DNA from: Erythrobasidium yunnanense
Taxonomy: Eukaryota > Basidiomycota > Cystobasidiomycetes > Erythrobasidiales > Erythrobasidiaceae
Direction of reading: 5' to 3'
NCBI GenBank assembly: GCA_001600175.1
Contig: BCJC01000006.1
Span: 1,193,968 to 1,257,967, forward strand
DNA: 64,000 bases
This document shows, piece after piece, positions 1-64,000 of this stretch (positions are counted from its first letter, which is position 1; each line of letters begins with the position of its first letter). The translations under genes were made by a program, and so were the position numbers. The notes beneath the pieces are model-generated. The model did no database searches, was not told where the DNA came from, and saw nothing but the letters and a program-made list of their open reading frames with translations.

Positions 1-1105
1 AAGCCTATCTGGGCAACGGGAACCCAAACTCATCGGTTCCCGGTGCGCACCATTATGCTTACGATTATGGAGATGTGTCATTCTTCGTCTGGGACACGAG
101 AAGATACAGGTCGATGAACGACGCCCCTGATGACGAGCACAAGACTATGCTGGGCACTCAGCAGAAGGAAATCTTCCTCAACTGGCTGGCTGAGGTCAAT
201 CAAACATCAACATTCAAGTTTGTCGTGTCGAGTGTGCCATTCATGACTCTTTGGGGTAGGTTGTTTACTAGCGGACCACTTCGCATTACCTGAACATGAT
301 TCTTTGCTTGACAGGCGGTCCGAATGGCCAATTGGACAGTGAGTTGTATGTCATGACCTCAAGCTCTTCAACTGACTAGGCTACCTTTACTTCACCTTCC
401 ATTTTGATTGATCGACAATACAGCCTGGGGAGGTTTCCAAACTGAGCGTAACGAGTATGTGTTCATTAAGCCGATTTCTGTCGGTTCTAGTCTAAAATAT
501 CTATGTCAGACTCATGGATGTGATGCAATATGTCCCAAAGTAGGTCTCAAGGTCACTTGCATCTCGAAAAACAACCGGGCAGCCGAGCTTAAGACTATTT
601 CTCTTCAGTATGATCGTTCTCTCTGGAGACCGGCACGAATTTGCTGCTGCTATTATTCGTGAGAGCGTGCTGGATTTTTCGATCAGCCCTCTTAACCAGT
701 TTTACCTGCCTGTGAGTGGGCTCACAGCCAGCCAGAAGTGTGCTGATGGTGGGCTAATTGTAGATAAGGACTCTGAGCCCTACAACAGGGCTTGGTAGTA
801 CAGGTGAAGATCGCCTACTAAAATGTAAGTCGATTCTTACCTCCAAACTGCTTAGCTTACAGTTTTGACTTTTATCGATCTCAGATATTCCGGACGGATC
901 TCGCAAGTTTGCTACATTCGAAGTCGACACACGTAATGCGAAGCAGCCGACCGTTAGCATGAAGCTATATGTGGACGGAGAGGAGGCATATGCTCTCGAT
1001 GTGATTGGCAGACCAGTGCTGGCACCGGTTCCCGTTGCAAGTGTAGGCCGCAACATTGCATTGAGTCTGAGTGAACTACTAGGCTTCGGTCGAGGTTGGT
1101 TCTAG
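1..1105 (+). CDS. PhoD-like alkaline phosphatase/phosphodiesterase, 3' part
   Basis: Only the C-terminal part is in the window; the gene starts upstream. Visible segments include a metallophosphatase core (residues reading VWDTRRYRS, then QKEIFLNWLAEV and FVVSSVPFMTLWG), the metal-binding segment IVLSGDRHEFAA near 610-645, and a C-terminal strand region (IPDGSRKFATFEVDT) typical of fungal PhoD-like proteins. Several short introns split it (for example one after TLWG, about 254-315). The last codons read GRGWF followed by TAG at 1103. PhoD family enzymes are metal-dependent phosphomonoesterases or phosphodiesterases that are often secreted or membrane-attached; substrate cannot be told here. 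The gene converges on the polymerase eta gene with about 160 bp between stop codons. Family assignment is fairly sure; exact exon junctions were not all resolved. Confidence 0.75.
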
Positions 1106-1264
1106 GGGTACATAAACCTATAGCAACCATACCGGCACCCGTTTTCAGAGATCTCATTTCTTTCGAAGAACAGCATGATGGGTGGGTTGCTAGTAGTATT
1201 GTTAATTACATCAACATTTATATCACCATGGCAAGCGAATTAAGTTTGCCCAGAAGGCACGAGG

Positions 1265-3843
1265 TCACGGTTTGGCGAAGAAGGAATTCAGCTTCTGCTG
1301 CCCTTTACGCTTTTTCTTGACTTTCGCGACAGAGGTACCGTTGCCATGGATGCTGGCTACTCTCTTGCCTTCCTTTCGTTTCTTGCCATTCGGCTTCTGT
1401 TCTGTTGATTTACGTCGCGTGTGCCATTCAGAGTGCATATCAGATATGCGTTTCGTGGCCGCCTCCAGGTCTTCTCCATCCATTGTCGAAATGCTTGTCA
1501 CAGCTGTACAGTTTGGACATCGAAAGACTGGCCCAACTGGTTCTATCTCCGTAAAGTCATCGCTGGACGCAGCCGATTCGGCTGCGCTTTCATCTCCGTC
1601 AAGGGTCAGATCCACAATATCTTCACTAGCCTTTTTCTTCCCCAGCGCTTTCTCAGAGACTTGCACCGCGGGCGCGGGTGATTCGCGAGGCGAGGCTGCT
1701 GATGTAGAGTTGCCAAAGAAGCCTGCGATGCCCTGCTGACCTCGCTCGGCTCTCTCCAGACCAGCAAAAGATAGCTGAAGGTTCGTAATCTGGCCCATGC
1801 CATTCTTCCTGTCCGCACCGTACTCTTTCACCAAGCGCTCTCCCAGCTTCAGAACATAGTCAATGCTCAGATTGCTTGTGACAGGAAAGTCGGTCTGGCG
1901 ATGTCGACTTTGATACCTGTCGTCTCGTATGCCCAGCACGATTTTCTTCGGCTGCGGAGGTTGCATGTTAGCGACCAGTCTTCCCAATCAGGCAATATTT
2001 AGCTTACCCAAACACCCGGTGTGATAGACCTTGCTTCTTTGAGTCGTGCATATAGATCAGTAGCGATGATGCGAAGCCAATATGACTGGAGAAGAGAGGT
2101 TAAACAAGTAAGTTTGATCAAACCGGCAGACCCACCACTTCTTCCCACTTGGTGAGCGAAGGCTTGAAATTCTTTGAGGACAGCATCGACTTGACGTCGG
2201 TCTTTGCAGCTACTTCACCATGCTCGACGCCTCGCAGCACATTGTAGAGCCAAGTTCCGTTATCGAATCCGAATTTGGCTTGAAAGTCATGCATGGGTAC
2301 TGTCCATAGATCTCCGACGGTTGCAGCATCGTACTCGGCTGCGATCGAGTTTCCCAGTTTACCGCCCAGCGAGCGGATCTTGGTAAATTTGAGCGGTCGC
2401 AGGAATCCAGGTATCGCATCGTTGCGTAGTATAGTCTGCAGGCACATACTTAGCATAGAACTGCGAGCGAATAGTCCCAGTGTACTAACCTGAGCATTCG
2501 GCTTTCTATAGGCACTGCAGAGCTTTGCTAGGATCTATATGACGTGTTAGTCGTCTAGCGTTCCTTGCGCATCACAGCCTACCTTATTACGCGCGACTCC
2601 AGCTGAGCATGTATAGCCAAGCTGCTGTAGCACGTCCGTTCGGCATTTCTGCATGAGTTCCGCCGCCAAGGCTAGGGAATAGTCGCTCCAGGCATTGACG
2701 GGGTCGCTAGGCACTTCAATCTGTGATGAGCTCGGAGGATTCGGGGCCTCGGCTTCCTTGTCTTCAGCCTCCTCTGCTTTGTCCTTCGGCGCAAGGACAG
2801 GAATGACATTGCCCAGCGCATCCCATGTAACCGCAGGAGGGTCTGGTAGGGGTGTATCTAGACCCAAAGGCGAGTTCTCAGGTACATTCGCTAGATGTGG
2901 GTTTCTTGCGATGATGAGATCGCGAACAGGCTGCGTGAAGTCGAGATAGGCTTCGTCAATTGAAGCTTTCTCTGCGATGAGGGGCTCAGATCATGTTGTT
3001 ATTGGTTCGTGAGAAGGCTTGCATACCGATAGTAGGACAAGATTCTGCGAAGACCTTCAATATCTTCAAGGATTCTCGTCTGAATGGCTCAAGCGAGACC
3101 TTGTGAGTTTCCGGCTTCGCATCAGGCCAGTATCCGGCTTCATCTTCGCCTTCTTTGTATGTTGCGACACTGTGGTTATAACTCAGTAAGCTGTACTAAG
3201 CTGGCTTCGCTGACCTTACTGTACGGCTACCAGAGTAGGGCATTTCCGCATCGCCTGACGAGCGTACAAGTCAAAGAGAGATAGTTGACGATAACACAAA
3301 CCCCTCACCTCTGTATAAGACATATGACGCGTGATACCAAAGGCTCTTGCAGGGTAGTTGATGGCTTTCGACAGTACCATTAGCTGTCAAGCTCGCTCTC
3401 AGAACACGTAAACCTCACCTATCAGTCCTTCCCATTGTCTACACGCTACAGGAGTGTCCGGAGGGATGCTAAGGCGGACCATCTTTTGCCAGGAATATTA
3501 GTCGGCCTTCAGTAGGTGCTATGATCGTCTTCTACCCACTTCGAATTGAGCATACGCAGCATCCTGAATGATGGTCGTCAGCATAGGCAAAAGCTGCCGG
3601 AGTGAAGCAGCCCACGATATCGCAATGAGCAATCTACGCCAGACGAGGATCATCAGTACAGCCAGCTTTCGTAGGGCTATCCAGCAGCTCACGCATCGCA
3701 AGGGATTACTGATGGATCAGAATCAGCTGAGAACGTTGACGACTTTGCAATGCGATATACTTGGGCGCCAGACTCTGCTTGCTCAGGAGATGTCGATACG
3801 TGACCACGCTGGGATCCTTGTCCGGCCGCAGAGACGACGACAT
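1265..3843 (-). CDS. RAD30: DNA polymerase eta (Y-family translesion polymerase)
   Basis: Translesion polymerase that copies past UV photoproducts at stalled forks in the nucleus. Reading the minus strand, the protein starts MSSSLRPDKD at 3843, followed by VTYRHLLS. A catalytic motif then reads IAHCDI-DAAYAQFEV, with an intron between the two halves. Next come VACRQWEGLIAVNYPARA and ITRHMSYTEA, and the active-site motif SIDEAYLDF near 2950. A long insert with Glu/Ala-rich sequence follows, then the little-finger region, a UBZ-type zinc finger (CPNC...HSEWH, about 1425-1530) and a C-terminal PIP box QQKLNSFFAKP for PCNA binding. These are the features expected for Pol eta rather than Rev1 or Pol kappa. 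At least seven introns interrupt it. It converges on the PhoD-like gene. Start chosen because it is the first ATG in frame with VTYRHLLS, as in fungal homologues. Confidence 0.88.
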
Positions 3844-4098
3844 CTTCGTAGCAGCCTCCAGAACTCGTTTTACGCGTAGCAAATCAACTCATTGGAAGGT
3901 TGCGGTCCTCGTATCGGGTTCTGGCTAAGAATCAGTCGACAGAATCAGCGGTATAGCTTTGACAAGTGGACACTGTAGTAACACTGAGATGCTGTACTGT
4001 TTACGTTGATAGCTTTACGACAACAGAGCTAGATACAGATTGATGCGACTACTAATGATGGATATGCCGAGTGCAGTGCAACGCGGGTGTACAATAGT

Positions 4099-5846
4099 TT
4101 ACACTCTCCTCCACGTCTTCCGCCTTTTTAGTGTGGATATCAAGATAAGCGCTATCAGGCCGCCTGCAGCAATCACGAGAAACGTGAATTCGAAGCATAT
4201 CCGGCCTTTACAGGCTGAGGTAGCTTGCGATTGAGCGAAGTGATCGGATACTTGGCCGTATCTCGAAGCTCCTGTCAGTATAGACCGTGTTGACAGGATG
4301 AGGATGAGGCCGCTTACAACATGCCAAAGAAAACCGGTCCGACAGCAGCAACTGTAATCGCAGTGCATCAGCGCAAAGTCAGCAGGAGCAATGCGACGTT
4401 CGCTCACAGCTCCAGATCAAGCCAAAGTTCCGTCCGAAATCCTGCTCACCCCATACCTTTGAGACCAAAGACGGTCCAACAACGTTGATCAAGCCATAGC
4501 TGATTCCAGCACAGCTCGATAGGACCCATAACGTGTCCAATGAGTTAAGAAAGAAGGCCGCGTATAAGCTCGCGAAGATGAGGAGGCCCGCAGAGAGCTG
4601 AAGGTATGTAAGACGTGGCGTCGTGAATCGTCTTCTCGCTGATGCAGCATCGACCGAGATCTTGGCATAGCGGGTTGGACATGTATAGTCGCTGATAGCT
4701 CCGAATGCGAGACGAGTGACTGTATTGACGATGCTGAATATCTGAATTTGTCGTTTTCGCGCTTCGAGAATGGCGTTGTCTGCTGGCCACATTTTGGGCT
4801 GGATAGGCGCTAAGGCCTCTGCTATGGATCCAAGATTCTGCGAAATAACTTCGGACGGACCACTGTCGCCCGAAATTAGCTACAAACACAGGCGCGTTGA
4901 GAAACACGTACTTGAGCAAAAGCACCAACGCCAGGAATGTCCATACGTAATATTGCTTCAAGAAGGCTGCCACACTTGTGTGAGGCTGAAGGAGCATTGA
5001 GGATGCGAGTAAAGGGTCTTCCTCGGTAGGTGTTGGCGGTAGCGATTCATTATCATCTTCTTCCAGGTCGATCTCCTTTATATCTTGCAAGTCGGGAGTG
5101 AGCGGTACTAACGCGAACGACGATAGTAGATTGACAGCGCCCAAGAGACCAGCGAAGAATGCGAACAGTCGGACAGCATCGATCTCGCCAATATCTGGAC
5201 CGGCCTTGTTCGTGAAGAGGGCACTGCCTATCGCAGACAGCAGGACCGGACTTGACCCAAAGAGGGCAGATGGCACACCAATCGCAAGGCCAGGATGAAG
5301 AGGAAACGACTTGGCTGAAGCTGTTAAAGCTGCGAAGTAGCTGCCGACGGTGCCAGATCCGATAGCAAAGAAGCCGGCGACGAATACGAAATAGTTGGGC
5401 TGACTGCTTCGTGCGAGCACGATGGCCATGAAGGAATACCCAACAGAGAATAGGATAGCAGCAGAGAAGGAGGAAATGCGTGACGAGTAATCCGCGACGA
5501 TTCCACCCCATAGGGCAGAGAAATACTGGCCAACGATAGCTCCGAGCAGCACACTGGACCACAGAGTGAAGCATGGTCAGCTGTTGATCGGGAATGTCCA
5601 GATGATTGGCACATCGAAGGCAGGTCTTGCGGACGCCGGTAATTCACAGGTTGGTTTGCGACATGTTCAAGCTGAGTCTGCGCGAGATGACCGGGCCATA
5701 GATAGGGAATGTAAGGTATGCGCCGCACGTCAGGCAGCTGCGACAGACCATCTCAGTACTTTCCCGGCCATCGGCAACGATGACCTCGCCGGCACGACCT
5801 ACTTGAGCGCAATGCAGGCGCAGAGAACCGCCCTCCTGCCCGCCAT
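4099..5846 (-). CDS. MCH1: MCH1-like major facilitator transporter
   Basis: Polytopic membrane protein of the major facilitator superfamily, closest by eye to fungal MCH1 (monocarboxylate-permease homologue, vacuolar in yeast; substrate unproven) with a nodulin-like half. Starts MAGRRAVLCACIALN at 5846; the next exons give GAYLTFPIYGPVISRRLSLNMSQTNL and VLLGAIVGQYFSALWGG, then multiple hydrophobic helices, an acidic central loop (about 5040-5090) and the second helical bundle, including SYGLINVVGPSLVSKVWG. First introns at about 5731-5805 and 5575-5660. The 3' end is uncertain: the exon coding VGPVFFGML ends at GT near 4320, and the following exon can be read in two frames. The frame containing SDHFAQSQATSACKGR and a last membrane helix (stop 4099) looks best, but the phase of that junction does not fit perfectly. 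A sequence error or unusual splice may be present. Confidence 0.75.
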
Positions 5847-5958
5847 GGTGCTCGATGCTGCTGGTCTATGATGCCGACAGAATGCTCGAATGAATGCGGA
5901 CCTCTCTGGTTTCGGATTGATGACAAGCCCCTGTCTTCATCGCAAGCAACTAAGATCC

Positions 5959-5989
5959 AGCTTCCTAAGATCCAGCTTCTTAGGAAGCT
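5959..5989. repeat. 11-bp perfect inverted repeat (hairpin) with adjoining 15-bp direct repeat
   Basis: The arm AGCTTCCTAAG (5959-5969) is exactly mirrored by CTTAGGAAGCT (5979-5989) with a 9-nt spacer. The left part also contains two tandem copies of CTAAGATCCAGCTTC. It lies in the 420-bp region between the divergent MCH1-like gene and the first small secreted protein gene. It could be a regulatory hairpin or dyad; nothing else is known. Confidence 0.5.
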
Positions 5990-6265
5990 GTCATCACCTT
6001 CAGAAGATGCTGCGAAATGCGTGCTGGCCTTCATCATGACTGTTGACCATGCGGAAGTCCTCCACTCTTGGCAGCCTCTCCATCCTATGTCTCCCGATCT
6101 TTCCTTTTGGCAACGGCAGACAGACGCTACAGGCCAACGCGCCTCTTCCGCATCCACTGAGCGCTACCTCCAGGCAGTCGTAGCCTCGTGCTCGTTTGTT
6201 GCCTCTCTTACAGCAAATCGACGGAATAAACAGCATCACAATACAGTACCGACCCAGTACATACT

Positions 6266-7006
6266 ATGTACTTCCCATACACTCGCTTTACACTCATCAT
6301 TGGTGCTGGCGCCGCGATGATAGTCCTAGCCGCTCCTGAACGCTTCGTAAGGAGTCTTCGTGGACTCGAAAGACGCGCAGAGCAGCCTCAACCTGAGGGT
6401 GTCCAGAAGTATATGCTCACATTGGCTCGGGCCCCACCGCAAGCGGGCCAAGCGACCGACTACTTCTCTTATCAGACCGGTTTGCGCGAAAGGTGAGCCC
6501 GACAATGAACAAATACAGCACGATGCTGAGGATGGAACTGCTCAGCGATGCCTCCTGCTTCAAGCTGACGGGTATTAACAGCAACACACTGGCTACAGAT
6601 GGAATGACTATGGCGGCTTACCCAGACACATACGACGGATGCCATATCGAGTTTTCAGACGAGCTGACAACCTCGACAAACAATCCGTCACGTAATTGGT
6701 TCAACGGACATCCCGAGGGCCATCCTGCCGGCAAGATTGTTTGCCTGCCCAAGATCGGAAAGGTGAGTCTTGCACAATCTGCTATGATCGCCATCAGCTG
6801 AAGTTGTCATGATTTCTTTAGGACTACGAGGGAGGAGCTTGCACCGTACGTAATCTCCGTCTCTACCTTTGCGCAGATTTTGACTGACCGCTTTTATAAT
6901 TCAGATTCACAAGCCGGTAGACCCCGCTCAAGCGAAAGGCTTTTGCAACAGTAGCTGCGAATGCCCCTCGTCTACTGTCGAGATTCGCTGTACTTGGCAG
7001 AAGTAG
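6266..7006 (+). CDS. Small cysteine-rich secreted protein, copy 1
   Basis: Unrecognised family. Four exons: 6266-6492, 6531-6762, 6822-6845 (24 nt) and 6905-7006. The predicted protein is about 195 residues. It begins with a clear signal peptide (MYFPYTRFTLIIGAGAAM, cleavage near VLAAP), followed by a stretch with RGLERR that could be a Kex2-type processing site. The mature part has eight cysteines (ASC, DGC, IVC, GAC, FCNSSCEC, IRC) and ends IRCTWQK. It is clearly related to the next gene: shared blocks are a LARA segment, QTGL, YPD-Y-C, EELTT-TNNP-RNWFNGH, and a tail FCNSS...VEIRC-W. Tandem duplication of small secreted Cys-rich proteins is common for fungal effectors or wall-interacting proteins; that role is inference. 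Confidence in the coding model is high because all junctions keep frame with the paralogue. Confidence 0.8.
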
Positions 7007-7465
7007 CTGCCTTCCAGCCTCATTGCATGCTTCGGCTTCTGGCCTTCCCACAATATCCTACGACTTTAAGCTTTATGGAAAGGCTCTGTCTGATGACCTT
7101 ACAACCCTCTGTTACCTTGTGTCTTTCGAGTCTCTTCTGTTTCTTTCTGTTGGCATGCTTGACAATCGCATTCTAGTATTGAGGCTCACCGCTACTTTCT
7201 ACTCTAGCGTGATGTCAACAGGAGCTTCCACCTCAAGACAGTCCCACGTGAACTGCCTAGATCAGTCGCTGCGGCACCCATCCCTTCCTTTCATTTAGTT
7301 CCTTTCTTTCGAACGCGGTCTGAAGGCGACAGGAGCGGCAAAATGCGCTAGTCTGCCATCCGTCTAGTAGGACCGGACGACCATAAGCTGCTGGTCTCTT
7401 TCGTCCCTCATACCACCACGTACAGAAACGGACCTATCAAGCTCTTCCGGATATACAAGATCAGC

Positions 7466-8259
7466 ATGCACTTTCCATCCTATCAGACTCTCCTCATTGG
7501 CAGCGCTGGCGCTCTCATGATGGTTTCTGCCTCCCCTGCTCGACTTACCGGAAGCCATGCTTTGGCTCCACGAGCACCTCAACCCCTGGCTAGCCATAAA
7601 CACATGCTCAAGCTAGCTCGCGCTGGTACTCAGACTGCAGGCCAGCCCACGGATCTCTTCTCCTGGCAGACTGGCTTGAAGGAAGAGTGCGGCTCCAATT
7701 GCCTCTATACGCCAATTTTTGATGGCTGACACAGGATTGTATGACGAAGGGACCTCTCCTGTTGGGTAGCCACCACAATAAATAGCAATACACTGGGCGG
7801 AGAAAGCACCATGAACCTCTATCCGGATGAATACGACAGCTGCGAGATGCTCTTCCCAGAAGAATTGACCACATGGACCAATAATCCTGCTCGCAACTGG
7901 TTCAACGGTCACGACGATGGCTATTGCGAGTCGCTTTGCCATCCTAATTCTGGCTTGCGCTTACGCCTTTCTTTGCAGATGCTGGCGTTGTGAGCTGCAA
8001 AGAGAAAGGAGGCGTAAGTTACACAGCCGAACTCCATACTATAAATCATAGCTGACATGTTCCACTTCATCAGAGCAACATGGTTGGCGGCACCTGTTAT
8101 GTAAGCCTGCTCTCTATCCTGCTCATTTGCTCTGTGCGAGCTAAACTTTCGGCACAGATAATCAAGGATAGAGCTGGCAGTAATTGCCCTGCAAGAGACG
8201 ATTGCGGCTTTTGCAACTCAAGCAATCCTCCTGAAGTCGAGATTCGCTGCTCCTGGTAA
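7466..8259 (+). CDS. Small cysteine-rich secreted protein, copy 2 (paralogue of the gene at 6266)
   Basis: Starts MHFPSYQTLLIGSAGAL, a signal peptide like that of the upstream copy. Exon 1 runs to QTGLKEE near 7683. A middle exon codes NTLGGESTMNLYPDEYDSCEMLFPEELTTWTNNPARNWFN (about 7788-7909). It is followed by an exon DAGVVSCKEKGG (about 7979-8012), a 27-nt micro-exon SNMVGGTCY (about 8073-8099), and the last exon to TAA at 8257. Two junctions are ambiguous. The first intron either removes the CGSNC segment (joining GA at 7683 to C at 7789) or keeps part of it. The intron after RNWFN probably begins at GTCACG near 7910, a site with no counterpart in copy 1. The conserved end is FCNSSNPPEVEIRCSW. 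Function unknown; a secreted effector-like or cell-surface role is inferred from architecture. Confidence 0.7.
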
Positions 8260-8440
8260 AGGTCGGCACCGTTGCAGCCTGCAGCCTGCACCATCCGATT
8301 GACCGGCAATTTTGCAGTGCGGTCCCTAGTGCCTTATCTGTTTTCTGGCTTTAGTATACCCTTGTCATTCTGGCTGCGTTGTCTTTTTTTGAAAGCATAG
8401 ATTCCAGTAACTCTCTGCATGCTTGTACACATTGCCTATG

Positions 8441-9487
8441 CTACATGTCCTCCGTACTAAAGACTCTTGCTGCTGCCTCCTGCACCTTGCGCTTGTTGCC
8501 AGCCTGCATGAGCTCTCTTTCGAACCCAGTCGATCGGTCCACACCGTCCCATCTGCCAAGAGAGTTGGTCAGGCAATTGGTCAATGTACAAGAAAAGTCG
8601 ACTAACCTATACCCAGGAGGTATGCCAAATCGATTAGGAGCAGGCATGGGTCCGGAATATTTGGGTCTCTGTGGCCCTTTGCTCTTCTTCTTTGTCGATG
8701 TGTTCTCCAAGAATCTTGCAGCAGGATCGTTCCACCTCTGTACCTCCTTCATCTCTTGATTCATCTCGTAATCATCGGCGTACCGCGCAACCGGTCTATT
8801 TGCCATTTCCTCCAATTCTCGCTGCCGTTTCTCTCGGTCTTCTCGCTGGACGAGACCTTTGCCCCACTCCATCTTTTGCATCTCTTTCTCCATCTCTACA
8901 CGTTTCTGCCGTGCTCGCTCTGCTTTTTCTGCCTTTGTGTCTATCCGCTTTCCAGACTTGTCACGGTACACCGTCTCTTCTTCCTCCTGATAGTCTGCCG
9001 CTGCCTTTGCACGCTCTGCTTGCTCCCTCTCTGCTTTAGCAGCTGCCTTCCTCCGCTTGCTCTCCTCTCTCAGCTCAGCAGCCGTCTGTAGACCTCCTTG
9101 AAGCTTCTTGGGCGCATACGCCGATGATGTAGAGGCAGTCGGCGCCTCTTGCACTATGTCTCCAACAACTTGGGGCGCTTCATCTGCAGGGATGTCTGGA
9201 GTTGCAGCAGGAGGAGCAGACGAGGTAGAAGCTACGGGTTTGAAGGCGGCCGAAGTGCGATGCTCGACCACGGGCGTCATTTCATCGTCGTCTTGCACTG
9301 CAGATGCGCCCCATCCAAAGTCGTTATCGTCTACAATCATGGAAGATCCAGCAGCAGAGGCAGAGGCAGAGGGAGCAGAGTCATGGCCATGTTTTGCCTT
9401 TTTGCGCTTCTTGCCGTGATAAGTGTCGTATATATCCTGCTTGCTGGTGCTCAAGTACTTTGCTAAGGAAGGGTCAAGGGCGTTCAT
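8441..9487 (-). CDS. CWC26: Pre-mRNA-splicing factor CWC26 (Bud13 homologue)
   Basis: Component of the RES (retention and splicing) complex that binds the activated spliceosome in the nucleus. The protein starts [16 protein letters not shown] and has a low-complexity acidic and Ala/Ser-rich first third. A charged coiled-coil stretch with [14 protein letters not shown] follows, then the family signature near the C-terminus: [46 protein letters not shown] and TGFERE. One intron of 54 nt separates PPGYR from WDGVDRS; it is a multiple of three with no stop, so the reading frame stays open through it. About 330 residues after splicing, usual for the family. The gene is head to head with SWP1, with 73 bp between start codons. 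Confidence 0.92.
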   Translation of the reverse strand: [348 protein letters not shown]

Positions 9488-9560
9488 CGTGGTTGATGGT
9501 CAAGAAGCGAAGAGACGTTTCTTGAAAAGCAACCAATTCCATCAGAAAACGAAAGCAATC

Positions 9561-10668
9561 ATGCTACCATACACTGCTGCAACGCTGGTGTCTGGCTTCA
9601 TCCTGGCAGCTGCGGCCCTCAGCCCAGAGACCGTCAAAGACGGCAAACTTCAGGCCATTTCAAGCGCTGGAATCGCAGAAGCTGGCATCGAGTGTGTTCT
9701 GTCTACGCGATATATGGATGTATGGATGTATGCTGACTCGAGGGCTGCGTTCTGACAGCTTTCCCGCGTCGTATGAAGCCCCGAGGACGCTTTCCTTGAC
9801 ATCCACTTCCACACTCAAGCTCAGCTTTATAGCTGCTTCAGCAGACTCACAAGACATCGGATACGCTGCTTTGATCCTCAGCACCCTCTCTCCCCGTTCC
9901 CTATCTCTGGCCCTGCAGTCCCCATCCGATACCGCAGCCAGCAATCTATTCAGACGAGCAAACTCGCAGGTCGGGTCTGTGAGCGTGTATTTGACTCCTA
10001 AGAAGGGAGGCAAGTACAGATGGGAATGGGATCTAGCGACTACGTCTCGGGAAGACATCCTAGCTCTAGCCCGGATCAGCGAAGGTCATCTGAAAGCACA
10101 GGTTCATCTGGTCTCCTCTCAACAATCAGAAGAGCCACTGCTTCTGGACGTCGGTCAGATCGCATTCCGAGACGAGAGCTACTATAAGACGCCAAAGGCA
10201 GTCAAGTGGCCCAGAGAATGGGAGATGGAGCGATACTCTGTTCGACCAGAGCTAGGATGGACGTTCCAAGAGCCAAGAAAGGCAGTCCATTCGGTAAAAG
10301 CGCTGTTCGGACTTGCTGCCGTCCTTGCGCCATGGACTATCCTGCTCGGTTTGGTAGGTCACGCTTGTCTTACTTGGCTTTACTGTCGCATGGCTGACGG
10401 CTGTCTCTTGTGTTCTCAGTTGCCATATGTACTGCCGTCTCTCACACTATCGCCTTCAGCTTCAACATACGCCTTCTTGGGCTCTCTACTCATTCTCGAA
10501 GCCTCGACGGTATCTTACTGGGTAGGACTGATCACCGTATGGACTTTTATGCCTTTCGCAGGTGCTGGAGCATTGCTATCACTGCTGACCGGGCAAAGAG
10601 CGCTGGGAGAGAGGATGAAGTTGAGGTTACAGCTGCAAGGCGGCGAGAAGGTTGTGACTATGGGGTAG
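9561..10668 (+). CDS. SWP1: Oligosaccharyltransferase subunit SWP1 / ribophorin II
   Basis: Subunit of the ER oligosaccharyltransferase, which transfers the glycan from dolichol pyrophosphate to Asn in nascent proteins. Starts MLPYTAATLVSGFILAAAALS, a signal peptide. A luminal domain follows with IDFPASYEAPRTLSL and ELGWTFQEPRK. Three membrane segments lie near the C-terminus: VKALFGLAAVLAPWTILLGL, YAFLGSLLILEAS and WVGLITVWTFMPFAGAGAL. This topology matches the Swp1/ribophorin II C-terminal region. Two introns: about 9692-9759, and one after ILLGL at about 10352-10420. It works in the same pathway as ALG2, the next gene downstream on the same strand (lipid-linked glycan assembly then transfer), though adjacency in fungi need not mean co-regulation. 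Confidence 0.85.
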
Positions 10669-10841
10669 CTGGTCTTGCATAGATGAGATAAAAGCTTTCC
10701 AAAGCAATAAAATAGCAATAGACACTGAATGCGAATGGCCTCTCTGCTTTTCACGTGACCCAGAAGTGAAGTCTCCTTGATGAGCTCGTCGATTATTCTT
10801 CTGCTTCTTTCCTTTGCTCCAATCACTTCTCAGCTCCAGCG

Positions 10842-12481
10842 ATGTCTACGCTGAGTGTGCGTCCGCTGCGAGTGGGCTTCATCCATCCAGACCTCGGAAT
10901 AGGCGAGAGACCGCTACCGAAAGAGCAAGAAAGTATGGTGGATGAGCTGACTTTGGGCGTTCGCAGGAGGTGCTGAACGTCTGGTGGTTGACGCTGCTGC
11001 TGGCTTGCAAGATCTCGGGCATTCTGTCGCAATCTACACCTCGCACTGGGACAAAGACCGCTGCTTCGCTGAAACGGCTGATGGATCCATACACGTCCAA
11101 GTTCTGGGAAATACGCTCTTCCCAGTCAGCTGGAAGGGAAAGTTTCACATCGTATTGGCGATACTCCGACAGCTTCATCTCAGCTTCAGCCTGTTCTGGA
11201 TGACCTACTTTGCCAAAGATTGGGATCCCCCGGATGTCTACATCGTGGATCAGCTCTCGACATGCATCCCTATCCTCAGATGGCTTCTAAGAACAAGAGT
11301 TATTTTCTACTGTCACTTCCCAGATCTCCTCTTGAGTCCAGGAAGAGCCGGCTTCCAGGATGGTACAAAAGCTTCGCGGAAGAGCATCTTGAGAGCGATT
11401 TATAGGGTGCCAATAGATGCTTTGGAAGAAGCTACAACATGTAAGCATGCTCAGTGCACGCCCAGCTCGCCGCTCACATCGCTTGTAGCGCAAGCCGATC
11501 GCATACTCGTCAACTCGCATTTCACCGCTCGCATCTTCCAAGAAACATTTCCTCAAGTACGAAGGCAACTGCAGATCGTATATCCAGGTGTCCACACCGA
11601 TACTTTGGACTCGAGCGAGAAAGCCGACGAGTCGGCTGTTGGCGATCTCGTAGGGTATGTATAATCCGCTCAAAAATACTGCTTGGCAGCCGTTGATATG
11701 GTTGGACAGATCACACCCTCTTTTACTTTCGATCAATCGCTTTGAGCTGAAGAAGAATGCCGTACTGGCGCTGGAAGCCTTTGCAGCTGCTCTCAAATCT
11801 GGCCAAGTGCCGAAAGACCTGCGACTTGTCCTGGCTGGAGGATTCGATACGCGAGTCGAAAGTTGCGTAACCACACTGAGGACACTCGAACGTACTGCGG
11901 ATCGCCTCGGCCTTACCCACTCGACAGCGGCTCGTGATGCCCAAGTCCTGTTCGTCACAAACCTTAGCGAGAAGCAGAAATCCAGTCTATTACGCAGCAA
12001 GCAGACAAAGGCACTCTTATATACACCTTCGTTCGAACATCTCGGAATAGGACCTTTGGAAGCAATGGCATGCGGATTGCCCGTGTTAGCAGTCAACAAC
12101 GGAGGTCCTCAAGAAACAGTGGTTGATGGCGAGACAGGCTTCCTCCGCGCATCAGACAAGAACGAATGGAGCGATGCAATGATCAAGCTCTTATCCTTGA
12201 GTTCTGAAGAACGCGAGAGAATGAGCGAAGCAGGGAAACAGCGGGTCCGAGACTACTTTGACGTGAAGGTCATGAGTCGGGGCTTCGAGAAGGCAGTGAA
12301 GGACATCATTAGCGAGAGTGATAGTGGGAAGCTACCTGATATATGGCAGGAGAACGCCCTCTACAGGTTGCTGATCGGCGGTTTAATGGGTTTCCTATGC
12401 ATACTATGCATAGGAGCATTGATGTACACTAGCACAGGAATGGGCTACTCTTCTATCAGGCAACTGAAGAAGACGCAATGA
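10842..12481 (+). CDS. ALG2: Alpha-1,3/1,6-mannosyltransferase ALG2
   Basis: Adds the second and third mannoses to the dolichol-linked oligosaccharide on the cytosolic face of the ER. Exon 1 (10842-10902) codes MSTLSVRPLRVGFIHPDLGI. The universally conserved GGAERLVVDAA follows only if intron 1 (10903-10966, 64 nt) is spliced with a GC donor (AG|GCGAGA) and AG acceptor; no GT donor gives the family sequence. Later exons carry YTSHWDKDRCFAET, YCHFPDLLLS, ADRILVNSHFTA, SINRFELKKN and the GT4 donor-binding segment FEHLGIGPLEAMACGLPV with AVNNGGPQETV. A C-terminal membrane helix is present. Intron 2 lies after EEATT (about 11440-11487) and intron 3 after GDLVG (about 11655-11710). Length about 470 residues, normal for ALG2. 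Confidence 0.92.
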
Positions 12482-12529
12482 TCAACATGTATCTCTTTCT
12501 TTTGACTTCGCCCATCATATCGATCCATC

Positions 12530-14706
12530 ATGGCGGACGACTTTGACGATCTGTTTGCGCGTCCGTCCCCTTCGCGCAGTACTTCAGCGTATCCTTCCTT
12601 TAGCACATCGCCCTCTGCGACTTCACCAACTTTGACATCTCGGACCGGACCTGCTGGAGCTGGAGCTGCATCGACGTCGTTTGGCGCATTTGGCGAAGAT
12701 GATTTCGGCGTATCGAGCAATCCATTCGCAGATATGCAGAGCAGTACAATCTATCATGCCCATCAACAGGATGAAGCTACGGTCACGGCGAGTCCTCCGA
12801 GACCCATTAAGCGAACAGAGTCGCAGCAGCAACAGCATCCGGCACAACAAGATAATACCGATGAATTAGTTACACAGAGTAGCACTCCCGAACATCAACC
12901 GTCTGCGAGCGAGATCCATCAAGAAACAGATAGCCCTTTCATAGAGGATCCAGGCGCAGGCACGACAGCTTCAACCCCAAGCATCATTCGAGAGGAGCCT
13001 CCAGATCTGTTCGGGTCAACAGATATCGATGGCCTGCACGGCTTCGCAGATCCCTTCCCTACCTCCCCAGCGAAGCCTGCATTGCGAGTGGATGATCTCG
13101 AAGATGACCACGGCTTTCGGGATCCGTCAGAGCCTGCAGAAAGCACATATAGCAGTAGGAGAACGAGCGTGTCTGTGTCAGACTCGCAGCCTGGCTCGAG
13201 AAACGGATACGAAGGCAATGATGCAGCGAGCGTACGGACGGTAGGCTTGGACAGCGATGTTGCGAGCTTGCGGAGTACAAATGTAGGCGTCCTATACAAA
13301 GGTCGTAACAACTGACTGCTGACAACGCATCCTCCTCACAGACCTTAATACACCCTGAGCACGTGCCGGCGTTAGCACCTCTCTCTCACGATGCTTCAGG
13401 TCGCCCAAGCTTCGTTGTGACAGTTGGCGATCCCACAAAGGTAGGATCAGCTATCGACCCCATCAACTCGCATACAGTCTACACTATTCGAACTCGAACA
13501 AGCTCGACCAACTTCCGCAAGAACGACTTTAGCGTACTGCGGAGGTATAGAGACTTTCTTTGGCTTAACGAAAGACTGCAAGAGAACAATCCGGGAGTCA
13601 TCGTACCACCTCCGCCAGAGAAGGCTGCTATAGGTCAGCTGCTTCGGCTCGCAGTACGTTTGAGCGTGCTAACGTGTTTCATCAGGCCGCTTCTCCCAGA
13701 ACTTCGTTGAGACAAGGCGGCTGGCCCTTCAACACTGCCTTCAAGCCATACTCAAGCACCCTCTATTATATACCGATCCAGATCTCCGCACCTTCCTCGA
13801 AAGCGACACCTTCCATATCGATGTAAGCAAGGGAGATTTATCTTCTAACAATATCTACTTATGCAACTTACTTTCACGCAGGTCAAGCAGCGAGCTGTCC
13901 AGGCATCGCTCAACTCCCCTGCCGATCCTAAGCCTGGCTTCTTCTCCTCCCTCACTTCACCTCGTTTCGCCGAGTTTGACGACTTCTTCGAGACTCGCCG
14001 AGGTACTTTTGATGCTCTAGAAGCGTCGCTCAAGACACTCATAACAGTATTGAATAATCTTGGAAAGACGCGCTTAGCACTCATACAAGCTAGCGTAGAG
14101 CTTCACTCCGCTTATGTCGCTTTGGCAAGCTGCGAAGTATCAGCGGAGGTGAAGGAAGCCGTCACACTGCTTGCTGTTTGCGAAGAAAGGCGGAAAGCAA
14201 TCTTGGAGGTCCAGATGCGCGAGGAGGAGCATCTATTGCTAGCCACAGCGGAGAACTGGGTGCGCCTGATATCTAGTGTACGAGCTGCATTCGCAAGTCG
14301 GATCAAGGCGTATCAAACGCACCAACGGCATGAGACATCATTACGGAATGCTCGATCTACGCTTGAAAAGGCCAAGAAGTCGTCCAAGAGTCAGCCTGAG
14401 CTGATCACTTCCTTGATCTACGAAGCGAACGAAGTTGAACGCAAAGTCATCTCTAGCAAGCGGGACTTTGAGGAGATCAGTAAGCTGCTCAAGACGGAAC
14501 TTGTACGATTTGATGAGGAGAAGATCGAGAGCTTCAAAACTGCTATTGAAACATATTCGAAAGGCCTAGTCGAGAGACAGCGGACAATAGTGAACGGATG
14601 GAAGGAATACCTGAGTCAGCTTGACAGGATAACAGGGCAGAACCAGCCACAGCAGCAGACTGCTGTAACAAATGGTCAGGCGACAGCAAGCCCACCAGAA
14701 GCATAG
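12530..14706 (+). CDS. VPS5: Retromer sorting nexin VPS5 (SNX1-like)
   Basis: Sorting nexin of the retromer, recycling receptors from endosomes to the Golgi. The N-terminal region (12530-13290) is disordered and begins MADDFDDLFARPSPS with a GEDDFGVSSNPFADM segment. The PX domain follows (SFVVTVGDPTKVG, YTIRTRTSSTNFRKNDFSVLRRYRDF, NNPGVIVPPPPEK) and continues across an intron as FSQNFVETRRLALQHCL and HPLLYTDPDLRTFLES. The last exon (from about 13882) is a BAR/VPS5 coiled-coil domain, with PGFFSSLTSPRFAEFDDFFE and long helices. Introns after VLYK (about 13302-13340), near 13637-13685, and after HID (about 13821-13881). Stop at 14704-14706. The next gene converges on it. Confidence 0.9.
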
Positions 14707-14846
14707 TATCAATGAATGCTAGATTGATATGCTACAGCGGCTACTAAGTACAGCAGGTCTGAGGTGATATTATGCCTGTTGCAATGCATCTAGCGGTACA
14801 TGTCAAATGCTATTATGTACACATACTTAGTATAACAGTAATGATG

Positions 14847-16399
14847 TCAATCGTAGCTCAGTACCCTGCTGAAAAAGAAGCTCGGCATAGCATTGTTGTG
14901 CGCCTGTCTGACTGGAATCGGGGCCTCTTCCTCTGTTCTATGGTTCCTCGCTACAAGACTCAGCATCTCCAGCTTGTTCATCCGCCCTCGAGACGTCGAT
15001 TTGAGTCTGCACGTCATCTTGAAGGAATACTTGATTTCCTCAGGCGAAGTGATCCGAGGATCCTCTAGCGATGTAAGCTGCACTATCGTGCCTCCTAGAG
15101 CGCCAGGCGTGGAGTCTGTTGCTGGCGTGGCTTCGATATTGCGCAGTCGCCATCTGCCTACAGTATAGCCAGCTTGCGGCCTTGAAGAAGGGTGGGAAGA
15201 GGAGAGAAGAGTCGGCACAACCATCTTAGGCGGGTCGTGTGAGAGCAAAGAGACTACATAGCCAGAGGGAAGGAAGCAGAGATATCGATAATACTCGACG
15301 TAGTGCGTTGGCGTGTAGATTGACCCTTCCTGTGCTCCTCTTCGCAAGTATGTGATTTGCGAGATATACACTCCATCTGTCCGTATACGCGGCTGCTCGA
15401 TCCACATCAAGCGGTAGTCATTGCCGTACAGCTTGCTGGCCAGAGCTTCTGTCGGGGAAGCGGATGCTATGCCAGAAGCGGGATTCTCTAGCTGCAGAGG
15501 CGGTTTGTAGATGCTAAGACACGCCGTCTTCCACAGTGCGACCGAGGTAAGGGTCAATATGCGCGCCTTGCGCGATACTAGCCCAAAGCCGCGTTCCAAG
15601 GAAGAAATATCGGGATATTGTGCGTTCGGAGAGGGATGTATGACGATGGACAGGATGTGTAGGAGGATCTCATCGGGCAGTCTGGCGATAGGGACGCCTC
15701 GCAGTGTAGACTTCTGTACGAACTGTAGAGGTTCCTGAGCGGCATCGGAGTTGTCGCTGGCTGAAGAAGTGGCTTCAACATGCTTCCGAGTAGTGGTATC
15801 GTATGGATTAGCTCTGAACATAGTAGTGAGCTTATTGATGTAGGCTGAGGTGAGCATGCGACTCTTGAGCTGCTTCTGCCGTTCATAGTCCGGCTCGAGC
15901 TGGAGTGTCCGCTGATACTCGAAAGCCAGGACATCGTCTACGCTGTTGTTGTTGCTGCTGTCTGTAGTGGTGGTACTGCTCGCTGCCTGAGTCTGTAGCC
16001 GATGGTAGAGCTTGTCTACTTTGTCATCCATACGCAAGGCTGTCCTGTACCCTTGTAAGGCATCGTTCAGACGCCCTTCCCGCTCTGCCTGTACCGCCAG
16101 GCCATAGATCTCGACTGCAGATTGCGCTGGCTTGCTGCTCCTATTTGACGTCGATATCGCTGACGCTGGAGGAGGTCGGCTCAGGATCTGAGCTTTCTCA
16201 GACTGCGCTGAGGTCGCAGATGGAGCATGGATGATGTTGCTAGCTATCGCTGTGGAATTGCTGCTGCTGCTGCTGCTCTGCTGCTCGAGCTCTCGCTTCC
16301 ACGCCAGGCTGCGATGCGTCGCTGCTTCAGCTAACACTACCTTACTGTGCTCTACGTGCTCTTGCCAACTCACCGAAACTCCTCAAGCTCGCTGGCCAT
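14847..16399 (-). CDS. F-box protein, Pof7/Hrt3/FBXO9 family
   Basis: Substrate-recognition subunit of SCF ubiquitin ligases. Exon 1 is only 26 nt (16374-16399): MASELEEF plus the first two bases of the next codon; a 65-nt intron (16309-16373, GTGAGT...GCAG) joins it to LAWKRELEQQ. Next comes a TPR/MIT-like segment (AVEIYGLAVQAEREGRLNDALQGYRTALRMDD). The F-box reads IARLPDEILLHILSIVI. The family C-terminal domain includes LMWIEQPRIRTDGVYIS, YRYLCFLPSGYVVSLLSHDPP and the closing FFFSRVLSYD. About 490 residues. An in-frame GTG at 16373 looks like a start but is the intron donor. Head to head with PRP40, 139 bp between ATGs. Confidence 0.88.
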
Positions 16400-16538
16400 A
16401 ATGATGATTTCACTTGGATTCTGGACGAGCTGCTTCCTCGTGCCTTTCGTCTCCCTTTCCTTCCTGACAACTTGGGAGCATCCATCATCAAGCTTGAGGC
16501 TTGGATCGGAGCTGACAGCTACGCTCCTCAGCCAGGCC

Positions 16539-19021
16539 ATGTCGAGCTGGAACGAAGCTCGCGCTGCTGACGGGAGACCCTACTGGCACAACGCGGCGAC
16601 TCAGCAGTCAGTATGGGAGGTGCGCTGGCAGATCCGACATGCAGAAACAACGTCAAGAATACTATGCTGACGCTCGTGTCGCAGAAACCCGACGAGCTCA
16701 AGTCAAACACCGAGCTCGCGTTGACCCAGCTAGGCTGGAAAGCCTACGAGAGCAGCGGGAAGCCCTATTATGTCCACACAGAAACAAAGCAGACCGTATG
16801 GGCTCTACCTCCTGACATTCAAGCCAAAGTAGATGCAGAAGCTGCAGAACTTGCAAAAACTAGAACTCCTCTGGCTCCTGCTCGGCCTGGTACTCCCGCT
16901 GCTGCTGCTGCAAGCCCTGTAGCAGGCAAATCTACTCCAGCGAGCTCGTTGCCAGCTCGTCCAGGATCAGCTGCTCCAGCCGGCGCGAATAATGAAGCCA
17001 ATATGCAGCTCGCAGCGCCAGGCCAGTTCGCTGCAGGTGGAGCCCAAGCACAAGCAGTGAATGCCTATACACAGCCTGCTCACGAAGTCATCGACTATGC
17101 GTCGATGTCAAGAGAAGAAGCCGAAAGAGCTTTCCATGATATGCTGAGGAAACACAATGTCAACCCAAGCTGGACATGGGAGCAAGTTCTACGCGATACT
17201 GTCACTGAGCCCGCATACCGCGCCTTACGTACTCTAGGAGAGCGTAAGACGGCCTTCGAGCAGTACTGCCAGGATATACGCAGGCGGGAGCGCGAGAATA
17301 AGGAGCGCTCGATGGAGCGAAACAGGCCAGCATGGAGAACTGCTCTTGGAAGACTGTCCGAGGGCGATTATGGCATGAAGTCCTGGTGGAGCTGGGAGCG
17401 AGCAAGCCGAGATATCAGGACTCAGATGCCGGATGTATGGAGCATGTCTCGCTCAGACGAAGAGAGAGAAGCTCTATGGAGAGAATATATGGGAGAGCTC
17501 GCCCGTAAAGAAGAAGCCAGAGCGAAGGAGCTTCGCAACAGCAACCTCGACAAATTGACAGACGTGCTAAAATCGCTAGAACTGGATTACAACACTACTA
17601 GATTCGCTGAAGCAGAACGTGCCCTGCGAAAGAGTAAGGAGTGGAAGGAGGATACAGATCTACAGGCTGTCGAACCTATGGACTTCCTGATCTTGTTCGA
17701 GGAGATGGTCAAGAAGGCAGAGCAGGATGCGCATTCGACTCGTGCAAAGCAGCGAACACAGCGACAGCGAGAGATACGCAAGAACCGGGAGGCATACATT
17801 GCATACATGCAGGAGCTGAAGCAGCAAGGCAAGATCAAGGCTGGTACGAAGTGGAAGGAAATTTACCCTGTCATACAGAATGACGAGAGGTTTACGGACA
17901 TGCTTTCCAACCCTGGTTCAACGCCTATCGAGCTCTTCTGGGACGTCGTCGATGAGATGGATCAGAAAATCGAGGAGGATACACGGGTCGTCGAGAATAT
18001 ACTCAGCGAGAAAGGCTTCACCGTCAATGCAGATACTCCGTTTGAGCAGTTCCACGACCAAGTTAAGGACGATCCAAGGGTGTCCGACAGCAACATCGAC
18101 GAAGAAGCTAGGAAACTGGTACATAAAGCTATACTAGACAGAACTGCCTTCCGGGCGCGAGAGGAGAAGCGACGGGCCGAAAGGAAGCTACGACACCAAT
18201 CTGACGACCTCAGATACGCCCTTCGCAAATTAGAACCGCCTATTGAACTGTCTCTGACGTACGAAGAAGCTCTGCCCAGAATCAAGGATCTGCCTGAATT
18301 CATCGACATCACCGACGAAGAGACTCGGAGGGCATCGTATGAAAAACACATCAAGCGTGAGCAGGAACGAAAGAGGGCACACGAGCCAAAAGGAGACGTA
18401 TCCGACACCGAGAGTCACACTAGCCGACCTGCTGCCAGGGGGCCTTCGAGAGCTCTATCAGCTGCTGCAGCGGCGGCTGTCAAAGACATAGAGAAGGATG
18501 ATCGATCGTCTTCTAGAAGAGATGCTACCATGGCTGGCTCACCGCTTCGCTCTTCGACTAGGGACAAGCCTCCTACTTCACCTAGAGGTAGTCGAAGAAG
18601 GGCTACAAGCAGAGACTACGATGACAGAGGAGACTACAAAGATAGACACAGGGACTATGACCGAGAGCGGGAACGTGAGCGAGATCGCGACGCCGATAGA
18701 GACAGGCCTCGCGACCGAGACAGAGAAAAAGATGGAGGAAGGCGCAGTGATCGCGATGCAGATCGCGGCAGAGACAAGGCTTACGACTCTGAAGACGAAA
18801 GAAGACGAAGCCGAAAAAGCAGTCGCAGAGACGGCGAGGACTACACAGACAGGGATGAGGATAGGCGGCGAGACAGATCTTCGAGGCGTGACAAGGAGCG
18901 AGATGAAGACGAGCCTCGACTGTCATCCTCGAGAAAGCGAGAAGAGAATGGCAAGGACGAACTTAGGGAGTCTAAGCGAGCTCGTGTCGACGATGCAGAC
19001 AAAGAAGAGGGTGAAATCTAG
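16539..19021 (+). CDS. PRP40: U1 snRNP-associated splicing factor PRP40
   Basis: Bridges U1 snRNP and branchpoint proteins during early spliceosome assembly. Exon 1 (16539-16619) codes the first WW domain (SSWNEARAADGRPYWHNAAT); a 65-nt intron (16620-16684) leads into KPDELKSNTE and the second WW domain (LGWKAYESSGKPYYVHTETK). An Ala/Pro linker follows, then FF domains (for example AERAFHDMLRKHNVNPSWTW, TAFEQYCQDIRR, RFTDMLSNPGSTPIELFWD). The C-terminal tail (about 18370-19018) is extremely rich in Arg, Asp, Glu and Ser with RDRERERDRD-type runs. The order WW-WW-FF repeats-charged tail is diagnostic. The stop is at 19019. CWC26, in the same window, is another spliceosomal protein. Confidence 0.93.
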
Positions 19022-19314
19022 GCTGTACTCTAGCCACCGCTTAATTAGTCGGCTCGTACTCGCTTGAAACGCGTCTTATCAGCACAGTGAACCCGGCGCA
19101 GCCTTGTTGGCCGACTATATACAGAGAGCCGGCTCTTGCATTGCATCGGCCTGGAGCACATAATTCCCACTAAGCACCACAACATCAAAGACTGCTAGTT
19201 CTGTACGCAAACACTTCTGGACAGTACTGATAGTCGAACATACCCTGTCCGAAACTGGGTCCTTGTTCCCTTCCACATCGATCGGTCTACCACTTTCGTT
19301 CTCACTTATTGTGT

Positions 19315-22046
19315 TCAAGTGTCTCGAAGACTTGACATAGGCCGTGTTGTGGGATGGTCTTCGTTGCTTATCGCATTCAGACGCGATATAGAGTTGCGAT
19401 GGCCCAAGCGAGGCGAAGACGTAGAATTGCGAGCCTTGTTGGCGGCTTCCAGCTCGTCCACTCGTCGGAGTAGAGCTTGAATAGTAGACTGAGTATGAGA
19501 TGCTGCGTTCGTATCGTTCTGGCTGGTCGAAGTATTGTTGAGCGACTTTCCACCCTCCAACTTTGCGATCTTTCTTTCCAGCAGTTGCAGCTCAGCAGTG
19601 ACATTCTGTTCAAATAGCTCGGTCCTCTTCATCATTGTCTCTTCCCACTCTACTCTCTTGTTTCGAGCGTCCTCGATCTCCCTGCCAATGTTCGCAGCCG
19701 CATTGTCCAACATATGATCGATGTGAGCTTGTATAGCTCGAGCGTCTGGAAGACTGTCATAGAGAGCCTCCATATCTTGCATAAAGACAGCCTTGGTAGG
19801 TCTAGATAGAGCGTGAGGAACAGGGCCACCTCCAAGAATTGGACCAGTTGCGGGTGTAGCTAGAGCTGGGCCTTGTAGGTGCGCTAGAGGAAGTGGTGGA
19901 ATGTGATGTGTTGGTCTATGATGTGCCGCGAAGCCAGCTGAAGGCGGGATGAAGGCAGGACCCTGTCGACCATCCTGAAATTGTGGGTGATGCGGAGGAA
20001 GCTGCTGCTGATGAGGTAGCAGAGGTGTAGCGGTGAGCTTCGAGAAGTGTTGATAGGTATGATGATGTAGAGGAGGGGCAGCAAAACTGGCTCGTCTGGG
20101 CGTATTCGGCCCACCCTGCGATGCGCGAGCCTGACTAAAGCTTTTGGCAATCGTCGGTGATGGCTGAGGGTGGTGATAGGATGGATTCGCAGGTGCTGTT
20201 CTAAGATTGTTGGAAGATTGAGTGGAGTGCTGAGTTGCAGAAGTTGCGATGGACAGATTCTTAGCTTTATCCTGAGCGAGCTGACCTCTTCTATGCGCCA
20301 ATGTTGACAGCGACGCTTGATGAGTGCTGCTCCAGACACAGACCAAGTTAGCAACCGAATTGGATACGAAGCGATCCATAAATCTTACCTCGTAGCCAAA
20401 ACGGAGCCTGTGGACACTGACTTCGATCCCGGTCTTGTAGCCTGAACAGTCTCGCGAGGCCTTTCTTCGACAGATTTACGCAGTGTCGTGAGATCCTTTC
20501 GAGTATTACTGACAGCTGATAGCGCTTCAAAGGCGTTTAGATGCGAAGATGGCGGACTTGCTACAGCTGAAGATGCAGGTAGACCAGACGTTACAGATTC
20601 TGTAGCAGAATACGTATGAGACTGCATAGGCGCCGATACGGGCCTTCTTCCCACGATAGTGGAAGTTCCCCGAGCTTCTTCTGGAGTTGCAGGTCTGAGC
20701 TCCGCCGAAGAATGTGGACGGCCTGGCAAGTACTGCGCAGAGAAGGAGTGAACAGCCAAGGATGTAGCGGCGGACGTAGCATTCGAATTGGCAGTATCGG
20801 GGGACGATGTTGGCATCTGATCTTCCGGGACGTTCGACGCGCCCGATGCGAGGAGCTGTTCTGAGACCTCCTCGACCACTTCCTCCTTGACATGGACTGT
20901 CATCTCAGCCTCGATAGACCTGTTCACGTCGATACACGGAGCATGCGCGTTGTGGACGCAGAGCAGGGCACGTGACGGAGCGATGATGGGCAAGGGTTGA
21001 GAAGTGAGATAGATCGACATTAGCAATGGAACTTGACGCTTGAGAGTATAGAATGCTTACATCTCCTCAGGCAGCGCAGCTGACGGGCGCTGTGACTTGC
21101 GCAGACGTGATCTGTCGCTGTCGTCTTCCAGAGCTTCGCGAGGGTCCTCTGTCAGCGTATAACTGCTCGGCGCTCTCTTTCTCTTGCCAATCTGAGATTG
21201 CGATAGGCTAGACATGTCGTGATGCTGATGTTGAGGTTGCGAGGCGTCGTGTCTGGCGTAACCCCAGATCGGTGTCGAGGGATACTGGATAAGCTGCATG
21301 ACAGCGTAGTCTCTGTTGCCGGAGTGCGTATAGTATGAAGGAGTGCGTGTATGGTATGATGCAGACCTGGGATACTGTTGCTGTCGATAGAGTGTACTGC
21401 CTGACGCCGCGCTGCTCTTTCGCCTTGCAACACCACCAGCAGAGTAGACGATAGGGCGGTGTTGTTGCTGCTGAGATGAAGCAGACGATGATGCTGCTGT
21501 TGATGCTGAAACCGAAGCAGAGGGAAGCGATGGCGAACTCGACGGAACTGGGGCGAGTGAAAGGGGAGTCGATGGGAAGGTGTAATACTTCGCAGAACTC
21601 GTCGGACCCGAGACGTATGCCAATGGCGGACTGTATTGCTGCTCAACGGCGCTGTTGTTGCTGTTGTTGCTGTTGTTCTTGTTGGTTTGCGACAGGTGAA
21701 GAGGTTGAGAAGGGATCTGGGTGCGCCTCTTTGCGCTAACTGGCGAGCTGGCACCAGCTGACACTGCAGCGGAATGGTGCTGAACAAGGAAGGTACGCCC
21801 TCTTGGTCTCGTGAGCGTCGACCCTGCTACGGGAGGACTGTGTGTCTTGCCATGATGCGAAGGAGACGTCGTCGAAGCTCCGTGCGACGACGAGGCGGAA
21901 TGAGCAGGTTTCTCGAAGCGGAACAAGCCAGATGATGATGAGGATGATGATGAAGTTGACGGAAGGAGGGAAGATGATGGCGGAGCTGGGTAGGCGAAAA
22001 AGTAAGGGGAGGGAGCCAGAGCGACGCCTGGGTAGGTTTGAGCCAT
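19315..22046 (-). CDS. Large low-complexity protein with C-terminal coiled coil, unknown
   Basis: Not recognised. Three exons. Exon 1 starts MAQTYPGVALAPSPYFF at 22046; it is full of Ser, His, Gln and Asn runs, with a KRKRAPSSYTL segment, and ends PEEM at about 21062. Exon 2 (about 20895 down to 20393) starts SIEAEMTVHVKEEVVEEV. Exon 3 (about 20334 to 19315) is Pro/His/Gln-rich, then turns into a predicted coiled coil (TKAVFMQDMEALYDSLPDAR, IDHMLDNAAANIGREIEDA, ELQLLERKIAKLEG) and ends MSSLRDT. The exon 1-2 and 2-3 junctions keep frame with good GTAAG donors. A GTG codon at 22118 extends the frame upstream but is not a start. Basic patches and disordered composition suggest a nuclear or scaffold role, but that is a guess. 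About 720 residues. Confidence 0.6.
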
Positions 22047-22643
22047 GGTAGCGGGGGAACCGAGAGACACTTCGCAGTCCAATCCAAGAAGTAGGCGGAA
22101 TGCGTGTATGTTAGTCACCTGTCAGTAGTCCAGCGTAACTCAAAGCGACAAGATCCAGACAGCTTTCGACGATGCTCGCTGTTTGCATTTCTTGCTTGCT
22201 TACATCGTTGCGCCATTGTCGTATTCTTGCAATCATCATAGCCTTTGTGCTCAGCGAGCGCACCGGTACATCAGCCCTCAATGATAGGATCGGTCCATCG
22301 ACGCCCGCTGTCAAAAGGTCTGAGCTTGATTCAAGGCAATAAGAGTAGTGCGGCGTCCGTGCACAGATGAATGTATAGATCTTGAGAAAAGGACACGATC
22401 CGTGCTTCTTCTACGTGAAAGTCGTCCGAAAGCATCCTCATTGTTGGACAGGGCCAACGTATCGAAACGGTTCAAGCTAAAGAGCATCATGCATTTTAAG
22501 TGTTCATCACTACAAAGGGAATGCATGTATGCTGGAAGTAGCATGCTCCCTGTACTGCGTTCATTCCTAGCCTTCCAGGGCAACGGCAACCTGTCTTTAC
22601 CCGTTCGCGAGACCGCAGCATTCACAAGACCGGGACATCATCC

Positions 22644-23516
22644 CTACGCGTCGTCCTTGGGCACCAGCTGTCCATTCTTCTCCACCAGCCCTAGCCTGTT
22701 TGAAAGATGGGTGCGTGTCAGCTTGTGACAGGGAGTCTGCTGGGCATCGGAAGTCTTAGCGCACCGATCCAGATCCAGTTTGCCATCTGTGAGAATCATA
22801 TTCCTGATGGCATCCAGCAGAGCCTTCTTTTTCGGATCGTCCTCGTCATCGCTGTCTAGCTCAGACTCTTCCTCCTCCTCCTCGTCTTCCTCTTCTTCCT
22901 CTTCTTCTTCTTCAGCATCTCCTGCATCTTTATCGCTGTCCGACTCTGACTCCCTCTTGGGCCGGTCAGAAGGCTCAACGTCCTCATCCGTCCATGTACC
23001 GTCGTCTTCGTCCTCCTCTTGTTCAACGACGGCTTCTCTAGTAGAAGCCGAAGCAGCTGACAGTCTGCTTACAAAGTCTTCTGCTAGTGCTTTCGCTGAT
23101 AAAGTCGACTGCTTGTTGCCTCCGAGCGAGGCCAGCTGGCTCTCGTAGCACACGTCGTATAGGCACCTCCAATCCGGATCTAGGAGCATGTCTTTGCCAG
23201 CTTCTCCATACATCAAGATCGCGTTGCCTCTGACCGGCTCGTTCGTTTCTAGAGGTGCGGTAAGAACGGTGTTCACAAGGGTGTTCATACGGGAGCTCTT
23301 GCTGGAAGAAGATGGGGCATGGATTATGTAGATTTCGGAATGTGTATGTTCGCTCAGAGGAATCAGGGTTGCTGCAAGATCCGTCTCCGGCAAAGTAGGG
23401 GATATGAAGTCGGCGTAGATTGTAGTTTCGCCAGTATACGCTGGCACATCTACTTGCTGAGCATCTCCAACAGCAGTATCCTTCGCTCTCAGCAGGACTG
23501 CGCGTTGGGTCGGCAT
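22644..23516 (-). CDS. Acidic protein of unknown function
   Basis: Not recognised. Starts MPTQRAVLLRAKDTAVGD. The first half (to about 23100) looks folded, with strands and helices such as TIYADFISPTLPETDLAATL and EIYIIHAPSSSS. The middle carries a long Glu/Asp run (about 22850-22925) preceded by an Asp/Ser-rich stretch. The end reads KALLDAIRNMILTDGKLDLDR, then a probable 69-nt intron (about 22696-22764, GTGCGC...ACAG), then LGLVEKNGQLVPKDDA. That intron is a multiple of three without stops. About 267 residues. It is head to head with pyruvate decarboxylase (239 bp between ATGs). The acidic tract is of the kind seen in histone chaperones and nucleolar proteins, but there is no motif to support either. 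Confidence 0.6.
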   Translation of the reverse strand: MPTQRAVLLRAKDTAVGDAQQVDVPAYTGETTIYADFISPTLPETDLAATLIPLSEHTHSEIYIIHAPSSSSKSSRMNTLVNTVLTAPLETNEPVRGNAILMYGEAGKDMLLDPDWRCLYDVCYESQLASLGGNKQSTLSAKALAEDFVSRLSAASASTREAVVEQEEDEDDGTWTDEDVEPSDRPKRESESDSDKDAGDAEEEEEEEEEDEEEEEESELDSDDEDDPKKKALLDAIRNMILTDGKLDLDRCAKTSDAQQTPCHKLTRTHLSNRLGLVEKNGQLVPKDDA

Positions 23517-23755
23517 GTTTCCAAGCGAGGAATTGGAAGGGCGTTAAGGACGGGTTGCATGGTTGTCGTTCGCAGAAGATCATGAAGACTTCGCATATTA
23601 TGTATGAATGTTTACGATGATCTCTTGTATGCTGCGGCCGTGCTTTTACCGCGTGTTTCAGCATGTGTTCGCTTGGGCATTGTTTTCTGAACTCCGACGA
23701 TAATTTCTGACAGCCCAGCTCAGAGCACGTCTTGTCTTTCATCAGTTCATCAGCC

Positions 23756-26363
23756 ATGTCAGCCAAACGTAGCTTCTCAGATATGGCGCGCGAAGTCACA
23801 GTCGCAGAGTACCTGTAAGGCTACGAGACTGACCGTGACGTGCTTCCGGCTAATGCACAAGCGGTGTCCAGACTTACTCGTCTCGAGCAGGTGAGTTGGG
23901 CATACTTCATGCTTGATGAGTAGTGAACTGAGATTGTACATACAGGTCGGATGTACCTCGCTCTTTGGCGTTCCAGGCGAGCTGGCGTCCCAAACTGGCT
24001 GCATGAAGTCTGCATACTGACCTGAGCATACCACAATCCCAGGCGACTTCTTCCTCCGCTTCCTCGACTATGTAGAAGATCACAAGGTGGGATTGACCTC
24101 TGATGGTAGAAGGCAGACGTACTGATCTGGTGTCCGGCAGACCATAGATTGGATTGGAACGACCAACGAGGTAAGCAAGCTATTCGACATATCGAAACTA
24201 CTCTGCTGATGCTACTTCAATCCTACAGCTCAACGGTGAGAGGAGCATTGCACGGGCGAGCAGTGCATTTTCTGACATGTATCACACAGGTGGATATGCA
24301 GCTGATGGGTATGCGCGCCTTAAGCAAGGTCTTGGCGTGCTCGTTACCACTTTCGGAGTGGTAGGTGTCACCCACTGAGCGATATCTCGCTTACTGATTG
24401 AGCGATGTTCGGTCACAGGGCGAGCTATCAGCTACAAATGCTATAGCCGGATCCTTCAGCGAACATGTCCCAGTCCTGCACATCGTCGGCGTACCTTCCA
24501 CCGGTCTTCAGTCCAAAGGTCTCATGCTGCACCACACCCTCGGCGATGGACGCTTTGATGCCTTCCAGAATATCTATGCCAACATCACAGTCGCACAAGC
24601 ACATATCAAGCCTCCTCACAAGAAGCACGGTACCTCGGACGCAGGCGAGGAGATTGACCGAGCCATCTTTGAGGCCCTGAAGAACAACCGACCTACCTAT
24701 CTCACCTTGCCTACTGACTTGGTAGACGCCAAGATCCCTGGCGAACCGCTTGATACGCCGATCACGCACGCTAGCATCACGAAAGAGCTATCAGCTCCTC
24801 GAGTCGAGGCAAACGTGGAAGAAGCTATCATCAACAAGATATGCAAGATGTTTGCTAAGGCCAAGAAACCCTGTATCCTGGTCGATGCTGGAGTGTCGAG
24901 ATTCAGAATCCAGAAGCAGACGTTGGAGCTTATCCAGAAGACTGGCATGGTAGGCTACTCCTGTACAATTTGGTATCTAGCTGACCACCTTATTCTGCTA
25001 GACCTTCTTCAGTAGTGTTATGGGGAAGACAACAATTGATGAACATCATCCTCAGTTTGGCGGAGTCTACATCGGATCTGTCACTCTCCCGCCCGTCAAG
25101 GCTGCCTTCGAAGAAGCAGACTTTGTATTGTCAATCGGAGCATTGAAGAGTGACTTTAACACAGGAGTAGGTACATTGCTTTTGGTGGGCTAAAACCCTT
25201 GCTGACGCTGCTCGGGATTCATAGAGTTTCTCCTATCGTGTTCCTCCTGAAGCGACTGTCGAGCTACACAACGATCATACTTTGATTGCCTTTGCAACCT
25301 ATCCTCAAGCAGGCTACCAATCCCTCTTACCCAAGCTCACGGCCGCACTCGAGAAGGTGGCCAAAGAGAAGGACGCATCCGAATACATCAATCGTATACC
25401 TCATGGCGGACTGATTCAGTCCATTCCTGGTACTCCTGGAGGCGGAAACCGAATGATCACACAAGACGAATTTTGGCCACTCTGGGCTACCTTCTTCAAT
25501 GATAACGATGTTGTCGTGGGAGAGATCGGCACATCGTCGTTTGGACTCTTTGATGTCAAGTTCCCCAGCGGTGCAGACTTCCTCACTCAGACACTCTGGG
25601 GATCCATTGGATGGGCGACAGGTGAGGCGAGCCACAGCTGACGTCAATAGGATCACTGCTTACCTACAATTGTAGGCGCAACTCTAGGTGCAGCTTTGGT
25701 AGCCAGAGAACAAGGCAGAAGATGTATCCTTTTCACTGGTGACGGATCTATCCAACTGACTGTCCAAGAGATCTCAACGATGATCAGACACGGTCTCAAA
25801 CCTATCATCGTGGTTTTGAACAATGATGGGTTGGTTATTCTCAAGCTCTAACTTATGCTTCCTGCGGTCCGCTGATTTGGCATGCTTGCGATTTAGCTAC
25901 GTGGTAGAGAGGCTAATACACGGAGTCGGAAGGTGCGCGTTTCACTCGATGGGAGAGAGAAGCAAAGGCTCGAAAGCTAATTCACAACTCGAATCGGCAG
26001 AAAATATAACGAGATCAAGGTGAGCGGATGTTCCGGTCTCGATGTGAAGAGGGGGAGCTGATCAGCAACTACGCAGAACTGGAACTGGCAATCCCTCATA
26101 TCGGTCTTCGATCCTCCCGAAGGTTCTCATGCATCATACAAGACAGAGACACGCCGAGATCTGGAAGAGCTACTTGCTAGCGACGCTCTGCGCGACACGA
26201 CCAAGCTCCATTTCGTCGAGTGCATTTTGGGAGACAACGATAGCCCAAGGGCGTTGAAAGCTGTGTGCAAAGCATGTCATACCCCGTATCTGAGGCTGTA
26301 GCTGATGCTTATGCTCCACAGCAAGCTCAAATGGTCGCAAAGGCCAACAGGCCCGCCGAGTAG
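23756..26363 (+). CDS. PDC1: Pyruvate decarboxylase (thiamine diphosphate-dependent)
   Basis: Cytosolic enzyme that converts pyruvate to acetaldehyde and CO2 in fermentation. Starts [20 protein letters not shown]. The catalytic glutamate segment [15 protein letters not shown], the double-His motif [10 protein letters not shown] and the ThDP/Mg motif [20 protein letters not shown]...LNNDG are all present. At least eleven introns. Three features are unusual. The intron at 23977-24042 starts with GC (CCAG|GCGAGC) yet must be removed to give the conserved VPGDF. A 30-nt exon (24141-24170) is followed by a 7-nt micro-exon CTCAACG (24229-24235) coding the LN of the catalytic loop. The final intron precedes [13 protein letters not shown]. 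Other ThDP decarboxylases (indolepyruvate type) share the fold, but sequence favours PDC. Confidence 0.9.
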
Positions 26364-26455
26364 CAAGTTGCGCTTCAAGCAATCATGCAGACAATCATAT
26401 CTTTTTCAGAGAACAACGTCGATCATTGCTGTAGGGCATTCTGACGGGTAGATGC

Positions 26456-27283
26456 TCAGTAACAGTGGACGTTTGGTCCTAAAGTTAAGCCATAAAACTT
26501 CCATGTTAACCCTTCGACGATATTCAACAGCTTGTTGAGGATATTGTCCAACTCTGTTGTGAAGCCCTCTTTATCAAGTCTGTCGAGAAGCTTCTGATCT
26601 GCTGCGTAGCGTTTGAAGCTGTCGACCACCTTCAACAGGTTTCTTGCCTTGTGCTTCTCGGCCTCGGTGGCGCGGACAGGTTGGCTGAGGTAACCTCCAC
26701 CAGGCCGCCATGGGTCGCTTATAAGAGTTTTAAGATCTTCCTTCAGCTCGTCCAGGTCGCCGGAAATACTCTCTATGCTTTCTCGAATTTCCTGGATCTC
26801 AGCTGGACTGTTGTTGATCCTTTCTAGGCGTTCCCGAACAGCAGCGCGCCCAAGTTCGCTCATAGTTGAGGTTCCCGAGGTGACGCTCGATGCCGACGAG
26901 CCTTTCTTCTTCATAGCTGGCCGGACTGAGACATGATCAGTACTGCCTTCAGCGAGATGAGACGCTTTTGAAGATCGGCTGGACTGAATAGAGCCTTGAC
27001 TAGACTGGCGAGATCTGGAGGCACGGCGCGAGTCGGGCAGTTGGACATGTGCATCCGAGTCTCGTCTTACATGGCCACCCATCAAGCCACTCACATTACT
27101 GCTATCGCTTCTCGAAGGTCGTCGAGCCTTGGATGATGCCGACTTTCCGCTATGATCGTGGACATTGGAGTGAATTGATGTCTGGCTCGCTGTGCGGGAT
27201 CCGGACTGGTTTGCTGCACGGGATCTGGACTGGCTCCTGCCGGCAGTGAGCGCGGGTATGCTGGTGCTGTTGGCGCGCTGCAT
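26456..27283 (-). CDS. Ser-rich protein with helical C-terminal domain, paralogue 1
   Basis: Not recognised as a known family. Starts MQRANSTSIPALTAGRS. The first about 170 residues are disordered and rich in Ser, Arg, Gln and His (RSQSRSRAANQS, SRQSSQGSIQSSRSSKAS). The C-terminal 110 residues look helical: RERLERINNSPAEIQEIRES, ISGDLDELKEDLKTLI, LLDRLDKEGFTTELDNIL, IVEGLTWKFYGL. The neighbouring gene at 27557-28363 has the same MQR start, the same Ser/Arg-rich half and a matching block LLxxLxKxGFxxxL...(T/S)W-(F/Y)-GL, so the two are tandem paralogues. Single exon. The frame runs upstream of 27283 without an ATG. Function unknown. Confidence 0.6.
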   Translation of the reverse strand: MQRANSTSIPALTAGRSQSRSRAANQSGSRTASQTSIHSNVHDHSGKSASSKARRPSRSDSSNVSGLMGGHVRRDSDAHVQLPDSRRASRSRQSSQGSIQSSRSSKASHLAEGSTDHVSVRPAMKKKGSSASSVTSGTSTMSELGRAAVRERLERINNSPAEIQEIRESIESISGDLDELKEDLKTLISDPWRPGGGYLSQPVRATEAEKHKARNLLKVVDSFKRYAADQKLLDRLDKEGFTTELDNILNKLLNIVEGLTWKFYGLTLGPNVHCY

Positions 27284-27556
27284 TCTGTTTTGTTGTCGAG
27301 TGTGGTTGCTTAGCAAGATTTGTAAGTTGGTGGGAGGTGAAGCTGGATGTGACAACAGCAGCAGCTTTATACTGTCGTATTGCCAAGATCAGTGAAAGGA
27401 AATGTCATAAAGGCAGATGTAGAAAGGGCAAAGGATGACAGAGACGCTTTGCTCAGTTTGCTCGACAGCGCGCAGTAAGTAGTCTGTTTGGCTGTCGTCA
27501 TATCAGATCAAGCCTTTCACATCCGCCAGATTGAACGTAAGGGAAGTGCGGAACAG

Positions 27557-28363
27557 CTAGAGCATGTTCAGGCCTGCAGCCAGAAAATACTGGCCTTCCC
27601 TGCTGTTGATATCATGTAGACCTCGATAGATCCAGCTAATATTCCAGCTCTCGTCTTCGAGACTGTCGTACTCTGCAGCCAGCGCCTGAGAAAAGCCATT
27701 CTTATTGAGGTCGGCCAGAAGCGATCGACAAGCTTCGGCATGTGCATCAATCGCCTCAACGAGTTCGGTTTTGGCACCGTTGTAATCCTCTGCACTGATG
27801 AATGGCGAACCGCCAGGTGTGTTTGGTTTTGAGGAGCGCTGTGTGGGACGTACGAGCTCAGTTGCTTCTTTTCTCCAGCCCATTAGGATCGGCAAGAGCC
27901 GTGCAATGTGCTGCCTCAGCTCTTGGGCATTTTTGGGTGAAACATATTCCTCGAAGGAACTCTTGGACGAGGATGAGGAGGATGATGAGGACGATGGGGA
28001 AGAGGTTGAAACATTCGAGTTTCTTTTGGACAGAGGTGGACGACTCGATTGACTGCCTCTGGAAGACCTAGATGAGGTTGAAGCGGCGATGGAGACTTGA
28101 CTAGGTCTCCGGTTGGCGAGGCTGGAGGTGGAGGCCCGTCGACCTGTAGGAGGCGCTGCTTGTCCGGACGCAGCTGTCGATGATACTCTGGATACGGCGC
28201 GGATAGGGCCGTGGCTAGGGCTAAGACTGCCAGCTCCGCTACCTCGTCGAGACTGACTCTTTGGGAGGTTTTGGCCAGCCATGGATACGATGGACCCTCG
28301 CGAGGAGCGAGCCTCGACGTTGACATCGGCGGCGATGGATGATTGGCTTTTGGTGCGTTGCAT
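27557..28363 (-). CDS. Ser-rich protein with helical C-terminal domain, paralogue 2
   Basis: Not recognised. Starts MQRTKSQSSIAADVNVE. The Ser/Arg-rich, probably disordered first half includes a Ser run (about 27955-27985). The second half looks helical: NAQELRQHIARLLPILMGWR, NGAKTELVEAIDAHAEAC, RSLLADLNKNGFSQALAAEY, then WNISWIYRGLHDINS. The last blocks match paralogue 1. Single exon, 268 residues. The upstream 480 bp to ERV25 hold no other convincing gene; a long alternative frame there (27916-28794) overlaps this gene and has no coding character. A more distant relative by architecture lies at 33717-34526. Confidence 0.6.
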   Translation of the reverse strand: MQRTKSQSSIAADVNVEARSSRGSIVSMAGQNLPKSQSRRGSGAGSLSPSHGPIRAVSRVSSTAASGQAAPPTGRRASTSSLANRRPSQVSIAASTSSRSSRGSQSSRPPLSKRNSNVSTSSPSSSSSSSSSSKSSFEEYVSPKNAQELRQHIARLLPILMGWRKEATELVRPTQRSSKPNTPGGSPFISAEDYNGAKTELVEAIDAHAEACRSLLADLNKNGFSQALAAEYDSLEDESWNISWIYRGLHDINSREGQYFLAAGLNML

Positions 28364-28863
28364 ATTGTTGTAGTGTTCTTGTACGGCCTGTTTCTTCTCT
28401 GCTTGATCTGGCTTGAAGCAGAAGCAAGAGGGCAGACGAGCGGGCGCGCTCTGTAGGCCGTACGAGCAGCGAGGAGCTGTGCCATGAGAAATATATGGGT
28501 TTGAAAAAGGGAAGATAGAAGGGATGGAGAAGGGGGATCAGGCAGACACAAAGGTGTGATTGTTGATGAAAGCTCAGAGTCTACACCCAAAGCGTCAATA
28601 GGGTCGGATGGCCTGGCTGGAATGATTTTGCTCTGCTCTTTCCAAGTCCAAGTCCATTTGGCCTGTGGCCTTGCTGAGAACGGTAGACAGAGTGTGAAAG
28701 GGATGTGAGTAATCAGCATCCAGGTTACATGCTTACTGATGACGGATGGTCCTTCTTGCGAAATAATAACCAGAAAATCGTTGTTGTCGTCCATGTGCGT
28801 TAAAGGAAATAGACATAGAACTACACCAAACCAAGAGGAGATATCACAGCGTCTCTCCTGGCT

Positions 28864-29740
28864 CTAATCTATAAGATGTTTCCTCCTGAAGTAGCTTCTG
28901 AGATATAATATCTGCCAGACGCCCAGCGAGATCAAAGTTGCTATCGTCAAGACGCTGAACCACCAGACTCGTTCGTTTGTCGATTCGTTCGTATCTCGCA
29001 TCCGTGCTTCTCTTCGTTTCAGGTAGTTCAACTCGTCGACGATCTCTTTGACGACTCCTTCTAGCTTGCGCATCTCGACTTCCAGGCCGGAGAGCGACTC
29101 TGAACAGGCACAAGCGTGATCAGTGATTCGCAAGGATGTCTAGAATATGGTAGTGCTGACCTGCTTTCGCTATCGCGTTGTAGTCGACAGCATCAGCTCC
29201 GATATCTACATCTAGATCTACAGCTCTTGCGCGATTCCCATCTTCCGAAAGGCCTGTATTACATACATAGGACATGCATAATCAGCACGTCTTCCTCAAT
29301 GATGCGATTGTAGCAGCGCACCTCTATCTAGGGTATTCTTGAAGCACACGCCCAAATCAGCGTCTGCGTGCGTCGTGATGGCCATTCTCGTTTCGCCATT
29401 GATGTTCTTCTTGTTCTGATAGACGTTTCTGTGGTTTGAGCCGTCTACAATCTCCATGTCCACGCGCTGGTTCTCGCCCTTTGCGATGTTTGCGCTGCGA
29501 TATCGCGACAAGACTCAGAGAACAGGCCAAACGAGCTGATATTCGCCAGGCCTACGTGATGACTACGAGCGTGTCTGCCATGGCGTAGTTCCATACGCAT
29601 TTCTGATGGGGATTGTGCATAGCGGCCAGCTCAAACTTGACGGCTTGCACAGACGTTGGGACAAGCAGCACCAGCGCGGCAACGAGAAGAGGTAGCCAGG
29701 ATGCAGTAGGCGCATTCCGCCAGCATCGAGTTGAAGGCAT
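28864..29740 (-). CDS. ERV25: p24 family ER-Golgi cargo receptor ERV25
   Basis: Type I membrane protein of COPII/COPI vesicles. Starts MPSTRCWRNAPTASWLPLL with a signal peptide ending near SVQA. The GOLD domain follows: VKFELAAMHNPHQKCVWNYA, then after an intron NIAKGENQRVDMEIVDGSNH, TRMAITTHADADLGVCFKN. A coiled coil follows (SGLEVEMRKLEGVVKEIVDE, LNYLKRREARMRDTNES). The membrane helix is VWWFSVLTIATLISLGVWQI. The cytosolic tail YLRSYFRRKHLID carries the aromatic and dibasic signals typical of Erv25/p24-delta. Four exons; introns after VVIT, after NTLDR, and near 29103-29160. The stop is at 28864-28866. Length about 220 residues, normal. Confidence 0.88.
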
Positions 29741-30157
29741 CATGATTGAGGTCGGTAGAAGAGGCCTGACACGCGCCAGGAACACAAAGGGCGACAATAG
29801 GTGCAGGCAAAGTTATGACGGATTTGAGCACTGAATGTCCTGCTTCATTACCACCGAAAAAGCAGAAGCACTGCAAACCCGCAAAGCAGAAAGTCTAACT
29901 AATCTATGTCTAAGGAAAACGACACGGAGAGAGGGGAGCCACGATGATGCCGTCTCTACCCCCACTCTCTACTTGAGAATGCACATGCTAGCTGGCCTGT
30001 CTGCACTCTAAAAATCCAGAAAAAACTGCCGCCGATAATGACGGATGACCAGCTGCTGAAGAGGGAACGTAAGACGGGAAGAGCGAATATGGGGAGTTGA
30101 TGATTGTGACCAGATGTCGAATTTTTACGGCACGCTGAGGTGGTCTTCTCACTCCAT

Positions 30158-32223
30158 TTAATGCAGAACATCGCCTCGTCCGATGCACTTGACCTTGAAG
30201 CCGATCTTCTCCAACTTCTTCTGATCCAGGATGAGTCTTCCATCGAATACGAACGCAGGCTTGTGCATAGAGTCGTAAATTTTCTGCCAGTCGAGATCCT
30301 TGAACTCGTCCCACTCGGTAGCGACTACGATTCCTTCTGCGCCTACACATGCCTCCATAGCAGACTCGACAACGTTGATCTGTTTCTCGGCAACTTCTCT
30401 GTCGCCTGGAACGAGAGGATCGGAAACATCGCTGAAGATCTGGGCACGGGGTACTTTAGGGTCATAGATGCTGATCTTGGCCTTCTCGGAGCGGAAAGCC
30501 TTAACGAGTGTGATAGCAGGCGAAGCTCGAGTATCTCCAGTGTTCTTCTTGAAGGCGAAACCGAGAACGGCAATGCGCTTGTTGGTGATGGTATTGAAGA
30601 GCTGCAAGCACAGATCCATGGTTAGATAGCTGAACCCTTCGAAACAGTAGGGTGCATGTAGAGACGTACACTGCTAACGACGGTCTTCGCAAATCTGGCC
30701 ATCTGATAGTCATTCATCTGGGTTATCTGGCGCCTACAAGGTTCGCAAACAGCATCAGTCCTGCCGAAACGGCCTTCAACGCGCTTATATTACACTCACC
30801 AGTAAGCGGCAACCTCAGGCAGATGCAGACTCTCGCATAGATAGACCAAGTTGAGGATATCCTTCTGGAAGCACGATCCTCCGAACCCGACGGATGCTTT
30901 CAGGAACTTGGGTCCGATACGCTGATCAAGACCGCATGCATAGGCTACTTCATCGACGTCGGCGCCTGTTACTTCGCAGATGGCAGAAAGAGCGTTGATG
31001 GAAGAGATTCGCTGGGCGAGCATAGCGTTGGCGGCCTGCAGTGACAAGTACATTGTCAGAATGAAGATCTTCTGAAACTTCAAGTGAGATGCACGCACCA
31101 GCTTTGTGAGCTCGGAAGACCAGAGACCAGTCGTGACGCACTTCTCTCTCGGTACCCAGTTTGCGTAGACATCGACGAGAGCCTTCTGAGCAGCGATACC
31201 CTCAGGAGTCTGCAGGGATCCGATAAGGACTCTGTCAGGCTTCATGAGATCCGAGATGGCGGTTCCTTCAGCCAAGAATTCTGGGTTTGACAAGATGTCG
31301 AATCTGCAGTTTTCTCTCGAATTGGCTTCTAGAATGGTTCGCATAGACTGTGCAGTTCTGCATGGTACTGTGGACTTTTCGACGACAATCTTGGACGAGG
31401 TTGCGACTGTTGCGATTCTTCGGGTGCACGACTCCACATAGCTGCGAGAATTCAGAGAAGACGTTCGCGCGCGTCAGCGAATAATCCCAAAGAAGTTGTA
31501 TGCCTCGCTCGGATGCCTTCAGGGATGTATTGCGATCCCTGAAGATGGGATGTCCCGTGCGCGTGCCTATAGGGTCCGGTAGTGACAAAGAAGACTCACG
31601 TCAAATCTGCAGCGTATCCAGCGCCCACACCAGACGACTTTGTAGGAGTGTTTACAGATACGAAGATGAGGTCTGCTTCGATGATTGCTTTGTCGACGTC
31701 GGTGCTGAAGAATAGATTCATGCCGCGTTGAGCCTTTACGATCTCCTCGAGACCAGGCTCAAAGATGGGAAGGTCTTCGCTGTTCCATGCTGCGATTCTG
31801 ACTGGGTTGACATCGACGATGGTGACGGTGCTATTTTTGATGGTTTAGCTCGCTTCTTTCGCATCAGGTCCCGGAAAACGCACATATCTGGGCACATCTT
31901 TGCGATGACGCTGCAAGTTGGACCTCCTACATAGCCAGCTCCAATGCAAGCTATCTCTGAAATGTACGTTACGAACGTGGAATCAGCCTATCTGTCTTGC
32001 TACCTGAATTCAGGCTGGGCTAGCTCGCCGGGACTCACTCTTGACTGGGTAGGTTCAACACGATAGAGACAGAAGAAGAGCAGTATCCAAGTCATTAGAT
32101 TGATGGGAATGCCAGACGGGTAGGAGACGGAAGATGGCATCAGACGCGTTGAGATAGCTGGCAGGTCCATTCTTTCACGGGCTCACCCTTTACAGGCTGG
32201 ATGTCAGCACCATTTGCGACCAT
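30158..32223 (-). CDS. UGD1: UDP-glucose 6-dehydrogenase
   Basis: NAD-dependent oxidation of UDP-glucose to UDP-glucuronate, the precursor of glucuronic acid and xylose in capsule and wall polysaccharides. Exon 1 (32187-32223) codes [12 protein letters not shown]. The Rossmann motif [13 protein letters not shown] begins at 31956. Further landmarks are [36 protein letters not shown], the catalytic Cys in [16 protein letters not shown] and [13 protein letters not shown]. It ends CIGRGDVLH. Between exon 1 and the Rossmann exon lies either one 230-nt intron or two introns flanking a 6-nt micro-exon TCAAGA (32039-32044, acceptor ACCCAG, donor GTGAGT). Both readings keep frame (PVK-E-IACIG or PVK-VKK-IACIG). 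At least six further introns. Head to head with LSM8, 285 bp apart. Confidence 0.92.
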
Positions 32224-32508
32224 GTTGTATGAATCAGAGTGTTGTTGTAGTGGATCTGTCTTCGCTGTTCTGCTAGGTCCTTGCAACTTTTCGTTGGGAA
32301 TTGCCAGGAGGAGAAGCTGCAGGGACGGGCCAGGTTTAGGTACACGGGACGGGCGTAAAGTACTGTGATATTTCGAGCGAGCAGGAGAAAGCAATGTAGC
32401 ATCGTAAGATTGCACTCTAGATTCGTAACACACATCTATACAGTCCAAACGATGACTTTCAACACTTTGCCCGGTGGTTTTGGCGCCGTCTGATCTCCCC
32501 AAGCCAAC

Positions 32509-32983
32509 ATGTCGAGCCTGACGGGCTACGTCGAGAGTGAGCGTCACATAACATCAGTAACAGTAGGCATCAGTAAATCCTGATGACTTCTCGATTAGAA
32601 CTCGTCCTCGTCGTGACCCAGGACGGCAGAGTGATCCAGGTAAAATCATCGCGGGAAGAACAGCGAGGAAGATAGCTTGAATGTTGACCGTATGTTGATA
32701 CTTGCAGGGCACCCTCAAAGGCTTCGACCAGACGACCAACATCATCCTCAGCGGATCCATCGAGCGCGTGTTTCACCACGAAGAGCCCGTAGAAGAGGTC
32801 GATTTGGGGATTTACCTGATACGGGGAGACAACATGCAAGCTGGCAGACATCCATCTCGACGATGTAGGCTGATCCTGTGTTCTTCTGGCAGAACACTCG
32901 TCGGCCAGGTTGACGAAGAAAAAGATAAAGAAACAGACTGGAAAGCAATCACAGCAGCAGCAATACCAGAGATACAGCATTGA
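32509..32983 (+). CDS. LSM8: U6 snRNA-associated Sm-like protein LSM8
   Basis: Defines the nuclear Lsm2-8 ring that binds the U6 snRNA 3' end. Exon 1 (from 32509) codes MSSLTGYVE. Exon 2 codes LVLVVTQDGRVIQ. Exon 3 (from 32708) codes GTLKGFDQTTNIILSGSIER and VDLGIYLIRGDN. The last exon (from 32893) codes TLVGQVDEEKDKETDW and ends IPEIQH. The third intron (32836-32892, 57 nt) begins with GC (CAT|GCAAGC). Splicing there restores the conserved RGDNITLVG; reading through would insert 19 foreign residues without a stop. About 100 residues, as expected. Family assignment is firm. Confidence 0.9.
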
Positions 32984-33716
32984 GCGCAACTATTCTCTCT
33001 ACTCCTACTATCTACCCTCGTCGTTCTTCATCCCACTTCGTTCACCTGCTCTTTCCCAAGACCTAAAAGCAATGCGACTCGCATCCTTACGCAAACAGTA
33101 TAGAGATCTTAGAAGTAATGTATGTAGCAAGGTAAGCAACCCTGGTCCTGTACCTGCGTGTCGCCGGGTACTGATGCTTAGTCGTTTGTACAGCTGTAAT
33201 ACCCAAAGTCGGAACCGTCTACTGTTGTATCGAATGGCAGGCAGTCGCAGTATCGTACCTAATGCGAACAAAGTCAAAGGCATACATTCTTCTTGCGAAG
33301 AGTCACAAACTTCCTCGAATGCGGACGACTCGCAAACCCATACATCGAAAACTTACACATTCATGGCTTTCTTGGTCTTTGTGCGCTTCTATGTCATAGA
33401 TGAGTTTCTGATCTCAAGTTCAAAGCATACATACAGGCCTGATAGACTCCCTGTCGCAGCTGCCTTACGTCGTGCATAGAGCCCCCCTGGGCCAACTTGC
33501 GTTATCGAGTCGTCACACATTGGGAGAGTGTGTGCCCTTTCTGTGTTGGCCCGTTCAACGAATCCCCCCATGTTGTTGACATCCTATTACAAGACTGTCC
33601 CTTTATGGCTCGCACTATTTAAGCGGCTCTCCCGTCTACAAGCACCTCTTGGTTCCGCTCATATCAGCAGAAAGCATCTGGAGCAGAAACATCCATAGAA
33701 AGCTACAACTTGGAAT
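32984..33716. other. Intergenic stretch, one doubtful ORF
   Basis: About 730 bp between LSM8 and the Ser-rich gene at 33717. An open frame with ATG at 33072 runs to 33479 on the plus strand and contains one hydrophobic stretch (TFMAFLVFVRFYVIDEFLI). It has no recognisable family and crosses a GTAAGC site, so it may be LSM8 3' UTR or spurious. No RNA gene or repeat seen. Confidence 0.3.
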
Positions 33717-34526
33717 ATGTCTTCATCTACCAAGTCGCACAATATGTCTTCATCTACTAAGTCGCACAAAGGTCGACAGGCCAGTACTCGCTCCAATGGC
33801 TCGCAAAGACGCGAGAGCGTTAGCAATGGCTTGACGACGACAAGACCTACTGCCGTAAGATCCTCCTCTGCTGTATCGGCCACTTCGCACGTGTCGCGTT
33901 CCCCATCAGTATCGGGATCATCAGCTTCCGGATTGTCGGACGACTCATGCCTGGCGTCGCACAAGTTCAAAAAAGAGGTGCTTGATCGCATGAAGAAGAC
34001 CGAACGTTACTGGGCGCGTCGCGCCAATCGCAAAGGCTCTGCTACATCAAGTGTCTTTGCTGAGCTTGCAAAAGCAAACGCCTCGAGTGATCTTTCGAGA
34101 GATGCGGTGGAGACAGACCTACAAATCATCAAAGAACAGATCGAAGTATATCATCGCAAGATGTTACGTCTCTGCCCGATGAAATCGGATGGCGTGCCCC
34201 CATCGCACAGCCAGTATGCGCAGGTCATACATCGCGTCCTGCATGATGCCCGTGAAGAAGCAAAGATAGCACGTATGCAGCACGTAGGAGCGTCCGACCG
34301 CCAGCATGACATACAGGCCCTCGAGGTGGCTGATCTCGTGTGGAGATTGGTTCCCAAATTCCAGAAGGACCTCCTAGCGATCGAAAAAGCGCTCAATCGC
34401 ATCAAGGCGAATGAAAATGATGCATCCCTGGAAGATAGTCAGGCTCTTCTGGTCAAGATACGCGGACACGTCCGGGATTTGGAGTCACGCAAGGATATCC
34501 TCTTGGCTCTGAAGAGAGGCTATTAG
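33717..34526 (+). CDS. Ser-rich protein with helical C-terminal domain, unknown
   Basis: Not recognised. Starts MSSSTKSHNMSSSTKSHKG: the first nine codons, including the ATG, are duplicated in tandem as a 27-bp direct repeat (33717-33743 and 33744-33770) with two silent or near-silent differences. A Ser/Thr/Arg-rich disordered region follows (to about residue 80). A helical domain of about 180 residues then reads HKFKKEVLDRMKKTERYWAR, DLQIIKEQIEVYHRKMLRL, YAQVIHRVLHDAREEAKIAR and VWRLVPKFQKDLLAIEKAL. It ends ILLALKRGY. Single exon, 269 residues. The plan (Ser-rich first, helical last) resembles the pair at 26456-28363, but I could not align the helical parts convincingly. Confidence 0.6.
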   Translation: MSSSTKSHNMSSSTKSHKGRQASTRSNGSQRRESVSNGLTTTRPTAVRSSSAVSATSHVSRSPSVSGSSASGLSDDSCLASHKFKKEVLDRMKKTERYWARRANRKGSATSSVFAELAKANASSDLSRDAVETDLQIIKEQIEVYHRKMLRLCPMKSDGVPPSHSQYAQVIHRVLHDAREEAKIARMQHVGASDRQHDIQALEVADLVWRLVPKFQKDLLAIEKALNRIKANENDASLEDSQALLVKIRGHVRDLESRKDILLALKRGY

Positions 34527-35546
34527 ATCGCCCTTGTGTGCGGATAAGTCAGACTGTAACACAATCTGCGACCAAAACCAAGTTTGGGTGTGGTGAATCA
34601 GCCTAACTTGCAATCATCTCTCACTTCCCAAGCCAACTTTCGCTCCTCTTCTGCTAATCGTGTATACTAACGACCAATCAGGAGTCGTAACAGAACTCTG
34701 AACGCCTACCAAAGCCTATGGCGGTCTTCCTCAAAGATCGTCACGATTCGAGGGGCCGAGGCAATGTTCCCTCAATGACGGTCACGCTACTTCGTAGGCA
34801 AGGCAGGAAGCTGCCTTGCCATTTCTACGTTTCGATCATACCTGTCAAGCGTGAGCCGATACGGTTCACGAGCCCACTACGTCAGCTTTTGAGGGCATTC
34901 TCTGCAAGTGAAGCCTCATGCCAAGCACCTCGGAATTCCCAAGACACGGCTGTAATATGTCGGACCCGTAACTTCTGATCGCTATGGCTAGCTGTGATCT
35001 CGTCGATCCTGCGCTTGAGGTGACCAGGCATCCTGTCACTGATAGTGTCCTTTGCTTGAGAGACGGTTCCATCGAGCCTCAAGCTGCTCGAAGACGGGAA
35101 GCTGTCCAAGGATTTCGCTAGGCTTGCCGTAGAGGAAAGAAAGCAGAGCAAGATGGATGCTCAAGTCGTCTTGATGGCGAAATGCTGCTCTCCAATGGGC
35201 CGCGACAAGGATCTCCAAGCTCGCCGGACCCGCTGAGTAATTCACCTCACATTCCAGAAAGACGGATCACTTCGCTACGGTGTCGGAGGTCCATGACACA
35301 GACGCTCGTGCACGCTCCTGGCGTTTGTGAGGACCAGCATACATTTGTCATGATTCTATTCGCAAGCGGCGCAAACGCTAGGGTCGAAGCCTGATTTGAC
35401 GATAAGTGCGAAGTTTTATTTAGTAACTTGTTCCTTATGATTGTTCACAATGCAGGTATGTCTATGATCTAATTGGATCGCATGCGAACGCTCTCTAAGG
35501 CTGCTAACAGCGTAAAAAATCTAAATTCTATGGCTTCTCATCGATT
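34527..35546. other. Gene-poor stretch of about 1 kb
   Basis: Downstream of the Ser-rich gene and of the reductase gene (convergent 3' ends). Short open frames on both strands lack coding character, conserved motifs or consistent splice sites. No RNA gene, repeat array or mobile-element signature was seen. Confidence 0.5.
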
Positions 35547-36728
35547 CTATTGCTTCTTGTTAAGCTTCTCCTCAATCTCCCACAAGCGGCTTGCGGTATC
35601 AGTTATACATTGCTCGAAGGGGATCCAGCTCATGCCAAGCTCCTTCTCTGCCTTTGACGAGTCGGTTTTGAAATGCTCAGGAGCAGGTTTATCGTCGCTC
35701 TGAGGAATGCGGTCCGCCTTGTTTGGGAATTGCTTGCGCAAAAGAGCTGCGATCTGATCGTTACTGAAGTGGAAGGCGATGCAGAGATATCGCTGGCCTT
35801 TGGCTACTTCCAGAGTACTCGCGAGCACATGGGCCTTGGCGATGTCGCGAACGTCTGTGCCGACCGGGAATTCGGTATCTGGGACCTTGTCTGCGCCATT
35901 GATTATGGACCAGATGGCTGCCGAGGATGTATTGAGCGAGTCCATCGATTGCACATCTTGTAAAGGAGGCCCGAAGACCATAGGAGGACAGATGGTAGAT
36001 AGAGCAAATTGCGGCTTGTTTTCCTCTACAAATTCCCACGCGGCCTTTTCAGCCAAGCTTTTAGATGCGCAATACAAGACAGCAGGGTTATCCGAATTCT
36101 TTGCTTGGTCGTAGGAAGTAGGATTCCAGTCAGAATGCGTATAGACGGTACCAACTGCTTGTCCTTTGTCCATGTTGAGTACGGCTGCGAAAGAGGAAGT
36201 GACCACGACCCGCTTCACGGAAGGTGTCTTGGCAGCTGATTTGAGCATTGATTTCGTTCCCTGCAAGACTAGGTCAGTCTAGAGGGAGGGTACGGAAAGT
36301 AGAGCCGCATACCTCGATAGCGGGAATAAGCATGTCCTTCTCTGGGTCCTTAGCATTGTAATGGAAGGGTGAAGCTGTATGAGCCACGGTTTCGACACCT
36401 TGGATAGCTTGATCGAAGGCGCCTTCCTTGACGGCATCTTCTACGATGAAGAACTCTGTTCTCAAAGCGGCTATACTGTGTTGTGCCAACCATGCATCTG
36501 CTTTTTCTTGACTGCGTGCGGTAGCATGAACAGAGAAGCCATGCTTGGCGTATTCGAGAGCGACGGCTGTACGTCCAGCATATAGCATCAGGGGAGTACA
36601 CCTACAAATGGCATGGGAAGCTCATTCTTACCAGTACCGACAAAACCAGTCACTCCGCTGACTAAGACAGTTTTGCCGATTCCTTCTACACCCAGAGCGG
36701 TAGCAGCTTGTGAGAGAACTTGTTGCAT
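35547..36728 (-). CDS. NAD(P)-dependent reductase of the GRE2 / dihydroflavonol reductase-like SDR family
   Basis: Extended short-chain dehydrogenase. Starts MQQVLSQAATALGVEG; the cofactor-binding motif VLVSGVTGFVGT follows, then after an intron (about 36590-36640) AVALEYAKHGFSVHATARS. The substrate region shows VVVTSSFAAVLNMDKGQ, and the catalytic Tyr-Lys pair lies in VLYCASKSLAEKAAWEF. The C-terminal part reads DVRDIAKAHVLASTLE and SSKAEKELGMSWIPFEQ. These enzymes reduce methylglyoxal, aldehydes or ketones in the cytosol; the actual substrate cannot be told. Three exons. About 345 residues, the usual size. Confidence 0.85.
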
Positions 36729-37494
36729 GTTATGACTGTGTATGTCGAGCTTGGATGATATCGACGAGAGGAAAGAGAAGAGAAGAAAAGAGAAAAGACT
36801 CTGAAGGACGCTTGAGATCAAGCGAGGGAGGGGGAGGATGACTAAGCCATGACGCATAGTGAGGGTATAGTAATCATGGCCCGGAAGTAGAGATGACACG
36901 AGACGCGTCTGATATACCATGCTGGCTGAGTGTGCAGGGGATCAGACTTGTTTGCTCGACCGTTGACCTTGAGAACGTACGTTAACGAGATTATCGGCGG
37001 AAGACCAGCAGCATTATTGACAACGACGACTTAGGCGAGCAGCCTATCTGATCTACAGAGTTAGCCTCGTCTTGCGCACAAGAAGTCCGCCGCGAGCCAC
37101 GTACCGTAAAGCCATCACTGCAACCTACTCTGAAAAATTGCGACCTTGTTGGGCAAAGTTCTGTGGTCATATTCAGGACATCTAGGAGAGTTCTACACCT
37201 TATCAAACAGTAAAACACACGAGTGCTTCCCTTCCTCGTCTATCGATCTTAAGTATCCTCTTCGCAACGAGACCATAAATGGCTTTGGTGCCCAGATCGC
37301 CCTCCCACCCGTTCGCTTTCGCAAAGCCTCCAAGAACCGTCTTGAGCGCATTCATGGACAACATAGCGTCTTGTGGCCCTCCAGGGCCAGCTATTGCAGA
37401 CTCACGGAAGGTCAGCTCAAGTGTGGCAGATGGAATGCCGAGAAGAAGATCCAGATAAAGATGTAGAAGGTGATATTCGAGCTTGATAGCTGGT
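36729..37494. other. Upstream region of the reductase gene, nothing else recognised
   Basis: About 760 bp between the reductase start and the 3' end of the putative SPC34 gene. It holds a purine-rich tract (about 36765-36835) just upstream of the reductase start and no convincing gene on either strand. Confidence 0.45.
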
Positions 37495-39204
37495 TCAGCA
37501 GCATTTGCGCTGGGTGCGAGGGATGAGACTGTCGAGTCGGGTGAGCCTGGTGCGGCTATAGGAAGTGATAGCGAACGGAGCTTTGTTCTGAAGTTCCATA
37601 TATATATTAGATTGCTGAGATGCTAGAAGAACGACGACGTACAGAACAGCGTCAGCCGAAGATTCGGTCGTTTCGGCCGATGGAGGTAGACAGATCGCGA
37701 TCTTTGCCTTTAGATAGCCGTGATGTCTCAGCCTTTCGTACCCCCAATGACTTCGTAGAAGACAAAGACTGACCAGTGCATGCTTAAGCTGTTCGTCCGG
37801 TACCGCTGACTTGGTCTGCTCTGCCTTCGTAACGGGCTCCCTCTGTATCGGTGCTTTCTTCGGTGTTGCGTCCGAATCAGCAGAGGATGCCTGTGAAGCG
37901 CTCGTCGCTTGTCTTGCTCGTACGGGTGATTCAGCTGCTGGAGCTTTGCTGGAAGCTAAGCGAGGCGAATTGGGAGCTGCTTGACGAGTTGCAGGCGAGC
38001 GCGGTGGTGAAGGTACAGCTGCCTCTGAAGCCAGCTTCTTCGCAACGAGGGAAGGCAATCGCTTCGCAGCTTGTCTAGCTTCGCTGTTTCGATCGAAAAT
38101 CGACTTCGTAGCTGTTCCAGCTGTCGCTGTGGAAGGAGGTGGCCTCGGAACGACAGGCTTGGAGAAGGATGTTGTATTTGTTGGCTTCGCCGGCATACGA
38201 TTCTGTGCTACTGCTGCAGGGGCCCGTTTCGAACGCAGCTGAGTATCGAGGTCTCGAGACTGTCAACAATGCGTAGTGGTCAGATAGGCAGTTTGACAGT
38301 ACTTCGCGCGACTACTTACCTGCTTGTCCCGCTCTGCTTTCATCTCCTTCAGAGCCAGTATTTCTAGCTCTTCCCGTCGGATGTCAGCTTCGAGCTGTTC
38401 TAGCTCGTTTATGCTCGGCATCTGCGGAGGGGGTGAGGCAGTTGAGGGCGCGCTACGTTTGGGAAGAGGCTGTACGAGAGTCCGAAGTCAGTCAAACTTG
38501 GTCAGTCAACTGGAGAGTTGTAGGAAATTCACCTCCTGTAGCGCTTCTTCCAGGTCTGCGATTGATTCCATAAGTCCCTCGTACTGCGAGTATAGAAGCT
38601 GTACATGCTCTGAAGCTTGTTGCATTGGGCTTGTCGAGCGACAAAAGTACACACATCAGATTTAGGCCTAACTTGACGAGTCGGGATACACGCACTATAT
38701 CTGCAGCATCTTGTTTGCTGCTATTAGATACGCTTCTGGGTCCTCTACATCGCCCGCTGTATGTCGAGCAGCATTGTTTACATCGCGTGGTCGTCTTCTC
38801 AAGGGAGTCGGCATAGGCGGAGCAGCTACGCGGGCAGGTCCAGCTTTCTTTACGATATTCCATCGTTGATTGCGGTCATTTCCTGCTATGCTTCTGCCTA
38901 GGATGCTTCTTCTGAGGTGATGATGGGCTGCTGGATCAATCGAGCCCGCAGTGAGGCCGTTCTTGCTGGCAGCTTCAGGTATACGTTGTTGCGCATCGTT
39001 CTCATCATTCTCGTCATTGTGGTTGACTTGAAAGTATGCTGCTTCGCCGTCTTCTGCATCGCGCAAGATTGCTCCCTCGAAATGGTCCTGCGACGCGATG
39101 GCAGCGTAGGCTAATGTCCCGCTGCTGTGTACGCTGAAGGGTAGCGATTGGATGAAGCCGAGTGACGCTGCAATGCTCGCAACGCTGCCAGAAACAGCCG
39201 ACAT
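37495..39204 (-). CDS. Possible DASH complex subunit Spc34-like protein
   Basis: Starts MSAVSGSVASIAASLGF. The N-terminal pattern IQSLPF...FEGAILRDAEDGEAAYFQV resembles the Spc34 signature (a Leu-Pro-Phe, then a stretch ending in IRD-E--E-A-F-V). A later helix (DPEAYLIAANKMLQIQQASE, then HVQLLYSQYEGLMESIADLE) resembles the second conserved Spc34 segment. The DASH ring couples kinetochores to microtubules in fungi. The remainder is a coiled coil (INELEQLEADIRREELEI) and a long Ala/Ser/Pro-rich basic tail (from about 38260). Introns near 38695-38610, 38530-38470, 38320-38260 and after QLKHAL (37775). The 3' terminus is uncertain because two frames are open after the last intron. Recognition is by eye from pattern only; it could be another coiled-coil protein. 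Head to head with the PITH gene, 70 bp apart. Confidence 0.45.
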
Positions 39205-39274
39205 CGCTACTCACAGAAGCAACGAACACGACAATGCTGCTCTGCTGCTTGGTATCTTAGCAAATCGTTCTGAC

Positions 39275-40302
39275 ATGCCCTGCAGTGCTGGCTGTAACCA
39301 TGATCCAAGCGATCCGGACCATGTACTAGCTGGCGAAGGTCCTGGCAGCGACATGCTCACGTCAAGAAGTCAGCCGAAACCCTCCTAATCCATCCCATGT
39401 CCTATTCAAGATCCTGATGCATTCTGACCGCCAGTCGACATTAACAATGTTATCGCGCTGAATGCTGAGAATGAAGACCAAGTCAAGGCGATATTCAAGC
39501 CATGGGATGAACGCAACAGCGAGGAGAAGGTGCTCCTCCAATACGTTCGCACGGCTTCGAAATTCACCTCACTGACACCATATGCAGTATCTCAGAAGCG
39601 ATGCAGAGTGCGCTGTCGAAGTATCCTGATATACCAAGCTACATCTGACGGATAGCGTTGGATAGCGAACAGATCATAGGTGGACCATATCATTCTCGAG
39701 CAATGAGAAGATACTAAATTTGAAGCACATCATAGTCCGGATACCCTTCACTGGCTCAATCAAGCTGCGGTCCATCTTTGTCAAGGGCGCAAGAGGAGAA
39801 GACTGTCCCACTCAGATGAAAGTGGTATGTACGCCCATTAGTTCTCTCATCAGACTGATGCTAAGTATGGTTATCAGTTCTCAAATATACCAGATATGGA
39901 CTTTGACGCTGCAGAAAGCGAAAAGCCTACGCAAGTCATCGATCTCGTTAAAGCTAGAGATGCTGTGGAATATCCGGTACCGTACGTGCATTCTTTGGAG
40001 CGCATACTCTCTCTGAGCCTACATGCAGGGCTGCGCGATATCCAGCTGTGAACGTTATTACCCTCTTCTTCAACCAGAATGCGGGAGGGGAACAGACGCA
40101 AATCTACTATATCGGCTTCAGAGGGGAGTTCAGCAAGGTAAGTTCGTATATTAGTGAAACATTGAACGACAGATTGACGTTTCTTGACCACAAGCGTGCC
40201 GACAAACCAGGTCAAATAGTGTATGAATCGCAAGCGAACCCTGCAGATCATGTGAAATTACCAGGCATGGGTGTGGGTATGCATAGTCATCTGGGAAGCT
40301 AG
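39275..40302 (+). CDS. PITH domain protein (PITHD1 / TXNL1 C-terminal type)
   Basis: Starts MPCSAGCNHDPSDPDHVLAG. The assembled exons read SDMLTSRIDINNVIALNAENED, IFKPWDERNSEEK, YLRSDAECAVEHIIVRIPF, TGSIKLRSIFVKGARGED, FSNIPDMDFDAAESEKPTQ, ARYPAVNVITLFFNQNAGGE, IYYIGFRGEF and SQANPADHVKLPG. This is a complete PITH domain, the proteasome-interacting domain of TXNL1 and PITHD1, with no thioredoxin domain. Six introns; the one after GEFSK (about 40139-40195, 57 nt) has no in-frame stop. Human PITHD1 is of similar size and starts with a similar His/Cys-rich segment. Exact cellular role in fungi is not established. Confidence 0.85.
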
Positions 40303-40345
40303 CCGAGAATACACCGCACATCAGAACTATTAAAAGAAGTATGAA

Positions 40346-42450
40346 CTATGCAAACGCGCTGTGAGCGTGTGCCTTCTTGGCTTCTTCGCTCGACCAGTAC
40401 GTTCCTTTCGGGAAGCTATACGTCTCAATGCTCTCTTCGTGCATCTACACAGCCAAAGCTCAGTGATCTCTCTACACTCCTTCCGAATCAAGCAGCTCAC
40501 CTGAATACTGTACCCCTCCGACTGGTCTAGCGGAAGATTATACCTCCCATTCTCATTGATGCTGACGGGGTACACAAAGTGCTCGTGTAAATGGTCGACA
40601 TATTCCAGGACATTCCGCTCCATCGAGCCGGAGACGCTGATATAGTCTATCAGGGATAGATGGATGACGAGCTCACAGAGCCCGACACCGCCAGCGTGCG
40701 GACAGACTGGAACTCCGAATCTGGTGCAAGTACTTCAGACTACTTCTACGCACCACCCAAAGAGACTCACTTGGCCGCCATGAGGAGAATAGCCAGGATC
40801 TCATTTACGGAAGCGACGCGACACTAAATCCAGCTGATTTAGCGAAGAAATTGGGGGTTCAAGGACATTGACTGACACTGTCGATCTGGCATACATCGAT
40901 TGCCTGCGCTTGCAGAAGCTGCTTGAATGTCATACGGTTATGCGCATGCTCTCCTGTAGCTACTCCCATGATTCCCTTCAAGCCTTCGCGGATCTTGGCG
41001 TGTCCCAACGCGTCGTCTCTGCTTGAAAAGATTAGCTCCGGGTCTTCATGCGGTTCGAATATGGAACGTACGGTGCTGTTGGTTCTTCGATGAACCACAG
41101 ATTATGCTTCGAAAGCTTCTTACACCAGTCGATGGCTTGTTGGACATCCCAGACTGGATCGCTCAAGATCAGCCCTCCGACTACCCTAGACACGTCTTGC
41201 CATCTCGTTGATCACTTGCCTTGGTTCGCATCCATCATCAATACAGCACCCGTGGGACCTGCATTCTTTCCTTCCAAACTCTTAGGACTAGGCGTGGCTT
41301 TCCGATTCTTGTAGTTAGCAGGATCATCGATGACACTCCTTACGAGGCCTAGTCGGCGACTATCGTCTTCGACACTGATCCCCACTTTTACCTTAAAATG
41401 GTTGAAGCCTTGGTCGATGGCTTCTCTGTTCTCGGTATGATCAGCTGACTCCCTCGCCTGTTTCCAGCAGGACTTACTTGGTCAGGCGTATCACCTTCTC
41501 ATCGCTGTAGCCAGCCCCTACCGTATCGATGCTTAGCTATCTTCACCTGCTCCATTGATCTCACCTTACATCCTACTGAAGTTGTATAAGCAGGATAACC
41601 AAGCTTTTTGACTTTTTCTATCCTCTCAGCCTTCGTTGGCTCCAACTTCTTCAACAAGTCCAGAGCTTCCTCTTTCGTGATAGCATCGCTGATATACCTG
41701 AATGCAGTAGCGTTGACGAATTCTTCAGGTGTGAAGTCCGTTACGAGTTGCCAGAGGGGTTTCTGGACAGAGCGGGCATACATATCCCATAAGGCGTTCA
41801 GAACAGAGCCTGTAGCTAGTGAAATGACGCCTTTTTCAGGTCCGATCCTACGGAATAGGATTCATTGGCATTGACAGCTCCTGACTAAGCGCGATAGCTC
41901 ACCATCGCAGCTGAGGATCGGCGGTAAGGAAGGACCACGTCTTGCCCATGTCGCTGAAGAGGTCTTCCGTTTTGCGGCCTACAAGCTTCTTGGCTACTTG
42001 ACGCATGGCCTGCAGGGTACAGTTAGCTGGCTTTGAACGCTGAGGTGCATAGCTTCCTTACCTCGCAGACGATGTCGTTTCCACGACCGATAGTGAACGT
42101 CATGCCATATCTTTACTCGCGGGAAACAGGTCAGCTCCAGCTTGTATTACAAGATTCCTCAAGGCGCACCCTTTTAGTTCGGAGGATGTATTGAGTACAA
42201 TATAAGCTGACGAATAGTCCTAGACAGTAACGGCTGGTCTCAGCCATAGTCGATACATAGCCCCAAGAAAGACAGAAGCCAACGCATTCGGAGTTCATAG
42301 CATCTGTTCCATCGCCGCTCAGAGAGGTGGGAAAGCGTCTGACAGAGGTACGATCAGATGAAATCAGCTTAGAGGTCTTCCCAGCTCCGCCAGACTGGGT
42401 CGAGGTTATGCTTGCAGGTCATGGATCTCGAAGCCAGTGATGTCGGGCAT
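40346..42450 (-). CDS. L-fuconate dehydratase (ENOSF1-like, enolase superfamily)
   Basis: Removes water from L-fuconate in non-phosphorylating L-fucose catabolism. Starts MPDITGFEIHDL at 42450; the family sequence RFPTSLSGDGTDAMNSE follows only if a 77-nt intron (42339-42415) is spliced with a GC donor (CT|GCAAGC). Later landmarks: YGMTFTIGRGNDIV, RWIGPEKGVISLATGSVLNA, GYPAYTTS, the Lys motif FKVKVG, metal ligands MMDANQ, WFIEEPTAP and VATGEHAHNR, then VCPHAGGVGLCELV and LEYVDHLHEHFVYPV. It ends AKKAHAHSAFA. All catalytic residues of the ENOSF1 group seem present. At least ten introns. The next gene upstream on the same strand is an epoxide hydrolase. Confidence 0.87.
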
Positions 42451-42788
42451 GATGGGCAATGGACAGCAAGTGGTAAGATGCAGGAGATGTGGACAACTTG
42501 TAAGAACTACTGCGCGAAGAAGAAAGAGGTGGACCGCCGGACAGTTTCGGCTATAACAGGACCATTTGCAGGCACAGGCACGGGAACTGAAGGTGTTCGC
42601 ATTACTCGCTGACGGGGAGGCTGAAGCATCTCCCATGAGATCATATCATATATCTACATCTACATGATTAAGAAGCTCCTGCACTTCAGCAATACAGGAG
42701 CAGGGACTACTTCGGAGTAAATAGGTACAGTTAGGTCGTATGTATCAAGAGGAGACTAGAGTTATATTATACGCCAAGATTGCGTTCT

Positions 42789-43719
42789 TCAGAATTGGAT
42801 ACGAGCCAGGAACTTGAGCATAGGCTCCAAGACCTCTTCGAGATGCAGCTCGAGAGCAAAATGTCCTGCATCGAGCATGATGACTTCCGCCTCCTTCACT
42901 ACGTCTTTATACTTTGCTGCACCAGGAGGAATGAAGAAGGGATCTCCTTTGCCCCAGACTGCCAGAAGTGGAGGTTGATGCTTCCGCATGTATTCCTGCC
43001 AGATCGGGTATGCCTCGACGTTCGTTCGGTAGTCGTAGAAGAGGTCTAGCTGGATCTCTGGACCGTGTAGATCGACTGTATACTTGTCGAGGGAGTATGA
43101 TTCAGGAGGGATCTGGTCAGGCTGGGATTCGCCAGTCGTGTATTGCCATTTAATCATGTCCAGTCCGACTACGGGGCGGATGGCCTCTCTATCCTCCTGA
43201 GAGCCTGACTTCCAGTATTTCTGGATGTCAGCCCATGCATCGCCCAAACCCTCTTCGAAAGCATTGCCGTTCTGAGTGATGATCGCCTTGAACAGCTCTG
43301 GCCTGCGGGAAGCGATACGGAACGCTACGGGAGCACCATAGTCAAAGATATAGACTGCGAAGGAGGCCAAGCCAAGTGCATCGATGAATGCTTCGATTGT
43401 CTTGCTGAGATTGTCGAAGGTGAAAGTGTAGTCTTTGGAAAAGGTTGTAAAGCCAAAACCTGGCATGTCAGGTGCTACAACGTGATAGCCTTCGCCAGCT
43501 AGACGAGGTATGAGATGTCGGTACTGGTGGGAGGACTGTTTCAACGCGAAGAAACTCAGTTGTTGTTATGTTGCTTCAAGTAGATGAAGCTAAACTTACG
43601 GTAGGGAAACCATGTAGAAGTAGGATGGTCTTGTTGCTCTCCTGCCCAGCTTCGCGGTAGAAGACGCGGACATCGCCGACTTCGACCTGTTTCAAGAAAG
43701 TGTGTGTAGACTTGGCCAT
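42789..43719 (-). CDS. Epoxide hydrolase-like alpha/beta hydrolase
   Basis: Two exons. Exon 1 codes MAKSTHTFLKQVEVGDVRVF and the oxyanion-hole motif LLLHGFPT; a short intron (about 43543-43600) leads to SSHQYRHLIPRLAGEGYHV and VAPDMPGFGFT. The nucleophile is the Asp in VYIFDYGAPVAFRIA; an Asp rather than Ser nucleophile points to an epoxide hydrolase or haloalkane dehalogenase-type enzyme. The charge-relay Asp lies in WGKGDPFF and the His in LDAGHFALE. About 290 residues, the normal size. It probably acts on small organic epoxides in the cytosol; the substrate is unknown. The MAP kinase gene lies 630 bp upstream. Confidence 0.83.
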
Positions 43720-44351
43720 GCTTTGTAATTGTGATTGTATGAGAAGATAAGAAGCAGAAGCACGAAGAGATCAGGTCCCAAATGAACAGCTGGTGAGCTG
43801 TTTCTGATTTGGTCGTCTTTCTGATTCAGCAAGTATTATCATCGTTGTCTTCCCGCGCACAGCAAGCGAGCCAGCCAGTCAGCAGGATCTCAAAGCTCAG
43901 TCATACTGCCATGTCGACATTGTTGCTGTTGGACACGTTCGTAGAAGAGCCTGCGAATGTCATTTGGCATGCGAAGAGAGCGGAGTCAACCTAGGAGTCG
44001 AGGCAATGTATTGCAAACTTGGACAAGCAATTCTTCAGAGACAGCAAAGCATTGTGCATTGCATGTCCTGAATGATCCATTCCAGCGGATCGCTATCTAT
44101 AAAGCTACATTGTGATCCCACTACACATATACCTACGACACGGACTGCAGTGGAAGGCAAACGCTAAAGGGAGCGAAAGATTAAGTAAACTACTTGCAGA
44201 CAGAAAAGCAAAAGAGTATGTTGACGAGAAGAAAAGGGAGAAGAAGGCTTCCAGATCAGCCCAGCCGGCATGTTTCCAGATGAGAAAGTATACTATGGTG
44301 CAGTGCAGAAGCCATAAACGAAGTCGAGTGGAGGTTGAAAGTTGTTTGCGC
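43720..44351. other. Intergenic region between hydrolase start and MAP kinase stop
   Basis: About 630 bp. Open frames on either strand here (for example 44112-44501 on the plus strand) overlap the kinase 3' end and lack coding character. No repeat or RNA gene seen. Confidence 0.45.
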
Positions 44352-45880
<1,529 letters not shown>

Positions 45881-46571
45881 GTTGAGAATAATGAAGAATG
45901 GATTGGTGAGGATGGGAGAATGTGGATGTATGCGATGAGGATGAGAGAAGAGGGGAAAGAGATGCCGTCCTAGCGCCTCTTAAATAAGTCGATGCTTTGG
46001 GCTACTTCTAGCTAGTACGTCGGTTGTGCAAAGCAAGGCGGCCTGTCAAAAGACGCCTCTTCTTCTTTACTAGCTGGTTGTTTGCTATTCTGCTTTGTGT
46101 GTTGACGTTGATGTTCGCTGTCGAAAGTGCTGCACAATAGCCGGGGGGACGTGCGCAGAACTGGATGGTGGTCAGTGAGGATGGACGAAGCTGAACAATA
46201 GAAGAACGATGATGATGATGATGCTCAAGTTGAACAAGAAGGAAGAGAGAGAAGCAGAAGCTGGCATCAAGGTTATATTCTCAAGATTTGTCCTTGTCCT
46301 TCGCGGATCCCCTGGGGAGTGGGTCGTCTAGGAATGCCTCCCTTGACAACGCCGTATCAGCCCGACGCACGCCTACTCTGGTTGCGATTGCAATAGTATT
46401 CAAGTAGATCAGCAATCATGGATGAGTTCCATCGATGCTCCCATCATATCACGGATAGGATGGATCGGGGTTGCGATAACGAAGAGCGACAACGAATAAA
46501 CTACAGTGCGAAGGAAGTAAAGATAACCAGCTGCGTAACAAGTGTGACGAGAACAATGACCTATAGACTGC
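45881..46571. other. Promoter-side region of the MAP kinase gene
   Basis: About 690 bp between the kinase start and the 3' end of the GPI-protein gene. It contains a purine-rich stretch (about 45895-45970) and a short ATG/GAT repeat (about 46208-46225). No gene recognised. Confidence 0.45.
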
Positions 46572-47608
46572 CTATACTGCCGCGACCATGAATGCGCCAA
46601 CTCCTACAAGTCCAGCGATCATCGCTGCCAGATAGCTTGCTCCAGCTCCGCCGACAGCAGAACCACTAACAAAGACGTTAGAGGAAGAGCTTGGAGCAGG
46701 AGCTGTACTGCCACTAGTGGGAGCAGTCTGTCTGCTAGTAGCGGCAAAGGAAGCACCAGAAGAGGCTGCACTGGTGGACTGAACGGAGCCAGTAGTGATA
46801 GCAGCGGAAGATGAAGCAGCGGTAGTGCTTGCTGCATCGGGAGTGACCGAAGCGGTGAGCACACTCGATAGACTGGCGGGAATGGTTGTGGTCAGAGGAG
46901 AGCCAGAGTATTCAGCCCCGCCGATAGAGGCAGCGGCATTGACGACTCCGTTGTTCTGCCCATTGCAGTTGGCATTGTTGTAATCGATGCTGCACACATA
47001 CAATGATCAATTACCCAGATTCATCATAAGTGATTGAAAAACTTACTCGCTGACGGGGGTGCTGCCAGTGCAAGGATAGTAGCAGGCTGCATTGGATGAA
47101 TACTCAGCTATCCTGGAGTTGGTCTCACACGTCGCTTGTATCTAGACTGACCAACGAGACCTTGCTGAACATTACAAACGCATGCCCAGTCGGTTCTGTG
47201 ACAAGCAAGAGCATCAATACTGATACTCTGAACGAATAACCTTGTTTGATCCAATACTCACGATGTACAAGGACCGCCAGGCAGAGCAGCTGATAAGAGA
47301 CGCGATGGGACGCGCGACCAAACATCAGTATCAGTCCGAACTGACAATGGTCACATACTCACCCTCATCAGCATACACAGTAGCTCTGCATTGTTGGATC
47401 TGGTCGTTGATCTGGTATGGGCTGCGAACATGACGAAGCCAGCTCAGCTTTGGCCGAACATCAGCTGTGCAATTTTCGCGCACCATACTGCAGCGGGATC
47501 CACAGTGACGACTGATGATTGTGCGAGAACAGGGAGGACGACCAAAGGGCTGAGTACGCCGACGACAGCGAGAGCACGAACGACAGAGAATAACGAGGAT
47601 GAGGCCAT
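46572..47608 (-). CDS. Cys-rich secreted protein with probable GPI anchor
   Basis: Starts MASSSLFSVVRALAVVGVL, a signal peptide ending near VLAQ. A Cys-rich segment is assembled from several very short exons (reads about CPYQINDQIQQC, LPGGPCTSTDWACVCNV, CYYPCTGSTPVS) and IDYNNANCNGQNN. A Ser/Thr/Ala-rich stalk follows (about 46700-46860), and a hydrophobic C-terminal helix (GASYLAAMIAGLVGVGAFM) preceded by small residues fits a GPI-attachment signal. The arrangement resembles CFEM-type wall proteins, but the Cys spacing does not clearly match CFEM, so I leave the family open. Five or six exons; junctions are provisional. Likely a plasma-membrane or wall protein. Confidence 0.65.
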
Positions 47609-48222
47609 GGCTTCAGGCTGGGAACGACAGTGAGGGAACGACAGAGAATGCGAAGAAACGACTGGGATGCTGAGGAGACGAATGAACGAGGACGAACAGA
47701 AACGAGATGCAAACCCTTTCTTTGCAAGATTTGGTCGAAGGCCGGCTTGGCTGATCTTGCGAGCGATGCAATGCTCGAGCGCACCTCGATCCGCTGCAGA
47801 TGCAATGGAAGATGACCTTACATGCTACTGCGAAGAAGCTGAAGACTGCCATCCAACAATTCTTCCTTCCTGCAACCGGCCATCATCTTGAAAGCGGAGA
47901 TGGCATGATTATCGCAGTGTCAATCCTTCTCCTACTTCCTCTTCTCACTAGGCTCCACCCCTTCGCACCATCTCATTCTGAAGTCTCTTATCGCTCCTCT
48001 CACGAAACCGTAAATCGAACCAGGCTGTGTTTCCCGTCTCGCGACTGCAAATTGATTGGCCTTGTTTGACACCAAAACTATTCATCTGTCACGATCTACG
48101 CAAGCAGGCAACTCATCTTTGCTGCTCTAGAACACCGCTGCGTGTAATACCTCAGGTAAGAGTAAAGCTCAGCGGCCTGATACAGATCATTCGCTGAGCC
48201 TCTGTATGCAGTCGCAATCAGC
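47609..48222. other. Divergent promoter region between the GPI-protein gene and the basic-protein cluster
   Basis: About 610 bp with no convincing gene. It separates the minus-strand GPI-protein gene from the first gene of the basic Ser/Arg-rich cluster. Confidence 0.45.
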
Positions 48223-48810
48223 ATGCCTTCTTCCAGGTCACGAAAGATCGTCATTCTCGACGATAGTGATAGTGAAAGTCACGACAAGAGACGCAATAGT
48301 AGGGTGCACAGTAGCAGAGGACACAGCAGCAAACGCTCCAGCCGCCATAGTAGACGCCATCACGGCGATATTATCTTACACGAACGGTTTACCTTTCGAC
48401 GTCTGAGGCCTCAATACTCTATCTCTAGTGCAGACGACAGCTCCAACAGCTCCGAATGGGAGAGACAGCGACAAGTGGCGGCGACGCATCATGACAGGAT
48501 GACAATCAGCAAGCGCCGTAGCGATCGTGAGCGCCACTGCAGATGCAAGCACTGCGTCGAGCCAAAGAGACACAAGCATCGCGATGTGTCAGTAGAAGAC
48601 CGCCGTGACCGCACCACGAAAGACCGCAAGTCCTCAAAGTCGGCGAGACGGGCAAGAGCCGATCGAACAGAAGAATCAACTATTCCACAGCTGTTCGCTG
48701 CTCCCTTCGAGAAATTGGGCAATATCGGACGCCTTGTCCGATCGAAAAGCCTCAAAGATCTGAAAGATGCCAAACGAGTAGCCAAAGATTTCAAGGCCGT
48801 CCTCAGCTAG
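48223..48810 (+). CDS. Basic Ser/Arg/His-rich protein, cluster member 1
   Basis: Not recognised. Single exon, 195 residues, starting MPSSRSRKIVILDDSDSES. The body is rich in Ser, Arg, His and Lys with RSSRHSRRHHGD and a Cys pair in HCRCKHC. The C-terminal 40 residues look helical and less disordered: PQLFAAPFEKLGNIGRLV, SLKDLKDAKRVAKDF. It is the first of eleven same-strand small basic proteins ending at 59682. The mix of RS-like disorder with one amphipathic segment recurs in several members. Nuclear or RNA-binding function is possible by composition only. Confidence 0.6.
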   Translation: MPSSRSRKIVILDDSDSESHDKRRNSRVHSSRGHSSKRSSRHSRRHHGDIILHERFTFRRLRPQYSISSADDSSNSSEWERQRQVAATHHDRMTISKRRSDRERHCRCKHCVEPKRHKHRDVSVEDRRDRTTKDRKSSKSARRARADRTEESTIPQLFAAPFEKLGNIGRLVRSKSLKDLKDAKRVAKDFKAVLS

Positions 48811-49353
48811 CCAATCATCTGTGGTGCGCATTCTGGCACTGTCGGTCTGCCTGCGTTCCCCTTTTCGCTTTCTGTTACGAAGATGAGACATCAGTGTCCA
48901 GGCAGTCTGTATGCTTGAGCAGCCTGCCTCCTCGAAACGAGTGTTGCGTGTCTGAAACTGCTGTCTTTCCCGCATCGCGGGACATCCGAGCCCCCATACT
49001 CGTGGTCACGGCGTTGCCATGTCCAATCTATTCGAGCTACTTGGTCGACCTCGGCTTCCCGTTCTATTCATCTACTTACTTTCACTTTACGTTCGCATAT
49101 TGTGCATTCGGCCCTTCTCCTAGATCATTCGTTCAACGGACATCACCGCCTTTTGATGCTAGACAATCCCGCTGACTTTTCAGTTCATCAAGTAGCTAGC
49201 TGCACAGGTAGTTGCTCTCGTCAGCCGACGCAAGTAAGCTCTTAAGCCTCATTTCGTGTACACGTGCAGCTCACTTCGTATACAGGCCTCCTCTTCCTGT
49301 TCACCTCATCTCTCTACTCACCGGTGCACGGTCCTTGCACTTCAGCCTCTGTC

Positions 49354-50419
49354 ATGAGCTTCTCTAGAGGAGGAGTAGGAGGTTCAAAGAGAGATCACGT
49401 TGACAGCGTCAAGCTTGTTGACGTTCCCAGACGAAAGTCGTCCGCAAGGCGGTCTTTCAGTGGCAGCAGCCATCGTTCGCATAGCCAACCAGAGCGGCTC
49501 AGTACTAAGCACACGGCAAGCGATTTCGGTAAAAAGCGCTCTGCAAAAGCGACACCACAGCCCAAAAACAGCAAACACAAATCGCGTTCACCTTCACGCT
49601 CGCGTGCGAGGTCTGACTCTCGATCTGCATCGCATTCTCATTCCGGTTCGAAGAAGTCCAAAAAGGCATACGAATTCCAAGATGTCTCTTCCACGTCCAG
49701 TGCTGAGAGCGATGACGATAGCAGCGACAATAGCGAGTCCACTGCACCTTCGAGAGCTTCCCGGAGTCATGCTTCGTCACATCACGGAGGACGCCGAGAC
49801 AAGGAGAAAAGGCGGCCTTCAAGAGCGCGATCAGCCTCACGAGATGGAAGCTCACGACGTCGCTCGAAAAACGAAGACAGACACGAGCATGCTCGCTCGC
49901 GTTCGCGCGAGAAACGGGATCCTGAAAAGCGAAGAAGCTCATTTAGACACGAAAAGCAGCATCAGCATCGATCTCGAGGCGAAGATAGAGACCATAGGCA
50001 CGAGCATAGGCAAGTGTCCGCTCTTGCTGTTCCGCCTACCTTACTGATAACCCCAACATCTGCCCCACAGAGAGCGCAAGTCCCGCTCGCGGAAAGAAAC
50101 CTTCGTCATCAACAAGTACAATATTCCATTGATGGAAACCCGCGACGGTAAAAGACCGCGAAAGGCAGAGATACGAGTCCCAACCAAGGATGGCGAAGAT
50201 ATCTTCATCGTCGGGCCAGGCGTGGGCCGGCACAACGCAGCAAGACGCAAGAGGGCAAGAGCGCGAGCCAGGCGTCACCCTAAGTCTTTTGCCGATGACA
50301 AGCGCCGGTCATCGCACGACGAGGGAAAAAACCGACGGAAGTCGAACTCTGTGTGGCCGCCGGCGTCTGGTCAAGATTTACTCAGGCTTTTCTGGAATAG
50401 CATAAAGCACAGAATATAA
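49354..50419 (+). CDS. Basic Ser/Arg/Lys-rich protein, cluster member 2
   Basis: Not recognised. Two exons: 49354-50009 and 50071-50419, about 334 residues. Starts MSFSRGGVGGSKRDHVDSV. Long RS-type runs follow (KSRSPSRSRARSDSRSASHS, SRAPSR-like blocks), then an Asp/Glu/Ser patch and a His/Arg-rich stretch. After the intron comes the only globular-looking part: ETFVINKYNIPLME, EIRVPTKDGEDIFIVGPGVG. The intron (61 nt) has a GC donor with the textbook consensus AG|GCAAGT and a CCACAG acceptor. Splicing joins HEHR to ERKSRSRKE in frame, while reading through gives an unrelated tail ending at 50151. Confidence 0.62.
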
Positions 50420-50772
50420 GGAAGCCAGATATAGGCAAGTACCTTGGTGTCACCACCACGCTTTCAAATGTAAATTGTGGCTGGACACCGCTGAGACTTA
50501 CCAGATGTATCGTACGATCATGATGTATACGAGTAACAAATACCTCCTCTCCAGCAGCACCTCATCGCGATTTAGTATGGTTACTTACAAAATTCTTACC
50601 AGTGTCCGACTCGACGCATCACAGGCACCTCCGCACCGCCTTCCCGTCAATCAACGTATACGCTCTCTACGCTTCTGTGGTCCCTGACAACTAACGGGGA
50701 TTGTGTCGATTGTAAGTGCGTCGTTGCGGGCCACCTGCCCGACTGACGCTTTGCTCCGGACCCGCAGCTCGA

Positions 50773-51918
50773 ATGTCTCTGTCGTACGTTCTGAGCGATA
50801 CCAAGCCTAGGTCTGCCAAACCGAGAAAGCCTAGCAAGCACGTCAAATACGAAAGCTCCAATTTCAGCGAAACATCTGAATCCGAATCTGCCGCCTCGAC
50901 TTATACCGTATCTACCTCCACTGGAAGGTCGCATCGTCCCGGCTACAAAAGACACAGAAAGCAAGCGAAGAAGACGCATAAGCCTTTAGATGAGGTCGTA
51001 GACGACTATCGCCGGCGTCCTGACGGCAACAGTGGTTGGAGGGCTTATGAGGAAATTCGGAGAAATTCAAAGGGCGAAAAGGTTAACAAAGACATCATCT
51101 GGGAGCGCATAGATGATAAAGGACGGAAACACATCAAGACCTTTAGTATCACTAAGTCTGGCTCTAAAGCGAAACACCGCAAGGATTCATTCGACGACAG
51201 CGGCCTGGGTTCATCCATCAGCAGTGACTCCGACATTGAGAGTGAATTACCCCTGCAACTCAAGCGCAGATCGTCTCGAAGGCCCACAAACAGAATCAAG
51301 CACCGCAAGGATTCATTCGACGATAGCGGCCTCGGCTCGTCTATCAGTAGTGGCTCCGAGAGTGAGAGTGAATTATCCCTACCTCCCAGACACAGAACAT
51401 CCCGAAGGCTCGCAACAAAGCATGATCGGCACAGATCGCACAGGCATCATCGCGGTACTCGATCTCGTGTATCTGGGAAAGTCCACGAGAAGAGTATACG
51501 CATTCCTCAGCATCCCAAAACTAACATTGTTCTCAAAGCTGGCAAGAACATCTACATGGGCGACTGCAGTCCGGAGCCAAAGAGGCATTCTCGCCATCGC
51601 AACCATCGTAGAGATCGAAAGAGGCGTCACCGCTCTATGCATACAGCTGCGCCTCGGGAGTGGGAGAATCATCTGGTGCAGAGATACATCACGACCACGA
51701 CGAAGGAGTGGGAAGAGCCGCGGTTCAAGTGGCCGTGGACCAGTGGCAAGCGAAAGAACTACAAAGAATGGGTAGATCGTGATAGTGACTGGAGGTACAG
51801 CGTCATGGATTGGGGGAAGAAGAGAGGTCTGGCAGGGAAAGGCGAGGGAGAGGCCCCTGCAAAACCTGGACGGCATCTCAAGAATCGAGGAGACTTCAGA
51901 GTGCTGAGAGCGACATAG
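50773..51918 (+). CDS. Basic Ser/Arg-rich protein with 42-residue tandem duplication, cluster member 3
   Basis: Not recognised. Single coding exon, 381 residues, starting MSLSYVLSDTKPRSAKPRK. The ATG follows a CCGCAG acceptor-like site, so a 5' UTR intron is likely (donor GTAAGTG near 50710). Residues about 134-217 contain two tandem 42-residue units, each starting KHRKDSFDDSGLGSSISS (126-bp period, 51175 and 51301). Each unit carries DSGLGS, an exact match to the DSG-phi-x-S phosphodegron. Other blocks: GWRAYEEIRRNSKGEKVNKD, IIWERIDDKGRKHIKTFSI, NIVLKAGKNIYMGDCSPEP, and a Trp-rich end (WEEPRFKWPW, KNYKEWVDRDSDWRYSVMDW). The Trp-rich parts suggest some folded structure. Confidence 0.62.
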   Translation: MSLSYVLSDTKPRSAKPRKPSKHVKYESSNFSETSESESAASTYTVSTSTGRSHRPGYKRHRKQAKKTHKPLDEVVDDYRRRPDGNSGWRAYEEIRRNSKGEKVNKDIIWERIDDKGRKHIKTFSITKSGSKAKHRKDSFDDSGLGSSISSDSDIESELPLQLKRRSSRRPTNRIKHRKDSFDDSGLGSSISSGSESESELSLPPRHRTSRRLATKHDRHRSHRHHRGTRSRVSGKVHEKSIRIPQHPKTNIVLKAGKNIYMGDCSPEPKRHSRHRNHRRDRKRRHRSMHTAAPREWENHLVQRYITTTTKEWEEPRFKWPWTSGKRKNYKEWVDRDSDWRYSVMDWGKKRGLAGKGEGEAPAKPGRHLKNRGDFRVLRAT

Positions 51919-52205
51919 TGCATCTACCAATGCTACATTATCTAATTAAACATCTGCTCCTCGCGCCCTCCTGTACGGCATTCAGTCGTCTTTACTCTGT
52001 CATTGTCAAGATATCCCCCCTTCTCACACACTCGCTACAACCTCCTGTAACTGTTCGTTCTACATGTTTTCAGGAATTGCGCTGTCAGACGTGAGGCGGT
52101 GAGTGTCCAGAGTACCTGACTTGTTGACAACAGAGTCTGACAGGTTGCTGTTGCTTTGCTTAGCAGCTCCACCTAGCACGAAATAGTCCTTCTAGGGGCT
52201 TCGTA

Positions 52206-52595
52206 ATGTCTCAAAGGCCACAAGCACCAGCCAGGACTGCATCTGCTTCTGCTTCCTCCGCTGCATCCTCCTCGTCGGCGTCTACAGTGGGACCTCCACA
52301 ATCGAGCTTTGCGCCGGCCAGCGCTCTAAAGAGGACCGACAGACCGACGCATGTCAATATCTTCGATCCCAAAGTTAACAGCCGCATGAATGTCGATGTC
52401 ACGACTAACTACCCGGATAAAAGGCAAAAGAGAGTGCAGCGTGAGGAACTGCAGCGTCTCCAAGCACTCGCTGATGCGGAAAAGAGAAAGAAGCAGAAGA
52501 AAAAGAAGAAAGCTATAAGACTGGTCAGAGTGAAAACACAAGACGATGAAGGGGAGAAGAAGGAGAAGAAGCCGCGAAGGAGAAGATGGTGGTAG
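52206..52595 (+). CDS. Small Ser/Ala then Lys-rich protein, cluster member 4
   Basis: Not recognised. Single exon, 129 residues, starting MSQRPQAPARTASASASS. An Ala/Ser-rich leader precedes a short ordered-looking segment (RTDRPTHVNIFDPKVNSRM, then NVDVTTNYPDKRQKRVQ). A charged helix with a Lys run follows (about 52475-52515), and the end reads KKPRRRRWW. Strongly basic, probably nuclear by composition. The gene lies between members 3 and 5 with intergenic distances near 290 and 125 bp. Confidence 0.55.
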   Translation: MSQRPQAPARTASASASSAASSSSASTVGPPQSSFAPASALKRTDRPTHVNIFDPKVNSRMNVDVTTNYPDKRQKRVQREELQRLQALADAEKRKKQKKKKKAIRLVRVKTQDDEGEKKEKKPRRRRWW

Positions 52596-52720
52596 CCGGA
52601 GAACTTGCAGCTAGTTGGAGAGGTATGATCCCCGGGTGTTGAGGGTCCGATAAGCAAGCGTGTGTCCTCAGCATTACGTTGTATGCAGCTTCCTGTTAAC
52701 GCTTCGAGGGAATGCAACCT

Positions 52721-53317
52721 ATGACGACGTGTGGTTACGACTCTTTCGATCCAACTACCTGTCAACAGGATTTTCCATCTTGTCAGACATCAGGGGCTGT
52801 GAGTCCGCTTGCGCATGGTGGAGTTGGGATGCGAGCTGGCAGCTTGCTCTTCCTTCAACACCAGCCACACTAGCCACAGCGCTCCCAATCGATCTTCCAA
52901 GACCGAGGCGACTCCTGTGAACGTTTGCCTGAAGGTATGCCTCAAGAGCAGTATCGAAAAAACGGAAGCTCTTCTAAAAGGGAAGATGAAAAGAGGAGAA
53001 AGGACAAAGAGAGGGAAATAGAGCGCCGTAGGAGAGCCGCCGCAAAACAGAGACGCATGGAGGAAGAAGAGGAGGCAAGAGAGCAAGAGCGCCAGCAGAG
53101 AAACGCCAGGTTGGCTGTTCCTAAGGGAATACTTCGACGGTCCTCCTCGGACGGCTACTCATCCTACAATGACCTTTCTGCAGATGAAAATGCCAGAAAC
53201 AACGTGGATTTAAGCAGTTCAGCCGAGCTGCACAAGAAGCCGCAGAAGGAGGAAGGAAAAGGAACAGGAGCAGGTAATGGGAAGAAGGGGAAGAAGAAGA
53301 AACCAAGCGCTGCGTAG
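52721..53317 (+). CDS. Charged coiled-coil protein with Cys-containing first exon, cluster member 5
   Basis: Not recognised. Proposed two exons: 52721-52798 (MTTCGYDSFDPTTCQQDF, then PSCQTSGA, three Cys) and 52880-53317, joined over an 81-nt GTGAGT...CACAG intron. Exon 2 begins RSQSIFQDRGDSCERL, then a very charged helix (EDEKRRKDKEREIERRRRAA, KQRRMEEEEEAREQERQQRN). ILRRSSSDGYSSYNDLS follows, and a Lys-rich end KKGKKKKPSAA. The model is supported by frame continuity and good splice sites only. An alternative is a shorter protein starting at the ATG at 52925. About 171 residues. Confidence 0.5.
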
Positions 53318-53603
53318 ATGATTGAGGAAGGCCTGTATCTGTCCCTTGTCTGTCTCCGTCCTCTTATCCGTGTACAAGTGTGCCGACTACAGCTCCAGGC
53401 CCAGCAACGCTTGGTCTTTCACTAAGTAAGCAGGACCATGAGAAGCAGCGTATGTCTGCCTGAAGACTCTGCAGAATGGTCATCGTCCAGCATCCGAAAG
53501 GCAGCGCCCTGACGGCTTGCAACCCCTCCAGCTGGCAGGATGTCGCTGGTCTCTTTCGGCTGGCTACTCGCAGCAGCACTCTTCAGTAGTCGACCACGCT
53601 GTG

Positions 53604-54137
53604 ATGCCTTCAAGACATCGTCCAAGCTCCCGTCCTCATGGTCGCAGTCATACGAGAAAGCCGGCTCACCATAGAAGTCGCAGAGATGGAGAAAGCAAGA
53701 GAAGACAACGCCATCACAGATACGACGACGATAGCGATGATGACTACGATTTGTGAGATGGTATGCAATCACTGAAACTGGATCCAAGACTGCCTACTAT
53801 GCGGGCCGTCCCGAAGATCCTGCAGCACACCGCTAGCAGGAAAGCCCGCGAACAGACTTCTTTAGGTTTCTGGCATCTGGTGAAAACACCTTTCTCTAAC
53901 ATGGGTAGAGATCCAAGAAGTAAGCATTCCGCCCTCAAGCCTACCGAGGGTGTTCGCAACAAGGCAATTTCAACCGGACTGGCTGTCATTACAGAAACTG
54001 CATGGAGAGCTGGTCTGCATCAACTCAATAAGAGCAAGAGAGCGCGGAAATGGGGTGTGATGAGACTGCTGGGCAACGTGCAGGTCTCCCCAGAGCAAAA
54101 TGCGAGAAGACATAGCAAGCGCTCCCGAAATCATTGA
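53604..54137 (+). CDS. Basic His/Arg/Ser-rich protein, cluster member 6
   Basis: Not recognised. Starts MPSRHRPSSRPHGRSHTRK. Exon 1 (53604-53752) is His/Arg/Ser-rich and ends with an Asp-rich patch (RYDDDSDDDYD). Exon 2 starts near 53837 or 53840 (two adjacent AG acceptors in the same frame) and codes KAREQTSLGFWHLVKTPF, GVRNKAISTGLAVITETAWR and KSKRARKWGVMRLLGNVQ. It ends HSKRSRNH. The donor is GTGAGA at 53753. Without splicing the first frame stops at once and the second has its own ATG at 53763, so two separate genes cannot be fully excluded. About 149 residues. Confidence 0.5.
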
Positions 54138-54428
54138 CGTTAGATGCTGCTGCTTGGCGGCTACTTGTCGAGTCTTAGCAGCTGTTATGCTCTATCGCTG
54201 CTTCTCTCCAGCACTCCGCTCGCAACTCCACCTGCCGTGAATCATGCCCTTTGATCGCTGTAGTCCGACAACTTCATCGCACCGACAAACACCTGACTGC
54301 TAGTCAAGATGACTTCATCCTCTCCTTGTCTTCACGCAGACCCTTGCAACACTCTGACGAGATAGAGGTGAGCCATACAGAGGAACGTCTGTCACCCAGT
54401 CTCGACTGATGCAGATTTATGCCGCAGA

Positions 54429-54992
54429 ATGGCAGACTACCATCAGCGAGACGATAGGCGCCGACGCACTCGTGAAAGACAAAACCTCCGAGACTATCCA
54501 GACTCCAATGCGTCTTACCCATTCAACACCTACAGCGCTTCCAATTCGTCAGGCGGGAGTTCGCGCCACTACAGCTCCTCGACAGATGGATCCAGAGGAC
54601 GACGCTCGTCTGCTTCAAGTGCAGGCTCCAGTTCCGCCGATCCCTACTTTCAGAACACTCAACCCAGATATGACCGACGTTCCTCCAAGAAGCAGAAATC
54701 TACGAGCAGCAAAGCCCTCGATCGATTGCTACCAATGGCCGTGCCTGTGCTAGAAGGGATCCTCGCTAAAGTAGGCGTTCAGGAGGGCGACATCTATACC
54801 TACATCGACGCTTTCAAGTACCCTCAAATGCCAAAGTCTCGATCAAGAAGCTACTCTGGTGAACACGAAGATATCGATATCACTATCCGCTTGCAGGCTG
54901 TTGGCAAACTCGTGCTAAAGAACCACAGCAAAGATATTCAGCAGCTCGTGCTCAGCGCCCTTCTCAGCAAAGTTGTCAAAATCAGACTATAG
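54429..54992 (+). CDS. Ser/Tyr/Arg-rich protein with C-terminal helical domain, cluster member 7
   Basis: Not recognised. Starts MADYHQRDDRRRRTRERQN, directly after a GCCGCAG acceptor-like site, with a GTGAGCC donor near 54366; a 5' UTR intron is therefore likely. The first 95 residues are Ser/Tyr/Asn/Arg-rich and probably disordered. The last 90 look folded and hydrophobic: ALDRLLPMAVPVLEGILAKV, GDIYTYIDAFKYPQMP, IDITIRLQAVGKLVLKNHSK and QQLVLSALLSKVVKIRL. 187 residues, single coding exon. This is the member with the largest non-polar domain and the best candidate for structure-based homology search. Confidence 0.6.
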   Translation: MADYHQRDDRRRRTRERQNLRDYPDSNASYPFNTYSASNSSGGSSRHYSSSTDGSRGRRSSASSAGSSSADPYFQNTQPRYDRRSSKKQKSTSSKALDRLLPMAVPVLEGILAKVGVQEGDIYTYIDAFKYPQMPKSRSRSYSGEHEDIDITIRLQAVGKLVLKNHSKDIQQLVLSALLSKVVKIRL

Positions 54993-55394
54993 CACAAGAC
55001 CTTGCCAATGATGCTGCTCGCAAGCTTTCCATCGTCTGAAACACGCTCCCCATGTAACCTGTAGTGCCGGGTACTACTCTTTCTGCTGATCTTACATGCT
55101 ACTAAAACTGTCTCAACGGATCAACGCCAGGTCGGCTAAGTCGTTGCAGCTTTCGCTACATGCTCGAACGCAATGTTGAGCCTGCGGACGAGATGTGCTC
55201 CCAAAAGGTCTCCGGTTGCTTTCCACCGAACAAAACAGCTGCACGACATGAGGAGCCGGAATCAAGAACAACTTGTTGCACCAAGAGCACCGCCTTCCGT
55301 AAGACACAAAACTGCTGCTAACGACTCGGCAACTTGCTGAGCGCTCTCTGTCTCGCTCTCTCTTGGCCCCCTACGCGCAAGCACAAGTCCGAGC

Positions 55395-56165
55395 ATGCCT
55401 GCAAGAAGCAAACATAACAAGTCGGGTGGCTTGATGGGCAGAGTAGCTAAACGTGCGCTGAAGGAAGCTGTTGGCGGTCGCTCCAGCAGATCAAGATATG
55501 ACAGTAGATATGGGCCTCGACCTAGTCACAGACTGGCCTACGATTCGTACGAATCCGATGAATACAGCGTCGGAGGTTACGGTGCTCCTCTCGTGCCCTA
55601 TTCCCGCCACTCAAGACGTCCTTCTGGCGGACCACTTCTGTCTGGTCCATTTGGGGATCAACTGAAGTGGAAGATTGGAGACTACATCGTTCGGAAATTT
55701 GCAAATCCGAAGAGCCTGATGGCTCTTATCCCTGGACTCAAGGGCGATGACACTTCTGAGTCATCGTCCGACACCTCGTCTTCAGACTCCGAAGACGGCA
55801 AGCGGTCGCGACGCAAGCCGCGCAAGAGCAGCCGCAGACACAATGTGTCTCGTTCTAAAGAGGGAAGACGTACACATCGCAGATCAGACCACGGCAGGAA
55901 GTCTAGAGACGACTCCTCGTTAGACTCCAGTGAGGACGAAAAGCCTCGACCCCGCCGAAGACATCAAAGTGACCGTCACCGGTCCAGACGCCATCATGGT
56001 GACAAAGGAACGAACAGCGGCCATCGCAGCCATCGCGAAGAACCTGTACGCAGACATAACTATCGCAGCCGCCGGCCCACTCGACCTCATGGGAGAGAGG
56101 GTGCAATACCTCCTCATGCTGCAAATTACGGCGTGCCTTATGGAGCGCCTACACCTTACTATTAG
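55395..56165 (+). CDS. Basic Ser/Arg/His-rich protein, cluster member 8
   Basis: Not recognised. Single exon, 256 residues, starting MPARSKHNKSGGLMGRVAK. A short amphipathic stretch (LMGRVAKRALKEAVGG) is followed by a Tyr/Ser-rich segment. A less polar block comes next (PLLSGPFGDQLKWKIGDYIV, RKFANPKSLMALIPGLKG). A Ser/Asp patch (SESSSDTSSSDSEDG) and a long Arg/His/Lys/Ser tail follow, ending GVPYGAPTPYY. The start MPARSK is like MPSSRS (member 1), MPSRHR (member 6) and MSSRNR (member 11). Confidence 0.62.
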   Translation: MPARSKHNKSGGLMGRVAKRALKEAVGGRSSRSRYDSRYGPRPSHRLAYDSYESDEYSVGGYGAPLVPYSRHSRRPSGGPLLSGPFGDQLKWKIGDYIVRKFANPKSLMALIPGLKGDDTSESSSDTSSSDSEDGKRSRRKPRKSSRRHNVSRSKEGRRTHRRSDHGRKSRDDSSLDSSEDEKPRPRRRHQSDRHRSRRHHGDKGTNSGHRSHREEPVRRHNYRSRRPTRPHGREGAIPPHAANYGVPYGAPTPYY

Positions 56166-56517
56166 CAGTATTTCCTGTATGGCGACGCAGAATGATACCT
56201 GTCTCTGAAAATGCACCTTTGTCCAAAGTGAGCTGGAGTGCTGATCATTCTTGATCTGTCCAAAATTTTCAGGATAGGACTCTATACCACTTTCGCGTGT
56301 TCTTACTGGTCTTCGAGCAATCCACGTGCGATTGGTAGCGTCTAGGTGAGTGAAGGAACTTTGTGGGTGGCGCATGCATTCAGAGTCTGACGGATGACAT
56401 AGCCTTCACACGATAACAGGGTGAAATTTTCAGATCAGATCTCCCCTCGCGCTGCCAATGCCTACCATACACGTATCAGCTAGCTAGAGAGAAGGCTATC
56501 GCCATTGCTATCTCGAA

Positions 56518-56910
56518 ATGGGTTCTAAGAAGGGTGGACAGTCACCAGGGAAGGGGAAGCGTCCTTCGCCTAATCACCATGACCCTGCAGACTTTCCTAT
56601 ACCTGTTGAGGGCATGCTGCCGCCTCCGCCTCCGCCTCCTCCTCCTCCAAACGACGGTTTGGGTAATCAGCATGGCTCATTCTCTGGTTATCCTCGACTT
56701 CCGGATCCGACAGAAGTTCCTCTGCCCGCGTCGACGAAAAGCTCCTCTCGATGGTCAGAACACAGCAGATCCTCGTCACAACGCAAACGTCGCAATCAAC
56801 TTCCTTCATTGCCCACGCGCGTCTGTCTGGCCATTCGAAAGCCTAAACAGATAGATTCACTATCATCTGCCGCCAATGGCGGCCAAGAGGAAAGGGAGGA
56901 ATCATGGTAA
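56518..56910 (+). CDS. Polyproline-containing protein, cluster member 9 (3' end uncertain)
   Basis: Not recognised. Starts MGSKKGGQSPGKGKRPSPN. A run of ten Pro codons lies at about 56622-56651 (PVEGMLPPPPPP...). The Ser/Arg segment SSSRWSEHSRSSSQRKRRNQ follows. The open frame then enters the first copy of the palindrome array (56869-56883 gives AANGG) and stops at 56910. The last 30 codons may not be genuine: the gene could splice out near 56750-56800, and it may share exons with the next gene at 57881. Poly-Pro next to RS-like sequence is compatible with a splicing or actin-related adaptor, but that is only compositional. Confidence 0.45.
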   Translation: MGSKKGGQSPGKGKRPSPNHHDPADFPIPVEGMLPPPPPPPPPPNDGLGNQHGSFSGYPRLPDPTEVPLPASTKSSSRWSEHSRSSSQRKRRNQLPSLPTRVCLAIRKPKQIDSLSSAANGGQEEREESW

Positions 56911-57832
56911 TATCACCAGTCGAAAGCGTTCGCCAGTCTTCAGTCGAAAGCGTTCGCCAGTCTTCAGTCGAAAGCGTTCGCAGAAGGTCTACTCTTGACC
57001 GCCAGTGGCGGTCCAGACATGCCATTCTGAAAGTACAGCGTTCGCCAGACTTTGTTCTGGCCGCCATTGGCGGCATGAAGAACACGGACCGACGAAAGCT
57101 TTCGCTGAGACTGAAGGCGAACGCTTACAGTACGACTACTGCCTTTTGGCCGCCAATGGCGGCTGATGATCGAAATCACGTGACTGAAAGTTCAGACTTC
57201 AAATCTGAAACCCGACCTTTCGGCACTGCAACACCTGTCCAGACGTGCTCTACGTACACGATTTGCAGCCTTGGGCTGCTAGCTAATCAAAGTAGCTTAC
57301 GAATTTCATTTTCGAACTCATCCGAACGACCTGCCATTTCCCCCCTAACTCCTTTCGCCCCCTTTCCGCATCCCTCCAACGCGCCATCTTGATACTGTTC
57401 TCTTTTGCCGCCAATGGCGGCTAATCATAGCAGTCCTACTGGTGTTCGCACTAATTCTACTGAAAGCATTCGCCCTGTTCTCAGCGAAAGCGCCTGGAAA
57501 GCTGGTCGAAAGCAGTCGTTTCAGTTTGATTCTGACCGCCAGTGGCGGTTGACAGGCAGCATTTGGTGACAATAATTCGCTGCTTGTTCAGCAGGTTCAG
57601 TCCGCATATCAATGACCGCCATTGGCGGTTGTAAGTTGGAACACCTTAACATTCGAAAGTAGTAGTCTTACTCTGGTCGAAATGAAAACGCAGTAGTATT
57701 ACTGAAAGTATTCGCTTCTGCTCAGGCTTCTGACCGCCAATGGCGGTCTGAACGAATCAAACTCACGCCAAAGCCAACACTGTCAGTTGAAAGCATTCGC
57801 CAGATTGCAGACCTTTGGCCGCCATTGGCGGC
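56829..57832. repeat. Bipartite palindrome array: nine copies of RCCGCCANTGGCGGY with associated TGAAAGC(A/G)TTCGCC motif
   Basis: Nine copies of the 13-bp core CCGCCANTGGCGG start at 56870, 56999, 57061, 57150, 57408, 57536, 57616, 57734 and 57819 (centre base A, G, T, A, A, G, T, A, T). The base before and after each core is always a complementary pair: G...C in copies 1, 3, 4, 5, 9 and A...T in copies 2, 6, 7, 8. Beyond this pair symmetry is lost. A second motif, itself near-palindromic (TGAAAGCATTCGCC or CGAAAGCGTTCGC), precedes many copies by 14-20 nt: 56969, 57028, 57703 and 57788, with weaker forms elsewhere. At 56921-56981 this second motif stands in three tandem 24-bp units. Spacing is irregular (62-258 bp), so it is neither satellite nor CRISPR. 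It lies between cluster members 9 and 10. Confidence 0.9.
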
Positions 57833-57880
57833 AACTTAAGGAAGGACAATCTGGTATGACCCTTGAAGAAAGACAAAAAG

Positions 57881-58765
57881 ATGGAAGAGTTGGATGGAAC
57901 AGTTGGCTGCAAAGCCTTTGCCGCGGGAACCCATATATCATCGCACGCTCCCGAACGGCGGCACCGGCACAAACGCAAGAAACGTGAATCATCCAGCAGT
58001 AGTTCTGACTCCAGTAGCGAGCCTGCGAGACATCATCGTGATGCGAAGAAGCGTACGCGGTCGCGGTCGGAAGCCAAGCATACAGGGAAAGAGCGTCGGC
58101 GGGGCAAGAGTCGATCCGAAAGTCGTCCGCGGCTTCACAGGACTGACTCTTGGCCGTCTTCTGTCGATGACGACCGTAGTTCTACGAAACAGAAGCGACA
58201 CCGATCTGCACAGGATAGGAGGCGATCCAGTATACGATCGAGATCCTCAAGTCACCACAAAGACAGGGACAGACGAAGAAGAAGGTCTGAGCCACCATCC
58301 GACTCAGGTGAAAGCTCTGAGGTGCTATCTTCCAGCCGCTCCAGTAGTCGACACAGAGGTGCCAGATACAAGCGCGACATGCGGCAACTACAACGCGAGA
58401 TGGAACAGCTCGAGCGTAGAAATGATCGCCTTCAGCGTATTCATGAAGATGACGATCTTAGTAGCTATAGCGAGGTCCCTATTCGCCATAGAGAGGCGAG
58501 ACACAGGAAGCCCACTCAACATCGATCACGGCGGAACCGTGAAGAGGGAGGTCATGAAGAGAGAGCACGAAGGCATGCAAAACCACACAAGAGCAAGGCA
58601 TCCTGGAGGAGTCAAGCTAAAGACATTTTCTACGAAGAATCGAATAAGCGCCGATTTCGAGATCTGCTGACCACTTCGCACGAGTTTAGACAGCAGTACA
58701 AGGAGTGGTACAAAGTCGCTGGAGACCTGTTACCCTACAAACCTCCCAAGCGTCGAAGACGATAG
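57881..58765 (+). CDS. Basic Ser/Arg/His-rich protein with coiled coil, cluster member 10
   Basis: Not recognised. First ATG in frame is 57881 (MEELDGTVGCKAFAAGTH), directly downstream of the palindrome array; the frame is open a little further upstream without an ATG, so an upstream exon is possible. The basic region includes RRHRHKRKKRESSSSSSDSS and RSSIRSRSSSHHKDRDRRR. PPSDSGESSEVLSS follows, with a DSGxxS match, then a coiled coil (RDMRQLQREMEQLERRND). The C-terminal segment looks folded: WRSQAKDIFYEESNKRRFRD, EFRQQYKEWYKVAGDLLPY. It ends KPPKRRRR. About 294 residues. Confidence 0.6.
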   Translation: MEELDGTVGCKAFAAGTHISSHAPERRHRHKRKKRESSSSSSDSSSEPARHHRDAKKRTRSRSEAKHTGKERRRGKSRSESRPRLHRTDSWPSSVDDDRSSTKQKRHRSAQDRRRSSIRSRSSSHHKDRDRRRRRSEPPSDSGESSEVLSSSRSSSRHRGARYKRDMRQLQREMEQLERRNDRLQRIHEDDDLSSYSEVPIRHREARHRKPTQHRSRRNREEGGHEERARRHAKPHKSKASWRSQAKDIFYEESNKRRFRDLLTTSHEFRQQYKEWYKVAGDLLPYKPPKRRRR

Positions 58766-59043
58766 TGGAGTTCGTCTTTACACTATAGGATGATATCACT
58801 GCCGATTCCATTTAGCGCGTGCAAACTATGCTTGAGTTGCCCGCTACAGTCCGCTAATCAACCGCCGGCAAGTTGGTACGGTGACCTGTCGAGTCATCCC
58901 TGTGGCTACCTGACAACATGCACTGCCCGCTTGTGCAGGTGGAAAAAGGCTAAAAAGAGTCGAACAACTGCAGTACTAGGACTTTCAAGTAACTAGCAGA
59001 AGCATACCCATCATCTCGTCACCCCACACGTACACCTTATCCA

Positions 59044-59682
59044 ATGTCTAGTCGCAACCGTCCCGGCATGAAGCGAGAGAGCAGGCGACACGGAATGCGA
59101 AGAACCGTGTCTGACGACAACGCAGACCTGCCACCAGGGGGGCAACGATCGCCTACACCCAGCATATCCTCGAGCGACTCCGACGCGTCCAGACTTGCTA
59201 AAGCCGTTATACAGCACAATGAGCAAAGGAAGTACAGAAGGGGGCGGACATCGAGACGACGCAAAGAAGACCTATCGGTATTCATCCTTGGAACTAAAAA
59301 GCCTGAGAAACGTAGAGGACATGTCGGATTTCGTCTCAATGCCCTAAATCATCCAGACAAGAAACAGCTTTCCAACGTATTTAACGAACACAGATATCGG
59401 AGGACCCCTTCGACGGAACGCTTGAAGGAGATACTGGATGTTAATCCAGTCACGTCTTCGGAGGACGAGCAAGAAAAGCGACGAAAACGACATGCCAGGC
59501 GGCGCCGCGAGAAGAAGAAGGCGGAAAGCAAGAAGGCCAGGCGGGAACAATCTTCTTCTTCTTCAACATCCGACAGCGATCGCCCGAGTGAATCGTCTTT
59601 TAGACGAAGTTATTCCTCGTCGACTGGTTCGAAACGTACTGGCAGGTCAAGTTCCAGAGACAGTGGCTATGCTAGCTTGTAG
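59044..59682 (+). CDS. Basic Ser/Arg/Lys-rich protein, cluster member 11
   Basis: Not recognised. Single exon, 212 residues, starting MSSRNRPGMKRESRRHGMR. A middle segment looks partly ordered: SRLAKAVIQHNEQRKYRRG, LSVFILGTKKPEKRRGHVG and FRLNALNHPDKKQLSNVF. A Lys/Arg-rich helix (EQEKRRKRHARRRREKKK) and a Ser-rich end close the protein. The last residues are SRDSGYASL, which again contain DSGxxS, here at the extreme C-terminus. It is the last member of the cluster; the next gene is RAD52 on the other strand (3' ends converge). Confidence 0.6.
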   Translation: MSSRNRPGMKRESRRHGMRRTVSDDNADLPPGGQRSPTPSISSSDSDASRLAKAVIQHNEQRKYRRGRTSRRRKEDLSVFILGTKKPEKRRGHVGFRLNALNHPDKKQLSNVFNEHRYRRTPSTERLKEILDVNPVTSSEDEQEKRRKRHARRRREKKKAESKKARREQSSSSSTSDSDRPSESSFRRSYSSSTGSKRTGRSSSRDSGYASL

Positions 59683-60020
59683 TGGGTCGTAACAAGAGAA
59701 GCTCTGAGGAGGAAAGCATAATAGAAGCGCTGACTACCCTATATGCGGTTAAGAGCGTGTTTTGCACTGGGCTGAGGGTCGCTCCACCTAGGGTTGTGCT
59801 GTACAGTCACGTAGGAGACTGGGGTGCGATCACACTGTAAAGGGATCTTTTACAAGTACACTACAACGGGAATTGCAAAGCAAACTATAGTAACAACAAC
59901 GAGACATCGCTGCCAAAACGATTAAGACTGCTTGACATCTTGAAAACATCAACATAGGCTGCATTGCACCTCTCTCTTGCCATAAAATATCATCATACTT
60001 TCTCTTTCTCGATAACGGTA
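59683..60020. other. Convergent 3' region
   Basis: About 340 bp between the last cluster gene and the RAD52 stop. No gene, RNA gene or repeat recognised. Confidence 0.5.
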
Positions 60021-62087
60021 CTAAACAGCGACAGCTTCGCCAGACAGCTTCTCTGCTTCTTTCTTAGCTCTTTTGGCCATTGCATCTTGTCTGTTTCTTT
60101 CGATCTGCTGCTGCTTTGCCGTAGCTTCGTATTGCTGTAGCCATCTTGCGCGGTCTACGGGGCCTAGTTCAGGAGGAGGAACAGCCTGTTCCGAACTGCT
60201 TTCACGACTGGAAAGTTAGAGGTGTTAGTGCATTGTAGCGTCTGATTGAGCTGTGAGACATGTATGACTTACGTCAATTCGAAGTTGCGCTTCATTCCAC
60301 GAGCTGAAGTAAAGTTGACCTTTGAAGGGATCTCTTCGCCAACAGGAGCATTGAAACCTCGCTCTTCGGGATCGAAAGTCACGTCGCCGACACCTAGATT
60401 CTCATCTTTGAGATCGAAGGTTTCGTCTGGCAAAGGAGCTCGCGGTTGCTGCAATTTCTGTGCGGGACGTCCGCCTTCTACCTTCGGCTGCATAATAGGT
60501 CGACCTTGTGGAGCTCGTACGGCCTCAATGAACGAAGCGAATTAGTCGGATTTAATGGACGCTTTGGGTCGATTCGACTCACTTGAACATTGCCCTGCTG
60601 GGCTTGCTGATTCATAGGGCGAATAGCACCATTTCCATGCTGTTGCTGCTGACCACGGTTTGCTGCTGCTTGCTGTCGCTGCTGCTCAGCGCTTCCCGTT
60701 TTCTGATTTGCTACATTTCCCGATTTGTTCTGTTGCGGACCTTGATTGGCGTTTCTGTTGCCTCCACTCTTCTGTATCTCATTCTTTCCATCTCCTACTT
60801 GCTTTGCAGCGGATGAGCTGGGTCCGTTACCGTTTGGCTTTGCTTGTTGCTGAACTACGCTTGGTCCCTCTTCGAAGCCGCTGTCATCGTACATATCGAC
60901 GTTCTCTCCTTCCACGACGAAAGTTTCCATATCTTCATCGTTCATGTCGTCAAACATCTCCTCCGATCCTTCAGCGGCTAGGCCCTTGTTGTTGCCAGGT
61001 TCTGGCTTGGGCGCCAGATTCGAAGGTCCGGCTACTGGCTGTCTCGCTTGATTCTGAATAGGAGCTGGAGCGGCTCGTGTCTGGTTTTGCTGATTGTTCT
61101 TGTTATTGTTGATTACTCCGTTTTGCATTCTAGCGTTCTGCTGATTCTGCTGATTGTTGGCCTGAGCAGGTCGTCCTTGGTTCTGGTTTGCGTTCGTATT
61201 GGTCTGTGCTCTGTTGTTCTGAGCAGCCGGTTGTTTACCCTTGTCCTGGCCTTCATTGTTTCCTTCCGAGTTCGGAGCAGGACCAGCACCGATAGCACTC
61301 TGACCAGGTCGATGTAGTTCACTGAAGTCTAGCTTCGGCTTTGCAGGTGGTTTGACTTTGGAAATGTTTTCGAGAAAGTTCTTGTCATACAAACAATTTC
61401 CGAGGAGACTGCCGAAGTTTCGAAGGGCCCGCTTGACAGCGTCAGTAATAGCTTCTTTCTTGATCTGTATAAGGAAGAATCAAGAGAGAAGAAAGGAAAA
61501 CGAGGGCGAAAGGTGACGAGATCCAAGTATAAACAGGAGAAAGCGAACAGTCGTCAGCCGAGAACCAGGACGGCCAAGAGTACGTTGTCTATACCTTGTC
61601 CATAGCATCTGCTTTGGATCTTGCATTCTCAATCTTCCCACAGCCAACATCTTCATGAAAGGTACCGCATGAGAGAGTGATGCGTACTCTTGCTGAAACG
61701 GCAGCATTGAAACGCTGGCTTTCCTCGTTGTAGTCACACTGTGTTGACCTATTAGTGAAGGAATAGAAAGAGAAACATCGACATGGACGCACGAAGTCCA
61801 GAGTAAGCTCCTTGATTTCAGAGCTCCAGCCATTGAAGCCAAAGACCTCGTTGGCGAGGTTGATGCACCTCCATCCTTCAATGTAGGTCATCTTGGTACC
61901 TCCGGCGCCTTGTCTCGTGCTGAGATACTCTGGTCCCAGCTTCTTTGCCAGCAGAGCTCCGAGCCTCATGATCTTGTCTCTAGCCTCTGCCGGACGGTCA
62001 AACGAGATCAGAGTTGGATCATAGATACTACATCTATCAGCACATACCCTCATCGGGATCCCTCGATGTTGATTCCAGCAGATCCAT
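60021..62087 (-). CDS. RAD52: DNA repair and recombination protein RAD52
   Basis: Mediator that loads Rad51 and anneals single strands in homologous recombination. Exon 1 (62048-62087) codes MDLLESTSRDPDE; a 61-nt intron (61987-62047) joins it in phase to EARDKIMRLGALLAKKLGPE. The Rad52/22 domain follows: YIEGWRCINLANEVFGFNGW, ESQRFNAAVSARVRITLSC, GTFHEDVGCGKIENARSKAD, ALRNFGSLLGNCLYDKNFLE. The middle is very Asn/Gln-rich (about 60640-61260) with an acidic MFDDMNDEDMETF patch. The C-terminal part is PLPDETFDLKDEN, ending KEAEKLSGEAVAV. A 54-nt intron after ELTLDF has no in-frame stop. Longer open frames reaching 62128 begin with TTG and are not the start. Head to head with RAD54. Confidence 0.93.
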
Positions 62088-62283
62088 TGTTTTCGGTCGT
62101 TTGAAGACAGAGGGTAATGTAGCAGCAATTCGAGCAGAATGAAGTGATTTCTACGTGTTTTAGCGTGTTGTGAGCATGCAGATGTGTCGTTTGAAGCGTC
62201 AGCTCGTTGTTTGAATTGGCGATAAACAGAGAATAGTCGCGGTAAGAGAGAAAGCCGTGAAAACGGCTAAGTCGAAATCAACA
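62088..62283. promoter_or_regulatory. Shared 196-bp divergent promoter of RAD52 and RAD54
   Basis: Only 196 bp separate the two start codons, so the genes must share a promoter region. I saw no MluI-type cell-cycle box (ACGCGT). Co-regulation is inferred from the arrangement. Confidence 0.55.
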
Positions 62284-64000
62284 ATGAAGAGCGAGGGTTG
62301 TCTCTGCTCCAACTCGTTCGCCGGTTCTCTTGTGACATCTCAAACGACGACGACGATGCTACGAAGCGCGCTGTTGGCTTCAAAAGCAGCCAAAACATCA
62401 GCGGCGAAGGTGACTGACGAGAACGACGCTGGCGAAGGAGCTGCGAAGAATACGCCTGCCAAAACAGCCGCAGTTTCAAGCTCAAGTATCACACCTCTGT
62501 CTGCTGGACCTCGTTCTGCGTCTGGAGCTGGCTTTGGGATCATTCAATTCAAACCATTCAAACTCCCCTCATCCAGCCTGATTAGAGATGTCCCCAAACG
62601 AGCTGCTGCTGCTAAAAGGAAGAGAATAAGCTACAGAGAGAAAGGCGCGAAAGGCGATGATGAGGAAGACAGCGACGACGATAGCTCGCGAAAGAAGAAG
62701 AAGAAAACAAACAAGGGCGACGACGCGGCGTATGATGACAACGATGATGGAGAAGGCGGTCTAGGCCTCAAGAAGTATCCTGTGTTTCAACCCAAACCAT
62801 CTGCACAAGTCATGACTTCCTCCTTTGCAATCCCGCAACTCCGTGACAAGAAGACTGGCGATATCATCGAGACGCGCATCACTTTCGGCGCTCTGGGTGT
62901 ATGTCGACGTCCAAATGTCATTCCTCGTCCTCTCCACGACCCTTTAGCAGATCATGCGATTGTGCTTTGGGATCCGACTGTCGATGATGTAGAGACGGAA
63001 GAGGAGAAGAAAGCAAGGGAAGAAGCCAAGAAAGCGGCAGATGAAAAGCAGAAGGATCAAGATAAGACTGGTATACACAAAAGTCTAGCACAGCTACTAG
63101 GCCTGGACAAGAATAAGGATGAAAAGGTGAAGAACACGAAAGTCCCGGTGGTCATCGATCCAAAACTATGCAAGGTGCTTCGGCCGCATCAAGTGGAAGG
63201 AGTCAAGTTCCTCTACAAAGCATCGACGGGCATGATTGCAGATGGTGCATTTGGCTGCATCATGGCCGATGAAATGGGTCTCGGAAAGACCGTAGGCCAC
63301 GACCCATTTCGTCTTTCAAGACCTCACTGACCATGCTACTTCTTATAGTTACAATGCATCAGTCTCTTGTGGACATTGATCAAGCAGTCGCCAAAGTCAA
63401 ACAAGCCAACCATCGAAAAGGCTATAGTCGCGTGTCCTGCTTCACTAGTCAGAAACTGGGCAAATGAGCTTGGTAGGTGGACCCGTTTTACTACTTTGAG
63501 CACCACTGACCATCTTCCTCCAGACAAATGGCTCGGTCCGAATGCGATAAACCCTCTAGCTATCGATGGCTCGAAAAACAAGACCGAGGTAATTCAGGAA
63601 ATTCGACAATGGGTCTCTGCACACGGTCGAGCGATAATTCGACCAGTCATCATCGTTTCCTACGAAACACTCCGCTCACTTACCGACGAACTCGGCAATG
63701 CACCCATCGGTCTTCTCCTCTGCGATGAAGCACATCGACTTAAGAACAGTCAAAACCAGACATACACCGCTCTCAACTCCATTAACGTGCAAAGAAGAGT
63801 ACTTCTCACAGGTACTCCCATTCAGAACGATCTTACGGAATACTTCGCTCTTCTCGACTTCGCTGTCCCGGGGTATCTGGGTACAAGAGCGGAGTTCAAG
63901 AAGAATTTCGAAAACACAATCATGCATGGCAGAAACGCAGATGCTTCGGAACTACAGATCGAGAAATGCCAAGCTAAGCTGAAGGAGCTCACTACCCTTG
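62284..64000 (+). CDS. RAD54: RAD54 SNF2-family translocase, 5' part
   Basis: ATP-dependent DNA translocase that stimulates Rad51 strand exchange. ATG at 62284 (MKSEGCLCSNSFAGSLVTSQ); a second candidate is 62356 (MLRSALLASKAAKTSAAK). The disordered basic N-terminus includes FKPFKLPSSSLIRDVPKRA, with a Lys run near 62695. A landmark GVCRRPNVIPRPLHDP-LADHAIVLWDP typical of Rad54 follows. Helicase motifs: VLRPHQVEGVKFLYKAST, motif I MADEMGLGKT, motif Ia IVACPASLVRNWANEL, motif II LLCDEAHRLKNS, motif III LLTGTPIQNDL. Introns after GKT (about 63293-63349) and after NEL (about 63471-63523). The gene runs off the right edge within the ATPase domain (ends ...AKLKELTTL). Confidence 0.93.

Follow-up and report, generated by a model that had tools for sequence, protein, structure and literature searches.

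Nine copies of the 15-bp palindrome RCCGCCANTGGCGGY (element E1) lie at one locus within 56869-57832, less than 1 kb, in the window (the whole 64,000-nt stretch of Erythrobasidium yunnanense DNA analysed here, whose numbering is used throughout), and every exact copy of its inner 13-mer CCGCCANTGGCGG found in the genome falls in this array. Our favoured reading, which we regard as an even call, is that the array is a cis-regulatory homotypic cluster in which a dimer would sit on each palindrome together with a second factor, controlling the downstream gene. The elements are as follows, E2 being the second motif of the array.

56829..57832, + strand, whole array: nine E1 palindromes and 15 forward GAAAG cores of E2 (motif search)
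56869..56883, unstranded, E1 unit 1, GCCGCCAATGGCGGC, flank orientation ambiguous
56998..57012, unstranded, E1 unit 2, ACCGCCAGTGGCGGT, exact match
57060..57074, unstranded, E1 unit 3, GCCGCCATTGGCGGC, exact match
57149..57163, unstranded, E1 unit 4, GCCGCCAATGGCGGC, exact match
57407..57421, unstranded, E1 unit 5, GCCGCCAATGGCGGC, exact match
57535..57549, unstranded, E1 unit 6, ACCGCCAGTGGCGGT, exact match
57615..57629, unstranded, E1 unit 7, ACCGCCATTGGCGGT, exact match
57733..57747, unstranded, E1 unit 8, ACCGCCAATGGCGGT, exact match
57818..57832, unstranded, E1 unit 9, GCCGCCATTGGCGGC, exact match
56917..56981, + strand, E2, 2.7 tandem copies of the 24-bp unit CAGTCGAAAGCGTTCGCCAGTCTT, before unit 2
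57029..57045, + strand, E2 variant with insertion (GAAAGTACAGCGTTCGC)
57093..57105, + strand, E2 copy CGAAAGCTTTCGC, its first 12 nt a perfect palindrome
57116..57142, - strand, inverted E2 copy, before unit 4
57447..57473, + strand, E2 copy, extended form
57486..57518, + strand, three GAAAG half-motifs at 57486, 57497 and 57508
57689..57715, + strand, E2 copy, extended form
57783..57801, + strand, E2 copy before unit 9, containing TGAAAGCATTCGCC
56518..56910, + strand, upstream ORF (MGSKKGG..., 130 aa), its last codons overlapping unit 1 (ORF and codon score)
57881..58765, + strand, downstream gene, predicted 294-aa Arg/Ser-rich protein (ATG chosen by us)

Copies and uniqueness of the palindrome

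Exact copies of CCGCCANTGGCGG start at 56870, 56999, 57061, 57150, 57408, 57536, 57616, 57734 and 57819 and span 56870-57831 (962 bp). The first-pass annotation had described nine copies within 1 kb, had noticed none elsewhere in the window and had called for a genome-wide search; in that search (20.9 Mb, ten contigs) all nine exact matches to CCGCCANTGGCGG were in the array, so that the palindrome is not scattered at random expectation, and the reversed pattern gave 0 matches. By arithmetic, a 12-letter word is expected about once per 20.9 Mb. With one mismatch allowed, 42 genomic places were found, 33 of them outside the array against 27 for the reversed control, which places the palindrome near chance level in the rest of the genome. 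With up to two mismatches the window held 10 places (shuffle mean 2.12, maximum 6, 100 shuffles), the tenth being at 21617 with 2 mismatches. Within 56829-57900, 13-mers with 1, 2 or 3 mismatches were absent (0.36 expected) and those with at least 4 stood at background level: the palindrome copies in the array are either perfect or absent.

Across the nine units 12 of the 13 positions of CCGCCANTGGCGG are invariant, and the centre base varies. The outer pair of RCCGCCANTGGCGGY is G-C in five units and A-T in four, none being mixed and none G-T; given those counts, a matched outer pair in all nine has by arithmetic a chance of 1 in 126. The covariation ascribed to the palindromes at first reading is borne out at this pair, the sole covarying one, the inner five stem pairs being constant.

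The surrounding 264 kb was scanned for perfect-palindrome words (5-base arms, gaps 0-11, single-letter arms left out), and no other palindrome cluster with at least four copies within 1.5 kb was found. As a genome query the region 56829-57832 matched itself alone. A query of the 81 bases around unit 8 also returned its self-match alone; it missed the sister units too and therefore says little about diverged copies elsewhere. One site thus recurs in this short stretch more often than chance allows, as in a homotypic cluster, and a chance origin is ruled out by the shuffles, genome counts, reversed controls and 264-kb scan.

The next-best cluster in the 264 kb has arms TTCAAAT/ATTTGAA in three copies within 1.5 kb (G000:C6:1150419, L007). 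Separately, AAGCGCAAAG (either strand) occurs four times within 1.5 kb at G000:C6:1353076 (L021).

The second motif

The array is enriched about tenfold in E2 (GAAAGC-N-TTCGC), mostly in one orientation. With the palindromes masked, GAAAG occurs 15 times (1.45 expected), the top of 470 five-letter words (uncorrected p 5e-11), and TTCGC, among the top words of the same 470 (uncorrected), occurs 11 times (1.24 expected); forward to reverse counts are 15:4 for GAAAG and 11:2 for TTCGC. A GAAAG core starts 28-33 nt upstream of six of the nine palindromes, a spacing preference with a permutation p of 0.002 (5000 random placements, best six-nt offset bin).

The fuller motif is less regular. Unit 9 is the only one with the full form TGAAAGCATTCGCC close before it; another exact copy, at 57461, stands farther from unit 6. 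Copies with two changes stand close before units 2 and 8, and one with a small insertion before unit 3. At the E2 place, units 1 and 6 have the GAAAGC half alone, unit 4 has an inverted copy and a farther forward copy, and units 5 and 7 have no E2 nearby. The statement that most palindromes follow the second motif by 14-20 nt is therefore overstated: 6/9 units have the GAAAG core at its preferred spacing, and the fuller form lies 14-17 nt from the palindrome in 4/9 units. The copies are diverged and in most cases semi-palindromic only. The E2 core was also found beyond the array when it was searched for alone in the genome, so that it is not genome-unique as the palindrome is.

The inverted copy at 57116-57142 is similar over 27-31 nt to 57448-57474 and 57685-57715, resembling the copies before units 6 and 8 with reverse-strand scores of 15 and 19. 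Of twelve shuffles, eleven scored 11-14 but one reached 24, which leaves the inverted match not beyond doubt.

Spacing, flanks and order of units

The palindromes are spaced start to start by 129, 62, 89, 258, 128, 80, 118 and 85 nt, with irregular gaps of 47-243 nt between 15-mers. In the blocks examined, between-unit flank identity was 0.21-0.30, against a random mean of 0.25 with a 99th percentile of 0.32; the block from -10 to -1 (0.43) is the exception, and beyond about 10 nt from the palindrome the sequence is at random level. The earlier statement that the motifs are kept and the spacers are not is thus upheld, the palindromes being invariant and their flanks random beyond that distance.

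In the best flip arrangement, unit 1 is opposite to the other eight and the tract YTTYTG stands directly before R, with T at -3 in 9/9 units and G at -2 in 8/9; the arrangement scored 11.6 against 9.4 for the highest of 300 random sets. Eight of nine units thus share one orientation, and that of unit 1 is ambiguous because this unit is in addition similar to unit 5 in direct orientation (88% over 24 nt). Among seven periods tried for helical phasing of the palindromes, the top vector was 0.69 at 10.8 (uncorrected Rayleigh p about 0.014).

The centre bases of the units run AGTA, AGTA, T (p 0.026), and spacers of units 1-4 compared with those of units 5-8 gave z of 3.75, 1.35 and 4.2. An old block duplication of units 1-4 into 5-8 is suggestive only, because a non-corresponding spacer pair (u2-u9, z up to 4.3) scores equally well; if it were true, units 3 to 7 and 4 to 8 would have changed G..C to A..T on both sides.

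A small inverted repeat, TTCAGA-cttcaaa-TCTGAA, lies at 57191-57209, in the long spacer that separates unit 4 from unit 5.

Neighbouring genes

The window belongs to contig 6, which is 1.96 Mb long. The best match of its PRP40 protein is a metagenome protein (81%), followed among named sources by a Cyphobasidiales MAG (60%) and Cystobasidium minutum (55%), which places the host among the basidiomycetes, in or close to the Cystobasidiomycetes. The ORFs flanking the array are both on the + strand. From the end of the array to the likely ATG of the downstream gene are 48 nt, with A at -3. No Pfam family was found in the upstream ORF or in the downstream 294-aa protein, and no homologues were found at E 0.001 among 5.8 billion proteins for the whole downstream protein (3090 candidates) or for its residues 225-294 (9 candidates), in a word-based search that misses remote kin. 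Both ORFs belong to a row of Lys/Arg/Ser-rich ORFs on the + strand (48181-59682), followed by RAD52 and RAD54; ten ORFs of the row were scanned and gave no Pfam match. These Arg/Ser/Lys-rich, apparently disordered ORFs are possibly a lineage-specific gene cluster. One of them, the Arg/Ser-rich ORF 50716-51918, contains a 126-bp tandem duplication (1.9 copies) at 51175-51409.

A candidate cis-regulatory cluster

In the favoured reading the array would form part of the 5' region of the orphan Arg/Ser-rich gene starting at 57881. A homodimeric sequence-specific DNA-binding protein would occupy each RCCGCCANTGGCGGY, reading nearly every base, while the GAAAGC/TTCGC words, which precede most palindromes by about three helical turns, would be read by a second factor; through the nine sites jointly the 57881 gene would be activated or repressed strongly, cooperatively and in a locus-specific way. 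We infer the protein binding, the dimeric state, the target gene and the direction of control alike. Symmetry through the A.T to the centre, near-total invariance and free flanks argue for a stringent homodimer on DNA, the complementary A.T at the centre being predicted by a DNA dimer site and unneeded by an RNA hairpin, and the position of the array suggests control of the downstream gene. Also in favour are the uniqueness of the array, the lack of near-miss copies, the outer pair matched in 9/9, the random flanks, the enrichment and spacing of GAAAG, and the weakness of any coding signal across the array.

Regulatory clusters normally include degraded sites and serve several genes, and all-or-none copies at one locus count against this reading. 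Hardest to explain is the lack of decay, which some of nine redundant sites ought to show; either every unit matters, or the units are kept equal by copying. Put generally, nine palindromes identical but for the centre and the matched outer pair, none decayed and none found elsewhere in 20.9 Mb, mean that near-perfect recognition is demanded at the locus or that copies are kept equal, which makes the array a test case for why redundant sites do not decay. The oriented pyrimidine tract and the orientation bias of E2 also count against, since a palindrome-binding dimer does not require them. No sequence-specific regulator was found among the 49 distinct window frames scanned with Pfam, the DNA-related matches being the repair proteins RAD52 and RAD54.

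Ten TTF-I sites are clustered in mouse rDNA, according to the portion of the source available (PMC3772059). There too a single kind of site recurs many times in about 1 kb; the present array differs in being identical over 12 positions, bipartite and confined to one locus, and its binding protein is putative.

The suggestion of a multi-site platform for a dimeric regulator remains the best reading, motifs being kept and spacers not, but its Zn2Cys6 part is weak. In the available extract of PMC5559640, Zn2Cys6 dimers are described as typically recognising pairs of CGG triplets, and everted sites (Leu3) as outward-facing CCG...CGG palindromes, as here, where CCG-N7-CGG is present in 9/9. The present palindromes differ from such sites in their seven-base interior, which is invariant except at the centre (6/7 positions in 9/9), and in their nine copies. 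As general background, everted sites of this class have largely free interior bases, and the invariant interior therefore disfavours a Zn2Cys6 protein. Some regulators have a gene linked to the target, and linkage is not required; no linked Zn_clus gene was found, the nearest among the 27 Zn_clus matches listed lying about 360 kb away, so the proposal gains nothing from linkage. With 12/13 positions invariant and no listed Zn_clus within 360 kb, the Zn2Cys6 geometry is not specially supported.

The open-licence literature yielded no mention of the palindrome motif or of CCG-N7-CGG spellings, and no match for palindromes in Cystobasidiomycetes genomes, for fungal homotypic palindromic promoter clusters, or for URS1/Ume6 with GCCGCC promoter sites, GCCGCC being a word that we take to resemble the yeast URS1 core. 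If the bound protein or RNA were found, a new recognition pair of high specificity would be gained from a fungal lineage that has received little study.

Alternative readings

The array may work as XIST repeat A does, through an RNA carrying nine multivalent hairpins, or as RTS1 does, as a polar barrier with bound protein, its sequence being related to neither; we think this unlikely. If true, it would be a single-locus control element whose copies are exact because unit number and identity matter, and we know of no fungus in which such a single-locus chromosomal control element has been described. The likeness to XIST repeat A, RTS1, TTF-I sites and GC clusters is formal, and membership in none is claimed.

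The RNA form of this idea, to which we give little credence, is that a transcribed region with nine GC-rich hairpins (6-bp stem, ANU loop) after U-rich tracts would act as a multivalent scaffold for an RNA-binding protein. It would account for oriented units with a pyrimidine tract upstream, for the E2 orientation bias and for an outer stem pair that changes on both sides, and the region folds more stably than 40 shuffles on both strands (z -11.4 on +, -7.2 on -), although repeats alone also lower folding energy. The inner five stem pairs, however, never vary, which indicates that sequence is kept and not structure alone, and two invariant loop bases are mutually complementary, which a hairpin does not need. 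In predicted ensembles, local hairpins reached a probability of at least 0.9 in only 3/9 units on the + strand and at least 0.84 in 3/9 on the - strand; the short-hairpin family named by the first-pass annotation is thus possible, but forms locally at high probability in a third of the units only. At its gathering threshold Rfam gave 0 matches in the window. With E values up to 10 allowed, no match touched the array; a single weak one (E 3.4) lies outside it, at 56105-56190. XIST repeat A has 8-9 units with a 46-bp consensus monomer, a CG-rich palindromic core and T-rich linkers, as set out in the section available of PMC3734131, and the units of about 45 bp, the GC-rich palindromic core and the T-rich stretch recur here. 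On the same partial source, XIST has two palindromes per unit where the present array has one strict palindrome with an invariant inner stem. The present array, unlike XIST repeat A, is known from DNA sequence alone.

A polar replication-fork barrier, transcription terminator or chromatin boundary, with a protein array as at RTS1 or TTF-I sites, is distinctly improbable in our judgement. Such a role would suit a single locus of about 1 kb with mostly oriented repeats between two same-strand ORFs, and parallels with RTS1 and the rDNA TTF-I sites may be drawn, but no known feature of the locus requires fork arrest, the Rfam scan of the window found no rRNA gene, and the STE3 matches are on another contig. 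In the passage of PMC10473836 available, the fission yeast element RTS1 measures 859 bp, and the Myb protein Rtf1 binds four repeat motifs in its region B. Like that element of about 0.9 kb, the present array has repeated motifs; it differs, as far as that passage describes RTS1, in having nine repeats, not four, and in their being palindromic. Its repeats are, as at RTS1, at a single locus and in one orientation (8/9 units, unit 1 ambiguous).

Local self-copying is another reading to which we assign a low probability: the palindromes would have spread by insertion, slippage or gene conversion, and their identity would reflect recent copying and not a function. The copies are identical with none decayed, their flanks are unrelated, and the tandem and inverted E2 copies indicate that the locus rearranges. 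Against this, no exact copies were found elsewhere in 20.9 Mb, no consistent target duplication is present (unit 8 alone has a 5-nt TCTGA on both sides), and the AGTA-AGTA order (p 0.026) hints, weakly, that some of the array arose after the palindromes did. The mobile GC clusters of yeast mitochondria are also short GC-rich palindromes in several copies, as the part of PMC4478555 available describes them; compared with that description, the present palindromes are nuclear and at one locus, and scattered copies with target-site duplication were not found.

A CRISPR array likewise has identical palindromic words with unrelated sequence between them, but the present spacing is irregular (47-243 nt) where a near-constant spacer length belongs to CRISPR, the palindrome flanks are not kept as in a constant repeat, and the host is a eukaryote. 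Viral contigs contained no palindrome pair with a gap of 40-70, and prokaryote genomes contained 27 stretches with such a pair, of which 26 had no more than the one pair and the remaining one was a CRISPR-like array. The latter lies in L042 (proteobacterial MAG UBA2383) from about 1915 to at least 4764 with a period of 64-65, and its repeat contains CCGCCATTGGCGG between TTTCAGT and TAGAAAG; the sharing of this 13-mer is taken as coincidence.

That the array belongs to the coding sequence or to a spliced exon of the Arg/Ser-rich genes beside it is scarcely credible: a 181-codon open frame (56847-57392 including the stop) crosses four palindromes and its part from ATG 56904 has a codon score of 0.048, above zero, but nine other ORFs taken as coding score 0.087-0.222 and each of the three frames contains palindromes. 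Between about 57220 and 57700 every one of the six frames has a codon score below zero or close to it, and the array region does not look coding; a coding repeat is ruled out by the three-frame palindromes and the weak codon score. Further candidates were rejected: an intron joining the upstream to the downstream ORF (no convincing acceptor before 57881, by eye), a tRNA or known RNA (none found at the array), transposon ends (22 inverted pairs in 54000-61000, those touching the array being the palindromes themselves or short and imperfect) and a mating-type locus (all six STE3 matches on contig C10). On that contig STE3 matches occur twice, inverted and with identical scores, at G000:C10:9109-9981 and 47901-48773, which is either an assembly palindrome or a real inverted repeat.
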